Shown piece after piece: positions 1-64,000 of a stretch of DNA of 64,000 nucleotides. Position 1 is the stretch's first letter. Each line of letters begins with the position of its first letter. The notes beneath the pieces are model-generated. The model made no database searches, was not told the origin of the DNA, and saw only the letters and a program-made list of their open reading frames with translations. Source of the stretch: Lactiplantibacillus pingfangensis (GTDB lineage: Bacteria > Bacillota > Bacilli > Lactobacillales > Lactobacillaceae); assembly GCF_005404945.1 (NCBI RefSeq), contig NZ_BJDG01000003.1:62001-126000 (forward strand). The letters are read 5' to 3'. Both the position numbers and the translations under genes were made by a program.

Positions 1-58
1 AACTCGCGGTCAAATCTTCCTCATTGCTCATTTGATCGATGTTGAAGTAATTAAGTAA
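1..58 (+). CDS. rpmD: 50S ribosomal protein L30, C-terminal fragment
   Basis: The window opens inside this gene. Reading from base 2 gives TRGQIFLIAHLIDVEVIK followed by TAA, which is the characteristic C-terminus of ribosomal protein L30. It lies just before rplO, the standard spc-operon order, so the call rests on both sequence and context. The first part of the gene is outside the window. Confidence 0.9.
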   Translation, partial: TRGQIFLIAHLIDVEVIK

Positions 59-89
59 TTAAATTTCTAAAAGAGGAGGTGCCTACTAA

Positions 90-521
90 ATGAAGTTACA
101 TGAATTAACACCAAGTGAAGGTTCACGTTTTTCACGCCGTCGTATTGGTCGTGGCGACTCAAGTGGCCAAGGTAAAACTTCTGGTCGTGGTCAAAAAGGT
201 CAAAAGGCGCGTGGTAAGGTTCGTGTTGGTTTCGAAGGTGGCCAAATGCCATTGTATCGTCGGATTCCAAAACGTGGATTTACTAACATCAACCGTAAAG
301 AATATGCGGTTGTTAACCTTGATGGCTTAAACCGCTTTGATGATGGTGCCGAAGTAACACCAGAATCATTGAAAGAAGCTGGCTTGGTTAAAAAGAGTGC
401 TGCTGTTAAGATTCTTGGCAACGGCAAGCTCGACAAAAAGTTAACAGTTAAGGCAAACAAGTTCTCCGAAACTGCCGTTAAGGCAATCGAAGCTGCTGGC
501 GGTAAAACTGAGGTGATCTAA
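90..521 (+). CDS. rplO: 50S ribosomal protein L15
   Basis: L15 is a large-subunit protein that binds 23S rRNA late in assembly. The 143-residue product is close to the family length. It has the basic, glycine-rich N-terminal tail (about residues 20-45, with [14 protein letters not shown]), followed by the compact C-terminal domain ending near AAGGKTEVI. The ATG is preceded by AGAGGAGGTG about 9 bases upstream. It sits 31 bases after rpmD and one base before secY, so it is co-transcribed with them. Confidence 0.97.
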
Positions 522-522
522 C

Positions 523-1818
523 TTGCTGACTACCATGAAGGACGCTCTGAAAGTTAAGGATATTCGGAATAAGATTCTGTTCACGTTGGGCGTTTTGATT
601 GTATTTCGTCTTGGCTCTTATATCACAGTCCCAGGAGTTAATGCACAAGCGCTGCAATCCGTTGCATCTTCTGGGCTGATAAGTATGTTGAATACATTCA
701 GTGGTGGCGGTTTAACTAATTATTCCATCCTTGCTATGGGGGTATCCCCTTACATTACTGCACAAATCATTGTTCAATTGTTACAAATGGACATTGTTCC
801 GAAGTTTGTTGAATGGGGCAAACAAGGTGAAGTTGGTCGGCGGAAGCTTAATCAAGCAACCCGTTGGCTCACAATCATTTTGGCCTTTGTTCAATCAATT
901 GGGATTACGGCTGGGTTTAACTCATTAAGTTCGCTTAAGTTGGTTAACAATCCTAGTGTGACAACATATCTAACGATTGGGGTCATCTTAACGGGTGGCG
1001 CCATGTTGACCACATGGATGGGTGATATGATCACTGATCGTGGGATGGGTAATGGTGTTTCAATCATTATCTTTGCCGGGATCATTGCTCGGACACCAAC
1101 CTCGTTGTACCAAATTTACCAAGAACAATTTGTCAATGTTTCAAAGAGTCAATGGTGGCAAAGTGGCTTGTTTGTTGTCGGATTATTATTACTTGTGATT
1201 ATCATCGTGATGTTTGTCACCTGGGTTGAACAAGCTAATGATCGGATTCCAATTCAATACACGCGCCGTGCAGCTGGTGCACCTGATAGTAGTTATCTAC
1301 CATTAAAGGTGAACGTTGCTGGGGTTATTCCTGTTATCTTCGCGAGTTCTTTTATCGCAACACCACAGACGATTTTGCTAGGTTTTCAAGCCGGTCACGG
1401 TGATGAAACTTGGTACACAGTCATGAGTAATATCTTTAATATGCAGTCTACGACCGGAGCAGTACTATATACGGTTCTGATTGTGCTTTTCACTTTCTTC
1501 TATGCGTTTGTTCAGGTCAATCCTGAAAAACTGTCGAAGAATTTACAAAAGCAAGGCAGCTATATTCCAGGCGTCTGGCCTGGTAAAGATACCCAAGACT
1601 GGGTTTCGAAATTGTTAATGCGACTTAGTACGGTTGGTGCCCTCTACCTAGGATTAATTTCCTTGATTCCATTATTGGCCTCAGATATCTTTGGCCTTGA
1701 TGAATCAATTGGGTTAGGTGGGACAAGTTTACTAATCGTTGTTGGGGTTGCGCTTGAAACAATTCGTCAAATTAAAGGATTAATGATGAAGCGAGACTAC
1801 GTCGGTTTTATTCGTTAA
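523..1818 (+). CDS. secY: protein translocase subunit SecY
   Basis: SecY forms the membrane channel of the Sec translocon with SecE and SecG. The 431-residue protein shows about ten hydrophobic segments, the conserved early region VPGVNAQAL after TM1, the plug-like glycine-rich stretch (FSGGGLTNYSILAMGVSPYITA), and the cytosolic basic loop WVEQANDRIPIQYTRR. The start is taken as TTG at 523, one base after the rplO stop. A second in-frame ATG lies at 535. The TTG is preferred from its tight coupling to rplO and the conserved MLTTMKDALK beginning. Confidence 0.96.
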   Translation: MLTTMKDALKVKDIRNKILFTLGVLIVFRLGSYITVPGVNAQALQSVASSGLISMLNTFSGGGLTNYSILAMGVSPYITAQIIVQLLQMDIVPKFVEWGKQGEVGRRKLNQATRWLTIILAFVQSIGITAGFNSLSSLKLVNNPSVTTYLTIGVILTGGAMLTTWMGDMITDRGMGNGVSIIIFAGIIARTPTSLYQIYQEQFVNVSKSQWWQSGLFVVGLLLLVIIIVMFVTWVEQANDRIPIQYTRRAAGAPDSSYLPLKVNVAGVIPVIFASSFIATPQTILLGFQAGHGDETWYTVMSNIFNMQSTTGAVLYTVLIVLFTFFYAFVQVNPEKLSKNLQKQGSYIPGVWPGKDTQDWVSKLLMRLSTVGALYLGLISLIPLLASDIFGLDESIGLGGTSLLIVVGVALETIRQIKGLMMKRDYVGFIR

Positions 1819-1874
1819 TCAGCGGGTGTGTTGGGGAGACTCAGCACATTTGTGCATTATAGGAGGAAATTACG

Positions 1875-2534
1875 ATGTCAACAATGAACCTGATTTTAAT
1901 GGGTTTACCAGGTGCCGGTAAGGGTACTCAAGCACAGAAGATCCTTGAAGATTTTGATATTCCTCATATTTCAACGGGTGATATCTTCCGGGCAGCAATT
2001 AAGAATGAAACCAAGATGGGCTTGGAAGCTAAAAAGTATATCGACCAAGGTAACTTGGTTCCTGACGAAGTCACTAATGGCATCGTCAAGGATCGGTTGG
2101 CTGAGGCTGATACGGCTAATGGCTTTCTGCTTGATGGTTATCCACGTAATATTGATCAAGCCCATGCGCTCGAACAGATTGGTAAAGATCTGAACAAGCC
2201 ATTGGACGGTGTTATTAACATTCACGTTGAACCTTCAGTTTTAGTTGAACGACTTTCGGGCCGTTTCATCTGCCGGACATGTGGTGCAACTTATCATAAG
2301 TTGTACAAGATGCCTAAGGTTGAAGGAACTTGTGATGTTTGTGGCGGTCATGATTTTTATCAACGAGATGATGACAAGCCCGCAACCGTTAAGAATCGTT
2401 TGGATGTTAACATTAAGTTGAACACCCCATTAATTGATTTTTATGGTCAAGAAAAATTGCTTTACAATGTCGATGGTGATCGCGACATTGATGATGTTTA
2501 TCAAGATATTAAATCAATTCTTGATAATCTTTAG
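1875..2534 (+). CDS. adk: adenylate kinase (zinc-binding long form)
   Basis: Adk interconverts ATP + AMP and 2 ADP in the cytosol. The P-loop GLPGAGKGT is at residues 10-18, the AMP-binding DGYPRN around 88-92, and the LID domain carries C133, C136, C153 and C156, the four-cysteine zinc site of many Gram-positive adenylate kinases. At 219 residues it is a normal long form. A strong AGGAGG precedes the ATG. It follows secY by 56 bases in the usual spc-operon order. Confidence 0.97.
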
Positions 2535-2714
2535 GCTCGTATGCCCACCAACTCGCGCGGTAGTTGCTTTTGCAATGCCGTTGTGATAAACTTATTCAGG
2601 TTTAGCCGTTGATTCATATTAATGTTTTTTAAACTTAATTTTAATAACGACTGGTTCAAAAGTGGACCATCAACGTGGCAACACGAAACCAGATAATAGG
2701 GGAGGGACTCATAC

Positions 2715-2933
2715 TTGGCAAAAGAAGACGTCATTGAAATTCAAGGCACTATCAAGGAAACGTTGCCCAACGCAATGTTCAAAGTAGAACTTGAAAACGG
2801 CGCTGAAATCTTGGCACACGTTTCTGGTAAAATTCGGATGCATTACATTCGGATCTTACCTGGTGACAAGGTCACAGTCGAAATGTCACCTTATGATTTA
2901 ACTAAGGGCCGGATTACCTACCGTTTCAAGTAG
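2715..2933 (+). CDS. infA: translation initiation factor IF-1
   Basis: IF-1 is a 72-residue OB-fold protein that occupies the ribosomal A site during initiation. The sequence has the diagnostic core ([19 protein letters not shown] ... [20 protein letters not shown]). The start is TTG at 2715, preceded by GGGGAGGGAC; no nearby ATG fits the family N-terminus [12 protein letters not shown] 180-base gap separates it from adk, longer than elsewhere in this operon, which could hold a promoter. Confidence 0.96.
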
Positions 2934-2968
2934 GCCGACACTTTGTACCTTATAGGAGGTAAATATTC

Positions 2969-3088
2969 ATGAAAGTAAGACCATCTGTCAAGCCTATGTG
3001 CGAACACTGCAAAGTTATTCGTCGTAAAGGCCGTGTGATGATTATCTGCTCTGCTAATCCAAAGCATAAGCAACGCCAAGGTAAATAA
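2969..3088 (+). CDS. rpmJ: 50S ribosomal protein L36
   Basis: A 39-residue reading frame begins [19 protein letters not shown] and ends KHKQRQGK. This is the complete L36 protein, with C11, C14, C27 and H33 forming the zinc-ribbon ligands. The ATG has AGGAGG about 8 bases upstream. It lies between infA and rpsM, its invariable position in Firmicutes, and is easily missed because it is so short. Confidence 0.97.
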
Positions 3089-3115
3089 TTTAATTAAGTC
3101 GGAGGTGAAAAATTA

Positions 3116-3481
3116 ATGGCTCGTATTGAAGGAATTGACTTACCCCGTGACAAGCGAATTGTCATCGGTTTAACTTACATTTTCGGTATCGGAAATACTT
3201 CTGCTCAAAAGATTTTGGCAGAAGCCGGTGTATCTGAAGACGTCCGTGTACGCGACTTAACTCCTGAACAAGAAGATAAGATCCGTGCCGTCGTTGATGG
3301 TTACAAAACTGAAGGTGACTTACGTCGTGAAGTTAGCTTGAACATCAAGTTACTCCAAGAAATTGGTTCATACCGTGGGATGCGTCATCGTCGTGGTTTA
3401 CCCGTTCGTGGTCAACATACGAAGAACAATGCCCGGACTCGTAAGGGTAAAAAAGTTAGCATCGCTGGACGTAAAAAATAA
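3116..3481 (+). CDS. rpsM: 30S ribosomal protein S13
   Basis: S13 sits in the head of the small subunit and contacts the large subunit and P-site tRNA. The 121-residue protein shows the helix-two-turn-helix region ([20 protein letters not shown]) and the basic tail with [28 protein letters not shown]. The start follows GGAGGTG. It is flanked by rpmJ and rpsK in the alpha operon. Confidence 0.97.
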
Positions 3482-3505
3482 TTATAAGGGAGGTTTTCGA
3501 ATTTT

Positions 3506-3895
3506 ATGGCAACTAGAAAGACAACCCGTCGTCGTCGGGTAAAGAAAAATATTGAATCCGGTGTGGCTCACATCCATTCAACATTTAACAACACACTTGT
3601 TATGATCACTGACATGCAAGGTAACGCTATTGCTTGGTCTTCAGCTGGTTCATTAGGTTTCAAGGGTAGCCGTAAGTCAACACCTTTTGCTGCTCAAATG
3701 GCTGCAGAAGCTGCTGCTAAGGCATCTATGGAACATGGTATGAAGATTGTTGAAGTCGCTGTTAAAGGCCCTGGTTCAGGTCGTGAAGCTGCAATCCGTG
3801 CTTTACAAGCTACTGGTTTGGAAGTTAGTGCAATTCGCGATGTTACGCCAGTACCTCATAATGGTTCTCGTCCTCCAAAGCGCCGTCGTGTTTAA
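3506..3895 (+). CDS. rpsK: 30S ribosomal protein S11
   Basis: S11 forms part of the small-subunit platform near the E site. The 129 residues contain the basic N-terminus, the central [16 protein letters not shown], the motif [14 protein letters not shown], and the C-terminal [18 protein letters not shown]. It lies 24 bases after rpsM with its own GGGAGG site. Confidence 0.97.
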
Positions 3896-3981
3896 TCTGT
3901 GACGTTCATTTTGAGGGCTAACTTCATTTTGTACGCACAACTACTAAACACCACGCGTTTTGAAAGGGGTAAAAGATAAGA

Positions 3982-4926
3982 ATGATTGAATTTGAAAAAC
4001 CTAACATTCATAAAATTGATGAAAACGACAACTATGGTAAGTTTGTTGTAGAACCACTTGAACGTGGTTATGGTACAACTTTAGGGAATTCACTTCGTCG
4101 GATTCTTCTTTCTTCTTTACCTGGCGCTGCTGTTACCAGTATTCAAATTGATGGTGTGCTTCATGAATTTTCAACGGTTGAAGGGGTAACTGAAGATGTT
4201 ACTGCCATCATCTTGAATGTGAAGAAGATCGCACTTAAGTTAGAATCAGATGAAACCAAGACATTGGAAATCGATGTTAAGGGTCCTGCGAACGTTACTG
4301 CCGGTGATATCATTGGTGATGCGGACGTTGAAGTCTTGAATCCTGACTTAGCAATTTGTACGGTAGCAGACGGGGCACACTTCCATATGCGTATGACCGC
4401 TAATACTGGTCGTGGTTATGTTTCCGCTGAGGATAACAAACATCGTGAAGATGATATGCCAATTGGCGTTTTACCTGTTGATTCATTGTATTCTCCAATC
4501 GAACGTGTCAACTACCAAGTTGAAAATACGCGGGTTGGTCAACGTGATGATTTCGATAAGTTGACCTTAGACGTTTGGACAAATGGTTCTATCACGCCAA
4601 GTGAAGCCATTAGTTTATCAGCCAAAATCCTGACTGATCACCTTTCAATCTTCGTAAATCTCACAGATGAAGCTAAAAACACTGATGTGATGGTAGAGAA
4701 GGAAGAAACGCATAAGGAAAAAATGTTAGAAATGACGATTGAAGAGTTAGATCTCTCTGTTCGTTCATATAATTGTTTGAAGCGTGCTGGAATCAACACG
4801 GTTCAAGAATTAACTAACAAAACTGAAGCTGATATGATGAAGGTTCGCAACCTTGGACGCAAGTCACTTGAGGAAGTTAAAGCAAAATTAGCTGATCTCG
4901 GGTTATCATTACGCAAAGAAGACTAA
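3982..4926 (+). CDS. rpoA: DNA-directed RNA polymerase subunit alpha
   Basis: The alpha subunit dimerizes to nucleate RNA polymerase assembly. Residues about 1-230 form the N-terminal assembly domains, including the conserved [18 protein letters not shown] short linker leads to the C-terminal domain (about 245-310) with two helix-hairpin-helix elements ([16 protein letters not shown] ... [19 protein letters not shown]), which binds UP-element DNA and activators. At 314 residues it is full length. An 86-base gap separates it from rpsK. Confidence 0.97.
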
Positions 4927-4947
4927 TACAAGGGAGGATATTCGTTC

Positions 4948-5331
4948 ATGGGTTACCGTAAATTACAACGTACAAGTTCACAACGTCGTGCCTTACTTCG
5001 TGATTTAACAAGTGCATTAATCGTAAACGGCCGTATCGAAACAACCGAAGCTCGCGCTAAGGAAGTTCGTTCAACGACTGATAAGATGATTTCATTAGCT
5101 AAGAAGGGCGATTTACATGCTCGTCGTCAAGCTGCTACTTTCATTCGCGATATTGTTGCTGATGTTAAAGAAGAAGAAGACAACGTCACTGTACAAACTG
5201 CATTGCAAAAGCTATTTAGTGACTTAGGTCCTAAGTATGCTGACCGCAACGGTGGTTACACACGAATTTACAAGACTATGCCTCGTCGTGGCGATGCCGC
5301 ACAAATGGTTGTCTTGGAACTTGTTGACTAA
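4948..5331 (+). CDS. rplQ: 50S ribosomal protein L17
   Basis: L17 binds 23S rRNA near the exit tunnel. The 127-residue product begins [20 protein letters not shown] and ends [23 protein letters not shown], both typical. It is the last gene of the alpha operon. In many lactobacilli ecfA1 follows directly; here about 7.7 kb of repeats and the EET locus lie between them. Confidence 0.97.
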
Positions 5332-5485
5332 TTAAATTGTTTTACGGATCACTGGGATTGATGGTTGACGAACGCTATGATGTTGGTTACTGCAACAAGT
5401 AACTTTAGTCTAGTTCGGAAGTTGTTTATGTTAAACATAGATGGCATATCGCAATCTTAAGTGATTTTTTTTGGCGCAAGCCGAC

Positions 5486-5536
5486 AAAGGTCCAATTCCG
5501 ACAGTTAACTAACTAACGGAATTGGGCCTTTTTTGT
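5486..5536 (+). terminator. rho-independent terminator of the ribosomal protein operon
   Basis: A 14-bp stem (AAGGTCCAATTCCG pairing with CGGAATTGGGCCTT, one G-U pair) is followed by a T run. It lies about 155 bases after rplQ. The 150 bases between rplQ and this stem contain no gene I can identify. Confidence 0.9.
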
Positions 5537-5605
5537 GTTTTCTGAAAGATGCAAATCGTGAGAGACTCCAGCCATGTGAGCCACCAGCTCATACGCATTA
5601 ACAGC

Positions 5606-5755
5606 TGTTACTTCCGGTTGGGACTGATCACATGCGGTCGTGGGACCGGTCCAAGCCAGGCACGTCTTGGACCTCGCCCGAAACCCTTGCAAGAAGTGCA
5701 AGTATCCTGGTCCGTTCGTGGGGGTGGGGTAACGTCGGCAAAATATGACCGATGA
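5606..5755 (+). repeat. structured repeat module A, first tandem copy downstream of rplQ
   Basis: This is a divergent, incomplete copy of the window's main structured repeat, beginning TTACTTCCGGTTGGGACTGATCACATGCGG. Hairpin 1 pairs 5648-5655 with 5666-5673 perfectly. Hairpin 2 pairs CTTGC at 5686-5690 with GCAAG at 5698-5702. The closing part is degraded. It runs directly into a second copy. Open reading frames over this stretch on both strands follow the repeat and have no ribosome binding sites, so I do not call genes here. Confidence 0.75.
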
Positions 5756-5759
5756 AAAG

Positions 5760-5951
5760 TGTCGCTTCCGGGCGTCGCTGATTACATGCGGACGAGGGAC
5801 CAGGCCAAGCCTGAGGAGCGGTCTTGGCCTTCGCCTGGAATGGTTGCAAAAATCGCAACTATCCCGGACCGTCCGTTCCGTAAGATCGGCAAAAGACGCC
5901 GCTCTAACGGAACTTTCACGTCCGATGCAATCAGCGGCACCCTCCAACTAG
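5760..5951 (+). repeat. structured repeat module A, second tandem copy downstream of rplQ
   Basis: This is a complete module A: an outer stem (about 5763-5790 with 5915-5946) enclosing three hairpins. Hairpin 1 pairs 5803-5809 with 5823-5829, hairpin 2 pairs GTTGC 5843-5847 with GCAAC 5854-5858, and hairpin 3 pairs GTTCCGT 5875-5881 with ACGGAAC 5907-5913. Other copies have different bases at the same positions that still pair, which points to selection on folding. Confidence 0.8.
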
Positions 5952-6228
5952 GTTAATAGTTATAAAGATAAAAGGATTTGGTTCTCAAAAATAATGCCGG
6001 TGCCATATCAGAAATATTTTGAACTTTCTTGGATGTTTTCATTAATTGACTGAGTGCTGACCACGAGCTTAGGTCTGGGAGAGACTGTTGTTGATGTAGT
6101 CCGGTTCACGCTACTTTTTGTATTTGTGACCTTTAGGCTAATTGAGAACTGATATTTGCGAGTAAGTCTCACTGTCTCAATAACCAGCCCAAATGGATTA
6201 ATTAAAAGCTATCCCAAGCTTAGCAGAA

Positions 6229-6387
6229 TCAGGCAGAAACGTTGTGCTGTGTCCGTAAGATTGGCCGGCGTTCTTGGACGCCTAATCTTACGGAACGATT
6301 CAAAGACGTGGGTTATCGGCTTTGAATCGAAGTTCCAGACCGCACTGTGGCTGGGACAGTCCCACATGGCACAACGTTTCTGCCTGA
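6229..6387 (+). repeat. structured repeat module B
   Basis: The ends form a perfect 19-bp inverted repeat: 6229-6247 (TCAGGCAGAAACGTTGTGC) pairs with 6369-6387. Inside are a hairpin closed by CCGTAAGATT / AATCTTACGG and one closed by GATTCAAAG / CTTTGAATC. It matches modules near 29000, 42674, 22710 and 47600. The 270 bases between the preceding module A and this element, and the 80 bases after it, show no gene I can support. Confidence 0.8.
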
Positions 6388-6469
6388 CGAAGGGATCATC
6401 ACAAGTTTAGATTAGGCGCGACTGTTGATGACATGATTTTTTTGCATGTGACTTTTAGTTTTCCAGATA

Positions 6470-6514
6470 ATCGTAAAAGAAAAGTGCCACGATTAGCGAA
6501 TAATCATGGCACTT
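6470..6514 (-). terminator. terminator of the ndh2-eetA-eetB-dmkB operon
   Basis: Read on the minus strand, AAGTGCCATGATTA pairs with TAATCGTGGCACTT around a 5-base loop, followed by TTTTCTTTT. It lies 10 bases beyond the dmkB stop codon. Confidence 0.88.
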
Positions 6515-6524
6515 CTGTGAGTGG

Positions 6525-7514
6525 CTAGTTATGTCGCGTCAATAATTGTTGTGTGAGCCGGATCAAATCGGCACGTGCAGGCACATCTGGGAGTTTCTGC
6601 AGGAGCTTTAGCGCGTCATTAGTGTATTTGCTAGCTAAGGCCTGAGCCTGAGTCACACCACCAGCGTCAATGACAAGCTGCTGGACACGTTCCAGATCGT
6701 TCTGGCTAATATTACCTTGTTGCCGTAACAGTGGCAGTAACTCCCGACGAGCGCTCGTGTGCAGAGCAAAGATGAGTGGTGACGTGTAAACGCCCTCCGC
6801 AACATCTTCTAAGATCGGTTTACCAATTTCATGGCTGGTTTCTTGATAATCAAGAATATCATCCAAGATTTGGAAGGCCATCCCAATTGCCATGCCGGCT
6901 TTTTGGGCACGCGCAGCGAACAGTTGAATGTTGCCGGATTCATAGGCCCCTAAGAAACAACTTAAGGCGAACAACTCAGCGGTTTTCCCTTGAATCTGTT
7001 CCTGGTATTGGCTCATGGTGATATCAATCCGATAATGTCGATCGGTTTGTTGAACTTCACCCACGAGAATCTTTTCCATTTTGGCTGAATTAAGTTGAAT
7101 GCTCTTAAAACTGCTTGAATAGTGGGACAGGATTTTGAAGACGACGACGAAGAGGTAATCGCCGGCGTAGACTGCCACGTCCTTACCGAATTGTGCTTGA
7201 ATACTAGTCGCATGACGGCGCAACTTGGCATCATCAATAATATCATCATGAATCAACGTTGCCGTGTGCAGCGTCTCTAACGATGCTGCGAGCGCAATCA
7301 TGCGCTGGCGATCGGTATCTTTAAATTGTGAGAAAAGCAGACAGTAGGCCGGACGTAACAACTTGCCGCCGCTATGAATCATTTCTAATATCGCATCGGT
7401 AATGGCAGTATCTGAAATATTGATATTGTCGTTCATCAAACGCATGACTTGTTTCAGTTCTGGCTGTAAGGCGGGATAATCGCGCCATAGTGGATGTAAC
7501 TGCGTTGCTTGCAT
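6525..7514 (-). CDS. dmkB: polyprenyl diphosphate synthase of the EET locus
   Basis: This is a trans-prenyl diphosphate synthase of the heptaprenyl/hexaprenyl type, elongating allylic diphosphates to make the quinone side chain. Both aspartate-rich motifs are present: DDIID at residues 90-94 and DDILD at 218-222, with K51/R54 in GGKLLRP. The start is set at ATG 7514 (MQATQLHPLW) because AAAGGAG lies just upstream; a frame extension to 7544 lacks such a site and overlaps eetB more. It ends the ndh2-eetA-eetB operon. A paralogue occurs at 40016-40993. The symbol follows Listeria EET nomenclature. Confidence 0.88.
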   Translation of the reverse strand: MQATQLHPLWRDYPALQPELKQVMRLMNDNINISDTAITDAILEMIHSGGKLLRPAYCLLFSQFKDTDRQRMIALAASLETLHTATLIHDDIIDDAKLRRHATSIQAQFGKDVAVYAGDYLFVVVFKILSHYSSSFKSIQLNSAKMEKILVGEVQQTDRHYRIDITMSQYQEQIQGKTAELFALSCFLGAYESGNIQLFAARAQKAGMAIGMAFQILDDILDYQETSHEIGKPILEDVAEGVYTSPLIFALHTSARRELLPLLRQQGNISQNDLERVQQLVIDAGGVTQAQALASKYTNDALKLLQKLPDVPARADLIRLTQQLLTRHN

Positions 7515-7521
7515 GGACGCG

Positions 7522-8082
7522 TTACTCCTTTCTTGATTTTTCATGATTAAAGCGTAAATAGCTTAAAATAGTTACGTGCGTGAACAGATAGTTGGCCGCG
7601 ATCCCCAATGCGCCACCCGCCGCTAAGCCGATAATTGACAGCACCGGCAGATAGAGCATCACGGTCCAAGTTTGGGCAATCAAACTGGCGACTAACAATT
7701 GACCAACGTTATGCATCACGCCACCAGTGGCAGAAATGCCAATTAGACTCACGCGTTTAGGCCCGAGCTGCTTGACCAAAATCATTGAGAACAAGCTCAG
7801 AAAGGCACCGCCAAAACTGTATAAGAACGTGGAGAGCGTCCCACCAAGTAACGCCGTCAAGATGAGCCGTAACCAGGTGAGGGTAATGACGTCACGAAAC
7901 GACAAGGTGAAAATTGCCACGATCGTAATCAGATTGGCTAACCCTAACTTAGCCCCTGGCGCGAAGGCGAACGGAAACGGAATCATCCGTTCCAGAATAC
8001 CGATAATAACGCCTTGTGCGACGAGTAGCGAAATATAAATATTACGATGGGTTTTATTTGTTTGTTCATACGAATTATTCAC
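7522..8082 (-). CDS. eetB: EetB-type membrane protein (Gx transporter / HepS-like family)
   Basis: A 186-residue integral membrane protein with about five hydrophobic segments, containing GILERMIPFPFAFAPGAKLGLANL, the signature of the Gx-transporter family often annotated heptaprenyl diphosphate synthase component I. In Listeria, EetB with EetA is needed to pass electrons outward from demethylmenaquinone. I chose GTG at 8082, with GGAG ten bases upstream inside the end of eetA. The longer frame from 8151 would overlap eetA by 62 bases. The actual role of the protein is inferred from locus context. Confidence 0.85.
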   Translation of the reverse strand: MNNSYEQTNKTHRNIYISLLVAQGVIIGILERMIPFPFAFAPGAKLGLANLITIVAIFTLSFRDVITLTWLRLILTALLGGTLSTFLYSFGGAFLSLFSMILVKQLGPKRVSLIGISATGGVMHNVGQLLVASLIAQTWTVMLYLPVLSIIGLAAGGALGIAANYLFTHVTILSYLRFNHEKSRKE

Positions 8083-8089
8083 TGATTTT

Positions 8090-8581
8090 TTACTCCGTGA
8101 CCAGTCCATTGCCACCGGACTGGACGTGACCGGTACTGGACTTAATTTCAACTAAGAGTTTATGTGGCAAACAAACAATCGTTTGCCCGGGTTTATGAAT
8201 CCATCCGCGTCGGACACAGACTTGGTCAGAACAGTTGGCGTCAGTAATTGCCACCCGTTTTGGTTCAAAGGTGACACGATTATAGTCTCCGTGGGAATCA
8301 CGGTAAGTATAATGTGTCGTCTTCGTCAGGGTCGTTAGATTGACCCGTTTGAGGACTTTGCCGTCATGTGAGACGACCGCAGTCAAACTGTGTTGGCGCT
8401 TCTGGGCCGTCTTTTTGGCCACCTGAGCTTCACGAATAGCTTGTTGCCGCTGCTGATAAGAAAAAATTGCCAGTGGGGCAAAGGATAAAATAAGTAAGCC
8501 GACAATGATGACAATGTCGAATGGCCGAATCATATCGCCGTAGCGTTTGAATACTCGCCATGTTGCGCGCAATCGTTTCAT
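8090..8581 (-). CDS. eetA: EetA-type NusG domain II protein
   Basis: A 163-residue protein with one N-terminal membrane segment (about residues 22-42), a charged linker, and an extracytoplasmic NusG-like domain II (about 65-160). Three cysteines (C117, C122, C137) in ITDANCSDQVCVRRGW and IVCLPHK are a striking feature of this family. In Listeria, EetA acts with EetB in electron exit to the cell surface. The start ATG has GGAGG 7 bases upstream. It lies between ndh2 and eetB and is part of the same operon. Confidence 0.87.
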   Translation of the reverse strand: MKRLRATWRVFKRYGDMIRPFDIVIIVGLLILSFAPLAIFSYQQRQQAIREAQVAKKTAQKRQHSLTAVVSHDGKVLKRVNLTTLTKTTHYTYRDSHGDYNRVTFEPKRVAITDANCSDQVCVRRGWIHKPGQTIVCLPHKLLVEIKSSTGHVQSGGNGLVTE

Positions 8582-8674
8582 TGCCGAACCTCCATTTTAG
8601 ATTGAATAAAAAATGGTTCAAGGTAAAAGCTACCCTTGAACCATCGGGAAACTATTTAATTAATTATAACGCAT

Positions 8675-10543
8675 CTAGCGGGTTTTGACAGCATCGTAAT
8701 GTGAGCTGACATTACCATACCACCAGTGGCCGAGATGTTTTTGCATCCACGGAACGACCCAGAAGTCTAAGCCAAATGTCCGGCCGGAACCATTCATTAA
8801 AGCTAAGGCAGCGAAGATCATCCATAAGTTGACCCAGTAGAACATCCCTGACAAGCAGAAGACAACCACTAAGCCAATGGTGATGGCATTAGCTAACCAA
8901 GTGAAGAGGCCGAAGAAGATACATAAAGCAACGGCGATTTCCACACAAGTCATCAATTTCTGGAAGAAGAAGGCCATTTGCATGTTTGGAATGAAGACTT
9001 TCGTCACTGATTCGAACCAAGTTGGCATCTTGTCAAAGACGAGCAATGGGTCTTTACCATACATGTAAGACAAACTAAAGATCCCTTTAGCTGCCTTAGT
9101 GGTTGATTCACTAGCACCACTAGTTGCAGAAACTTGTAACCAAGAGAAGGAAGTTAAACGTAATTTGTCAACAAACCACGATTCCTTACCTTGAACCTTA
9201 GTCCAGCAATCCCACAGCCACATCGCGCCGTAGAAGAACCGAAGCGGTACACTCCACAAAACGTTACCCATCCGAGAGGTCCAACCGCGGAAAACGTTAC
9301 GACGGTTGCGAGTCCGGAAGAATTCGTGCATGAAGTACTGGAATAAATAATAGCCAGAGAAAATTTGAACATAATAGAGCCAGTTGATCGCGTGCTTTAA
9401 CAAGACCGCGATGAAACCAGAAACATTCCAGTTATCCAGTACTTGGGCAACGGCGTATTTAGAACCAATCGAGTCCACAGAAGCTTGATAAGCGCCATGG
9501 AACGGTTTGATTTCCTTATCAACATGATCAATGTTCTTGATAATTCCTTGAACGGCGGTAGCAGCCGTTTCTTCGGCACCTTGAACAATTTGTGGGACTG
9601 GCCGTGGTTGGCCGGGTTCTTGATAGCTTGTGGAGTCACCAGCCAAGAAGACGTTTTTAGCATCTTTAGCTTGCATGAATTCATTTGCAATCAAACGACC
9701 ACCACGAGGGTTGGTTTCCATCCCAAAGTTCTTAACGACACTGTTGGCACGAACCCCAGCAGTCCAAATCAAGGTATAGGTCGGAATGGCATCCTTTTCT
9801 TTCAAGGTCACATGATCTTCAAAGACTTCCGTAATCATGGAATTGGTCATAATATCAACGCCATGTTTCGTCATGTACTTCGCTGCTTTACCAGCTTGCG
9901 TCCGATTTAACATGTTGATGATCGTTGGAGCCGCTTCCACTAATTGAATGGTGATTTCACTAGGGTCAAGCTTGTTGTCCTTAGCTAACACATCTCGATA
10001 TTCAATTAATTCACCAACTAATTCGGAACCGGTAAACCCGGAACCACAGACGGTCAAAGTCAACATGGCTTTGCGTTTAGCTGGATCAAGTTCAGCCGCA
10101 CCGCGACGGATGATATCGGCTAAATGAGCACGTAAGGCCATCGCTTGTTCGAATGACCATAACTCAAAGCCGTGTTCTTTAACTCCGGGTGTCCCGAAGT
10201 CATTGGATTCGCCACCTAAACTAATTAACAGTTGATCGTATTGATAACTGCCGTGTTCAGTCGTGACGGTTTGTTTGTCCTTGTCGACTCCCGTAACTGT
10301 GTCAGTGACGAGGCGGACGTTCTTGCGACGAGAGAATAGCCGTTGCAAATCGTATTGGATATGCTCTGGTTCAACTCGTTCTGTCGCAACTTCATGTAAT
10401 TCGGTCATATACGTGAAGTACGAATGCCGGTCAATCAACGTGATTTCGACGTCGGCATTTTTCTTGAAATGCTTGGCCAATTTCTTTGTTGCGTAGACAC
10501 CGGCAAAACCCGCGCCGACAACGACAATATTTTTCTTTGCCAT
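8675..10543 (-). CDS. ndh2: type II NADH:quinone oxidoreductase with C-terminal membrane domain (Ndh2)
   Basis: Residues 1 to about 400 are a two-dinucleotide-fold flavoprotein: FAD-binding VVGAGFAGVYATKKL at 8-22, a second fold around TLTVCGSGFTGSEL, and VFLAGDSTS near the flavin. The remaining 220 residues contain several membrane segments with a DoxX-like character, an extension absent from ordinary Ndh (about 400 residues) and typical of EET-linked Ndh2. It would oxidize NADH and reduce demethylmenaquinone. A GGGAG site precedes the ATG. It heads the minus-strand EET operon and is divergent from pplA. Confidence 0.93.
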   Translation of the reverse strand: MAKKNIVVVGAGFAGVYATKKLAKHFKKNADVEITLIDRHSYFTYMTELHEVATERVEPEHIQYDLQRLFSRRKNVRLVTDTVTGVDKDKQTVTTEHGSYQYDQLLISLGGESNDFGTPGVKEHGFELWSFEQAMALRAHLADIIRRGAAELDPAKRKAMLTLTVCGSGFTGSELVGELIEYRDVLAKDNKLDPSEITIQLVEAAPTIINMLNRTQAGKAAKYMTKHGVDIMTNSMITEVFEDHVTLKEKDAIPTYTLIWTAGVRANSVVKNFGMETNPRGGRLIANEFMQAKDAKNVFLAGDSTSYQEPGQPRPVPQIVQGAEETAATAVQGIIKNIDHVDKEIKPFHGAYQASVDSIGSKYAVAQVLDNWNVSGFIAVLLKHAINWLYYVQIFSGYYLFQYFMHEFFRTRNRRNVFRGWTSRMGNVLWSVPLRFFYGAMWLWDCWTKVQGKESWFVDKLRLTSFSWLQVSATSGASESTTKAAKGIFSLSYMYGKDPLLVFDKMPTWFESVTKVFIPNMQMAFFFQKLMTCVEIAVALCIFFGLFTWLANAITIGLVVVFCLSGMFYWVNLWMIFAALALMNGSGRTFGLDFWVVPWMQKHLGHWWYGNVSSHYDAVKTR

Positions 10544-10597
10544 TGCGTAACAACTCCCTTGAATAAATAATGTAAAAAAATAATAATTCCACTTACA

Positions 10598-10626
10598 ATT
10601 ATATAAGTAATGTAAACGTTTGTCTA
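10598..10626 (-). promoter_or_regulatory. ndh2 operon promoter with embedded catabolite-response-like site
   Basis: On the minus strand TAGACA (10626-10621) and TATAAT (10603-10598) are spaced 17 bases apart. The sequence TGTAAACGTTTGTC at 10611-10624 lies within the promoter and matches most of the CcpA cre consensus. Binding there would block RNA polymerase, so carbon catabolite repression of the EET operon is a reasonable inference. Confidence 0.65.
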
Positions 10627-10684
10627 TGAATTATTGATTAGAATGCATAATTAATCACATTATGCTCAGCTGGAATTTTTGCGT

Positions 10685-10730
10685 TATAATAAAAGTATAG
10701 TAAAGCGCAACCAATGTGATAGTTATCGCA
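10685..10730 (+). promoter_or_regulatory. putative pplA -10 box and adjacent inverted repeat
   Basis: TATAAT at 10685-10690 is the best -10 box on the plus strand; no convincing -35 is visible at 16-18 bases. Downstream, TGTGATAGTTATCGCA at 10715-10730 resembles the TGTGA-N6-TCACA dyad of CRP/FNR-family regulators with one mismatch. Which regulator might use it is unknown. Confidence 0.4.
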
Positions 10731-10827
10731 TTTAATACTAATATTTTTATAATTCATATTGACTATGCTGATAATTAACGTTAAGATTAATGTGAATTTT
10801 CATACAAAAAGGTTAGGAGTGGGAAAT

Positions 10828-11712
10828 ATGAAGTTGAAGTCAGTTATTACAAGTGCATCAGTTGTTGCTATTTCAGCAATGGCATTCTCAGGTATTGGGG
10901 GCAGTTTCACAAGTTTAAATGCCTCAGCTAAGACAGCTAAGTTAACCGCCGGTAAAAAGATGAAAGCGGGTACTTACAAACTCGAAGAAAAGAACTACTC
11001 ACATGGTTACAAGACTAAGTTTAGTATTACCGTTAACAAGAAAGGTAAGATTACTAAGTCAAACTATGACCAAGTTAACAAGAAGGGCAAGTCAAAGGTT
11101 GATGACGCTTCATACAACAAACAGATGAAGAAAGTTTCAAAGACCAATCCTAAGACTTACGAACCTAAGTTGAACAAGGCCTTAGAAGGCGCGGCTGCTA
11201 CTGGTAACGTGGGGACTATTGACGTTGTTTCTGGTGCAACTGAATCATCAAAGACTTTCCAAAACTACGCACAACAATTAGTTCAAGCTGCACAAGCCGG
11301 CAAGAAGAGCACCATCAAGATTAACAATGGCGCTAAGATGAAAGACGGCACTTACAAATTGAACGAAAAGAACTACTCACATGGTTACAAGGTTACCTTC
11401 TCAATGACTGTTAAGGATAACAAGATCACCGCATCAAACTATGATCAAGTTAACAAGAATGGCAAGTCTAAGACTAAGGATGCTTCATACAACAAGCAAA
11501 TGAAGAAGATTGCTAAGACTGATCCTAAGACTTATACACCTGCTTTGAACAAGTCATTGGTTAAGAACAGTGACCCAACTAAGGTTGACGTTGTGACTGG
11601 TGCTACTGAATCATCCAATACCTTCGTATTGTATGCTGAACAACTTCAAAACGCTGCTCAAAATGGCAACACTAAGACAATCACAGTTGACAACATGGTC
11701 TTCTCTGACTAG
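10828..11712 (+). CDS. pplA: secreted flavoprotein with two FMN-binding domains (PplA-like)
   Basis: The 294-residue protein has a signal peptide (residues 1 to about 34, ending near NASAKT) and two near-identical FMN-binding domains, about 46-155 and 168-280. Each ends in a flavinylation motif: D132-x-x-S-G-A-T138 and D254-x-x-T-G-A-T260, where the last Thr would carry FMN attached by ApbE. In Listeria PplA shuttles electrons outside the membrane. The start is ATG 10828 with AGGAGTGGG upstream; the frame extends further upstream without support. Listeria PplA is a lipoprotein, but no cysteine occurs here; I23 sits where a lipobox Cys would be (FSGI). Confidence 0.9.
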   Translation: MKLKSVITSASVVAISAMAFSGIGGSFTSLNASAKTAKLTAGKKMKAGTYKLEEKNYSHGYKTKFSITVNKKGKITKSNYDQVNKKGKSKVDDASYNKQMKKVSKTNPKTYEPKLNKALEGAAATGNVGTIDVVSGATESSKTFQNYAQQLVQAAQAGKKSTIKINNGAKMKDGTYKLNEKNYSHGYKVTFSMTVKDNKITASNYDQVNKNGKSKTKDASYNKQMKKIAKTDPKTYTPALNKSLVKNSDPTKVDVVTGATESSNTFVLYAEQLQNAAQNGNTKTITVDNMVFSD

Positions 11713-11739
11713 CACTTATTACATTTAATTATTTTTTAG

Positions 11740-11775
11740 AGGCTTGAGGCGTATCTGTCTCAGGCCTTTTGTTTT
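11740..11775 (+). terminator. terminator after pplA
   Basis: AGGCTTGAG (11740-11748) pairs with CTCAGGCCT (11759-11767) with one G-U pair and is followed by TTTGTTTT. It separates pplA from apbE. A TATAAT at 11830-11835 could serve as the apbE -10 box. Confidence 0.8.
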
Positions 11776-11868
11776 CATTCAATGCCCGTTGCCCCACCGA
11801 AAATGACGGTCAACGGTGTGAAACTTTGGTATAATAACGATTGAAAATATTTAAGGGGAAGTCACATT

Positions 11869-12978
11869 ATGAAACTGAGAAAATGGATTCAGTTAGGATT
11901 GATTGTCGCATTGGTCGTGCCATTGACGGCCTGTGGTCAAAACAAGGCTAGCAAGCAGGCGAATAGTCGGCCTAAACCAACGAAAGTGGTGCAAACGCCG
12001 AGCGAAGATACGCAATTTATGATGGGAACCGTCGTAACCTTACGTGTTTATAATAAGGGTAAAGACAAGGTCGTCGATGGCGCCTTCAAGCTTTTGAAAA
12101 AGGAAGCTAAGGAAGTTACGACGAACGCCAAGGGTTCTGAAATCGACAAAGTTAACAATGCTGCGGGGGAACATCCCGTGGTTGTCAGCAAAGATGTCTA
12201 TCCAATTTTAAAAAAGGCTTACTACTATAGTAAGAACTCCAATGAGTCCTTTGATATGGCAATTGGGTCAATTACCCAGCTTTGGCGGATTGGTTTTTCG
12301 GACGCGCGGGTACCTAGTCAGTCGGAAATTGACACCAACGTTAAGTTAGTTGACTATACTAAGGTGAAGCTAAACGATAAGAAGCATTCGGTTTACTTAG
12401 AGAAGAAAGGCATGCAATTGGATCTTGGTGGTATCGCCAAAGGTTACATGACTGATCAAGTTCGAAATTACTTCCTAAATCACGGTGTTTCCACGGCTAT
12501 TATTGACTTAGGTGGGAATATTTACGTGATGGGTGACAGCCCTAAAGGGACTAAATCCGGCAATTGGACTGTCGGGATTCAAGATCCTAAGCAATCGCGG
12601 GGGACTTCAATTGGGTCATTACCAGCGAAAAACATGTCAATCGTGACCTCTGGGATTTATGAACGTTTCCTGAGAAAAAATGGGAAAGTCTACAGTCACT
12701 TAATGGACCCTAAGACCGGTGCGCCATTCCAGAACAATTTAATGGGTGTGTCGATTGTTTCGAAACAGTCAACGGATGGTGACGGGTTATCGACCGCCAC
12801 TTTTGATAAAGGGTTAAAAGACGGCATGAAATATATTAACGGTAAAGCCGACGAAGGCGTTGGAGCCATCTTTATCACTAAAGATAAAAAAGTTTACGTG
12901 TCGAATAATTTGAAGAAAAAGTTCTCGCTATTTAGTGATACGGGCTATTCGTATGGACCAGCGAGTGATTTGAAATAG
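11869..12978 (+). CDS. apbE: FAD:protein FMN transferase (ApbE family), lipoprotein
   Basis: ApbE enzymes split FAD and attach FMN to a threonine of target proteins outside the cytoplasmic membrane. The N-terminus is a lipoprotein signal peptide with lipobox LTAC (C22). The catalytic domain starts at FMMGTVVTLRVY and includes DLGGIAKGYMTD and a C-terminal HLMDPKTGAP region, both family hallmarks. At 369 residues the length is normal. It lies directly after pplA, whose two flavinylation motifs are its probable substrate. Confidence 0.93.
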   Translation: MKLRKWIQLGLIVALVVPLTACGQNKASKQANSRPKPTKVVQTPSEDTQFMMGTVVTLRVYNKGKDKVVDGAFKLLKKEAKEVTTNAKGSEIDKVNNAAGEHPVVVSKDVYPILKKAYYYSKNSNESFDMAIGSITQLWRIGFSDARVPSQSEIDTNVKLVDYTKVKLNDKKHSVYLEKKGMQLDLGGIAKGYMTDQVRNYFLNHGVSTAIIDLGGNIYVMGDSPKGTKSGNWTVGIQDPKQSRGTSIGSLPAKNMSIVTSGIYERFLRKNGKVYSHLMDPKTGAPFQNNLMGVSIVSKQSTDGDGLSTATFDKGLKDGMKYINGKADEGVGAIFITKDKKVYVSNNLKKKFSLFSDTGYSYGPASDLK

Positions 12979-13046
12979 TTTAAGTTATCGTCGCGGTTGA
13001 ATGTGATATGATTAGAACCATAAAATTATGGAAATGAGGGACGACG

Positions 13047-13889
13047 GTGAGTCAGATTATTGACGTTGCACATTTAAATTATCGTTACCCGCAACAGTCG
13101 GCGGATGACTTAACGTTAAAAGATATATCGTTTTCGGTGGCGGATGGCGAATGGGTGGCAATTGTCGGCCATAACGGCTCCGGTAAATCCACGTTGGCGA
13201 AAAATATCAATGGGTTATTGGCCCCCGTTTCCGGAACGGTGACGGTGGATGGTCAAGTCTTATCCGAAAAGACCGTCTGGGATATTCGTAAAAAGATCGG
13301 CATGGTCTTTCAAAATCCTGACAATCAATTTGTCGGAGCAACGGTCGAAGATGATGTGGCTTTCAGCTTGGAAAACCAAGGGGTGCCGCGCGATGAGATG
13401 TTGACGCGGGTTCATGATGCCTTGGCACAAGTTAGTATGGCCGAATTTGCGACTCGTGAACCGGCGCGCTTATCAGGTGGGCAAAAGCAACGGGTCGCCT
13501 TAGCCGGGATGATTGCGGCCCGACCACGAATTCTCATTTTGGATGAGGCCACGTCGATGCTTGATCCGCAAGGCCGTTACGAAGTGCTACAAACGATTCA
13601 GCAGATGAAGGCCAGCTCAGATTTGACGGTATTATCCATCACACATGATATTGATGAGGCTGCGAGTGCCAATCGGGTGTTAGTGGTTAATGATGGGCAA
13701 TTAGTTGAAGAAGGGCAACCGGCTGAGATTTTTCAGCACGGGCCAGCTTTGATTAAAATGGGACTCGATATGCCGTACGCTGAGCGACTGAAGGCCGCAT
13801 TAAAACGCCAAGGCGTTCAAGTTCCAGCTGAATACTTAACGGAGAAAGGGATGGCAGACTGGTTATGGCAATTGATTTCAAACAAGTAG
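13047..13889 (+). CDS. ecfA1: ECF transporter ATPase EcfA1
   Basis: One of two ATPases of the energy-coupling factor module that powers several vitamin-uptake S components. Walker [10 protein letters not shown] is at 41-49, signature LSGGQKQR, Walker B ILILDEAT and a switch histidine in SITHD follow. 280 residues. The start is GTG at 13047 with GAGGGACGAC upstream. It overlaps ecfA2 by 25 bases, so translation of the two is coupled. Confidence 0.95.
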
Positions 13890-14752
13890 ATTTTACTTAC
13901 CAACCGGGCACCCCTTTTGAAACGAAGGCGTTAACCGATATTAATGTGACCATTCCAGATGGGTCCTATACGGCACTGATTGGCCACACCGGTAGCGGTA
14001 AATCCACGTTATTACAACATTTGAATGCGTTACTTAAACCGACGAGTGGCACCGTGACCATTGGTGATCGAGTGATTACGCCGACTACCAGCAATAAAGA
14101 TTTGAAATCATTGCGCCAACAAGTTGGGATCGTGTTTCAGTTTCCTGAAAACCAGTTATTTGAAGAAACGGTTGTGAAGGACATTGCCTTTGGCCCACAA
14201 AATTTTGGCGTTAATGAGGCGGATGCACTAAAAACTGCCGAAAAGATGTTGACCCTAGTTGGGTTAGATGACTCGCTATTAGAGCGGTCACCATTCGACC
14301 TTTCTGGCGGTCAAATGCGTCGCGTCGCAATCGCGGGCGTCCTAGCGATGCAGCCTAAAATTTTGGTGTTGGACGAACCCACTGCTGGCTTAGATCCTCA
14401 GGGACGGTTAGACATGATGGAGATGTTTGCGCGGTTACGGCAAGAGCAAAACCTCACGGTAGTCCTGGTGACCCATCAAATGGACGATGTTGCCAATTAT
14501 GCGGATCATGTGATTGTGATGGACCAAGGGCGCGTCGTTAAGACGGGGACGCCACAAGAGATTTTTAAGGACCCAGCGTGGTTGGTTGACCATCAATTGG
14601 GATTACCAAAGACCACGGCATTTGCGCAACAATTAATGGCCAGGGGCTTGCACTTTGATCCGGTACCATTAACTGAAGACCAATTGGCGGCGGCTTTAGT
14701 CCAACAATTGCCAGCGACCGTGTTTGGGGGTGCTGAATCCCATGATGAATAA
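13865..14752 (+). CDS. ecfA2: ECF transporter ATPase EcfA2
   Basis: The second ATPase of the ECF module. It has Walker [11 protein letters not shown]-loop [13 protein letters not shown], signature [13 protein letters not shown] and Walker [14 protein letters not shown]. 295 residues, a usual length. The gene overlaps both ecfA1 and ecfT, consistent with one transcript making the A1-A2-T complex. A possible S component is encoded at 29370. Confidence 0.95.
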
Positions 14753-15542
14753 ACTGATTTTTGGACGCTATATTCCAGGGGACTCGGTCATCCATCATAT
14801 GGATCCTCGTGCGAAGTTATTACTGAGTTTTTATTTTATCGGAATTATTTTCATTGCGAATAATTGGCTCACTTATGTTATTTTATTTGCCTTCACCATA
14901 CTGGCAATTAAGCTATCTGGGGTTAAATGGTCGTTTTTCATCAATGGCGTTAAGCCGTTGATCTGGCTAATTTTATTCACCGTGATTTTACAAGTGCTTT
15001 TTAGCGGTAGTGGTGGTCACGTTTACTTCAAATGGGGGATTATCACGATTAGCCAATTAGGGCTAGTCAACGGGATTTATATATTCTGTCGTTTCGTGTT
15101 GATCATTTTTATGTCGACACTCTTAACGTTAACGACCCCACCATTGGAATTATCCGATGCCATTGAATATATTTTGATGCCGTTAAAAGTTGTGCATTTT
15201 CCCGTCTATGAAGTTGCGCTGATGTTGTCCATTGCGTTGCGATTCGTGCCAACGCTAATGGATGAAACTGAAAAAATTATGAATGCGCAGCGAGCCCGTG
15301 GTGTCGATTTTGGTGAAGGTAATATCTTCCAGCAAATGCGGGCCATTGTGCCGTTGCTCATCCCATTATTTGTGAGTTCTTTCAATCGTGCCGAAGATTT
15401 GGCGACAGCGATGGAAGCACGTGGGTATCAGGGCGGTGAAGGTCGCAGTAAGTACCGAATTTTGAAATGGCAAGCACGTGACAGCTGGGCAACTGTCAGC
15501 TTTGTTGCTTTGACGATTGTGTTAGTGTTGTGTCGTGCATAA
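14742..15542 (+). CDS. ecfT: ECF transporter transmembrane subunit EcfT
   Basis: EcfT is the membrane scaffold linking the two ATPases to interchangeable S components. The protein begins [23 protein letters not shown], typical for lactobacilli, has several membrane helices, and two coupling-helix motifs with Ala-Arg-Gly (AQRARGVDF and [10 protein letters not shown]). The start is ATG 14742 with GGGGGTG nine bases upstream inside ecfA2; a TTG at 14724 is possible but lacks a site. 266 residues. Confidence 0.93.
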
Positions 15543-15550
15543 GGTTTTAA

Positions 15551-15574
15551 GGCGGGCAAGTTTGCCGCCTTTTT
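15551..15574 (+). terminator. terminator between ecfT and truA
   Basis: GGCGGGCAA pairs with TTGCCGCC (one bulged G) around a very short loop, followed by TTTTT. It fills most of the 54-base gap, so truA expression may depend on read-through. Confidence 0.7.
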
Positions 15575-15596
15575 AGGTTAATGGAGGAATTTGTGA

Positions 15597-16382
15597 GTGG
15601 TTACGAGATATAAAATTACTTTGGCGTATGATGGCACTAATTTTGCCGGCTTTCAACGCCAACCCCACCAGCGGACCGTCGAGCAAGTGCTCACGAAAGC
15701 GGTCAATAAGATGGCTAAAGATCCCGACCAGCCGGTGATTATCTACGGTGCAGGGCGAACGGATGCCGGGGTGCATGCGTTTGGTCAAGTGGTCCATTTT
15801 GATTTGCCAACTGCCATCAATCCTGAAGGGGTCCGTCGCGGCCTGAATAGTTTGTTACCAGTAGATACGTTGGTGAAAAAAGTCGAGTGCGTGCCCCTTG
15901 ATTTTCACGCCCGATATGATACAGTTGGTAAGCGTTATTGGTACCGGGCGTATCAAAATGAGTTCGTTGATCCGTTCTTGCGGAACTACACGGGCCATTT
16001 TAAGTTTACGGCCGATATTGAACGCATTCAGCGAGCCATTCCAGCTTTAGTTGGCAAACATGATTTCACGACCTTTGTGGCCTCAGGGTCGCAGGCACAC
16101 GACCATGTGCGGGAGATTTATTCCGCCAAGGCTTGGGCGCTTGATGATGGTGAGATCCAGTTTGAATTTTGTGGCAGTGGTTTTTTATATAATCAGGTGC
16201 GTATCATGGTTGCCGTGCTCATGGAAATTGGGCAAGGTCGGCGTGAGGTTGACTGCATTCCGCAGTTGATTGCTGCCAAGAATCGGGCGCAAGCTCGGGG
16301 CACGGCGCCGGCATCTGGACTGTATATGAAAAAGGTGTATTATGACCAAGCTGAGTTACAGGCGGACTTAAAAACTTATTGA
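15597..16382 (+). CDS. truA: tRNA pseudouridine(38-40) synthase
   Basis: TruA converts uridines 38-40 of the tRNA anticodon stem to pseudouridine. The motif [11 protein letters not shown] contains the catalytic Asp (D56), and [20 protein letters not shown] is the conserved C-terminal region. 261 residues. The start is GTG at 15597 preceded by GGAGG. It lies in the usual ecfT-truA-rplM order. Confidence 0.95.
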
Positions 16383-16489
16383 CTTCTCGGGCTAAATTAG
16401 GTAAACTAATCGTTGGTATTGTTTGCCCCACGATAAGCCCCGGAAATCTTATTGAGTGTCAAGCAAAACAGAAAATGGAGGAACACAAC

Positions 16490-16933
16490 GTGCGTACAAC
16501 ATATATGGCTAAACCAGGTGAAATTGATCGTAAATGGTATGTAGTTGATGCAACTGATCTACCTTTAGGTCGTTTATCAACTGTCGTTGCATCAATCTTA
16601 CGTGGTAAGAACAAACCAACATTCACACCTAATGTGGATACTGGTGACAACGTAATTGTAATTAATGCAAGTAAGATTGCTTTAACTGGTAAGAAGGCAG
16701 AACGGAAGATTTATTATCACCATACTGCCTATGCTGGTGGTCTAAAGGAACGGACTGCCGGTGACTTCCGTGAAAAGGAACCCGAAAAATTAATTGAAAC
16801 TTCAGTTAAGGGTATGCTTCCTCACAACTCTTTGGGTCATAAAATGGGCTTGAAGTTGCATGTTTATGCTGGTGCAGAACATACGCAACAAGCGCAAAAG
16901 CCTGAAGTTTTGGACATCACTAACTTAATCTAA
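16490..16933 (+). CDS. rplM: 50S ribosomal protein L13
   Basis: L13 is an early-assembly large-subunit protein. The 147-residue product begins [20 protein letters not shown] and includes [17 protein letters not shown] and [20 protein letters not shown]. The true start is GTG at 16490 with TGGAGG eight bases upstream; the frame stays open back to 16379 but that part is not L13. The 107-base leader has a possible stem (ATCGT...ACGAT, about 16409-16435), which might be an autoregulatory leader; support is weak. Confidence 0.96.
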
Positions 16934-16946
16934 GGAGGAAACTACA

Positions 16947-17339
16947 TTGGCTCAAGTACAATATCGCGGCACAGGCCGTCGTAAAGATTCAGTCGCCCGC
17001 GTACGTTTAGTACCAGGTTCTGGTAAGATTGTTATGAATGATAAGTCTGTTGAAGACTATATTCCATTTGCAGATATTCGCAAGGAATTGTTACAACCAT
17101 TCGAAGTAACTGAAACAACTGATCAATATGATGTTTTAGTTAACGTTATCGGTGGTGGGTTCCACGGCCAAGCCGGCGCAACTCGTCATGGTATCGCTCG
17201 GGCATTGCTTGAAGTTGACCCAGATTTCCGCGGTCCTTTGAAGCGCGCAGGTCTTTTGACTCGTGACGCTCGTATGAAGGAACGTAAGAAGCCAGGTTTG
17301 AAGAAAGCCCGGAAAGCTTCACAATTCTCAAAGCGTTAG
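16947..17339 (+). CDS. rpsI: 30S ribosomal protein S9
   Basis: S9 reaches the P site through its basic C-terminal tail, here [17 protein letters not shown]. The 130-residue product starts at TTG 16947 ([20 protein letters not shown]), preceded by AAGGAGG. It follows rplM by 13 bases, the universal pair. Confidence 0.96.
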
Positions 17340-17370
17340 TATTTTTAGAAAAAGCGTTGTTACATCAACA

Positions 17371-17420
17371 TTTTCTGAATCCAAAAAGAGCACTCATCCA
17401 TTTGGAGGGGTGCTTTTTTT
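17371..17420 (+). terminator. rpsI terminator, left copy of a duplicated sequence
   Basis: GCACTCATCC pairs with GGAGGGGTGC around ATTT (one A-G mismatch), followed by eight T. The stretch from TTTTCTGAATCC through the T run recurs at 18773-18820 with only a few changes, on the other side of the acyltransferase gene. Confidence 0.88.
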
Positions 17421-17592
17421 TCGAGATGAAGTGCAAGGTATTAAGTGTTGATATGCGGGGAGCGTAAGGCACCGTAAATTTTAGTAATATAAATAGTGTT
17501 GATTTTGGAAATACACTTTTGATTTTTTGACCCTAGACAATACCATGGTTATTGTTTGCTGAGATTGTTAAATGTGGTCAGGTGGAGGAAAA

Positions 17593-18671
17593 ATGAAGAA
17601 TGTTGAATTAAGTGGGCGTAACGGGGTCAATCATCGAGTCATTTATCTCGATCTTATTCGAGTGATTGGCTGTCTGATGGTTGTTTTGACACATGTGACT
17701 GCAAAGATGATGGATTTTCCGGTCAAAAGTGCAATTTGGCCATTGGCAAATATTTTGAATGGGTGCACTCGTGCCGCAGTGCCACTATTTTTGATGATTA
17801 GTGGTGCACTGTTTTTAAATCCCAACAAAAATATAACCATACAAAAGATTATCAAAAAATATGTACCTAAACTTGGTGTGACCTTAATTTTATGGAATTG
17901 TATCTATGCATTAATCGAATGGGCCATTACACGAAATCTAGCGATAACGTTGCATACATTAATACTTGGTGCATTTCATTTATGGTTTCTTTACGTTACG
18001 ATTGGTTGCTACCTGGTTGCTACCTGGTTGCACCACTACTTCGGCCGATAGTGACCAACATGAAATTAATGTGGTGGGCATTAGGTCTAGGTGGACTTTT
18101 CACAGTTTTGCCTGTTACCATACAGGAATTTTTGCGACCAGATAACGTGTTGCTGAGTTTAATTCATGCGTTCCAGGTTAATTTAATGTCGGGATTTGTA
18201 TTTTATTTTGTGCTGGGATATGCATTGACGCAATTATCTATTAATACAGCAAAAATGTGGCTTGCAGGTGTGGGGGCATTTATCGGTACAGTCGTAATTA
18301 TTATTGGGACTGAAAGCCAGTCCATAGTTGCAGGTCATTTGAATCAGGCATTTCAGGCTAATGTTAATTTATGGATTATGCTTCAAGCAAGCGGATTATT
18401 TTTAATTATTCGTGGGTTGAAACTAACAAAGTTATCAAAAACGCTTAAGCTAATTAGCGAACTTTCATTACCAATTTATTTAGTACATCCGATTTTTTTG
18501 GGTGCCATATTAAAACTTCACTTGCTTAAACCAGATGCACTACACTTGTTGGTGGCATATGTATTGGTATTTATGGGCGCTACGGTCTTTGCATGGTGTT
18601 ATCAAGGTATTTTAAGATGGCTACGTAGCTATTTCAGGCCGACTGTTACCAGACAGTACAGTCAGGATTAG
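17593..18671 (+). pseudogene. acyltransferase-3 family membrane protein, frameshifted by an 11-bp tandem duplication
   Basis: The first frame (17593-18051) begins MKNVELSGRNG and includes YLDLIRVIGCLMVVLTHV and the Arg/Ser-containing LFLMISGALFL typical of OatA-like acyltransferase-3 proteins. The second frame continues the protein from about 18025 to 18671 with more membrane helices and a YLVHPIFLG end. The break lies in a tandem duplication of GGTTGCTACCT (18004-18014 and 18015-18025). Removing one unit restores TIGCYLVAPLLRPIVTN. A good GGAGG site precedes the ATG. Reversion by slippage is possible, so it may be a switchable gene rather than a dead one. Substrate unknown. Confidence 0.85.
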
Positions 18672-18772
18672 TTTCGACAATTTGTGACTTTTGTGATGAA
18701 ATGAATATTTGAGAAAGAAGGCTGGGTGCTAATCATTTGGTATCAATGCCGAGTAATTGGTGCTCACCTTTA

Positions 18773-18820
18773 TTTTCTGAATCCAAAAAGAGCACTCGTC
18801 CATTTGGGCGGGTGTTTTTT
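18773..18820 (+). terminator. right copy of the duplicated rpsI-type terminator
   Basis: GCACTCGTCC pairs with GGGCGGGTGT around ATTT, followed by TTTTTTG. The 25 bases before and into the stem are identical to the left copy at 17371. The A-G mismatch of the left stem is a G-C pair here. Confidence 0.85.
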
Positions 18821-18945
18821 GTCGGCACAAATTTGTTGAAATGATTGCAAAGTCGGCAAAGTCTTACGTTTAATTGGTTTTACGTTGTTAACAATTAGCC
18901 CATTTTTTGCCCGATTGCGATGCTCGATGTCAAAACAACTGGCTA

Positions 18946-19380
18946 TTAGTCGTCATTTTCAGCCGGTGGCAGCAAACGTTTTAACACAATTAAGTTAGCC
19001 GCTAGTAAACAGCCACAAATTAGTGCAGCCAGGCCGAGTTGTTGCAATAACTGCCAGCTCGGGTTGCTTGCAAACATCAAGACGGTCGCGTAACTCAAGG
19101 CCAGTAAAATGGCCAATAGGAGCGCGAGATTAGTAATGGTTGACCTCAGCACGGGTGCTGGTTGGGCTGTTGATAAATGAGGACGCTTACATTTAATCAA
19201 CTGAATTAGGCCGCATTGGGCATAAGTAACGATCAAAATCAGCCACATGGGTTTCGTCCACGTGACACTGACGGCTAATCCCAGATAGACCAGACTGATT
19301 GTACCGATAAACCAACGATTAAATGATCCGAGAAATTCTTTCGAGCTGAGGACTTGTTTAAAATTAATTGGCATCGTCAT
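18946..19380 (-). CDS. small integral membrane protein of unknown function
   Basis: I do not recognise a family. The 144-residue protein has four predicted membrane segments (for example FIGTISLVYLGLAVSVTW, MWLILIVTYAQCGLIQL, LALLLAILLALSYATVLMF and LGLAALICGCLLAANLIVL) and short charged ends. The ATG has GGAGGAAT directly upstream. It is a single gene between the acyltransferase cassette and the divergent Mn transporter. Confidence 0.75.
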   Translation of the reverse strand: MTMPINFKQVLSSKEFLGSFNRWFIGTISLVYLGLAVSVTWTKPMWLILIVTYAQCGLIQLIKCKRPHLSTAQPAPVLRSTITNLALLLAILLALSYATVLMFASNPSWQLLQQLGLAALICGCLLAANLIVLKRLLPPAENDD

Positions 19381-19509
19381 ATTCCTCCGAGGATTTTTTA
19401 ACAGTCTATCAGAAAAAGGGTCGATGATGCCAAGATTTGCGAACGGAATCGCTGGTATTTTAGAAGTCGTGGAAAAGTTAGTGTAAGTTTAACCAGATTT
19501 TTAAATAAA

Positions 19510-19560
19510 GTTAGCAATACCTAACAATTATTTGCATGGACGTTAATTATCGGTTAGACT
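19510..19560 (+). promoter_or_regulatory. promoter and metalloregulator-like operator of the Mn transporter
   Basis: GTTAGCAATACCTAAC at 19510-19525 is an inverted repeat (GTTAG-N6-CTAAC). Directly after it, TTGCAT (19532-19537) and TAGACT (19555-19560) are spaced 17 bases apart. The layout suits control by a DtxR/MntR-type repressor, though the dyad is not a full match to that consensus as I remember it. Confidence 0.55.
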
Positions 19561-19606
19561 AGGAGTTAAGATGGTAAGTAACCGACAATCAACGGAGGGC
19601 TCAAAA

Positions 19607-20350
19607 ATGTTAGACATTCAGAACCTGACCGTGGCTTACGATGACACACCAGTTTTAACTGATGTTGCCGTTCAGTTTAACGCCGGCAAAATCACTGGAA
19701 TCATTGGACCCAACGGTGCGGGAAAATCAACCTTAATCAAGGCCATGCTTGGCCTGATTAGATCACAATCCGGAACGACGACTTATAATGGTCGCCCAAT
19801 CAAACAATTTCAACGTCAATTGGCGTATGTTGAGCAACGTAAGGACTTAGACTTAACTTTTCCCATCACGGTCTTTGAAGTCGTTCTGACGGGAACCTAT
19901 GGCCAATTGGGGCTATTTCGGCGGCCAGGGAAGCCTGAACGGGCTGCAAGCTTAGCCGCCTTAGACCAAGTCGGCCTGAGTGCGTTTGCCGACCGGCAGA
20001 TTGGAAATCTATCTGGTGGTCAATTACAACGGGTCTTCGTGGCCCGGGCAATCGTGCAACAAGCAGAGATTATTATTTTAGATGAACCCTTTGTAGGTAT
20101 CGACTTGCAAAGTGAAACGGCAATCATGGCGATTTTGAAGCAGTGGCGTGATGCGGGTAAAACGATTATTGTCGTTCACCATGACTTAAATAAGGTCTCA
20201 TGTTACTTTGATGACTTGGTGATTTTAAATCATGGTATTGTTGACGCGGGTCCGGTGGCCAAAGTTTATCAGCCCGAAAATATTGCCAAAACGTTTAGTT
20301 CTGATCTGTCAAAAGTCTTGTTTACCGCGACGAAGGGGGTAGCCTTATGA
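19607..20350 (+). CDS. mtsC: manganese ABC transporter, ATP-binding protein
   Basis: The cytosolic ATPase of a cluster A-I metal transporter. Walker A GPNGAGKST, signature LSGGQLQRVFVARA, Walker B IIILDEPF and switch histidine VVHHD are all present. The start is ATG 19607 with GGAGGG upstream; the frame extends to 19571 without need. 247 residues. The stop overlaps the next ATG by four bases. Symbols follow L. plantarum Mts usage. Confidence 0.92.
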   Translation: MLDIQNLTVAYDDTPVLTDVAVQFNAGKITGIIGPNGAGKSTLIKAMLGLIRSQSGTTTYNGRPIKQFQRQLAYVEQRKDLDLTFPITVFEVVLTGTYGQLGLFRRPGKPERAASLAALDQVGLSAFADRQIGNLSGGQLQRVFVARAIVQQAEIIILDEPFVGIDLQSETAIMAILKQWRDAGKTIIVVHHDLNKVSCYFDDLVILNHGIVDAGPVAKVYQPENIAKTFSSDLSKVLFTATKGVAL

Positions 20351-21207
20351 CCACGATTGCTAGTTTTATTGATGCCCTTGGCCGGTATGATTTTTTACAA
20401 AGTGCGTTAATTACCGCCATTATGGTTGGGGTCATGTCGGGGATTATTGGCTGTTTCATTATTTTGCGCGGGATGTCGATGATGGGGGATGCAATTTCTC
20501 ATGCCGTTCTGCCAGGCGTCGCAGTTGCTTATATGTTAGGGCTGAATGTGTTGATTGGTGCCTCAGTTTTTGGTCTCCTGGCGGCCGGCCTGATTGGATT
20601 TGTGGCCAGTCATAGTAAATTAAAAACAGATACGTCAATTGGGATTGTGTTCTCGGCCTTTTATGCGTTAGGCTTTATCCTGATCTCATTAGCTGAGAGT
20701 GCCACGAATTTACATCATATTCTATTCGGAAATATTTTAGCCGTTAGTGATACGGATATTATGACGACGGTGGTTGTTCTGGGACTAGTGATCCTATTCG
20801 TAGTCTTTTTCTACAAAGAACTCTTAGTCACGTCCTTCGATGAAACCTTCGCGAAGACCTATGGCTTAAAAGTCCAATTGCTGCACTATGGCCTAATGCT
20901 CGTTTTAACGCTAGTGACGGTTTCGGCGTTGCAAACGGTTGGGATTATTTTAGTCGTCGCAATGTTAATTACACCTGCGGCCACGGCGTTCCTCTGGACG
21001 GAAAAGTTAGCGACGATGCTCATCTTGGCCGCCACGAATGGGGCAGTAGCGTCTGTGATTGGCTTGTACTTTAGTTATACTTTGAACTGGGCTTCGGGTC
21101 CGGCAATTGTGCTGATTGCAGCGATTATTTTTGGGATCTCATTCGTGATTTCGCCAAAACAAGCGCTGATCACCAATTTACGGCGGCCAAGGCGGGTGGC
21201 AGCATGA
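20347..21207 (+). CDS. mtsB: manganese ABC transporter, permease
   Basis: A 286-residue ABC-3 family permease with eight or nine membrane helices. Typical family stretches are GIIGCFIILRGMSMMGDAISHAVLPG near the N-terminus and VGIILVVAMLITPAATAFLWT. It pairs with MtsC and overlaps both neighbours by four bases (ATGA), so the three genes are translated as one unit. Confidence 0.92.
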   Translation: MTTIASFIDALGRYDFLQSALITAIMVGVMSGIIGCFIILRGMSMMGDAISHAVLPGVAVAYMLGLNVLIGASVFGLLAAGLIGFVASHSKLKTDTSIGIVFSAFYALGFILISLAESATNLHHILFGNILAVSDTDIMTTVVVLGLVILFVVFFYKELLVTSFDETFAKTYGLKVQLLHYGLMLVLTLVTVSALQTVGIILVVAMLITPAATAFLWTEKLATMLILAATNGAVASVIGLYFSYTLNWASGPAIVLIAAIIFGISFVISPKQALITNLRRPRRVAA

Positions 21208-22148
21208 AGAAAAATCTCGTTGCTGTTTTAGCAGTCGTTGCTCTGATTACCGGGGTGGCAATGTTTTTACAACAGCGACAACAAGTTGAAGCTGAAATGG
21301 TCCGACGACCAGGAAAGTTGCGCGTCGTCAGCACGAATTCAATTTTGGATGATATGGTCAAGCAAGTTGGTGGCGACAAGGTTGAGGCGTACTCAATCGT
21401 GAAACGGGGAACTGATCCACATGAGTATGAGCCGCAACCGACCGACATTACTGCGACTGCGGATGCAGATGTGGTGTTCTATAATGGCTTACAATTGGAA
21501 ACTGGTGGTAACGGCTGGTTCAAGAAATTGGTCAAGTCATCGAAAAAGACTTTTAATGAAGACGTCTTTGCGGCCAGTCAAGGCGTATCCGTTCGCTATT
21601 TAACGACCAATCGTCATGAACCTGACCCACATGCCTGGCTCGACTTGGCGAATGGTCAGCAATATGTCGCAACCATTAGTCAAGTTTTGGAGCAAAAAGA
21701 TCCTGCTAATGCGGCGTTTTATCGGCGAAATGCCGAGGCCTATCAGTCGAAGTTACAAAAGTTGCATCAAAGTTCGCAGGCAAAATTTGCCAAGTTACCC
21801 GAGGCGCAACGATTGCTGGTGACTTCTGAAGGTGCCTTTAAATATTTTGCGGCGGCGTATCAGATTCAGGCCGCGTATATTTGGGAAGTTAATACGGAAT
21901 CGCAGGGGACACCGGAACAGATGCAGGCCGTGATCAAAAAGATTCGCCAGGCCAATGTGAAAAATTTATTTGTTGAAACGTCGGTCTCGCCGAAGTCAAT
22001 GCAGAAATTATCACAAGAAACGGAGCTGCCAATCAAGGCAACACTATATACGGATTCACTAGGTGCTGCTGGTTCAACTGGTGCGACCTATTATCAAATG
22101 ATGCGCTGGAACCTGACACAAATTTATAACGGTTTAGCAGCATCATAA
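21204..22148 (+). CDS. mtsA: manganese ABC transporter, substrate-binding protein
   Basis: A cluster A-I solute-binding protein, 314 residues. The metal ligands expected for the PsaA/MntC family are all visible: H73 in DPHEYEP, H143 in DPHAWLD, E209 in TSEGAF and D284 in YTDSLG, the His-His-Glu-Asp set for Mn or Zn. The N-terminal hydrophobic segment (5-22) has no lipobox cysteine, so the protein is probably held by an uncleaved membrane anchor. Most members are lipoproteins. Its last codons are duplicated 392 bases downstream (see findings). Confidence 0.92.
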   Translation: MKKNLVAVLAVVALITGVAMFLQQRQQVEAEMVRRPGKLRVVSTNSILDDMVKQVGGDKVEAYSIVKRGTDPHEYEPQPTDITATADADVVFYNGLQLETGGNGWFKKLVKSSKKTFNEDVFAASQGVSVRYLTTNRHEPDPHAWLDLANGQQYVATISQVLEQKDPANAAFYRRNAEAYQSKLQKLHQSSQAKFAKLPEAQRLLVTSEGAFKYFAAAYQIQAAYIWEVNTESQGTPEQMQAVIKKIRQANVKNLFVETSVSPKSMQKLSQETELPIKATLYTDSLGAAGSTGATYYQMMRWNLTQIYNGLAAS

Positions 22149-22541
22149 AGGGTGAAAAATCAAAATTGCTAGTAACTACTGCCATGTCAATGATTAAGGA
22201 TATGAAGATTAGTTGATAGTGCCGCTTCCAGTCGCCACTGATGACATGCGGCCGTGGGAACGGTCCAAGCCAGGATCATCTTGGCCCTCGCCCGCAACCC
22301 TTGCAGAAAGCGCAAGTGTCCCGGACCGTCCGTGGCGTAACGCCGGCAAGAATCATGCCGACCCAACGCCACCTTCACGACCGATGCCATCAACGGCGAC
22401 TTCCAGCTAATTTAACTGTTTTTAGGCTAGGTTTAGCGGAAGCATACCGGAGCGGAATCACCACTAATTTGGCGGTGCCCGTCGCCTACATGACAGTGTT
22501 TACGAGTCTTGTTGCCTGTGAAATTTTAGCGGCATCATAAA
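22133..22541 (+). repeat. structured repeat (A + C modules) between mtsA and its terminator, flanked by a 17-bp direct repeat
   Basis: Module A occupies 22221-22407 with an outer stem (AGTCGCCACTGATG / CATCAACGGCGACT), a third hairpin pairing 22332-22338 with 22366-22372, and the two smaller hairpins. Module C (about 22440-22515) follows. Module B is absent: GCGGAAGCA runs straight into CGGAGCGGAATCACC. TTTAGCAGCATCATAAA at 22133-22149, the end of mtsA, recurs with one change at 22525-22541 just before the terminator. Confidence 0.8.
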
Positions 22542-22584
22542 AATGCAACAGAAGGCGGTATTTTGCCTTTTGTTGCATTTTTTT
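22541..22584 (+). terminator. mtsA terminator, separated from the gene by a repeat
   Basis: AAATGCAACAGAAGGC (22541-22556) pairs with GCCTTTTGTTGCATTT (22565-22580, one G-U) and leads into a T run. It is the only strong terminator between mtsA and the next gene but lies about 390 bases beyond the mtsA stop. Confidence 0.88.
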
Positions 22585-22702
22585 ATAGTGGATTAAAGGT
22601 TAAAAGACGTAAATTACCAATAAATGCTGTCGTACTAGTACATTTGTAGCGAAAAGAGGCCAGCTAGGCTAATTGTTATAACGTAAATGGTCCTAAAACA
22701 GC

Positions 22703-22938
22703 AAAGGGACTGTCTGTGAATTCGATTCAAAGCCGATAACCCAGTAAGATTAGACGGCCAATCTTACCGATATAGTACAACGAGTCTGATTGTCTTCGCT
22801 GAACCTAGTCCACTTTGATTAGCTGGAGGTTGCTGCTGATAGCATCGGTCGTGATGGTGGTGTTAATCGGCCGTTCTTGCCGATTTTACCCCACGGACGG
22901 TCCCACGACCGCATGTTATCGGGAGCAACCGGAAGTGG
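22703..22938 (-). repeat. structured repeat, inverted copy (A shortened, B truncated)
   Basis: On the minus strand a module A runs from about 22938 to 22823, followed by a partial module B to about 22705 with the GATTCAAAG arm and the GTAAGATT / AATCTTAC hairpin. The two small hairpins of module A are missing between short GGTCC repeats. It lies beyond the 3' end of the minus-strand gene at 22973. The 120 bases between the mtsA terminator and this copy show nothing I can identify. Confidence 0.75.
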
Positions 22939-22972
22939 CAATTTTTACCTCTCAACTTTTTATTAGTCGAAA

Positions 22973-23284
22973 TTAATCTTCCTGTTCAAACGATAGTTCC
23001 GTCATAGACAGCTCTAAATCATCTAAGACGTCATTTTCGCTGAGAAAATTTGCCCAAGCTTTTGGTGTTTGTTCACGCGTATGCGGCGCAATTTTTCCAC
23101 GGATGTTTTCAATCACTTCATCAAGCATCTTGTCGGCTTGCCGATCAATTTCTGCTTCATTAAAACGACGCGCGGGCAAGCGGTCCATATTTTGCTTGTT
23201 TAAATAATCAGTACATTTTTCCATAAAAATGCTGACGACTTGTGAGTTCTCTGTTAGATATGTTTTTAAGGTGTCATTATCCAA
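22973..23284 (-). CDS. conserved small acidic protein of unknown function
   Basis: A 103-residue soluble protein, acidic at the C-terminus (ELSMTELSFEQED) with predicted helical segments and no recognised motif. The start is TTG at 23284 with AGGAGG nine bases upstream. It lies between a structured repeat and mleR on the same strand. No function can be given. Confidence 0.7.
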   Translation of the reverse strand: MDNDTLKTYLTENSQVVSIFMEKCTDYLNKQNMDRLPARRFNEAEIDRQADKMLDEVIENIRGKIAPHTREQTPKAWANFLSENDVLDDLELSMTELSFEQED

Positions 23285-23332
23285 AATAAATTCCTCCTAC
23301 TTAGTTGGTTCAACTATAACACAGCAGCACGG

Positions 23333-24220
23333 CTAATCTGTTTCGAGGGTGCTGTGTAAAATCGTTAAAAGTTGTAATTGTGAGGGTGTCAAAATGTGTG
23401 AGGTGCGATAAACGATACTAGTGATGAACTCAGGTTGTTCATCATCAAGTAGTTCTAATCGAACGACATGATCATTATAATGATCGACCACGTTAGTTAA
23501 AAAGCCGACGCCGACATTTTCGGCAATGAGCTTCATGAGCACATGGGTGTCATTTGACCGAAAAACAATGTTTGGTCGAAAATGATTGCGACGAGTCAGT
23601 TTGTTGAACGCGTTGTTGTGAACAAAGTTACTCGTGAAGAACACAAAATCTTCATGCCGAAGTTCACTAAAGTACAGCCGCTTGCGGTTAGCCAATGGAT
23701 GGTCGCGTGAGACAAAAATGCTAAAGGGTTGTCGGTCGAATTCTTCTGCCAGCAGGGTCTGATAGGAGAGGGGTTCGACGGAACCAAGCAGTGCCATATC
23801 GACGCGACCATTACGGACAGCTTCACGCAAGGCGATTGAGCCGCCTTCAACAGTCTGAATACTGGCTAAGAGCTCATTGTCAGCCAGTTTAGCCGCAATT
23901 TTTGGAAAATAGTGGTTTTCAATAATTGGTGGTAGCCCTAAGACAATCTGTTGCTGGGTTAAATTATGAATTTCTTGATGAGCAATGTTAAGCTGGCGCA
24001 GAATAATTTCCGCGTGTTCAGCTAATTGCTCGCCACTAGCCGTCGGGGTTAGTTCGTTGTGAACGCGATCGCGAATCATTAATTTGGTGTTGAAATCTGT
24101 CTCGAGGCGTTTGAGTGCCGTGGTAATCGTCGGTTGACTGACATTAAAAAAATTGGCAACTTTCGAAAAGTTTTTTTGTAAAATTAATTGATGAAAATAG
24201 TCCAAGTCTTTTGTGTTCAT
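23333..24220 (-). CDS. mleR: LysR-family regulator, probable malolactic regulator MleR
   Basis: A 295-residue LysR-type regulator. The N-terminal winged helix (about 1-60) contains FSKVANFFNVSQPTITTALKRLE. The rest is a periplasmic-binding-like effector domain, in MleR proteins responding to malate. It is divergent from the malolactic enzyme gene, the classic mle arrangement. AAAGGAG precedes the ATG. The identity as MleR rests mostly on this position. Confidence 0.87.
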   Translation of the reverse strand: MNTKDLDYFHQLILQKNFSKVANFFNVSQPTITTALKRLETDFNTKLMIRDRVHNELTPTASGEQLAEHAEIILRQLNIAHQEIHNLTQQQIVLGLPPIIENHYFPKIAAKLADNELLASIQTVEGGSIALREAVRNGRVDMALLGSVEPLSYQTLLAEEFDRQPFSIFVSRDHPLANRKRLYFSELRHEDFVFFTSNFVHNNAFNKLTRRNHFRPNIVFRSNDTHVLMKLIAENVGVGFLTNVVDHYNDHVVRLELLDDEQPEFITSIVYRTSHILTPSQLQLLTILHSTLETD

Positions 24221-24255
24221 TTTAACTCCTTTAAAATCAACGTTTATAGTACCCT

Positions 24256-24272
24256 TATAAATAATATTTATA
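24256..24272. promoter_or_regulatory. putative MleR operator
   Basis: TATAAATAATATTTATA is a perfect 7-bp-arm palindrome around AAT, with the T-N11-A form of LysR sites. It lies 36 bases upstream of mleR and about 160 upstream of the malolactic enzyme gene, in the shared control region. Confidence 0.55.
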
Positions 24273-24430
24273 TCATAGCATAGATTTGACTATATGTTTT
24301 ACCACGCGCTAAACTGTTGTTTGTAAATTAATAAGGGCATTGTTTTGACCGAACGTGATGACAGACGGTAACTTATGAGATGTCAATTCGTTCACTTAAC
24401 TTATTAGCCAAAAAAATGGAGGAATTAAGA

Positions 24431-26062
24431 ATGACTCAAACTGCTGATACAATTTTAAATAACCCATTTTTAAATAAAGGGACGGCGTTTACGAAAGCTG
24501 AACGCCAACAATTAGGATTAACTGGGACCTTACCAGCTGCGGTCCAAACAATTGAAGAACAAACTACCCAAGCTTATGGTCAATTCCAAAGCAAAGCGAC
24601 ACGTTTGGAAAAACGGCTTTTCTTAATGAACTTATTCAATGAAAATCGGACATTATTCTATCATTTGATGGATCAACATGTCGTTGAATTCATGCCAATC
24701 GTTTATGATCCAGTTGTGGCTGATTCAATCGAACAATACAATCAATTATTCTTAGACCCACAAAATGCCGCCTTTGTTTCTGTCGATGCGCCGGAAGACG
24801 TTGAAGCAACCTTGAAGAACGCTGCGGAAGGTCGCGATATTCGCTTGGTCGTTGTGACGGATGCAGAAGGTATTTTAGGCATGGGTGACTGGGGTGTCAA
24901 CGGGGTTGACATCGCCGTTGGTAAATTAATGGTCTACACGGCCGCTGCCGGTATCGACCCATCACAAGTCTTACCTGTTAGCATTGATGCTGGGACTAAC
25001 AACCAAAAGTTGTTGGATGATCCAATGTATCTTGGTAACCGGCACAAACGTGTTTATGGTGACCAATACTATGACGTTATCGACAAATTTGTTGAAGCTG
25101 AACAAAAATTATTCCCAGAATCACTCTTACATTGGGAAGACTTCGGTCGTTCAAATGCCCAAGTAATTTTGGACAAGTATAAAGACAAGATTGCGACCTT
25201 TAATGATGATATCCAAGGGACTGGGATGGTTGTTTTAGCCGGTATCTTAGGCGCCTTGAATATTTCAAAAGAAAGTATCAAAGACCAAAAGATCTTATCA
25301 TTCGGTGCTGGGACTGCCGGCATGGGGATTGCCACTCAAATCATGGACGAACTCATGCAAGCTGGTTTGACTGAAGCTGAAGCGAAGCAACATTTCTATG
25401 CGGTTGACAAGCAAGGCTTACTCTTCGATGATACCGAAGACTTAACCCCAGCTCAAAAAGGTTTTACCCGTTCACGGAGTGAATTTAGCAATGCCGACGA
25501 GTTAACCAACTTAGAAGCCGTTGTTAAAGCCGTTCATCCAACGGTTATGATTGGGACGTCAACCCAACCTGGAACCTTTACGGAAAGCATTATTAAGGAA
25601 ATGGCTGCGCATACGGATCGACCAATTATCTTCCCATTATCAAACCCAACCAAATTGGCTGAAGCTAAAGCGGAAGATTTGATCAAATGGACGGATGGCC
25701 GGGCCTTAGTTGCAACTGGTATTCCAGCTGACGACGTTGACTACAAGGGTGTGACTTACCAAATCGGACAAGGGAACAACGCCCTCATGTATCCGGGACT
25801 TGGTTTTGGCTTAATTGCGTCAACCGCCAAAGTCTTGAATAGTGAAACGTTGTCTGCGGCTTGCCATGCTTTAGGTGGCATCGTTGATACGTCTAAGCCA
25901 GGTGCGGCTGTCTTACCACCAGTTGCGAAAATTACTGAATTTTCACAAAAATTGGCTGAAGTCGTTGCACAAAGTGTACTCGACCAAAAGCTCAACAAAG
26001 AACCGATCGCAAGTGCCAAGCAAGCTGTTGCTGACATGAAGTGGGTTCCTGAATATAAATAA
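24431..26062 (+). CDS. mleS: malolactic enzyme
   Basis: This NAD- and Mn-dependent enzyme decarboxylates L-malate to L-lactate and CO2 without releasing pyruvate. The 543-residue protein has the malic-enzyme fold: a metal/substrate region around [13 protein letters not shown] and FNDDIQGTG, and the NAD-binding [13 protein letters not shown]. The start is ATG 24431 ([11 protein letters not shown]) with GGAGGAA upstream; the frame continues back to 24380 without support. It is followed by its probable permease. Confidence 0.94.
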
Positions 26063-26124
26063 TTAGTGGTCGCCTGAGAGAGCGATTTGATGATTAAAAA
26101 AGTTGAAAGTGGGACTGAAAACTC

Positions 26125-27096
26125 ATGGCTGTTTTATGGAATTCTATCCAAAGTGTGCTCGTGGTCGTTTTGATCATGGTCCTTGGATTTATCTTACGTC
26201 GTACCGGTTGGTTCGCAGATAGTTTTGCGGGGAATATTTCAAAATTCATTAAGAATATTGCTTTGCCAGCCTCAATTTTCGTGTCAGTATTAAGTCGTTT
26301 GACACGGGATCAATTAGGCTCATTCTCTGGCTACTTAGCGTACGCCTTCATTGCCGTTATTATCGGCTACTTGATTGCCTTCGCTTTAGTCAAGATTATG
26401 AAAATTCGTCCCGGCCGTAAAGGGATCTTTATCAATGCGGTCGTCAACGCCAATACGATTTTCATTGGCTTACCTTTGAACATCGCGTTATTCGGCGAAA
26501 AGAGTATGACTTACTTCTTAGTTTATTATATTGTGAACACTGTTTCGACTTGGGCGTTCGGGGTCTTCTTAATTTCTAACGATGATCCAACGAAGCCAAA
26601 GGAAAAGACGCACAACAAGATCGACTGGAAGAAAGTTATCCCAATGCCACTAGTTGGGTTCATCGTTGCCTTGGTCTTCTTGTTATTGAACATTCCGATT
26701 TTGAAGATTACGTTCGTTAACTCAACGTTGACCTATGTTGGTAACTTGGTCACACCACTGTCATTGATCTATATTGGGATCGTGTTAGCGGATGCTGGCC
26801 TAGGCAGTATCAAGTTTGACCGCGATACGGTGGTTGCCTTGATTGGTCGCTTCGTCTTATCACCAATCGTGATGATTGCGGTGATCATGGTTGCTGGTAA
26901 CGTTGGTGCCAGCTTCCCAACCATGGCTTCACAAACCTTGATTGTGCAATCGGCAACACCAATGCTCGCTGTTTTGCCAATTTTGGCGAATGAAGCGCAT
27001 GGCGATGTTGAATACGCCACAAATGTGGTGACGACAAGTACGGTCTTGTTCATCATCGTGGTACCAATCTTGATGACCTTGATTCAATTTATCTAG
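26125..27096 (+). CDS. mleP: malate permease, auxin efflux carrier family
   Basis: A 323-residue membrane protein with about ten helices of the AEC transporter family, which includes MleP, the L-malate uptake carrier of malolactic bacteria. Family features include NANTIFIGLPLNIALFG and the C-terminal SATPMLAVLPILANEAHGD. It lies 62 bases after mleS and before a strong terminator, so it belongs to the same operon. The ATG is preceded only by a weak site (AAAGTGGGACTG). Confidence 0.9.
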   Translation: MAVLWNSIQSVLVVVLIMVLGFILRRTGWFADSFAGNISKFIKNIALPASIFVSVLSRLTRDQLGSFSGYLAYAFIAVIIGYLIAFALVKIMKIRPGRKGIFINAVVNANTIFIGLPLNIALFGEKSMTYFLVYYIVNTVSTWAFGVFLISNDDPTKPKEKTHNKIDWKKVIPMPLVGFIVALVFLLLNIPILKITFVNSTLTYVGNLVTPLSLIYIGIVLADAGLGSIKFDRDTVVALIGRFVLSPIVMIAVIMVAGNVGASFPTMASQTLIVQSATPMLAVLPILANEAHGDVEYATNVVTTSTVLFIIVVPILMTLIQFI

Positions 27097-27112
27097 AATT
27101 AAAACTAAATTA

Positions 27113-27148
27113 AAAAAGGACTCGCCGAATTTGGCTGAGTCCTTTTTT
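27113..27148 (+). terminator. terminator of the mleS-mleP operon
   Basis: AAAAAAGGACTCGCC pairs with GGCTGAGTCCTTTTTT with one mismatch around GAATTT; a long T run follows. Confidence 0.9.
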
Positions 27149-27335
27149 GTGTCCAAATCTTAGCGTGACGATTGATTTTTGTTCAATCTAGCTAAATTGA
27201 CTAAAATCGCACAATAACGCGCTTTCATTAAGGCTTTTTTGAAATAATAGCCGGATTTACTTGACTAATGTGCAGAAAATCAATAAAATTAACAACGTTA
27301 TATTAATAAGAATTTAATTAGGAGGCACTCATTTG

Positions 27336-28760
27336 ATGAAAGCATCTCAGCGGTTATTGGTTAAAAAACCAGTGAATCCCGCAAATTTTAATAAGGGCGG
27401 ATTAGCGAAGTCACTCGATGCCTTTAGTTTAACCATGATGGGCGTGGGGGCGATTGTCGGTTCCGGGATTTTTATTACGCCCGGTATTATTGCCGCAAAA
27501 TACGCTGGTCCAGCTGCGATGCTGTCATTTGTCATTGCCGCGGCGGTTTGTTCGTTAGCAGCGTTATGTTACGCTGAATTTGCTTCGACGATTCCATTGG
27601 CCGGGAGTGCATATACATATGTTTACACGGTTTTTGGTGAGTTTTTAGCTTGGATTCTTGGTTGGTCGTTGATTTCAGAATATTTATTTGCGGTGTCATC
27701 GGTGGCCGTGAGTTGGTCCGCCTATTTTCAAAATCTACTCAGTGGTTTCGGCATCAAGCTGCCAGAATTTTTGTCCGCCGCCGCTGGGACTGCCGGCGCA
27801 CCACATGCCGGGTTCAATTTGATTGCGTTTGTGGTCGTCTTGGCAATCTCACTACTATTAGTCGGTGGGGTCCAAGAGTCGACACGGGTCAATTCAATCA
27901 TGGTTGTGGTCAAGATTCTCGTGATTGTGCTATTTATTGGCGTCGCAATCTTCTTCGTTAAGCCGGCCAATTTTCATCCGTTCATGCCACATGGGGTGCA
28001 CGGTTTGGTCAAAGGGGCTTCGTTGGCATTTTATGCGTATATCGGTTTTGATGCCGTCTCAACTGCGTCAGAGGAAGTTAAGAACCCGAAACGTGACATG
28101 CCGATTGGGATTATTGGCTCGCTAATTGTAGCGTCGATTTTGTACGTGGCAATGGCGGCTGTCTTGGTCGGTGTCGTTCACTACACAAAATTAAATGTCG
28201 GTGATCCAGTGGCTTATGCTTTGGCCGTGATTCATCAAAATTGGGCTGCCGGAATTGTGTCATTAGGCGCGGTAGTCGGGATGACGACCGTCTTGATTGT
28301 GATGCTCTACGGCGGCACGCGCTTGCTCTTTGCAATTAGTCGTGACGGCTTGTTACCAAAAGCCTTTCGGACCTTGAGTGCAAAAACGAAGGTTCCCGTT
28401 AAAAGCACTTGGATTTTTGGCGTGATTGCTAGTATTTTTGCCGCGGTGATTCCATTGGATAAGATTGCGGAATTGGTGAATATTGGGACTTTATTCGCGT
28501 TCGCGATGGTGTCAATTGGCGTGGTTTTCCTACGCAAACATGAATCATTACAACAAATCAATAGTTCATTTAAAGTGCCATTTTATCCAGTACTGCCGGT
28601 TGTCTCATTCTTAGCCTGCATTTACTTGATGATTAACTTACAAATTTTCACTTGGCAGATGTTTGGTATCTGGATTACGATTGGCATTATTATCTACTTT
28701 ATTTATAGCTATCATCATTCACGAATTCGGGCAGAATTGCGTGAAGAAGAGACTAAATAA
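27336..28760 (+). CDS. APC-family amino acid permease
   Basis: A 474-residue transporter with about 12-13 membrane helices. MMGVGAIVGSGIFITPGIIAA in TM1 and GFDAVSTASEEVKNPKRDMPIGI are classic amino acid-polyamine-organocation motifs, closest in style to the YfnA/cationic amino acid group. Substrate cannot be read from the sequence. ATG 27336 is chosen over TTG 27333 because it sits nine bases from GGAGGC. It is monocistronic, with a structured repeat and then a terminator downstream. Confidence 0.87.
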   Translation: MKASQRLLVKKPVNPANFNKGGLAKSLDAFSLTMMGVGAIVGSGIFITPGIIAAKYAGPAAMLSFVIAAAVCSLAALCYAEFASTIPLAGSAYTYVYTVFGEFLAWILGWSLISEYLFAVSSVAVSWSAYFQNLLSGFGIKLPEFLSAAAGTAGAPHAGFNLIAFVVVLAISLLLVGGVQESTRVNSIMVVVKILVIVLFIGVAIFFVKPANFHPFMPHGVHGLVKGASLAFYAYIGFDAVSTASEEVKNPKRDMPIGIIGSLIVASILYVAMAAVLVGVVHYTKLNVGDPVAYALAVIHQNWAAGIVSLGAVVGMTTVLIVMLYGGTRLLFAISRDGLLPKAFRTLSAKTKVPVKSTWIFGVIASIFAAVIPLDKIAELVNIGTLFAFAMVSIGVVFLRKHESLQQINSSFKVPFYPVLPVVSFLACIYLMINLQIFTWQMFGIWITIGIIIYFIYSYHHSRIRAELREEETK

Positions 28761-28780
28761 GTTGGTGTTTGCTACTGATT

Positions 28781-29235
28781 GCTTCCAGCCGCCACTGATA
28801 ACATGCGGCCGTGAGACCGGGTCAAGCCTGAGAAACGTCTTGGCCCTCGCCCGGAACCCTTGCACAAATCGCAAGTGTCCCGGACCGTCCGTGGCGTAAC
28901 GCCGGCAAAAAACATGCCGACCCAACGCCACCTTCACGACCGATGCCATCAGCGGCGACTTCCAGCTAATTTAGCTGTTTTTAGGTTAGGTTTAGCGGAA
29001 GCAGGCAGAAATCGTTGTGCTGTGTTGGTAAGATTGGCCGGCGGTCTTGGCTGCCTAATCTTACAGGGCGATTTAAAGACGTGGGTTATCGGCTTTAAAT
29101 CGAAGTTGCAGACCGCACTATGGCTGCGACTGTCCCACCATAGCACAGCGATTTCTGTCTGCTGAAGCGGAATTACCACTAATTTGGAAGTGCCTGTTGC
29201 CTATATGACAGTGTTTACAAGTTCTCTTGTCCTTT
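28781..29235 (+). repeat. structured repeat, complete A-B-C copy
   Basis: This is the fullest copy. Module A covers 28781-28966; hairpin 1 GGGTCAAG / CTTGGCCC contains a G-U pair, and hairpin 3 is GTGGCGT / ACGCCAC. Module B covers 29000-29163, closed by AGCAGGCAGAAATCG / CGATTTCTGTCTGCT, with inner hairpins GTAAGATT / AATCTTAC and GATTTAAAG / CTTTAAATC. Module C covers about 29165-29235. It lies between the amino acid permease stop and its terminator. Confidence 0.83.
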
Positions 29236-29270
29236 CAACCTATAGTTAATCAACTAAAATTGAGCCAAGA

Positions 29271-29298
29271 AACGAGTCCAGTAGGGCTCGTTTTTTGT
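29271..29298 (+). terminator. terminator after the permease and repeat
   Basis: ACGAGTCC pairs with GGGCTCGT around AGTA and is followed by six T. Confidence 0.85.
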
Positions 29299-29369
29299 AG
29301 TGTCAGTTTTCATCACATGCTATAATTGAGCTTATTCTTAACGGCGAATCATTTTGGGAGGGATCACGG

Positions 29370-29966
29370 ATGCGGCGAAGGTCCAACGCATATCATATTA
29401 GTATCTTGGCAGTCTTAATTGCCATTGTTATTATTCAAAATGTTGTCCCATTTTTTGGTTACATTCCAATTTTAGGCCTAAGTTTGACGACGATTCATGT
29501 GACGGTGATTGTGGCGGCCGTGGTCTTAGGACCAAAAGATGGCGCAATTGTCGGTGCCGCGTGGGGGTTGATTGATTGGCTTAGGGCATTCATTGCGCCA
29601 ACCAGTGCACTCGCACCGTTAGTTTTTACAAATCCATTAGTTTCGGTAGTGCCACGGATTTTGATTGGCGTGGTAGCCGGCTGGGTTTTCATTATGCTTA
29701 AAAAACGGGTTTCAACACCACTCAGCTTGACGCTTGCCGGCGTGGCTGGGTCATTAACGAATACGTTATTAGTTCTGGGCTTAATTGGCACGTTGTATCG
29801 GCATGCGGCGGCTGGGTTTTATCAAGTTAATCTGAGCAAATTGATGCCGTATATTTTGGGAATTGTTGGCACCAATGGGGTACCCGAGGCCATTCTGGCT
29901 GGAGTTTTAGTGCCACTGATTGGTGGAGCCTTGTTACGGTATCAGCACGGTACAGGACGAATTTAG
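29370..29966 (+). CDS. ECF transporter S component, substrate uncertain
   Basis: A 198-residue protein with about six membrane helices and the glycine-rich small-residue pattern of ECF substrate-binding subunits (GAIVGAAWGLIDWLRAF). It would dock onto the EcfA1A2T module encoded at 13047-15542. General resemblance is to pantothenate-type S components (PanT), but the ligand is not certain. GGGAGGGATC precedes the ATG. Confidence 0.78.
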   Translation: MRRRSNAYHISILAVLIAIVIIQNVVPFFGYIPILGLSLTTIHVTVIVAAVVLGPKDGAIVGAAWGLIDWLRAFIAPTSALAPLVFTNPLVSVVPRILIGVVAGWVFIMLKKRVSTPLSLTLAGVAGSLTNTLLVLGLIGTLYRHAAAGFYQVNLSKLMPYILGIVGTNGVPEAILAGVLVPLIGGALLRYQHGTGRI

Positions 29967-30038
29967 CACGTCTGTTCTGACATGAGGAATCCTTTTTTAC
30001 TCTGAGCATCATTCAGAAAACTAAGGTGGCAAGCAAGT

Positions 30039-30185
30039 ATGAACTATTTAATCTTTGGCACAGAATTGGTTGTGATTTTTCTGTGGCTGTTTTTCGGCCC
30101 GCATCAGTTTTGGTTAGCACTCATCGGGGTGGTTGTAATTATTTTAATTTCTCAATTTTTTCATCAATTTTTGAAGGCGCGCTAA
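30039..30185 (+). CDS. small membrane protein, 48 residues
   Basis: An ATG with AAGGTGG upstream opens a frame MNYLIFGTELVVIFLWLFF ... FHQFLKAR with two hydrophobic segments (about 3-19 and 25-41) and a basic end. It ends 28 bases before a perfect terminator stem. I do not recognise it, but start site, composition and terminator fit a real small gene. Confidence 0.55.
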   Translation: MNYLIFGTELVVIFLWLFFGPHQFWLALIGVVVIILISQFFHQFLKAR

Positions 30186-30213
30186 TGGTTAAGTCGTTCA
30201 ATGTCTTGGTAAA

Positions 30214-30260
30214 ACTAAAAAAGCGGATTTGAGGTCAGTCCTCAAATCCGCTTTTTTAGT
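30214..30260. terminator. bidirectional terminator
   Basis: A perfect 20-bp inverted repeat (30214-30233 with 30241-30260) has A runs on the left arm and T runs on the right, so it can end transcripts from both sides. The right arm overlaps the last codon and the stop of the minus-strand small gene. Confidence 0.88.
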
Positions 30261-30432
30261 TAACTGCTGTAAATTGCTTTTGACTAATGATCACCTTGTT
30301 GTGGTACTTGTCCACAATTTCAGGATCAGTGCTTTCAAACGTAATCAAATAAGAATTAACATAGGCTTTAGCGATTTCACCTGTAAAGTCTTGACCTTCA
30401 AGCTTAAAGGTCACTTTTGTGCCGATAGTCAT
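30256..30432 (-). CDS. DUF2187-like small protein, 58 residues
   Basis: The frame MTIGTKVTFKLEGQDFTGEI ... VIISQKQFTAVN resembles the DUF2187 (YkvS-like) group: a short beta-rich domain beginning with a G-x-K-V-T/S-F pattern and GEI. GAGG lies nine bases upstream of the ATG. It follows the surface hydrolase gene on the same strand by 76 bases with no clear terminator between, so both may be on one transcript. Function unknown. Confidence 0.65.
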   Translation of the reverse strand: MTIGTKVTFKLEGQDFTGEIAKAYVNSYLITFESTDPEIVDKYHNKVIISQKQFTAVN

Positions 30433-30508
30433 GCGTTAGCCTCTTCTCTGGTTAATGCTTTTAAATATAGCACGGATTAACTGAAAGTCAATCGAAGTGA
30501 GTAGTCGC

Positions 30509-32872
30509 TTAACTAAAGATTCTTGCAAAACGACGGCGCAAACCAATAAATAAGCCAGCGGCCATGGCCACCAGACTAGCGCCTAAAGCGGCGAGACCGG
30601 TTTGGGTTTGGTCATCAGTTTGCGGCAAGACAGCGGTGGTTGCAGCCGTTTGGGTGCTAGCCGGCTGAGCAGCTGTGTGACCGGCGTCTAGCGTCGCGTG
30701 AACCGGAACAACGGCGACGCTCGTGTGATCACCAGCAACAGTAGTGTCTCGAAGTAAGCTGGCTATCACGGTCGAGCCACTGTGATCATTTGCCACTAAT
30801 GAACCGTCAACTTGTGCTAAAGCGGCTTTGATTGTGGCTTTTTGTGCCGCCATCCGTGCGGCTTCGTGAGTTGCGGCAGCGTCTGACTGCGCCTTGATCG
30901 TCGTGCCTGTCGTGGCATTACTGTTGAGATCGTCAGCGGCGACCGTGGGGGTTGTCTCAGCTGTGCCGTTATTTTCAACTGTCGTTGTCGTCGTTTGGTC
31001 AGGACTAACGACCTCGCCAGTATCCACATCGGTCGGGGCGGTGGCGTCATCGAGGGTCTCATCTTCAGTTTCGGGTAAGACGACTGGTGTTTCATCGCTA
31101 CCGAGTGCCTCAGCTAAAAATGAGGTCAAATGGGCCGTATATTGCAAAACAGCACCATTAGCCATGGCATGCCCGCCAACTTGGCCAGGTAAAATCCAAA
31201 CTTCTTTGATTTTAGAATTATTGGCCGCGGCTAATTGCAATGAATTAGTATAAGGAATAAAACTGTCGTCTTCGGTATGAATCAACATTAATGGGACGGT
31301 GACTTGGCTAGCCGCGGTCACGCCGGAAATATCCGCTAACGAGAAACCTTGCTTTGCTTGTAACTCGTTGTTGATTTCACCCAAAATCTTATCATAAGAC
31401 AGGAATGGCAAACTCGTGATTGCGGGCAGGCCAAAAGATTGTAGCTTAGTTGAGACAGCCGCAATCGCACTCTGATAAAGGGTGCTGCCAAGGCCAGGCA
31501 TTGTGGCGTAGCCGGCATCGGCAATCACCGCCTTAACTGATTTGGAGAGGCCGGGAACGGATGCTGCTTCAATCACGGTGTCGGCACCCAGTGATTGACC
31601 GTAGAAGACCACTTCACTGTTGGCCCCATTGCGGGCATCCACTTTTTTAACCCAGTTAAGCCAATCATATTTATCTTGGTAACCAAAAGTAATATCGTTG
31701 CCATCGCTCAAAAATTGGCCACGCTGACTTGGCATTAAGACGTTATAGCCTAAGTCATACCAAATTTTAGAAACGTAACCGATCCAGTCAGGTTCTTCAG
31801 TCCAGCCTTGCCCGATGACGACTGTTTTAGTTGAGTCGCCATTTTGAATATAGGTGGCGCGAACGAACTGCGTCGGGTCATTATATTCTGGTAGTTCCCA
31901 AGTTTCTTTCGCAACGTTTTGATACCAAGCCACTGCCGCTGGATAGTAAGTTTCAGAAGCGGCCCGATCAGCGGCATAGGCCACAGGATCTAACCCGGTC
32001 CAAAAATCTGATACCGCATAGCGGCTAGGATCCAGTAGTGTCCGAAATTTAGAAAGCGCTTGCGAACCTGAACCAGTGAAGGCGACTTGATAGAGGGCTT
32101 TACCAACGAGTTTGCTGGCAATGTCAGTTGGCAGTTCAGTCAGATTGTTGATCAGTTCGTCTAGTTTGGCTTTAACTGCTGGTAATTGGGGACTGTTTTC
32201 AGCTGTGGCCCCTAAATCTTGGACGGCGGCGACGATATCGCTAACGTCGAGCGTGACAGTTTTAGTCACGGTTTTGGTCGTTGTATCGACACTCTTCCAA
32301 GTGACGCTATAAGGACCATTGCTAGTCACAGTGATGGTGCCATGGTTATCAAGTTGTGTGTCGTCAGTCGTGTAAACTGGTCCATGTGGATTGGCGGCGA
32401 CCGGTCGTGCAGCCGTCGCTGGTGCGGTGGTGGCAGCTGATTGTGCTGCCACACTTGCTGCGGTTGTCGGCTGTTCACTAGTGGGATCAGTCACCTCGGC
32501 CGCGGCCGTGGTTGGCTGTGACGTTTCAGTTGCCGCTGCAGTGGTCGGTTGTTGGGCAGTGTTACTGTCAGGAGCGACGGTTGGTGTTGTTGACGGCGCG
32601 GTCGTCGTGGCCGACTCAGTTGCTGGTTCAGCGGCAGTAGTTGCGGCCGCGGTAGTCGGATTAGTTCCCGTTGTTGGTTGGGTGGCAGTTGGCGTCGTTA
32701 GGGTGGTTGGTGCCGCCGTGGCGGTGAGGGCATTGGTTGCTGCTAAGGCGTTGGTCGTTAACATTAAACCGCTGCCTAAGCCAGCCATCGTGATACCAGC
32801 GTACACCCAGCGTCTCCCGGACTTAAACATTTTGAAATGGGTGGTGGACATCCCCGAAGTTGTTCGATTCAT
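30509..32872 (-). CDS. sortase-anchored surface alpha/beta hydrolase with KxYKxGKxW signal
   Basis: The 787-residue protein starts with a KxYKxGKxW-type signal (FKMFKSGRRWVY, residues 13-24) and a hydrophobic stretch to about 44. A Thr/Ala/Pro-rich region follows to about 165. The central alpha/beta-hydrolase-like domain has the nucleophile motif GQSLGAD, an acid candidate in HTEDDSFIPY and a histidine in VGGHAMANG. After another low-complexity stretch comes LPQTD (749-753), a hydrophobic tail and RRRF, the L. plantarum-type sortase signal. It is probably a cell-wall esterase or lipase-like enzyme; substrate unknown. GAGGAG precedes the ATG. Confidence 0.87.
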   Translation of the reverse strand: MNRTTSGMSTTHFKMFKSGRRWVYAGITMAGLGSGLMLTTNALAATNALTATAAPTTLTTPTATQPTTGTNPTTAAATTAAEPATESATTTAPSTTPTVAPDSNTAQQPTTAAATETSQPTTAAAEVTDPTSEQPTTAASVAAQSAATTAPATAARPVAANPHGPVYTTDDTQLDNHGTITVTSNGPYSVTWKSVDTTTKTVTKTVTLDVSDIVAAVQDLGATAENSPQLPAVKAKLDELINNLTELPTDIASKLVGKALYQVAFTGSGSQALSKFRTLLDPSRYAVSDFWTGLDPVAYAADRAASETYYPAAVAWYQNVAKETWELPEYNDPTQFVRATYIQNGDSTKTVVIGQGWTEEPDWIGYVSKIWYDLGYNVLMPSQRGQFLSDGNDITFGYQDKYDWLNWVKKVDARNGANSEVVFYGQSLGADTVIEAASVPGLSKSVKAVIADAGYATMPGLGSTLYQSAIAAVSTKLQSFGLPAITSLPFLSYDKILGEINNELQAKQGFSLADISGVTAASQVTVPLMLIHTEDDSFIPYTNSLQLAAANNSKIKEVWILPGQVGGHAMANGAVLQYTAHLTSFLAEALGSDETPVVLPETEDETLDDATAPTDVDTGEVVSPDQTTTTTVENNGTAETTPTVAADDLNSNATTGTTIKAQSDAAATHEAARMAAQKATIKAALAQVDGSLVANDHSGSTVIASLLRDTTVAGDHTSVAVVPVHATLDAGHTAAQPASTQTAATTAVLPQTDDQTQTGLAALGASLVAMAAGLFIGLRRRFARIFS

Positions 32873-33052
32873 ATACTTACTCCTCTTAATAATTTATTCT
32901 ATTCGACATTATGAATATACCATGTGAAAATGCGTTTAGTTCAATTTACGCAAGGATTTGTGAACGAATGGGGTAGGTTTCAGTGAACGGGGGCATTTGT
33001 TCATAGCTGTAACAATTACCGACTTGAAATGATTGACAAAACGCTGATATAG

Positions 33053-33075
33053 CGGTGTTTTGTGAAAAATCACCG
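33053..33075. promoter_or_regulatory. inverted repeat upstream of cydA
   Basis: CGGTG and CACCG flank an imperfect dyad containing TTTTGTGAAAAATCAC. It recalls redox-regulator sites (TTGTGA half), but the spacing does not match the Rex box I know. It lies between the divergent surface-protein gene and cydA. Apart from this and the cydA promoter I see nothing in 32873-33331. Confidence 0.4.
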
Positions 33076-33235
33076 GATTGTCAGTTTGTGTAAAACTATT
33101 CAAACCGGCGCTATTTCAGCGCTCAAACACGATTTAGGCGTCAATAACTGTCAACTAACAAACTGATTAATGAGGACTGACGCGGGTTTGAAAATTAGGG
33201 TATTTGACTATTTTTACAATAAAAGTTGAGATTGA

Positions 33236-33264
33236 TTGAAATTTCACTTATCAGTTGATATGAT
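33236..33264 (+). promoter_or_regulatory. cydABDC promoter
   Basis: TTGAAA (33236-33241) and TATGAT (33259-33264) are spaced 17 bases apart, placing the transcription start near 33271. The leader contains a 7-bp hairpin, TTGGTTC (33278-33284) with GAACCAA (33298-33304), before the GGGGGG ribosome binding site. Confidence 0.65.
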
Positions 33265-33331
33265 AGGGGTGAATCGATTGGTTCCGCTTACGCAGGTGAA
33301 CCAACTAGTTTAATAAAAAGGGGGGACCACT

Positions 33332-34771
33332 ATGAATCTCGGATTAAGTATTATCTCCTTAGCTCGTTTTCAATTTGCGATGACCACGGTGTTTCATTTC
33401 TTCTTTGTGCCATTATCAATCGGGTTAGCACTAGTTGTTGCAATTATGGAAACGGTTTATGTTGTGAAGAAGGATATTCTTTATAAACATATGGCGCAAT
33501 TCTGGGGACGGATTTTCTTACTTAGCTTCGCGGTTGGGGTTGTTACTGGGATTATTCAGGAATTCCAATTTGGGATGAATTGGTCTGATTATTCACGTTT
33601 TATGGGTGACATTTTTGGGGCGCCACTAGCGATTGAAGCGTTAGTTGCGTTCTTCATGGAATCCACGTTTATTGGTCTTTGGATGTTTGGTTGGGATCGG
33701 TTCAACGCCAAAATCCATTTAGCGTTTATTTGGTTAACATCGATTGGGACGATGATCTCAGCGATGTGGATTTTAGCAGCGAACAGTTTCATGCAAAATC
33801 CAGTGGGCTTCATGATCAATGCCAAAACTGGTCGGGCACAAATGACGAGTTTTAGCGCGGTCATCAAGAATCCACAACTTTGGGTTGAATTACCACATGT
33901 TTTGTTTGGGGCATTCGTAACTGGGTCGTTTGTCGTTGCTGGGATGGCGGCATTCTCATTGCTCAAGAAAAAGAATGTCAACTTCTTCCGTAAGTCACTC
34001 AAAGTCAGCTTGATTATTGGCTTAGTGGCGACGATTGGTGTCGTTGCCGTTGGTGATTTACAAACGCGTTACATCATTAAAGAACAACCGATGAAGTTTG
34101 CCGCTACTGAAGGTCTGTACAAGGACTCCGGTTCACCAGCCGCATGGTCGGTTATTTCAAGCATGGATACTCAGAATCACAAGACGAATTGGTCGATTGA
34201 TGTGCCATATGTGTTGGATATTTTGAGTTACCATAAGTTGTCTGGGAACGTTAAGGGTCAAAATACGTTGAACAAGGAATTCCATGCCAAATATGATAAA
34301 AAGTTTGGCAAGAACATGAATTACTACGTGCCAACGAAGACCTTGTTCTGGAGCTTCCGGGTGATGACAATTTCTGGCGGGGTCTTTGCGCTGATTGCGA
34401 TTATTGGCTTGCTCTTTAATCGTGCTAGCTCAGACCTCATCATTCGTCAACGCTGGTTCCTATGGGTCTTAGGGATTTGTACGTTCTTACCATTTGCGGC
34501 AAATACAACAGGTTGGTTGATTACTGAATTGGGTCGTTATCCATGGGTTGTCTATGGTCTTTTGACGATTGCCGACGCGGTTTCACCGAATGTCAGTGTG
34601 GCGTCCTTATTGATTTCTAATATCGTTTACTTCTGCGTCTTCAGTGGCTTAGGGATTGTCATGATTGTCTTATCACGGCGTGCCTTACATGAGGGGCCAG
34701 ATGATCTGTTAAAAGCAACTGATGACGCACCATATGATCCTTATGGTAAGGGGGCGCTCAGTCATGAGTAA
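33332..34771 (+). CDS. cydA: cytochrome bd ubiquinol/menaquinol oxidase subunit I
   Basis: CydA carries the haems and the quinol site of cytochrome bd, which reduces oxygen to water. The 479-residue protein begins with ARFQFAMTTVFHFFFVPLSIGLAL, containing the conserved haem ligand histidine, and has about nine helices plus the Q-loop region around 240-300. Gram-positive CydA has a short Q loop, and this length fits. With DHNA and haem supplied, lactobacilli can respire with it. It overlaps cydB by eight bases. Confidence 0.96.
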   Translation: MNLGLSIISLARFQFAMTTVFHFFFVPLSIGLALVVAIMETVYVVKKDILYKHMAQFWGRIFLLSFAVGVVTGIIQEFQFGMNWSDYSRFMGDIFGAPLAIEALVAFFMESTFIGLWMFGWDRFNAKIHLAFIWLTSIGTMISAMWILAANSFMQNPVGFMINAKTGRAQMTSFSAVIKNPQLWVELPHVLFGAFVTGSFVVAGMAAFSLLKKKNVNFFRKSLKVSLIIGLVATIGVVAVGDLQTRYIIKEQPMKFAATEGLYKDSGSPAAWSVISSMDTQNHKTNWSIDVPYVLDILSYHKLSGNVKGQNTLNKEFHAKYDKKFGKNMNYYVPTKTLFWSFRVMTISGGVFALIAIIGLLFNRASSDLIIRQRWFLWVLGICTFLPFAANTTGWLITELGRYPWVVYGLLTIADAVSPNVSVASLLISNIVYFCVFSGLGIVMIVLSRRALHEGPDDLLKATDDAPYDPYGKGALSHE

Positions 34772-35759
34772 CTTACAATTATTATGGTTTGTCCTAGTTG
34801 GCGTGCTGTTTAGTGGGTTCTTCTTCCTTGAAGGGTTCGACTTTGGCGTTGGGATGACGATCAAGAGTTTGGCTCAGACGCGTGCTGAACGCGACGTTGT
34901 GATTCATACCATCGGTCCGCATTGGGATGCCAACGAAGTTTGGTTGATTACGGCTGGTGGAGCGATGTTTGCCTCATTCCCAATGTGGTATGCGACCTTG
35001 TTCTCAGGGTTCTATCTAATTCTGTTATTGATCTTGGTTGCCTTGATTATGCGTGGTGTTTCGTTTGAATTTCGTAGTCGAATGGAAAGCGATGCCGGTC
35101 GGAACTTCTGGGAATGGGCAGCTGCAATTGGCAGTTTCTTGGCAGCATTCCTGTTTGGGATGATGTTTACGGCGATGGTCAAAGGGATGCCGATTGATGC
35201 GCATGGTGATATGACGGCTCACTTTACTGATTACGTGAACTTGTTCTCGATTGTCGGTGGGGTCGCTGTGACCTTACTCTGCTACCTCCATGGGTTAAAC
35301 TTTATTCGGCTAAAGACGACCGGTACTTTGCGTGCGCGGGCATTACAGTGGGCGAAACCATTATATTGGGTCCTCTTTGCCGGTGAAGTGGTCTTTGCGA
35401 TTCTCTTGTATTTCAATACCGATTTCTTTACGAAAAAACCAATTTCAACTTTGATTTTGGTCGTTGCCTTGGTCGTATTGACTTGTTTAGCCACTTGGGG
35501 CGTTTACGGGAACCACGAATGGTTATCCTTTATTAGCAGTGGCTTATCCTTGATTGATGTGGTTGTCCTCTTGTTCAATGGCTTGTTCCCACGAGTCATG
35601 GTCGCGAACAATGCGGTTAACAGTATTTTAATTAAGAATGCGTCTAACTCACCGTACACCTTGCATTTGATGACAGTGATTGCGCTAAGCGTGCTGCCAA
35701 TTATGCTCGTCTACTTCATTTGGAGTTACTGGGTCTTTTACAAACGCTTAGCCTCCTAA
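34764..35759 (+). CDS. cydB: cytochrome bd oxidase subunit II
   Basis: CydB is the structural partner of CydA. The sequence starts MSNLQLLWFVLVGVLFSGFF and has FLEGFDFGVGM and GPHWDANEVWLITAGGAMFA, both signature segments. 331 residues with eight to nine helices. The start is ATG 34764 inside the end of cydA with GGGGGCG upstream. An RNA hairpin with terminator form follows. Confidence 0.96.
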   Translation: MSNLQLLWFVLVGVLFSGFFFLEGFDFGVGMTIKSLAQTRAERDVVIHTIGPHWDANEVWLITAGGAMFASFPMWYATLFSGFYLILLLILVALIMRGVSFEFRSRMESDAGRNFWEWAAAIGSFLAAFLFGMMFTAMVKGMPIDAHGDMTAHFTDYVNLFSIVGGVAVTLLCYLHGLNFIRLKTTGTLRARALQWAKPLYWVLFAGEVVFAILLYFNTDFFTKKPISTLILVVALVVLTCLATWGVYGNHEWLSFISSGLSLIDVVVLLFNGLFPRVMVANNAVNSILIKNASNSPYTLHLMTVIALSVLPIMLVYFIWSYWVFYKRLAS

Positions 35760-35815
35760 ATGAGTTTTAACCACCAAATCATTAAAGCGGTGGTACAATT
35801 AAATTGCACGAACAG

Positions 35816-35852
35816 GGTCGTGACTTGGCCGAGTGCCAAGTCGCGGCCTTTT
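35816..35852 (+). terminator. hairpin between cydAB and cydDC
   Basis: GGTCGTGACTTGG (35816-35828) pairs over 13 bp with CCAAGTCGCGGCC (35836-35848), two G-U pairs, followed by TTTTAATATTTT. As an intra-operon terminator it would lower expression of the exporter relative to the oxidase. Confidence 0.78.
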
Positions 35853-35877
35853 AATATTTTAAGCGGGGGTGACGGAG

Positions 35878-37611
35878 ATGTTTGATCCGGCGCTATTTAA
35901 ACTTCCCGGGATGCGACGGTTAACGGTCATTTTAGGACTGTTGGCGGTCGTTGAGGGAATTTGTATTATTATTCAGGCTCAATTTCTATCCCTGGCAATC
36001 GTGGGATTGTGGCACTTACAGACACTCGCAACGATTGTCCAACCAATGCTGATCTTTGCAATTGCGTGGACAGGACGTCAATTGTTAGTTGTCTTTAAAA
36101 ACCGATTGATGTATCCAATTGTGGAGAAAACTAGTGGCGACATGCGGCGTCAAGTGATGCAAAAACTGTATCGCTTGGGACCGAGTTATGTTGCTAAAAC
36201 CGGGACCGGTAATGTCGTAACGACGGCATTGGAAGGTATTGATAAGGTGCAAACCTATTTGATGCTCGTCGTGATCAAGGTCATCGACATGATGGTCATT
36301 CCTTGGGTCATCTTAATTTATATCGCTTGGTTACGTTGGCGGGAAGCCTTATTTTTATTAGCTATTTTTCCATTGATCATTGTTTTCATGATTATTCTTG
36401 GTTACGCAGCCCAAGCTAAAGCAGATAAGCAATATGTTGGGTATCAACGGATGTCAAATCATTTCGTCGATACCTTGCGTGGCTTGCCGACCTTGAAGCA
36501 ATTAGGCTTAAGCAAATCCTACGCCACAAATGTGTACCGGGTGAGTGAAGGGTATCGTAAGCAAACGATGGCGGTCATTAAAGTCGCCATGTTATCGACT
36601 TTTGCCTTGGATTTCTTCACCACCTTGTCGATTGCGGTGGTGGCGGTCTTCTTAGGTTTTGGCTTAGTCAATGGCACCATCAGTCTACTGCCCGCGCTAG
36701 TGATTCTAGTCTTATCACCAGATTATTTTCTGCCATTACGGACGTTTGCCAGTGACTACCATGCCACGTTGAATGGTAAAAATGCGTTTGCTGATGTGCA
36801 AAAAATGTTGGCGCTACCAGTTCCGACTCATCGCGACCAATTAGGCACGCAACCGTTGGATTGGCAAGCTGATAGTGACTTGCGTTTGAGCCAAGTTAAT
36901 TTTAGCTATGATGGCGAGCAGCCAGCGTTAAGCCAGCTAGACCTCACTGCCAAAGGGTACCAGCGCATTGGGATTATTGGCGCGTCCGGTTCTGGTAAAT
37001 CAACCCTGATTAACTTATTAGGCGGTTTTTTGACGCCCGAGGCAGATCAGGGGAGTATCAAGGTTAACGGTCAAGCCGTTAGCCATCTTAATCAGACGGC
37101 TTGGCAACAGAGCTTCTTCTATATTCCGCAAAATCCCTACTTATTCCATGCCACACTGGCAGAAAACATTGCGTTTTATCAGCCAGAAGCGGGAATTTCT
37201 GCGATTGGTCAGGCGGCCGCTAAGGCTGGCTTGACCGATTGGATCGAGACGCTACCAGATGGTTTGGCGACCCAAATCGGTGAAGGTGCCCGCGGTGTCA
37301 GTGGTGGACAGGCACAACGGATTGCATTAGCCCGGGCCTTTTTGGATAGTTCACGCAAAATTCTGTTGTTCGATGAACCGACTGCCCATTTGGATATCGA
37401 AACGGAAGCGGCCCTAAAGCAAACGATTTTACCGGTTTTTGAGAATCATTTGGTCTTCTTTGCGACCCACCGGTTACATTGGATCAATCAAATGGATTAT
37501 GTGCTGGTCCTGGATCATGGGAAGATTGTTGAACAAGGAACCCCAGCCGAACTTGCGGCTCACAATGGGGCGTACGTTCGATTACGTGATGAAATGGTAG
37601 GTGCCATCTAA
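35878..37611 (+). CDS. cydD: thiol reductant ABC exporter, CydD-type subunit
   Basis: One half of the CydDC exporter, which moves glutathione/cysteine-type thiols and is needed for assembly of cytochrome bd. An N-terminal six-helix domain (about 1-310) is fused to an ATPase with GASGSGKST, signature VSGGQAQRIALARA and LLFDEPTAHLD. 577 residues from ATG 35878, which has GGGGGTGA upstream. The first exporter gene is called CydD by E. coli usage and is sometimes named cydC in Gram-positive genomes. Its stop overlaps the next start by one base. Confidence 0.93.
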   Translation: MFDPALFKLPGMRRLTVILGLLAVVEGICIIIQAQFLSLAIVGLWHLQTLATIVQPMLIFAIAWTGRQLLVVFKNRLMYPIVEKTSGDMRRQVMQKLYRLGPSYVAKTGTGNVVTTALEGIDKVQTYLMLVVIKVIDMMVIPWVILIYIAWLRWREALFLLAIFPLIIVFMIILGYAAQAKADKQYVGYQRMSNHFVDTLRGLPTLKQLGLSKSYATNVYRVSEGYRKQTMAVIKVAMLSTFALDFFTTLSIAVVAVFLGFGLVNGTISLLPALVILVLSPDYFLPLRTFASDYHATLNGKNAFADVQKMLALPVPTHRDQLGTQPLDWQADSDLRLSQVNFSYDGEQPALSQLDLTAKGYQRIGIIGASGSGKSTLINLLGGFLTPEADQGSIKVNGQAVSHLNQTAWQQSFFYIPQNPYLFHATLAENIAFYQPEAGISAIGQAAAKAGLTDWIETLPDGLATQIGEGARGVSGGQAQRIALARAFLDSSRKILLFDEPTAHLDIETEAALKQTILPVFENHLVFFATHRLHWINQMDYVLVLDHGKIVEQGTPAELAAHNGAYVRLRDEMVGAI

Positions 37612-39353
37612 TGAAAGCCTTTTTTGCAACTTTTAAGCACGATACTTGGGTGATGCCGTATCTGCGAAAGTATAAAAAACTGTTAGCCTTAACGTTATTT
37701 CTTGGGTTGATGACATTTTTCTGTGGCTCGGCGTTGATGTTTAACTCGGGTTACTTGATCAGCAAAGCCGCACGGCATCCGTACAATATCTTGATGATTT
37801 ATGTGCCAATTGTCTTAACGCGGGCCTTTGGGATTGGTCGACCAGCATTTCGTTATGCAGAGCGAATTACGAGTCATAATTGGGTTCTACGTATCGTTTC
37901 AGATTTTCGTAAAAAGCTCTATCAAGCGGTTGCTAAGCATGCCGTAGCGATTCGTCAGAACTTTCAAACGGGTGACGTCCTCAGTATTTTAGCGGATGAC
38001 ATTGACCATATCGAAAACCTCTACTTGCGCACGGTCTTTCCAACGGTCATTGCCTGGATGATGTATCTGATTATTGTCATTGCGCTCGGCTATTTCAGCT
38101 GGTGGTTCGGACTCTTGATGTTTCTCATGCTTGGACTAATCGTGATTGTCATGCCATTATGGTCAGTTTTGCTGAATGGCGCCCGTGAGACGCAAAGTCG
38201 TAAAATCCAACAGACTTTTTACACGCAACTCACGGATGCGGTCATGGGATTAGGTGACTGGCTGATTTCTGGTCGTCAAACTGATTTTAATGATCGGCAA
38301 ACGGCGCCCATTGATGAAATTGCAAGCTTACGTCGGGCTGATCATCGGTTCCAGTGGTGGCGTGATTTTACGATTCAACTGTTATTCGGCGTCATTTGTA
38401 TTGCTTTACTGATTTGGAGCAGTTTCTATTGGACGACTGATAAGGCCAGTTCAAATTGGATTGCCGCGTTCGTACTATCCGTTTTTCCGTTAGTGGACGC
38501 GTTCCAATCGGTTAGCCAAGGAGTCAGTGAATGGCCCAGCTATCAGCGGTCGATTCGGCGGGTCAATGCTTTGGATACCACACCCACGGATGAAACCGAT
38601 CAAACGGTTTTGACGGAATCCTTTAGTCAGTTGCAAGTTGCCGACTTAGATTTCCAGTATGCGGAAGCTAATCACCAAATTTTTAAGCACTTGAATTTGA
38701 CCTTAACCGCGGGTGAAAAATTGGCCTTACTAGGGCCTTCTGGCACTGGAAAGAGTACGTTACTCAAGTTAATCTTGGGCGACTTACAACCGACTAATGG
38801 GAGTGTGCAATTGAATGATGTGCCGATTAGCCGGCTACAAAATGAACGTGCAACCTTATTCGGTGTGCTGGATCAGCAACCTTACTTATTCAACACGTCA
38901 ATCATGAATAATGTCCGGATGGGTAATCCAGATGCGACGGATGCGGAAGTTAAAGCCGCACTGACCTCGGTTGAGCTGGCACCATTGATTGATGGCTTAC
39001 CGGATGGCTATGAGACGATCGTTGAAGAGGGTGGCGCCCGTTTTTCTGGCGGTGAGCGTCAACGAATCGCGCTAGCGCGGATCTTGTTACAGGATGCGCC
39101 AATTATTATTCTAGATGAACCGACCGTTAGTCTTGATCCGATTACGGAAGCGCATCTGCTTGCAACGGTTTTCCGAGTTTTACAAGACAAGACGATTTTG
39201 TGGGTCACACATCATTTGGCTGGCATCAACTATGTCGATCAGGTTCGTTTCTTAGAAGCCGGACAGTTCGATATGGCCGGGACGCCGCAGGAACTCTATG
39301 CGACGGCACCACGTTTTAAACGGTTATATGATTTGGATCAGGGTCACGAATAA
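37611..39353 (+). CDS. cydC: thiol reductant ABC exporter, CydC-type subunit
   Basis: The second half of the heterodimeric exporter, 580 residues. The membrane domain contains NSGYLISKAARHPYNI, typical of CydC. The ATPase has GPSGTGKST, signature FSGGERQRIALARIL and IIILDEPTVSLDP. The TAATG junction with cydD implies coupled translation. It ends the cyd operon; a collapsed structured repeat and terminator follow. Confidence 0.93.
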   Translation: MKAFFATFKHDTWVMPYLRKYKKLLALTLFLGLMTFFCGSALMFNSGYLISKAARHPYNILMIYVPIVLTRAFGIGRPAFRYAERITSHNWVLRIVSDFRKKLYQAVAKHAVAIRQNFQTGDVLSILADDIDHIENLYLRTVFPTVIAWMMYLIIVIALGYFSWWFGLLMFLMLGLIVIVMPLWSVLLNGARETQSRKIQQTFYTQLTDAVMGLGDWLISGRQTDFNDRQTAPIDEIASLRRADHRFQWWRDFTIQLLFGVICIALLIWSSFYWTTDKASSNWIAAFVLSVFPLVDAFQSVSQGVSEWPSYQRSIRRVNALDTTPTDETDQTVLTESFSQLQVADLDFQYAEANHQIFKHLNLTLTAGEKLALLGPSGTGKSTLLKLILGDLQPTNGSVQLNDVPISRLQNERATLFGVLDQQPYLFNTSIMNNVRMGNPDATDAEVKAALTSVELAPLIDGLPDGYETIVEEGGARFSGGERQRIALARILLQDAPIIILDEPTVSLDPITEAHLLATVFRVLQDKTILWVTHHLAGINYVDQVRFLEAGQFDMAGTPQELYATAPRFKRLYDLDQGHE

Positions 39354-39365
39354 ACGATTTTTGGC

Positions 39366-39590
39366 CGCTTCCGGTTGGGACTGATCACATGCGGTCGTGG
39401 GACCGCATGTGATCAGTCCCAACCTGCAGCTAATTAATTTTAGTGATGACCGGTTGAACTGTGGTGCTGTATTGATAAATTGGTTACCTCGCAGTGGACC
39501 ACGGTTTTGACTGACGGAACACGCTACGATTTCTAGTTTAGAAGTATCTGTTACTGAAATGACAGTATTTATACTCCTGTGTATGTCTTC
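39366..39590 (+). repeat. collapsed structured repeat with a perfect 24-bp palindrome
   Basis: The left end of module A (CCGCTTCCGGTTGGGACTGA) leads into a perfect inverted repeat, 39373-39396 with 39401-39424, around the loop GTGG. The three inner hairpins are missing. Degraded traces of B (about 39455-39515) and of C (about 39535-39580) follow. Confidence 0.75.
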
Positions 39591-39609
39591 AATTTTCAGT
39601 GGCTAATTA

Positions 39610-39654
39610 AAAAAATGTGTAAGTGCTCGTTAGTCGAGTGCTTACACATTTTTT
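39610..39654 (+). terminator. cyd operon terminator
   Basis: A perfect 20-bp stem (39610-39629 with 39635-39654) around TTAGT, with A and T runs on the arms, so it may act in both directions. It lies about 256 bases after cydC, beyond the collapsed repeat. Confidence 0.88.
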
Positions 39655-39733
39655 AGCTCTTTTGAAGGTTAAAACTTGCTATTGGACAATAGACGTTCGC
39701 GACAGTCTCAACCTGGCAGCTTTAGTTTCTGGG

Positions 39734-39988
39734 TCAGAGGGCATTAACCGTAATCAAACGTGAATTGAAAGAATTAATGACTAACTGAACTTGCGTGTGT
39801 TGGTTAGTGACGTAATAATTTTTGCCGCGTTTTTCAACTGAACTGGTCACGTCAGCAAGAAGTCGATCAACTAAGGCTTCAATCTCGGTTTGAGTGAGCT
39901 GAGTCTTGAGTTTCTTATTGACACGTTGGTAAACCAACTCAGTGTAACAAACGGTTCTTTGTAACTCGCTTAAGAGGGTGTTCGTCAT
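39734..39988 (-). CDS. DUF3781-like protein
   Basis: An 84-residue protein whose C-terminal half (VEKRGKNYYVTN ... VQLVINSFNSRLITVNAL) matches the DUF3781 pattern as I remember it: a charged helix followed by a K-R-G-K-N-Y-Y strand and R-L-I-T end. No function is known for the family. A GGAAG site precedes the ATG. It lies 27 bases beyond the polyprenyl synthase on the same strand and may be co-transcribed. Confidence 0.7.
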   Translation of the reverse strand: MTNTLLSELQRTVCYTELVYQRVNKKLKTQLTQTEIEALVDRLLADVTSSVEKRGKNYYVTNQHTQVQLVINSFNSRLITVNAL

Positions 39989-40015
39989 AATAACTTCCTA
40001 CCAATCTGACTAAGT

Positions 40016-40993
40016 TTAATGATTTCGAACGAGTAATTGCGTAACTAACCGACGAATGGTTTGTTGGGTCGCACCAGCGGGGAGATCATTGATTAAGCTC
40101 AACGCTTGCTGGGTGTAACTGGTGGCCAGTTGTTGCGCCTTGGTGACGCCGCCTAACGCAATCACTTGATCACGAATATTCAAAAGTTGGTCGTTGTTAA
40201 CCGCAGCGCCGGGCATTGGTAGTTGTTGTGCCAGACTTGGATCAGCCTGCAACGCGTAAATTAATGGCAAGGAATAGACGCCTTCTTTTAAATCGGTCAA
40301 AACTGGCTTGTGCGTGAGTTTTTCATCACCGGCATAGTCCAAAATATCATCCAGCATTTGGTAGGCGAGACCAAGTTGGTGGCCAATCTGTTGGGCCAGT
40401 TGAACAATTTCAGCCGGAGCTTGGGCCAAGTGTGCGCCTTGTTCGCAGCTTAAACTAAATAGGCGAGCGGTTTTGCCAGCAGCGACGGTTAAGTAGTCCG
40501 TCAACGTGGTGCTTGGTTTGAAGTTATGGGCCATTTGATCTAGTTCCCCTTGCAAGATGCCACGCATTGCGGCGGTGTTGCGTTTAACATCGTCACGAGT
40601 CAAAGCGGCAATCAAGACTTGATCAAAATAACAGGTGAAGAGTAAGTCACCAGCGTATATTGCGTTTCGTTGGCCGTAGTCTTGATGAATCGTCGTGACG
40701 TGCCGACGTTCCTTGGCTTCGTCGATGACGTCATCGTGAATCAGTGTGGCAACGTGTAATAGTTCCATCGCCGCGGCACCCGCCTGTAGTCGTTCAGGAT
40801 TTTGATCGGTGCCGTATTGACTAAATAAATAAAAAAAACCAGGCCGCAAAAATTTTCCCCCGGCAGCTAAAAGTTCGTGGACGCGGTCATTGATCGCGGG
40901 ATTATTAATTTGAACTTGCGCTAAAAGGTAAGGCTTTAGCGCCTTTAACTGTTGATATACTGGTGTATTTGGTTGCCAGATATTCTGAATCAT
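40016..40993 (-). CDS. hepT: polyprenyl diphosphate synthase, second paralogue
   Basis: A 325-residue trans-prenyl diphosphate synthase with both aspartate-rich motifs, DDVIDE at 87-92 and DDILD at 215-219, plus GGKFLRP at 45-51. It is paralogous to the enzyme at 6525-7514. Divergent from menA, it probably supplies the side chain for demethylmenaquinone used by cytochrome bd or the EET chain. The ribosome binding site lies in a small hairpin (see findings). Confidence 0.88.
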   Translation of the reverse strand: MIQNIWQPNTPVYQQLKALKPYLLAQVQINNPAINDRVHELLAAGGKFLRPGFFYLFSQYGTDQNPERLQAGAAAMELLHVATLIHDDVIDEAKERRHVTTIHQDYGQRNAIYAGDLLFTCYFDQVLIAALTRDDVKRNTAAMRGILQGELDQMAHNFKPSTTLTDYLTVAAGKTARLFSLSCEQGAHLAQAPAEIVQLAQQIGHQLGLAYQMLDDILDYAGDEKLTHKPVLTDLKEGVYSLPLIYALQADPSLAQQLPMPGAAVNNDQLLNIRDQVIALGGVTKAQQLATSYTQQALSLINDLPAGATQQTIRRLVTQLLVRNH

Positions 40994-41000
40994 GCTTGTT

Positions 41001-41019
41001 CACCCCGTTGGTGGGGGTG
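41001..41019 (-). promoter_or_regulatory. hairpin covering the hepT ribosome binding site
   Basis: On the minus strand CACCCC and GGGGTG form a 6-bp stem around a 7-base loop; GGGGTG is the only visible Shine-Dalgarno sequence, eight to nine bases before the ATG at 40993. The stem would hide it. Confidence 0.5.
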
Positions 41020-41113
41020 TGTCAAAACTTGCAGCCCCACGCATTCTAAAATACAATCTAACTTAAAGGTACAAAACACTTGAAAGCTTGTCAATCAAAA
41101 GGGGAGTCTATTC

Positions 41114-42025
41114 TTGAAACCAAAAGTATTTCTGGAGTTTGTGGAAATAAAATCACTCATTGCAAGTGTCCTGCCGTTCGTTCTAGGTAGTTTGTATGCC
41201 ATCTATAACTATCATCAAGTGCATTTAGGCTATCTCGTCTTATTTTTCATTGCCTCATCGTTATTTCATATGGCAACCAATGCCAATGATAATTATCAAG
41301 ACTTCTTGCATGCGCCACGTGACGCCGCCAACCAAGAATTTTTGGAAGATACTAATGTTGTTGGTGCCAATCAAATTTCCATCAAACAGGCCCGGACGTT
41401 GACATTCGGACTGGGTGGCATTTCACTGATTCTAGGTCTCTGGCTCGTGACTCAGACTGGTTGGCCGTTACTCTGGATGGGGATTTATTCCTACGCTGTC
41501 GGTTATTTTTATGCTGGGGGACCGAAACCAATTTCATCTGGACCATTCGGTGAATTTTTCTCGGGCTTCACAATGGGCTTTATGATTTTCTGGATTGCCG
41601 TTTATATTAATACTTATGAGCTCGCGCCGATTACTTGGCAGTCAACCTTTAATGTGTTAATTTCCGCAGGGTTAGCCATTTTTGCGATTTCAAATATTAT
41701 GCTGGCGAATAACATTTGTGATATGGACGAGGATATTGCACTGGGCCGTCATACGATTGTGTCTTATTTAGGCAAGCCGGTGATGTTGCAAGTATTTGCT
41801 TGGAGTTATATTGCCGGCTACATCTGTCTAATGGTAGCGGTTTGGCTAGGGGTATTACCTAAGCTGAGCTTATTGACATTGTTAAGCGTGATTCCAGTGC
41901 TGAAAAATACGCGTCAGTTCATGCACAAGCAGGTCAAACGTGAAACGTTTATCTTAGCCATTAAGAATGCCAGTATTATTTGCTTATCTTTCGTCGTTTT
42001 CATGAGTCTAGGACTGATTATTTAA
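41114..42025 (+). CDS. menA: 1,4-dihydroxy-2-naphthoate polyprenyltransferase
   Basis: A 303-residue UbiA-family membrane prenyltransferase (about nine helices). It has the first Asp-rich motif NANDNYQDFLHAPRD and the second NNICDMDEDIALGRHT, both binding the prenyl diphosphate through Mg. It would join DHNA with the polyprenyl chain to make demethylmenaquinone (DmkA in EET nomenclature). No earlier men genes occur in this window. The start is TTG 41114 with GGGGAG upstream. Divergent from hepT. Confidence 0.93.
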   Translation: MKPKVFLEFVEIKSLIASVLPFVLGSLYAIYNYHQVHLGYLVLFFIASSLFHMATNANDNYQDFLHAPRDAANQEFLEDTNVVGANQISIKQARTLTFGLGGISLILGLWLVTQTGWPLLWMGIYSYAVGYFYAGGPKPISSGPFGEFFSGFTMGFMIFWIAVYINTYELAPITWQSTFNVLISAGLAIFAISNIMLANNICDMDEDIALGRHTIVSYLGKPVMLQVFAWSYIAGYICLMVAVWLGVLPKLSLLTLLSVIPVLKNTRQFMHKQVKRETFILAIKNASIICLSFVVFMSLGLII

Positions 42026-42110
42026 GGCGTAAACAGAAACAGCTGGGGTTACTTCTACGTGAATGATTGTTACAATGAAGGACATAAGGTAGAAGTGAGG
42101 TGAACGACAC

Positions 42111-42587
42111 ATGTTAATCTTAAACGGGATATTAGCTTTCATAGCGATTCGAAATGTTGGCGTTGAGTCACAATTAGAGATTCGTTCCAAATATCGATGG
42201 GGACAATTAGTTGTTGCCGGTTTGTTAGTCATCTGGGGTGCTGGGACGACCGGTGGCCTGACAAATTTTGGTGATCTATTGTTTTGGTCACTATTCATGT
42301 TGATCAACATTATGATGGGGACGGGTGGCGTTGCCACGCACAAACTCGTCTTACCAGGCGCCTGGTTCCGGCGAACGATTAAGTTTGAGGAGATTACCGG
42401 CATTGAAATTGCGGCGATTCCAACGATTCCGGCGATTGAAAAGAAAACCCGGGTAATCGTGAAGTTCATCCTAAACTCACATCGAGAAATAAGCCTCGTC
42501 TTTAACGGCACAGTGACGACGGTACAAGCGGCATTGCAGGCCAAGTTTGGTCAACGGGTTGCCATTGAAATTTCTAAATTTGAATAG
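42111..42587 (+). CDS. membrane protein of unknown function
   Basis: 158 residues: hydrophobic segments near the N-terminus (about 1-14, 35-50 and 60-75), then a soluble domain (about 85-158) with alternating hydrophobic residues that could fold as a PH-like beta domain. I cannot name a family. A GTGAGGTGA site precedes the ATG, and a good terminator follows directly. Confidence 0.7.
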   Translation: MLILNGILAFIAIRNVGVESQLEIRSKYRWGQLVVAGLLVIWGAGTTGGLTNFGDLLFWSLFMLINIMMGTGGVATHKLVLPGAWFRRTIKFEEITGIEIAAIPTIPAIEKKTRVIVKFILNSHREISLVFNGTVTTVQAALQAKFGQRVAIEISKFE

Positions 42588-42596
42588 TTAAGTTTA

Positions 42597-42633
42597 AGTA
42601 CGCTGATGATGATTAATGCTCAGCGTACTTTTT
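42597..42633 (+). terminator. terminator after the membrane protein gene
   Basis: AGTACGCTGA pairs with TCAGCGTACT around a 13-base loop and is followed by TTTTT. Confidence 0.87.
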
Positions 42634-42673
42634 GCAACTCAAAATAAGCGATCCTAAATTTTTACTGCTCCGC

Positions 42674-42985
42674 CAGTCAGAACCGTTGTGCTATGCGGGA
42701 CAGCCCCAGCCAAAGGACGGTCTGGGGCTTCGATTCAAAGCCGATAGCCCACGTCTTTGAATCGCCCGGTAAGATTAGGCGGCTAAGTACGCCGGCCAAT
42801 CTTACTGACACAGCACAACGATTCTGACTGTCTCCGCTAAGCTTAGCTCACTGTTGATTAGCTGGCCGTTAGGGCTGATCTCATCGGTCGTGAGGGTGAC
42901 GTTAATCAGCTGGATTTGCCGATTTTACAGCACGGACGATCCCGGTCCCAATTCAGCAGCAAGCTTTAACTAAGCTGTATATGCC
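42674..42985 (-). repeat. structured repeat, inverted copy (A shortened, B complete)
   Basis: On the minus strand a shortened module A (about 42980-42852) precedes a complete module B (42830-42674). B is closed by CAGTCAGAATCGTTGTGCT paired with the matching arm (one G-U pair) and contains GTAAGATTGGC, GATTCAAAG / CTTTGAATC and a GGGGC-rich hairpin. It lies beyond the terminator of the minus-strand oxidoreductase gene. Confidence 0.8.
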
Positions 42986-43008
42986 GATTAGTTATTTACT
43001 AGCGAAAA

Positions 43009-43037
43009 CAAAAAGAGCCTGATTGCTCAGACTCTTT
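43009..43037 (-). terminator. terminator of the oxidoreductase gene
   Basis: On the minus strand AGAGTCTGA pairs with TCAGGCTCT (one G-U pair) around GCAA, followed by TTTTTGTTTT. Confidence 0.8.
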
Positions 43038-43049
43038 GTCAGGACCTAA

Positions 43050-44024
43050 TTATTGTTCAAAAGGATAACGGTAGTCCCATTGATTGCGTGCGGCCGTCAT
43101 CACGGCCATGACATCAGCGGTTTTAATCAAACTTGTGTTGGCAAGGTTGCCAGCAATCATTTGCTGCATGTCGGCAATTTCATAATTCATGGCTTGTTTG
43201 CTGTCACCGGCCTGAATGACACTCGTTTGACCTGTTGAATCGGTAAACAACGCTTCTGCTGCTCGTGGATAGGCGTTAATCGTGAAGTAGCCTTTTTCGT
43301 AGGCCACAATTCCTTGTTTTGGCATTTTAGCACGAAAAGTCAATGCGACCGTTGCGAGTTCGTTAGCGGCAGTCCGCAGGCTGATCGTTTCGGACTCGTC
43401 GACACCAGTGCTGGCGCGATGCATGGTCGTGCCGGTGATATATGGTGTCGCGGTTAAGAACTCGCGTACAAAGGCCAGTGCGTAGACGCCGATATCCAAA
43501 AGGGCGCCACCGGCCAGGGCCGGATTGAAGAAACGATTAGTCGGGTCAAGTTCCTTGTAACTGCCAAAACTAGCTTGAACCATTTTTAATGGGCCTAAGT
43601 CGTGTTCACGCGCGAAGTCGTGCAATTTTTGATATAGTGGCATATGATACAAAGTCATTGCTTCGGCGAGAATTAAGTGCTTTTTGGCGGCTAAATCAGT
43701 GGCTTTGGTTAAGTCGGTACTTGTCATGGTGATGGCTTTTTCGCTTAAAACATGTTTGCCAGCCTCGAGCGCTGGTATAATTGTATCAATATGGTAATTA
43801 TGTGGTGTCGCCACATAGACGACATCAACTAATGGATCAGCGAGTAAGTTGTCGAGATTGTCGTAAGCCTTTGGGATGGCGTGTTCGGTTGCAAACGCGG
43901 TTGCTTTGGCCTGTGAACGGGAACAAACAGCATAGATTTCACCATCTGGTTGATCAAAGTATTTAACGAAACTGTGCGCAATATTGCCGAGTCCGACAAT
44001 TGCCCACCGAGTGGTTTTTGACAT
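43050..44024 (-). CDS. Gfo/Idh/MocA-family NAD(P)-dependent oxidoreductase
   Basis: A 324-residue dehydrogenase with an N-terminal Rossmann fold (WAIVGLGNIAHSFVKYF) and the family motif region VLSEKAIT, where the lysine is conserved and the usual Pro of EKP is replaced by Ala. The C-terminal part is the alpha/beta substrate domain. Substrate is probably a sugar or polyol derivative, not readable from sequence. ATG 44024 is chosen for its GAGGAGGA site; the frame extends to 44045. It is transcribed alone. Confidence 0.85.
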   Translation of the reverse strand: MSKTTRWAIVGLGNIAHSFVKYFDQPDGEIYAVCSRSQAKATAFATEHAIPKAYDNLDNLLADPLVDVVYVATPHNYHIDTIIPALEAGKHVLSEKAITMTSTDLTKATDLAAKKHLILAEAMTLYHMPLYQKLHDFAREHDLGPLKMVQASFGSYKELDPTNRFFNPALAGGALLDIGVYALAFVREFLTATPYITGTTMHRASTGVDESETISLRTAANELATVALTFRAKMPKQGIVAYEKGYFTINAYPRAAEALFTDSTGQTSVIQAGDSKQAMNYEIADMQQMIAGNLANTSLIKTADVMAVMTAARNQWDYRYPFEQ

Positions 44025-44157
44025 AAAAAGATCCTCCTCAACCAAGTTTTTTGAGACAGGTTCATTTTAGCAGAAAAATCGCTTAATAGCGTTTTAATTT
44101 GACCAAAAACTCGGTAGAATAAGAAGTACTCATGATCTTCAGAAAGGAGTTGCAGGC

Positions 44158-45466
<1,309 letters not shown>

Positions 45467-45487
45467 TAAGCGAAAGCTGGCGATACG

Positions 45488-46030
45488 ATGCATATTGATA
45501 TTGGCATGTTGACACTCATTTTTGTGATTAATTTTGCTTATATTACGTTGAATACCTTACGTTTTTTACTGGTCATGCGTGGTTATCGCTATTTTGCCGC
45601 GTTCATGTCAGTCGTTGAGATTACGATTTATGTGCTGGGATTGTCATTAGTTTTGAATCGACTAGATAAACCGATTAACTTGATTGTGTATGCCCTCGGC
45701 TACGGGGTCGGTGTGTATGTCGGCATGATGCTAGAGGACAAACTGGCGTTAGGTTATACGATGATTTCGGTCATTTTACCAGACCCGAAGTCGCCCTTAC
45801 CAGGTGTACTGAGAAGCAATGGTTTTGGGGTGACGCAGCACGTTGCCTATGGTTTGGAGGGTGAACGGTTAGCACTCGAAATTTTAGCCCCCCGTAAGAA
45901 TGAACGGCGGTTATACGATTTGATTAAAGACACGGCGCCAAATGCCTTTATTATTGCGTATGAGCCGCGTTATATCTCTGGTGGTTTCTGGCTGAAACGG
46001 GTCAAACGCCGCAATGCTCGTGGAAAATAG
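45488..46030 (+). CDS. UPF0316/DUF5698-DUF2179 membrane protein
   Basis: 180 residues: three N-terminal membrane helices (about 5-75) of the DUF5698 type followed by a cytosolic DUF2179 domain (about 100-170, with GFGVTQHVAYGLEGER and AFIIAYEPRYISGGFW). These proteins resemble B. subtilis YebE; function unknown. It is close behind xpt and probably on its transcript. Confidence 0.83.
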   Translation: MHIDIGMLTLIFVINFAYITLNTLRFLLVMRGYRYFAAFMSVVEITIYVLGLSLVLNRLDKPINLIVYALGYGVGVYVGMMLEDKLALGYTMISVILPDPKSPLPGVLRSNGFGVTQHVAYGLEGERLALEILAPRKNERRLYDLIKDTAPNAFIIAYEPRYISGGFWLKRVKRRNARGK

Positions 46031-46133
46031 TCAGCTGGGACTTGCAACCACGCGGTCGTGAACGTATGATTATAAACGGATAAGAATTCCGAAAAATTTT
46101 AATTTATTGAATGAGAAGAAAGTAGGGACGAAT

Positions 46134-47306
46134 GTGGACAACTCGGTTTTAAATCCAGGTGGTACTTTAGGCATTATTGGGAATAGTACCAACGGTGTTG
46201 GATTGGTAATTGCCGCGCGCAATGCTGGCATTAATGTCGGGGTTTACGGTGATGACGAAAATACTGAGACCATGGAACTGGCAGATTTTCGCGTTGTCGG
46301 CCCCCTCAATGATCAACAACAGTTACAAAATTTTGCGGAACGTTGTGACGTCGTGACGTATGAATCAGAAAGAGTTGATGCGTCGGTTGTCAACTTTTTG
46401 GCAAGCCACACGCAAGTCCCACAAGGGGCAGACGCACTTGAAATTATGCAAGATCGCTCACTTGAACGGGCCTTTTTTAGTCAATTAAATCTAAATGTCG
46501 CCCCTTCGGCAACGATTGTTAGTTTGGATGATGTGTATCAAGCGATTGGGTCAATCGGTTATCCTAGCGTTTTAAAGCCTATTCAAAAAGGGCTCGGTCA
46601 AAATCGGCAACTAGAGATCAAAACGCAAACGGACATTGTTAAAGCCGCCGACTTGCTCGATTGGGGAACCTACTTATTGGAATCATTGATTCCTTATGAA
46701 AAAGAACTTTCAGTCGTTGTTGCCAAAACGCCAACTGGGACGGAATACTTTCCAATCGTTGAAAATCGGTATCGGGACCATCAATTGTTGGCGACAATTG
46801 TACCAGCCCAGATTGATGCCGACGTTAATGATGAAATTTTACGAATCACGAAAGAAATCAGCGATAATTTGAGTTATACCGGCGTATTTGAAGTCGCGTT
46901 CTTCTTAACGAAGAGTGGCAACTTATACGTCAAACGAATCGTTCCGGCCATGCATCAAGCAGGATATGTCTTTGACCGTGCAACGAATATCAGCATGGCT
47001 GAACAACATTTACGGGCGATTTCAGGACTGCCACTCATGCCAATTAAGCTATTGCAACCGGTCGTCGTCGTTTACTTTACGACAAACCAAGTTAATGGTA
47101 TTCGGACACAGTGGCAAATCAAGCCAAACTGGTTCTTTAATTTCTATCACCGGACGAAACTACAGTCTGAAAAGGCCATTATCGCTGGGCACGTTTTAGT
47201 GGAAGCCGAGACGGTGAAGGAAGCCTTAGATCAGATTGATGATACTGGAATTTGGCGAATTGCGCGACCAACAAATATCAATGAGACCGCCAGTACTAGT
47301 GACTAA
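46134..47306 (+). CDS. divergent PurK-like ATP-grasp protein
   Basis: The protein (390 residues from GTG 46134) follows the layout of N5-carboxyaminoimidazole ribonucleotide synthase: a pre-ATP-grasp fold (GGTLGIIGNSTNGVGLVIAAR), an ATP-grasp domain (SVLKPIQKGLGQNRQ ... YLLESLIPYEKELSV) and a C-terminal domain. Typical active-site stretches are altered: the glycine-rich GGYDGKGQ loop reads KGLGQNRQ, and the PRPHNSGH-like segment reads VPAMHQAGY. True PurK activity is therefore doubtful. The start is uncertain; TTG 46107 is open but has no binding site, while AGTAGGGA lies upstream of the GTG. Confidence 0.75.
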   Translation: MDNSVLNPGGTLGIIGNSTNGVGLVIAARNAGINVGVYGDDENTETMELADFRVVGPLNDQQQLQNFAERCDVVTYESERVDASVVNFLASHTQVPQGADALEIMQDRSLERAFFSQLNLNVAPSATIVSLDDVYQAIGSIGYPSVLKPIQKGLGQNRQLEIKTQTDIVKAADLLDWGTYLLESLIPYEKELSVVVAKTPTGTEYFPIVENRYRDHQLLATIVPAQIDADVNDEILRITKEISDNLSYTGVFEVAFFLTKSGNLYVKRIVPAMHQAGYVFDRATNISMAEQHLRAISGLPLMPIKLLQPVVVVYFTTNQVNGIRTQWQIKPNWFFNFYHRTKLQSEKAIIAGHVLVEAETVKEALDQIDDTGIWRIARPTNINETASTSD

Positions 47307-47320
47307 ATTAAATAATTTTG

Positions 47321-47358
47321 GATAGTCGTTGAACCTGAAATGGTTGACGACTATTTTT
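47321..47358 (+). terminator. terminator of the xpt to PurK-like cluster
   Basis: ATAGTCGT (plus GAACC) pairs with GGTT (plus ACGACTAT) with small bulges, followed by TTTTT. Confidence 0.83.
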
Positions 47359-47395
47359 GCTTTTATGAACCATAAGTTTAAAAGATGTTTATTAT

Positions 47396-47775
47396 TGCCG
47401 CTTCCGGTTGCCACTGACAACATGCGGTCGTGGGACCGGGCCAAGCCAAATACGTCTTGTCCCTCGCCCGGAACCCTTGCAAAACCCGCAAGTGTCCCGG
47501 TCCGTCCGTGGCGTAAAAATCGGCAAGAACAGCCGATTAACGCCACCATCACGACCGATGCTATCAGTGGCAACCTCCAGCTAATCAGGTTTAGTAGAGA
47601 GACAGGCCAAAACCGTTATATTGTCTTGATAAAATTGGCCAGTATTCCGAGTAGTTGCCTGTCTTATAGGAAAATTTGAAAACGTGGGTTATCAGTATGG
47701 AATCGAAGTTATGGACCGTTCTTTAGCTGGGGCTGTTCAACCGCAGCATAACGATTTTGATCGTAATTGTGGTTT
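47396..47775 (+). repeat. structured repeat (A complete, B decayed)
   Basis: Module A covers 47396-47582: the inner hairpin ATCGGC / GCCGAT sits inside GTGGCGT / ACGCCAC, and hairpin 1 has one mismatch. Module B from about 47590 to 47772 is recognisable by ACGTGGGTTATC and the GCATAACGATTTTGATC arm, but many pairs are lost. It lies beyond the terminator. From 47780 to 48040 I see nothing I can identify. Confidence 0.75.
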
Positions 47776-48041
47776 TGATCAACTGGTTATGATACTGAGT
47801 TTGGTTAGTTGTTTGATTGTGCCACGACCCGGTGGAATTACTGGCGTCATTTAGTTTTTATGAACGGGAGTGGTTTTAGCTGATGAGCATGGGTTCGCAT
47901 GGCTGAGACAGGGTATCGGTATGTTGTTGCATTTAGGTGTAGTTATTTTGAAGTGAGGACGGTCAGATCGAGTGAGCTAACAATATTTTAGCTTTTTACA
48001 AATTTAACTAAACCTGGTGAAGAAAACCAAACTAGCCGAGA

Positions 48042-48186
48042 GGTTGGGGGCTGTTAGTGCTCAGTGGTGAAATTTTACTTGGTTGGTGGTGGGCTGTGCC
48101 AGCGACCTAGTAAAAGGTCGGCTTTCGAGACCGCTTTGTGGCTCGGAAACGTGCCCACCACGTTCCAGCGCTAACAGCCCCCGACC
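48042..48186. other. structured element E, long inverted repeat with nested stems
   Basis: The ends form a 20-bp stem (48042-48061 with 48167-48186, two G-U type changes). Inside, GTGGTGGGC (48086-48094) pairs perfectly with GCCCACCAC (48153-48161), and smaller GACC/GGTC and CCGAG-type hairpins follow. It differs from modules A-C and D in sequence. No coding frame is supported. Confidence 0.7.
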
Positions 48187-48207
48187 GGCAGGCTGAAATG
48201 TGATCAA

Positions 48208-48341
48208 TTTGGGCTTGAACTTTTAGAACTTAAATGTGCGAGCTTTGGGCTTGAACTTTTAGAACTTAAATGTGCGAGCTTTGGACTTGAACTTTTAGAA
48301 CTTAAATGTGTGTACTTGGGGCTTGAAATTTTAGAAGTTAA
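48208..48341 (+). repeat. 36-bp tandem repeat, 3.7 copies, upstream of pcrA
   Basis: Units 48208-48243, 48244-48279 and 48280-48315 are followed by a partial, more divergent copy to about 48341. The core of each is GGGCTTGAACTTTTAGAACT. The first two are identical and the later ones drift. There are no spacers, so this is not a CRISPR array. Confidence 0.85.
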
Positions 48342-48388
48342 CCGGCATTAAACACAGGTTTACCCGAGCATTAACGGCCAAAATTTGC

Positions 48389-48397
48389 TATAATATT
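48389..48397 (+). promoter_or_regulatory. extended -10 promoter of pcrA
   Basis: TGCTATAAT is an extended -10 element about 30 bases before the ribosome binding site. No good -35 is seen, as is usual for extended -10 promoters. Confidence 0.55.
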
Positions 48398-48431
48398 TAC
48401 TGACTGATTTTAAGAAAGGGTGGCGAACAGC

Positions 48432-50690
48432 GTGTCGAAAGAAAGCCTATTGGCAGGAATGAATGACAAGCAGCAAGAAGCCGTATTAGACACTGAAGGA
48501 CCGCTACTAATTATGGCCGGTGCGGGCTCCGGGAAGACCCGAGTTTTAACGCATCGAGTAGCCTACTTAATTGAAGAAAAAGGGGTTGATCCCTGGAATG
48601 TTTTAGCCATTACGTTTACGAACAAAGCCGCCCGCGAAATGCGTGAACGGGTCGGTAAGTTGTTGGGCGAATCAGCGCGTGATGTCTGGGTCTCCACTTT
48701 TCATGCCTTGTGTGTGCGGATTTTACGCCGCGATATTGATAAAATTGGTTATAACCGGGCCTTTACGATTGCCGGGAGTAGCGAACAACGGACGTTAGTT
48801 AAACGAATTTTAAATGATCAAAATATTGATTCGAAGAAATTCGATCCGCGGTCGATTTTGTCGGCAATTTCGAATGCCAAAAATGATTTACAAACCCCAG
48901 CAATGTACAAAGAATCGGCGGCCAGTCCGTTTGAAAGCATTGTTGCCGATGTTTATGATCAGTATCAACACGAATTGGCCGCTGACCAAGCTGTCGATTT
49001 TGACGATTTGATTATGTTGACGATTCAATTATTCAAAAGTAATCCAGAAACATTAGGTTGGTATCAAGATAAATTTCATTATATCCATGTCGATGAATAT
49101 CAAGATACGAATAATGCGCAATATACTTTGGTCAATATGTTGGCTAAAAAGTATCAAAACCTCTGTGTTGTCGGGGACGCTGACCAATCAATTTATGGTT
49201 GGCGTGGGGCAAATATGGAAAATATTCTTGATTTTGAGAAAGATTATCCACAAGCCGACAGTGTGATGCTGGAACAAAATTACCGTTCTACCAAAACGAT
49301 CTTGGCAGCGGCGAATAAAGTGATTAATAACAATACGACGCGCCGGCCCAAGAAACTGTGGACCGAAAATGACGAAGGTAATCAAATTTCTTATTATCGT
49401 GGGCAAAGCGAAAATGATGAAACCCATTATGTCATTTCAAAGATTCAAGAAGAAATGGCCGAAAATAAGTATAATTATGGTGATTTCGCGATTTTGTATC
49501 GGACTAATGCCCAGTCACGGGTGATGGAAGAATCACTGGTTAAAGCGAACGTCCCTTACACAATGGTCGGTGGTAATAAGTTTTATGATCGTAAGGAAAT
49601 TCGCGACGTTTTGTCGTACTTGACCTTAGTTGTCAACGATCAAGATTCCATCAACTTTGAACGGGTCGTTAACGAACCTAAGCGTGGAATTGGCCAAACG
49701 AGTGTGGATAAATTGCGTGCCTTTGCGGATGAAGCCGGCTATTCCATGTTAGAAGCGGCCAGCAACGTTGATATGGCCAATGGGATTTCAACCCGCGCCA
49801 AGGGTGGAATTGCCAAATTTGCCGCCACGATGAATGAGTTGCGGGCGATGCGTGAGTATTTGTCGGTGACCGATTTAACGGAAGAAATTTTGAAGCGTTC
49901 TGGTTATATGAAGGCCTTGAAGGATGCTAAAGCGGCTAAACCTTTGGAATCCCAGACACGAATCGAAAACATTGAAGAATTCTTATCTGTCACGAAACAA
50001 TTTGATGACAGTTATGAACCAGAAGATGAAGAAAGCGATAAGTTTGTTGATTTCTTAGCAGATTTAGCCTTGGTTTCCGATGTTGATAATGTGGAAGAAG
50101 AACCACAAGCAGTGACGTTAATGACGTTACATGCGGCTAAGGGCCTCGAATTCCCAGTGGTATTCATGATTGGGATGGAAGAAGGCATCTTCCCATTGTC
50201 ACGTGCCATGATGGACGAAGATGAACTCGAAGAAGAACGGCGATTAGCTTACGTTGGGATCACCCGAGCAGAAAAGAAGCTCTACCTAACTAACGCCTAT
50301 TCACGGATGCTCTATGGTCGCCGTCAAAGCAATCAAGCCTCACGCTTTGTTGAAGAAATCGACCAAAGCTTAATTAAAAATGATAATCAACTCGAAGGCG
50401 GCATGTCCAGTGGGCCAGACGTCCCATTTGCCACGAAGAAAGCCTTAACGCCGCGCTATAAGAAGAACCCCGTCGGCACACGACCAACCGTTAAAAAGGC
50501 CAGTGGTACTGGCGCCGATAAAAATAGTTGGCGAATTGGTGACAAGGTCTCCCATCGTAAGTGGGGAACTGGCACAGTCGTCAAAGTGACTGGTGCTGGT
50601 GAAGATGCTGAATTAGATATTGCCTTCAAGTCTGAAGGAATCAAGCGATTATTAGCGGCGTTTGCACCAATTCAAAAAGTTCAAGATTAA
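48432..50690 (+). CDS. pcrA: ATP-dependent DNA helicase PcrA
   Basis: A superfamily 1A 3'-5' helicase used in repair and rolling-circle replication. Motif I AGAGSGKTRVLTHR, motif Ia TFTNKAAREM, motif II VDEYQDTN, motif III VGDADQSIYGWRGA, and motifs V/VI (LMTLHAAKGLEFPVVF, YVGITRAEKKLYLT) are all present. The C-terminal region (from about 690) is a Tudor-like RNA polymerase-binding domain (WRIGDKVSHRKWGTGTVV). GTG 48432 is preferred over GTG 48420 because AAAGGGTGG then lies at a proper distance. 752 residues. Confidence 0.95.
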   Translation: MSKESLLAGMNDKQQEAVLDTEGPLLIMAGAGSGKTRVLTHRVAYLIEEKGVDPWNVLAITFTNKAAREMRERVGKLLGESARDVWVSTFHALCVRILRRDIDKIGYNRAFTIAGSSEQRTLVKRILNDQNIDSKKFDPRSILSAISNAKNDLQTPAMYKESAASPFESIVADVYDQYQHELAADQAVDFDDLIMLTIQLFKSNPETLGWYQDKFHYIHVDEYQDTNNAQYTLVNMLAKKYQNLCVVGDADQSIYGWRGANMENILDFEKDYPQADSVMLEQNYRSTKTILAAANKVINNNTTRRPKKLWTENDEGNQISYYRGQSENDETHYVISKIQEEMAENKYNYGDFAILYRTNAQSRVMEESLVKANVPYTMVGGNKFYDRKEIRDVLSYLTLVVNDQDSINFERVVNEPKRGIGQTSVDKLRAFADEAGYSMLEAASNVDMANGISTRAKGGIAKFAATMNELRAMREYLSVTDLTEEILKRSGYMKALKDAKAAKPLESQTRIENIEEFLSVTKQFDDSYEPEDEESDKFVDFLADLALVSDVDNVEEEPQAVTLMTLHAAKGLEFPVVFMIGMEEGIFPLSRAMMDEDELEEERRLAYVGITRAEKKLYLTNAYSRMLYGRRQSNQASRFVEEIDQSLIKNDNQLEGGMSSGPDVPFATKKALTPRYKKNPVGTRPTVKKASGTGADKNSWRIGDKVSHRKWGTGTVVKVTGAGEDAELDIAFKSEGIKRLLAAFAPIQKVQD

Positions 50691-50699
50691 CTCTTTTAG

Positions 50700-53926
<3,227 letters not shown>

Positions 53927-53965
53927 TTCATGATTAAGTAAGCAATGTAGAAAGAAGGAAATTTG

Positions 53966-54280
53966 ATGGCTGAAGAACGCATTAATGCCGAACAAGTCGC
54001 CCACGTCGCTGGGTTGGCAAAACTTGAATTCACGCCGGACCAACTGGAAACCTTTACCGGTCAACTTGAAAAAATTATTGGGATGTTTGAAGAATTAAGT
54101 CAAGTTGATACTGAAGGGATTCCGGTTACCTCACGCGTGACTGATCGCCACAACGCTTTACGCGAAGATGTTGCCGTGAAGAGTGACGAGCGGGCCGCCT
54201 TATTGGCGAACGCGCCAGAAACCGCAAACGGCTTAATTAAAGTGCCAGCAATTATTGATGAAAGTGGGGATGGCGAATAA
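53966..54280 (+). CDS. gatC: Asp/Glu-tRNA amidotransferase subunit C
   Basis: GatC stabilizes the GatCAB complex that converts Glu-tRNA(Gln) and Asp-tRNA(Asn) to the amidated forms. The 104-residue product has the family pattern [31 protein letters not shown] 53966 has AAGGAAA upstream; TTG 53963 is also open. Its stop overlaps the gatA start by one base. Confidence 0.95.
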
Positions 54281-55743
54281 TGGACTTTTTCAACCAAGAT
54301 TTGACTAGCCTACACAGTGACTTAGTTGCTAAAAAGCTGAGCGCGGCAGAATTAACTCAAGCGACCTTTGCAAACTTAAAGCAAACGGATGCTAAAATCG
54401 ACTCATTTTTGAATTTAAACGAAGACGAAGCTTTAGCCGCCGCCAAGGCCTTGGATGCTAAAGGAATTAACGCTGATAATGTTTTGGCGGGAATTCCGGT
54501 TGGGGTCAAAGATAATATTGTGACCAAGAACTTAACCACTACCGCTGCTTCTAAAATGTTAGAAAACTTTGTGCCAGTTTACAACGCCACAGTTGTGGAT
54601 AAGATGACACAAAATGACATGATTATCGTCGGTAAAACTAACATGGATGAATTTGCTATGGGTGGTTCAACCGAAAACTCAGCCTTTAAAGTGACGAAGA
54701 ATCCTTGGGATGTTAGTCGCGTGCCTGGTGGGTCGTCTGGCGGCTCTGCTGCTGCAGTTGCAGCTGGGATCGTGCCAGTTGCATACGGTTCTGATACCGG
54801 TGGCTCAATTCGTCAACCAGCGTCCTTTAACGGGATTGTTGGGATGAAGCCAACTTATGGCCGGGTTTCTCGTTGGGGCTTGATTGCCTTTGGGTCTTCC
54901 TTAGACCAGATCGGGCCAATGACGCGCACCGTTAAAGATAATGCGGCTGCGTTGAACTTGATTGCGGGTAACGATGTGCATGATGGGACGTCGTCTGAAC
55001 GTGAAGTTCCTGACTTTACCGCTGGCTTGACTGGCGATATTAAAGGGATGAAGATCGCCTTACCAAAAGAATATATGGATGACGGGATTGATCCTAAGGT
55101 ACGCGAAGTGATCAAAGCTGCTGTCAAGCAGTTTGAAGACTTAGGTGCCACGGTTGAAGAAGTTTCCTTACCACATAGCCGTTATGGCGTGTCGGCTTAC
55201 TATATCATTGCTTCTTCTGAGGCTTCCTCAAACTTACAACGGTTTGATGGCATTCGTTATGGTTTCCGGGCAAAAGATGTCAAAAACTTGGAAGATGTCT
55301 ATGTTCGTAGTCGTTCCGAAGGTTTTGGTGATGAAGTTAAGCGCCGGATTATGTTAGGGACGTTCTCCTTATCTGCTGGTTACTATGATGCTTACTTCCA
55401 CAAGGCTGGCCAAGTTCGGACGATGATTATTAATGATTTCAAGAAAGTCTTTGAAGATTATGATTTAATTATCGGACCAACCGCCCCAACACCAGCATTT
55501 AAGATTGGTGACGAAATTTCAGATCCAATTACGATGTATATGAACGACGTTTTGACGATTCCTGTAAACTTAGCAGGCTTGCCAGGAATGTCAATTCCAG
55601 CTGGTTTTGCAGATGGCATGCCAGTCGGACTACAATTAATTGGTAACTCATTTGATGAGAGTACGCTCTATAAAGCAGGCTATGCCTTCGAACAAGCCAC
55701 TGATTTTCATCAAGCCACCCCAGATTTAGGAGGTCAGCATTAA
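54280..55743 (+). CDS. gatA: Asp/Glu-tRNA amidotransferase subunit A
   Basis: GatA is the amidase that frees ammonia from glutamine. The amidase signature [14 protein letters not shown] and the Ser-cisSer-Lys elements (GVKDNIVTK with the Lys; [13 protein letters not shown]) are intact. 487 residues. It overlaps gatC and gatB by one base each. Confidence 0.96.
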
Positions 55744-57167
55744 TGAATTTTGAAACAACAATTGGACTTGAAGTCCACGTTGAATTAAAAACAAATTCAA
55801 AGATCTTTAGTCCTTCACCCGTTCAATTTGGTGCGGAATCAAATGCCAATACGAACGTGATCGATTGGGGCTATCCTGGGGTCTTACCAACGGCTAATAA
55901 GGGCGTTGTCGAAGCAGGGATTAAAGCTGCGACCGCGTTACATGCTGAAATTGAACATGAAACTTATTTTGACCGCAAGAACTATTTCTATCCAGATAAC
56001 CCAAAAGCTTATCAAATTACGCAGCATGAAAAACCAATCGCGCACGATGGCTGGATTGAAATTGAAGTCGATGGTCAAAAGAAAAAAGTTGGCATCGAAG
56101 AAATGCATATTGAAGAAGATGCTGGGAAGAACACTCATGAAAATGACTACTCATATGTCGATTTAAATCGGCAAGGGACGCCATTGATTGAAATCGTCTC
56201 AAAGCCAGAAATCAATTCGCCAGCTGAAGCTTACGCCTATTGTGAAGCCTTGCGTCAACGGATTCAATTTACCGGCGTTTCCGACGTTAAGATGGAAGAA
56301 GGCTCAATGCGGGTCGATGTGAATATTTCGATCCGACCAGCCGGTTCTGACAAATTTGGTGTTAAGACTGAAATGAAGAACTTGAACTCATTCACTTACG
56401 TTAAGAAGTCACTTGAGTTTGAAGAACAACGCCAACAACGGGTGTTGATGTCTGGTGGTCAAGTGCAACAAGAAACGCGTCGTTTTGACGAAGTTTCCGG
56501 TCAAACGATTTTGATGCGGGTTAAGGAAGGTAGCGATGACTATCGTTACTTCCCAGAACCAGATGTGCCAGCAGTGTCAATCAGTGATGATTGGATTAAG
56601 ACGGTTCAAAAAACGATTCCTGAAATGCCAGGTTCTCGTCGCGACCGTTATGTCAACGAATTTGGCTTAACGGCTTATGACGCTGGCGTTTTAACCCAGA
56701 CGAAGGAAATGTCAGACTTCTTTGATGCTACCGTCAAAGAAGGGGCCGATCCTAAGTTGACTTCAAACTACTTGCAAGGGGACGTGAATGCGTTCTTGAA
56801 CGAGAATAAAGTGGATTTACAAGACACCAAGTTAACCCCAACGAACTTAGCTGGCATGATTAAAATGATTTCCGACGAAACGATTTCAAGTAAAATCGCC
56901 AAGAAGGTCTTCAAGGCAATCATGCAAGGCACTGAACCCGTTAAGTGGGTCAATGACAAGGGCTTGATTCAATTATCAGACCCAGCGAAGTTGCAACCGA
57001 TTATTGATAATGTTTTAGATAACAATCAACAATCCATTGATGACTTCAAGAATGGTAAGGATCGGGCGATTGGTTTCTTGGTTGGTCAAATCATGAAGCA
57101 AACTCACGGCCAAGCTAATCCTAAAGTGGTTAACAAATTATTGATGACATCATTAAAAGCACGGTAA
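55743..57167 (+). CDS. gatB: Asp/Glu-tRNA amidotransferase subunit B
   Basis: GatB binds the misacylated tRNA, phosphorylates it and receives the ammonia. The 474-residue protein has the N-terminal catalytic cradle ([21 protein letters not shown]), [11 protein letters not shown] and a C-terminal YqeY-like tail domain. No terminator follows; a structured element D lies between it and dagK. Confidence 0.96.
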
Positions 57168-57175
57168 TCAAAAGA

Positions 57176-57286
57176 GTGTGTTGATGGGCGGGAGCTGCTG
57201 AGCATTGCCTAGCCATCAGTATCATGCGTTTTTGGCATGGTACTGGTGGCGTAGCAAGCGCAGGCCGCTGCCCATCATAAGCACGT
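57176..57286 (+). other. structured RNA-like element D, copy 1, upstream of dagK
   Basis: About 111 bases. The ends pair through GATGGGC / GCCCATC, with a second stem near GGGAGC / GCTGCC. The long inner hairpin, 57212-57227 with 57235-57250, pairs throughout with two G-U pairs. The same layout occurs at 58414, with conserved flanks (GCCTAG before and GTAGC after the hairpin) but different hairpin bases. Confidence 0.75.
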
Positions 57287-57350
57287 TTCGGCTGTCTAGT
57301 TAGAAACGTCGGCACCAATTCTTTACTGCGAGACGCGGAGGAAAAGAAAC

Positions 57351-58361
57351 ATGCGTAAACGGGCACGAATCATTTATAACCCGACATCGGGGCGTGAAGC
57401 ATTAGCTCATGACCTCGTTGAAATTCTTGGAATTTTTGAACAAGCTGGGTACGAAACCAGTACCTATGCAACAACGCCAGCGCCCAATTCAGCGGCTGAT
57501 GAGGCGCGCCGGTGTGCCAAAGACGGGTTTGAGTTACTCGTAGCGGCAGGTGGTGATGGGACCATCAATCAAGTTGTGAACGGCATTGCCGGTTTAAAGC
57601 GGCGGCCACGCATGGCAATCATCCCCGCTGGTACGACCAATGATTATGCCCGGGCCTTACGCATTCCGCGTAATGATCCGGTTGCGGCGGCAAAAGTGGT
57701 TTTGAAGAATCAAACGGTTCATATGGACATTGGCCAGGCCGGCGAGCAATACTTTATTAATATTGCTGCCGGTGGGTTGTTGACGGAGCTCACCTATGAT
57801 GTGCCGTCACAGCTGAAATCCATTTTTGGATATGCAGCCTACCTCGCTAAAGGCGCCGAATTATTGCCACGGGTTAAACCAGTTGAAATGGACCTGAAGT
57901 ATGAGGGGGGCCATTTTACTGGGAAAGCCTCAATGTTTTTCTTAGCATTGACGAATTCGGTTGGTGGTTTCGAACAAATCGTGCCAGATGCTTCTTTGGA
58001 TGATGGCAAATTCACGATGATTATTGTGAAAACGAGTAACGTCGCGAAAATGCTCCATTTGATGACATTGGTCTTAAACGGTGGGAAACATATCAATGAC
58101 CCAAGCATCATTTATGTGAAGACCCGAAAAGTGGTTGCGCGGGCGTTAGATGATCGTTTGATGATCAATATTGATGGGGAATATGGTGGCGATGCGCCGA
58201 TGACGTTCCGTGATTTAAAGCAACATATCGAAATGTATGCGGACACGGATCGGATTCCAGATGAGGCCATCACGGACCCAGAATTACAAAATGCCGAACG
58301 AAACTTCGTCTCAGCGGTCGATCAATTACCGGCAGATACAGACGATTCAGAAACTGAATAA
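57351..58361 (+). CDS. dagK: diacylglycerol kinase (DagK/DgkB type)
   Basis: A soluble lipid kinase that recycles diacylglycerol from lipoteichoic acid synthesis into phosphatidic acid. The GGDGT motif is in AAGGDGTINQVVNG (near residue 65), followed by PAGTTNDYARAL. 336 residues with an acidic tail (DTDDSETE). A GGAGGAAAAG site precedes the ATG. Element D copies flank it. Confidence 0.93.
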   Translation: MRKRARIIYNPTSGREALAHDLVEILGIFEQAGYETSTYATTPAPNSAADEARRCAKDGFELLVAAGGDGTINQVVNGIAGLKRRPRMAIIPAGTTNDYARALRIPRNDPVAAAKVVLKNQTVHMDIGQAGEQYFINIAAGGLLTELTYDVPSQLKSIFGYAAYLAKGAELLPRVKPVEMDLKYEGGHFTGKASMFFLALTNSVGGFEQIVPDASLDDGKFTMIIVKTSNVAKMLHLMTLVLNGGKHINDPSIIYVKTRKVVARALDDRLMINIDGEYGGDAPMTFRDLKQHIEMYADTDRIPDEAITDPELQNAERNFVSAVDQLPADTDDSETE

Positions 58362-58369
58362 CTTGCTTA

Positions 58370-58410
58370 AATTACCGTTTACCGATACAATGGTGGACGG
58401 TAATTTTTTT
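58370..58410 (+). terminator. dagK terminator
   Basis: AATTACCGT (58370-58378) pairs with ACGGTAATT (58397-58405) and is followed by TTTTT. The loop is 18 bases. It directly abuts the second copy of element D. Confidence 0.85.
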
Positions 58411-58413
58411 AGA

Positions 58414-58524
58414 GTGCGTTGATGGGCGGGAGTCGGTGAGTAAGGCCTAGCGATAGTCTTAATGCGTTTTTTGCATTCAGACTGTCGTGTAGCCTGCGGA
58501 GCCGACTGCCCATCATAAGCACGT
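58414..58524 (+). other. structured RNA-like element D, copy 2, upstream of the rlm gene
   Basis: The same 111-base layout as at 57176: outer GATGGGC / GCCCATC, second stem AGTCGG / CCGACT (in copy 1 different bases), and an inner hairpin CGATAGTCTTAATGC (58451-58465) with GCATTCAGACTGTCG (58473-58487). Both arms differ from copy 1 yet remain paired. Confidence 0.75.
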
Positions 58525-58585
58525 TTCAAAAAAATAAAAAAAACAGTTCGCGTAACCAAAGAAAGTAAAAAGAGGAAACCAATAC

Positions 58586-59956
58586 ATGAAAGTTGATTTA
58601 CCAGTTTATAAAGGCGAAGTCTTAGATGTCACCATCATGGACTTAACTTATCAAGGCATGGGTGTTGCCAAAGTTGACAATTATCCAATCTTCATTGAAA
58701 ATGCCTTACCAGAAGAAAGAATCTCCGTCAAAGTGACTAAAACGACGAAGAATTTTGCTTTTGGTGATGTTGAAAAGATTGAACAAGTGAGTCCCCATCG
58801 GGTCAATCCTAAGGGACGGGTTTACCGTCAGACTGGGATTGCCCCACTACAACATTTGGAATATTCTGAACAATTGAAATTCAAGCAACATCAAATTGCG
58901 GAATTGTTTGCGAAGGTTCACATGGATGATGTCGAAGTGTTACCAACCATTGGCATGGCAAATCCAACGCAATATCGGAATAAGGCGCAAGTTCCAGTTC
59001 GCCAAGTTCAAGGCAAGTTAACCACTGGTTTCTTTAAGAAGAGCAGTCACCAATTAATGCCAATTGAAGACTACTATATTCAAGATCCAGCGATTGATCA
59101 TGCTATTATTGTGGTTCGCGACATTTTACGCAAGTATCATGAAGCGGCTTTTGATGAATTCCATCACAGTGGGACGATTCGGACGATTATGGTTCGTCGT
59201 GGCTATTACAGTCACGAAATGATGGTCGTGATCGTCACACGGACGAAACATTTGCCAATGGCTGATGTCGTTGTTGAAGAGATTCAGGCAGCTTTACCAG
59301 AAGTCGTCTCAATCATCCAGAACGTCAATCAAAAGCGGACTAACGTCATCTTAGGGCCGGTTAACAATGTGTTGGCTGGTAAGTCAACCATCAATGACCA
59401 ATTGTTAGGCTTGACCTTTGCAATTTCTGCCCAATCGTTCTATCAAGTGAATCCACAACAAACCGAAAAATTGTATCAACTCGCAATTGACCAAGCTGGT
59501 TTAACTGGTAATGAAACTGTGATTGATGCTTATTCCGGGATTGGGACGATTTCCTTGACCATGGCGCAACATGCTAAGCAAGTCTACGGTGTGGATATTG
59601 TGCCGGCCGCGATCGACAATGCCCGTCAAAACGCTGACAAAAATGGCATCAAAAATGCCAAGTTTGTCTTGGACAGCGCTGAAAAAGCGATGGCTAAGTG
59701 GGCCGAAGACGGTCTCAAACCGGATGTGGTTGTCGTTGATCCACCACGTAAAGGGTTGGATGAAGCCTTCATCGAAAGTGCCGCCGAAATGGGGCCAAAG
59801 CGCGTAGTTTACATTAGTTGTAACCCATCAACGCTAGTGCGTGATGTCCAACGGTTTGGCGAACACGGCTATCATATTGCCGCACCCGTTCAACCAGTGG
59901 ACCAATTCCCACAAACACCACATATCGAAAGTGTTACCGTGTTAGTTAAAGACTAA
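58586..59956 (+). CDS. rlmCD: 23S rRNA (uracil-C5)-methyltransferase, RlmCD/RumA type
   Basis: A 456-residue RumA-family enzyme that makes m5U in 23S rRNA (in Bacillus one enzyme modifies both U747 and U1939). An N-terminal TRAM domain (about 1-60), the SAM motif DAYSGIGTISL, VVVDPPRKG and the nucleophile region YISCNPSTL are present. The iron-sulfur cysteine cluster of E. coli RumA is not visible. GAGGAAA precedes the ATG. The symbol is by analogy. Confidence 0.9.
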   Translation: MKVDLPVYKGEVLDVTIMDLTYQGMGVAKVDNYPIFIENALPEERISVKVTKTTKNFAFGDVEKIEQVSPHRVNPKGRVYRQTGIAPLQHLEYSEQLKFKQHQIAELFAKVHMDDVEVLPTIGMANPTQYRNKAQVPVRQVQGKLTTGFFKKSSHQLMPIEDYYIQDPAIDHAIIVVRDILRKYHEAAFDEFHHSGTIRTIMVRRGYYSHEMMVVIVTRTKHLPMADVVVEEIQAALPEVVSIIQNVNQKRTNVILGPVNNVLAGKSTINDQLLGLTFAISAQSFYQVNPQQTEKLYQLAIDQAGLTGNETVIDAYSGIGTISLTMAQHAKQVYGVDIVPAAIDNARQNADKNGIKNAKFVLDSAEKAMAKWAEDGLKPDVVVVDPPRKGLDEAFIESAAEMGPKRVVYISCNPSTLVRDVQRFGEHGYHIAAPVQPVDQFPQTPHIESVTVLVKD

Positions 59957-59965
59957 ATTTAAGTG

Positions 59966-60011
59966 AAAAGCAGTGTGAAAATCGAATTTTGATTTTCACA
60001 CTGCTTTTTTA
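59966..60011 (+). terminator. terminator after the rlm gene
   Basis: A perfect 18-bp stem (59966-59983 with 59991-60008) around GAATTTT, followed by T residues. Confidence 0.92.
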
Positions 60012-60057
60012 TTATCATATTTAGCTGGCAAATTGTGGCTTTAAGTTGTCACGGACC

Positions 60058-60357
60058 CTAGTTATCTTCAATCAGTTCTGCTCTGATTTGAGCGGCTGAA
60101 AACCTTTTGCCGTCGGTGAGTCCTTTTCTGATTGCGACATTAACGGTGTCCTTGGAAAGACTGTCATAATTGAGTGGCAAATCAGGCAGATTAGTTTCAA
60201 AAGGAATTTTACGTTGACTCACAAGTTGTTGTAGAAACAGATTAACTGCGGTCGACATTGGAAGTTGTAATTGATCAAGGATCGTTTCGGCTTGAGCTTT
60301 TAATTCAGGCGTTACACGGGTAGAAACACTAGCAGTTTTCTTAGATGTAGTCGGCAT
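60058..60357 (-). CDS. RelB/DinJ-family antitoxin without an adjacent toxin
   Basis: A 99-residue protein with an N-terminal ribbon-helix-helix (ASVSTRVTPELKAQAETILDQLQLPMSTAVNLFLQQLV) typical of RelB/DinJ antitoxins. The C-terminal half would wrap a RelE/YafQ-type toxin. ATG 60357 has GAGGT upstream. The 50 bases beyond its stop contain no toxin frame, only the neighbour's terminator, so it is an orphan in this locus. Confidence 0.82.
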   Translation of the reverse strand: MPTTSKKTASVSTRVTPELKAQAETILDQLQLPMSTAVNLFLQQLVSQRKIPFETNLPDLPLNYDSLSKDTVNVAIRKGLTDGKRFSAAQIRAELIEDN

Positions 60358-60630
60358 AAAAGTTACCTCGTTTTCATAGCATAAGCTAACCATAACATGA
60401 TGGCTTGCTATTAGACACTAGGGAAAATCTAATTATTATAACCGCTGGGCAAAAAAGTTTCCAAAATGACTGTAATGGTTGAGGGTCATTTAAGGTAAAT
60501 TATAAACTGGTTGAATTAGTTTATGATTTTTCTTAAAAAAAGACAAACAAGGGTCGCGTTCGCATAACTAACCTCATAAAATAGGTTATAATTAATGTGT
60601 GAATGAATTTTGAGGGTGAGGGGAAATAAC

Positions 60631-61188
60631 ATGGTTAAAAGAAGAACGCTAACCCAAGCAAAAGTGTTAGCAACCGCCAATCAATTAATTGAAGCGAATG
60701 GTCTAAATGGTTTGACGATTCGTGATTTGGCAGTGGCTTTAGACGTTCGGCCACAATCAATTTATAATTATGTTGATAGTTTGAGCGACCTATTAGATCA
60801 GGTTGGGTTACAATTCGTCCAGGGGGTTTCGGATCGATTAACTGAAAAGTTGAATGATGCTGGCAAGGAAGAAAAGCTGATGGTCTTTGCACAAGAATTT
60901 CGGGATGCTTGCAAACGACACGTCGGATTAGCGCCATTATTGTTAAGCATGACAGATTCAGTTAAGAGTCCAAAGACACAAAAGGCATTAATTAAGTTAT
61001 ATCAAGATATGTTCCGACCATTACAATTAGATGATAGTTCACGGGTTGAAAATACACTCTATCGGTCAACATTATTTGGATTTATCATCCAAGAAATTGG
61101 TGGTTTCTTTACGTTATCGCCAGCTGAATTGGATACCCGTTTTACGCAGGTCATGCAATTAGCGATTGATCAGGAAAATATTGCTTAA
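60631..61188 (+). CDS. TetR/AcrR-family transcriptional regulator
   Basis: A 185-residue regulator with an N-terminal helix-turn-helix (GLNGLTIRDLAVALDVRPQSIYNYVDSLSDLLDQVG) and a TetR C-terminal ligand domain of the WHG type. ATG 60631 is preceded by GAGGGGAAA; the frame extends to 60610. No target operon is adjacent. A strong terminator follows. Confidence 0.87.
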   Translation: MVKRRTLTQAKVLATANQLIEANGLNGLTIRDLAVALDVRPQSIYNYVDSLSDLLDQVGLQFVQGVSDRLTEKLNDAGKEEKLMVFAQEFRDACKRHVGLAPLLLSMTDSVKSPKTQKALIKLYQDMFRPLQLDDSSRVENTLYRSTLFGFIIQEIGGFFTLSPAELDTRFTQVMQLAIDQENIA

Positions 61189-61191
61189 AGT

Positions 61192-61237
61192 AAAAAATGA
61201 TTGTTTCTTCAATTTTGAGGAAACAGTCATTTTTTTA
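61192..61237 (+). terminator. terminator after the TetR gene
   Basis: AAAAAATGATTGTTTC pairs with GAAACAGTCATTTTTT, with a looped-out centre and a T run. Confidence 0.87.
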
Positions 61238-61315
61238 CTAGGATATATCTTCAAATTAGTTTGTAAGAAGAAAAATAGTCGCAAGTCGAACAGGCCGATT
61301 TTTCAAGCCGTGAGT

Positions 61316-61441
61316 TTAAAGTTGATGACGGCGATAAATGTGATAAGCTATCAGCAACAATCCAACGATGACGATGGCGCGAATGACCCAAGCAGTCAGT
61401 AGCAAGGTGAAAATAAGTTTTAGCCAAGTCGTTAATATCAT
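61316..61441 (-). CDS. possible small membrane protein, 41 residues
   Basis: An ATG with AAAGG eleven bases upstream opens MILTTWLKLIFTLLLTAWVIRAIV and ends IAYHIYRRHQL. The product has one or two hydrophobic stretches and a basic end, the make-up of a small membrane peptide. It is divergent from the regulator at 61475. I do not recognise it, and the weak site keeps confidence low. Confidence 0.4.
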   Translation of the reverse strand: MILTTWLKLIFTLLLTAWVIRAIVIVGLLLIAYHIYRRHQL

Positions 61442-61474
61442 GGAAACACAACCTTTCAGAATGGGGATTTTTGA

Positions 61475-62308
61475 ATGAGTGATGACACAACATTTTCCGT
61501 TCAGCTTGGCCAAAATTTGAAACAAGCTAGACGGGCGAAACAGTTAACGCAGAAACAATTGGCAGCAGGAATTTGTGCACAATCTTTAATTTCTGCGATT
61601 GAAGCTGGAGATTATTTGCCGAATGCGGTCGTTTTTGCTCGTTTATGTCAACGGCTCGGCTTGTCGATGGATCAGGCTGTCTTGGCCCATTACCCGGAAA
61701 TTACGCAGCAGGTGGCTTTTAATCGCCAAGTTGAACAAATGTGCAATCAACATGACTATCGGGCCTTGGCGGATTATTTAGCGACCTCAGAATTAGCCAG
61801 CCACTTGATCACGGACCGCGATTTGGCCATCTTTTACTATTATCGTGGCGTGGCCAATTATCAGGGTCGTCACGATGCTAGCGGGGCCCAACGTGACTTA
61901 AAGTTAAGTTTGACCTTAGTTGACGAGCGAGACGGTTTGCGCCCACTAATTCTGAGTGCGAGTGGCTGCTTCAATCTGCAAGCGGGTCACGTCAAATTAG
62001 GCCAGCAACAATTTGAGCAGGCGCAACAGTTAATTGCGGCATTACCTTATGATGAAAACTTCAACTGTGTGGCTTATCAATTAGGACTTTGCCAGTTTAA
62101 GGCTGGGCAATTTGACTTAGCTACACAGACCTTGCAGGCCGGGGTGCAACTAATTACTAAGCAGCAATCACATTATTTATTGGCAGATACGCTAGTGTTG
62201 ATGGCGGCCGCTCTGGATCAACGTGGCGAGAAAATTGCTGCCCAAACAGCGCAAGCCGAGGGACAGCTCTTAGCAGCGTTATTCAAGCTACAACTGTATC
62301 AATTCTAG
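61475..62308 (+). CDS. helix-turn-helix regulator with TPR-like C-terminus (RRNPP-like)
   Basis: 277 residues. An N-terminal HTH (about 8-65; LGQNLKQARRAKQLTQKQLAAG) is followed by helical repeats of tetratricopeptide type (about 90-270). This is the layout of Rgg/PlcR-like regulators that sense small peptides, though no peptide gene is obvious nearby. It ends four bases inside the convergent oxidoreductase gene. Regulator type fairly sure; peptide sensing is inference. Confidence 0.8.
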   Translation: MSDDTTFSVQLGQNLKQARRAKQLTQKQLAAGICAQSLISAIEAGDYLPNAVVFARLCQRLGLSMDQAVLAHYPEITQQVAFNRQVEQMCNQHDYRALADYLATSELASHLITDRDLAIFYYYRGVANYQGRHDASGAQRDLKLSLTLVDERDGLRPLILSASGCFNLQAGHVKLGQQQFEQAQQLIAALPYDENFNCVAYQLGLCQFKAGQFDLATQTLQAGVQLITKQQSHYLLADTLVLMAAALDQRGEKIAAQTAQAEGQLLAALFKLQLYQF

Positions 62309-63228
62309 TGAGAATAGCGCAGTAACGTCCGTCCTCGTTGACCCGGCTGCTGTGCGGCTTGCTGTGCCTGACGGACGTCATGAAAATCATACGTTGCTGC
62401 GATTGCCGCGGTGAGCTGGCCAGTGGCAAGTTGGTCGAGTAGCCGACGATACTGCTGCGGCCAAATGGGACCGTTGACGAAGTGGAAAGCTTGCGTGGCA
62501 GCTAGTGGTTGCCAATTTTGCTGGGCAATTGACCAAACTTGTAACTGTGGCTGCCCGGCTGCCAAGCTGTTCAGCAGCTGGGTGTTGCCGATGGTATCTA
62601 ATAAGACCGTTGCTTTGGGCGCCGCTTGCAATTGTGTGGTCAGGTCGGTGGTGTAGTCGATTGTATCATTGGCACCCAGTTGGGTTAACCAGTCACGATT
62701 GGCTGGTCGACTCAGTGCGAGTACGGTTGCGCCTTGTTGATGTAATAGTTGAACGAGGTAGCTGCCAACGCCCCCAGCCGCCCCGGTGACAAGTACGGTC
62801 ATTCCCGCGTGGATTTTGGCTGCTTGCATCAGCTTGACTGCGGCGTCGGCACCACCAATCAAAGTTGTTGCGGCGGCTAGAGAAACTTGGTCTGGTACCG
62901 GTAAGACAAGTGGAGAAGGCGCCAATAAATTTTGTTCACGTGCCGAGCCATGAAAATTAACGGTTAACAGACGTTGTCCAAGTAACGTTGTGCGTCGTAA
63001 TTGGCCTACTGCAGTCACGATTCCGGTGAGCGCGTAACTGAGCACATAAGGTGGTCTGGCCGGATTGAGTCCGGCGAGTTCACCGGTCGCACTGCGCCAA
63101 TCCCATGGTAAGACCGGTGTATAGGCCGTTTTGAGCTGAATCTGGGTGGCAGTTGGTTGTTTATCTGGAACGGTTGTCAGTTGGATGCCGTCCGCACCAG
63201 TGAAAGCAGTTTGTTGAATAATTTCCAT
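62305..63228 (-). CDS. medium-chain dehydrogenase/quinone oxidoreductase family
   Basis: A 307-residue MDR-superfamily NADPH-dependent oxidoreductase lacking the zinc ligands of alcohol dehydrogenases. The NADPH fold is TVLVTGAAGGVGSYLVQLLHQQGA. Such enzymes reduce quinones or enals; substrate unknown. AGGAGG precedes the ATG. It is divergent from the PadR regulator, which could control it. Confidence 0.85.
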   Translation of the reverse strand: MEIIQQTAFTGADGIQLTTVPDKQPTATQIQLKTAYTPVLPWDWRSATGELAGLNPARPPYVLSYALTGIVTAVGQLRRTTLLGQRLLTVNFHGSAREQNLLAPSPLVLPVPDQVSLAAATTLIGGADAAVKLMQAAKIHAGMTVLVTGAAGGVGSYLVQLLHQQGATVLALSRPANRDWLTQLGANDTIDYTTDLTTQLQAAPKATVLLDTIGNTQLLNSLAAGQPQLQVWSIAQQNWQPLAATQAFHFVNGPIWPQQYRRLLDQLATGQLTAAIAATYDFHDVRQAQQAAQQPGQRGRTLLRYSH

Positions 63229-63359
63229 TTTGACTAGACCTCCTGTGGGTGATAACCACAGGATAGGTCAGCAAGATAAAAGACGAAAATCAGTATTCTG
63301 ATATTTTGTCGCAAAAAAGCGAAATTTTAGTGAATTGCCTTTTTTTTGTGACAATTACT

Positions 63360-63410
63360 TTGACACACACAGTAATTGGTGGTAAATTATGTTTATTGAA
63401 TTACTGTGTG
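63360..63410 (+). promoter_or_regulatory. promoter with inverted-repeat operator before the PadR gene
   Basis: TTGACA (63360-63365) and TAAATT (63383-63388) are 17 bases apart. A perfect 12-bp inverted repeat, CACACAGTAATT (63366-63377) and AATTACTGTGTG (63399-63410), covers the spacer and the start region. The ACACAC/GTGTGT character suits PadR binding, so autoregulation is likely. Confidence 0.65.
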
Positions 63411-63443
63411 ACACACAATACTTAATTTGAAAGGAAGGTCAGT

Positions 63444-63803
63444 ATGCAACCAGAAATTTCAAAAGAAACGATCCGCGGTCATACCACGACAATCGTTTTG
63501 AATATTTTGAATCAGGGAGAAAGTTATGGTTATGCGATTGCGAAGACCATTAAGACATTGAGTCATGGCGCTTATGATATCAATGAAGCCACGCTATACA
63601 CGGTATTTCGCCGGTTGGAGCAGCACGGTGAAATTACGAGTTACTGGGGAAATGAAACCCAAGGCGGTCGGCGAAAATATTATCAAATTACCGCGCAAGG
63701 CCAACAAACATTGGGGCGGAATGTCGCCGAATGGCACTTTGCAAAAAAAGTGATTGACGAGTTGATTTTAGGAAGGATTGAGGCAGATGTCAGAAAAGAT
63801 TGA
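63444..63803 (+). CDS. PadR-family transcriptional regulator
   Basis: A 119-residue winged-helix regulator: GESYGYAIAKTI, INEATLYTVFRRLEQHGEI and GGRRKYYQITAQGQQTL are standard PadR segments, with a short C-terminal helix for dimerization. AAGGAAGG precedes the ATG. It overlaps the next frame by 17 bases, the usual coupling with a DUF1700/HAAS-type membrane protein. Confidence 0.9.
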   Translation: MQPEISKETIRGHTTTIVLNILNQGESYGYAIAKTIKTLSHGAYDINEATLYTVFRRLEQHGEITSYWGNETQGGRRKYYQITAQGQQTLGRNVAEWHFAKKVIDELILGRIEADVRKD

Positions 63804-64000
63804 ACAATTAGTCGCCATGCGGCTGAACACGTATTTTAAAACGCAAACGATGACGCCAGCAATGACCGAATTGAAAACGGAGTTAGCGACTGATTTAAAC
63901 GAAGCCGCCAACGATAAAAGTGCTTCAGGTTTGGAACCAGAGGCCGCAGTTGCAGAAGCCATTAGTGATTTTGGCGATATCAATGAACTGATCCAACAAG
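63787..64000 (+). CDS. HAAS/DUF1700-like protein, N-terminal part
   Basis: From ATG 63787 the frame MSEKIEQLVAMRLNTYFKTQ runs to the window end. The region around AVAEAISDFGDINELIQQ is typical of the N-terminal HAAS-type domain found after PadR genes. The rest, probably membrane segments, is beyond the window. GGATTGAGG lies upstream. Family assignment rests on a short stretch and context. Confidence 0.65.
   Translation, partial: MSEKIEQLVAMRLNTYFKTQTMTPAMTELKTELATDLNEAANDKSASGLEPEAAVAEAISDFGDINELIQQ

Follow-up and report, generated by a model that had tools for sequence, protein, structure and literature searches.

The diacylglycerol kinase gene dagK of Lactiplantibacillus pingfangensis lies, within the 64,000-nucleotide stretch of DNA analysed here (the window), between gatB and a 23S rRNA uracil methyltransferase gene, and each of the two gaps holds a copy of the same structured repeat. 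The landmarks are given below in window coordinates. Bit scores of the copies are those of covariance model R1, which was built from alignment A1 (24 diverse copies).

55743-57167, + strand: gatB (NCBIfam NF004011, 903 bits)
57173-57289, + strand: repeat copy 1, in the gatB-dagK gap, AGAGTG...CACGTTTC (R1 108.3 bits, E 5e-28)
57176-57189, + strand: 5' arm of the outer helix H1 of copy 1, partner 57270-57284 (structure counted on alignment A1)
57190-57192, + strand: conserved GGG(T) bulge of copy 1 at the H1/H2 boundary (alignment A1)
57200-57211, + strand: conserved 5' core of copy 1, GAGCATTGCCTA (invariant or near-invariant columns), containing the GA internal loop, the bulged A and the CTA internal loop
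57212-57250, + strand: inner hairpin H3 of copy 1 with loop GTTTTTG, both arms variable among species
57251-57262, + strand: conserved 3' core of copy 1, GTAGCAAGCGCA (alignment A1)
57284-57308, + strand: small second hairpin CGTTTC-N13-GAAACG, 3' of copy 1
57351-58361, + strand: dagK, diacylglycerol kinase (NCBIfam NF009603, 547 bits)
58369-58410, + strand: dagK terminator-like hairpin with T-run, directly 5' of copy 2 (from sequence)
58411-58527, + strand: repeat copy 2, between the dagK terminator and the RlmD-family gene (R1 102.1 bits, E 3e-26)
58586-59956, + strand: 23S rRNA uracil methyltransferase gene, RlmD family (NCBIfam TIGR00479, 462 bits)

The original prediction had placed two 111-base elements at dagK on the same strand. 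Both are real and the + strand is confirmed, but the length was short, the full unit being 117 nt. Copies 1 and 2 are identical at 87 of 117 positions, and their folds gave z scores of -6.1 and -7.6 against shuffles (0 of 200 shuffles equalled either). R1, whose training set included both of them, matched the window exactly twice, at copy 1 and copy 2. The inner hairpin does differ on both arms, at 7 of 16 pairs and with pairing kept, although to say that each copy pairs fully was slightly generous, because the inner hairpin of copy 2 contains one T.C mismatch. The position of the second element directly after a terminator was borne out by the dagK terminator-like hairpin (ACCGT...ACGGTAATTTTTTT) that adjoins copy 2; across 21 Lactiplantibacillus genomes this hairpin shows small changes and is always 3' of dagK. 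The terminator scan of the window did not list it, probably because of its long loop. Within it (window 58363-58410), TACAAT occurs 17 nt after TTGCTT. Conservation of the hairpin and of a TACAAT-like box is wide among the 21 genomes, so that the dagK terminator may overlap with a promoter of the next gene; as a candidate this promoter has a weak -35 match and was absent from the list given by the scan. The small CGTTTC-N13-GAAACG hairpin is kept at the copy 1 site in four species, and few other copies have one. Elsewhere in the window, Rfam matched an L13 leader and an L17 downstream element (16415-16474 and 5369-5445).

What had been taken for a two-copy element is instead a dispersed repeat, with 42 copies in its own genome according to R1. 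The covariance-model search found many homologues in lactobacilli, which excludes a chance origin of the window pair: all 21 Lactiplantibacillus genomes carried the repeat (8-112 copies each), and within Lactobacillaceae it was present in 73 of 151 genomes and 20 of 40 sampled genera. These counts are lower bounds, as only the best first-look candidates were scored. With blastn, copy 1 matched 11 places in its own genome and most other Lactiplantibacillus genomes searched, with no match outside the genus, and a pattern of the conserved core matched more than 115 stretches in named genomes, those listed being Lactiplantibacillus only. The genus-restricted repeat that blastn suggested was overturned by the covariance models, which gave a much wider distribution. 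In the rest of Lactobacillales R1 found little (two genomes outside Lactobacillaceae). With a broader model, R2, another family of the order yielded diverged relatives in 9 of the 29 genomes examined, one of which has 68 copies, closely spaced ones included. Read by eye, these relatives retain the bulge, the GAGC/GCCGA core and a 5' end of AGRGTG or similar; their internal loops differ, and most of them end in ...GACTA. A further dispersed repeat was seen in genome G009 (L334, L337, L340 and others), where the right flank of our locus L196 (G000:C5, just after 78684), used as query, matched over about 110 bp at 76-86% identity in roughly 35-40 copies.

In agreement with the original prediction, the element is absent from known RNA families, Rfam 15 giving no match at the gathering score over either copy and only chance-level ones up to E 10, and it is a conserved single-stranded structure. 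Phage, plasmid and IMG/VR collections, searched by blastn or exact patterns rather than with the covariance model, yielded no match, and thus nothing to suggest that phages or plasmids carry the repeat. A literature search, with most subscription journals outside its coverage, returned no account of the family, which is apparently undescribed so far.

The unit measures about 117-120 nt between fixed ends, AGAGTG...CACGTTTC-RRC. Its consensus reads AGA-GTGT-GA-[H1]-GGGT-[H2]-GA-GC-A-TTGC-CTA-[H3]-loop in the 5' half and [H3']-GTA-GCAAGC-GSA-[H2']-[H1']-GA-ACAC-GTTTC-RRC in the 3' half. One strand folds into a long hairpin made of an outer helix with a tandem-GA step, the GGGT bulge, a second helix and the inner hairpin, and the GA/GSA, bulged-A and CTA/GTA internal loops between helices are all conserved. 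In A1 the loops are invariant or nearly so while the helices vary freely: 93% of pair cells hold standard pairs, and two-sided changes occur at 35 of the 43 pairs. The covariation score was 0.736, as compared with 0.19 after shuffling and about 0.1 when partners were slid. A set of 110 copies, in an alignment fitted to the model, gave 95% standard pairs, 41 of 43 covarying pairs and a score of 0.83. Near the outer end, the tandem GA/GA is exchanged for Watson-Crick pairs among copies. G.T pairs outnumber A.C pairs 5- to 13-fold, by 71:13 in A1 and by 239:39 and 141:11 in non-redundant subsets of larger sets. Since an A.C pair here is a G.T pair on the opposite strand, only the AGAGTG...CACGTTTC strand must be folded. 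This shows that the folded form is one single strand and not a cruciform; RNA and single-stranded DNA, which look alike at the sequence level, would both fit.

The positions of the copies do not agree with the proposal of a cis-regulatory element ahead of genes. A simple ORF caller identified both neighbours of 203 unique copies. Co-directional tandem genes flank 77 of these, convergent genes 61 and divergent genes 21, and the remaining 44 are antisense to the genes on both sides; a general role as upstream regulator was rejected on this gene context, the downstream gene being co-directional in only 98 of 203. The upstream gene runs toward the element in 138 of the 203. Of 244 copies, 64 have a run of five T in the 20 nt before them, and not one has such a run in the 20 nt that follow. 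A simple terminator finder was applied to 238 copies and to random intergenic points from the same loci. A terminator T-run lay no more than 15 nt from the 5' end in 24% of the copies and from the point itself in 3.5% of the random controls; terminator adjacency of any kind was seen in 46% and 19%, respectively. The loci behind these positions had largely been retrieved with the core pattern and the covariance model, and some species contribute more of them than others. In L172, L254, L185 and L171 the element stands shortly after a GCGGTACCACC (T-box-like) stretch, seemingly at one locus in four species and with largely different stems in most. Copies at transcript ends imply that many are probably transcribed within UTRs.

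At dagK the two sites behave differently. G009, G013 and G020 carry orthologues of copy 1, as do G011 and G007 in diverged form. Among G000, G009, G013 and G020, 15 of 39 positions of its inner hairpin vary, versus 2 of 78 outside it (p 7e-7), and many of the H3 changes are stepwise with pairing kept. Third codon positions of dagK are only 67-75% identical in the same four genomes, so that outer positions this well conserved point to a function in place rather than an idle element. From these comparisons, copy 1 appears to be constrained in place and to have acquired a role there, and some copies, copy 1 included, may have been co-opted. At the copy 2 site, at least eight species (its own included) have a copy, and the stems differ greatly among them; many other species have only a degenerate copy there or none. 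A role of copy 2 in the leader of the RlmD-family gene is possible. The shared outer arms of the window copies hold in G000, G009 and G020 but not in G013, whose second-site copy carries a different outer helix, and recombination or duplication across dagK would be a likely origin of the sharing.

Evidence for mobility came from subfamily B (AGAGTGGGACAAAAGG...), whose closely similar copies in the window's own genome have unrelated flanks. Homology begins sharply at AGAG and the 3' tail often takes in a terminator; the element either separates the stop codon from the terminator or has taken the place of the terminator. At four such sites in G009, G013 and G020 the element was absent in 12 of 12 cases, and each of the same 12 places presented the gene end and then a hairpin, mostly with a T-run. 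Sites that are filled here and element-free in three sister species indicate that the family is mobile and has spread recently; at the divergence of these sister-species sites, clean insertion junctions and target duplications are unreadable. The pairs G001/G002 and G004/G016 presented no clean empty sites, only deletions, remnants and rearranged neighbours.

We think that these repeats are probably non-autonomous miniature mobile elements of Lactobacillales, served by a trans-acting factor that reads the folded single strand. Such a recombinase or transposase would recognise the strand through its loops and place copies in or next to sequences that form hairpins, mainly terminators and copies already resident, the substrate of mobility being either single-stranded DNA or RNA. 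A search of the own genome for this factor found no mobility gene for the repeat. The sole Y1_Tnp match there, an IS200/IS605 TnpA (139.8 bits) encoded beside tnpB, scores 43.6 with the REP-transposase model (cut-off 80), and the 1.5 kb on each side of it contain no pairs of terminal and core element motifs. A RAYT was rejected as the mobility factor in this genome, the only Y1 match being IS200-type and lacking flanking elements. Locus L222 (G000:C19:35193-38555) is of the IS200/IS605 type, with divergent tnpA (140 aa) and tnpB (384 aa), the latter of the RNA-guided endonuclease family. As for a MITE of a known insertion sequence, no autonomous partner was noticed, and target duplication is unreadable at the diverged sister-species sites.

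Alternatively, the hairpin could be a UTR element that acts at the RNA level, stabilising, processing or marking mRNA ends, selected by the host and spread only secondarily. The folded strand is indeed the mRNA-like one, by the G.T excess of the two larger subsets, the upstream neighbour mostly points at the element, subfamily B sits after the stop codon and before the terminator, and copy 1 is conserved in place. Nevertheless, the copies antisense to both neighbours and those between convergent genes do not suit such a role, many copies come after a terminator and thus beyond the expected transcript, and the dagK-site copies are lost or degenerate in many species, for which reasons we regard this explanation as rather unlikely.

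Head-to-tail arrays are frequent, with 3-6 nt between units. In G017 and G008, two sister species, three-unit arrays with a common left flank (L139 2194-2561; L055 3905-4273) have reversed unit order, units 1, 2 and 3 of one matching units 3, 2 and 1 of the other at 97, 91 and 85% identity in identical orientation; a longer ancestral array that lost units by deletion would be another possible source of this. By analogy with attC recombination, one might imagine a cassette-like system without genes or integron, widespread in Lactobacillales, in which a dedicated recombinase would read the folded single strand of every unit and add, remove, reorder or exchange units at terminators and resident-unit ends, and we offer this as a tentative and on the whole unlikely idea.

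Discrete small RNA genes, each copy being the source of a trans-acting RNA processed to about 110-180 nt, would account for the defined fold with conserved loops and for subfamily B, in which the element is followed by a terminator-like hairpin, often within the repeated unit. We consider them very improbable, since the unit brings no promoter-like part (upstream of the sharp AGAG boundary, 20 nt are merely T-rich) and a T-run follows the element closely in not one of the 244 copies.

A mobile element exchanged among resident copies also fits the way in which orthologous copies differ. Where flanks are more than 90% identical, they fall into two classes, in which two-sided changes affect either none of the 43 pairs or 7-18 of them (counted on each alignment's own structure), and in the latter class one-sided changes are fewer than two-sided ones in nearly all cases. 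Thus, L113 and L097 (flanks 99.2% identical) differ by 11 double-sided changes and 1 single, and L172 and L254 (95.8%) by 17 and 2. The two classes argue for wholesale replacement in place and not for gradual compensation, and an array that grew beside the resident copy and then lost the old unit would account for it. Template-switch copying between the arms of an inert repeat (quasi-palindrome correction), with covariation of no functional meaning, would likewise produce numerous simultaneous two-sided changes and few one-sided ones, but it is scarcely credible, because it should also erase the mismatched loops and bulges, which are the most conserved positions, does not predict a strand preference and so leaves the strong G.T excess unexplained, and has to face single steps such as TG, TA, CG in H3 of copy 1.

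These repeats form an apparently new family in food and gut bacteria, with a fold strongly backed by covariation and no entry in Rfam. They provide natural cases of fast stem exchange beneath a fixed fold and a testbed for how structured miniature elements choose terminators and when they join gene regulation, and they warn that structured-RNA candidates from lactobacilli can be mobile repeats. Among known systems, integron attC sites conserve structure over sequence, fold from one strand, have conserved unpaired positions and form arrays that change order. Our family resembles them in its conserved shape, single folded strand, fixed unpaired positions and arrays of changing order, and departs from them in its 3' end, which is GTTTCRRC and not the GTTRRRY core, and in having no gene cassettes between units. 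EFAR, which is the same as Efa-1, targets short stem-loops and removes part of the stem-loop on insertion, and the terminator adjacency and replaced terminators described here may reflect a similar targeting. The Efa-1 repeat of Enterococcus faecalis is 163 nt long, has 65 copies and consists of two adjacent stem-loops (PMC2267715). Both families are intergenic, multicopy and of similar size, whereas, by description, ours differs in its conserved internal loops, free stems and many genera. BOX, RUP and ERIC are other miniature dispersed intergenic repeats (listed in PMC2267715), likewise small and foldable, and are set apart by description through different sequences and hosts. REP and REPIN sequences are dispersed imperfect palindromes of intergenic regions, with complementary changes, clusters or arrays and presumed single-strand recognition (PMC2817692, PMC3116915), and PMC2817692 described RAYTs only from gammaproteobacteria. 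The present repeats share with them the dispersed intergenic folding units, the preserved pairing and the arrays; unlike REPs, they span about 117 nt, start with AGAGTG and contain no GT(A/G)G head that we recognised, and, unlike in REP/RAYT systems, no RAYT gene flanked by inverted copies was found in the own genome. Judging from these parallels, the best reading is that the family would work in the manner of the REP/REPIN and EFAR/Efa-1 repeats.
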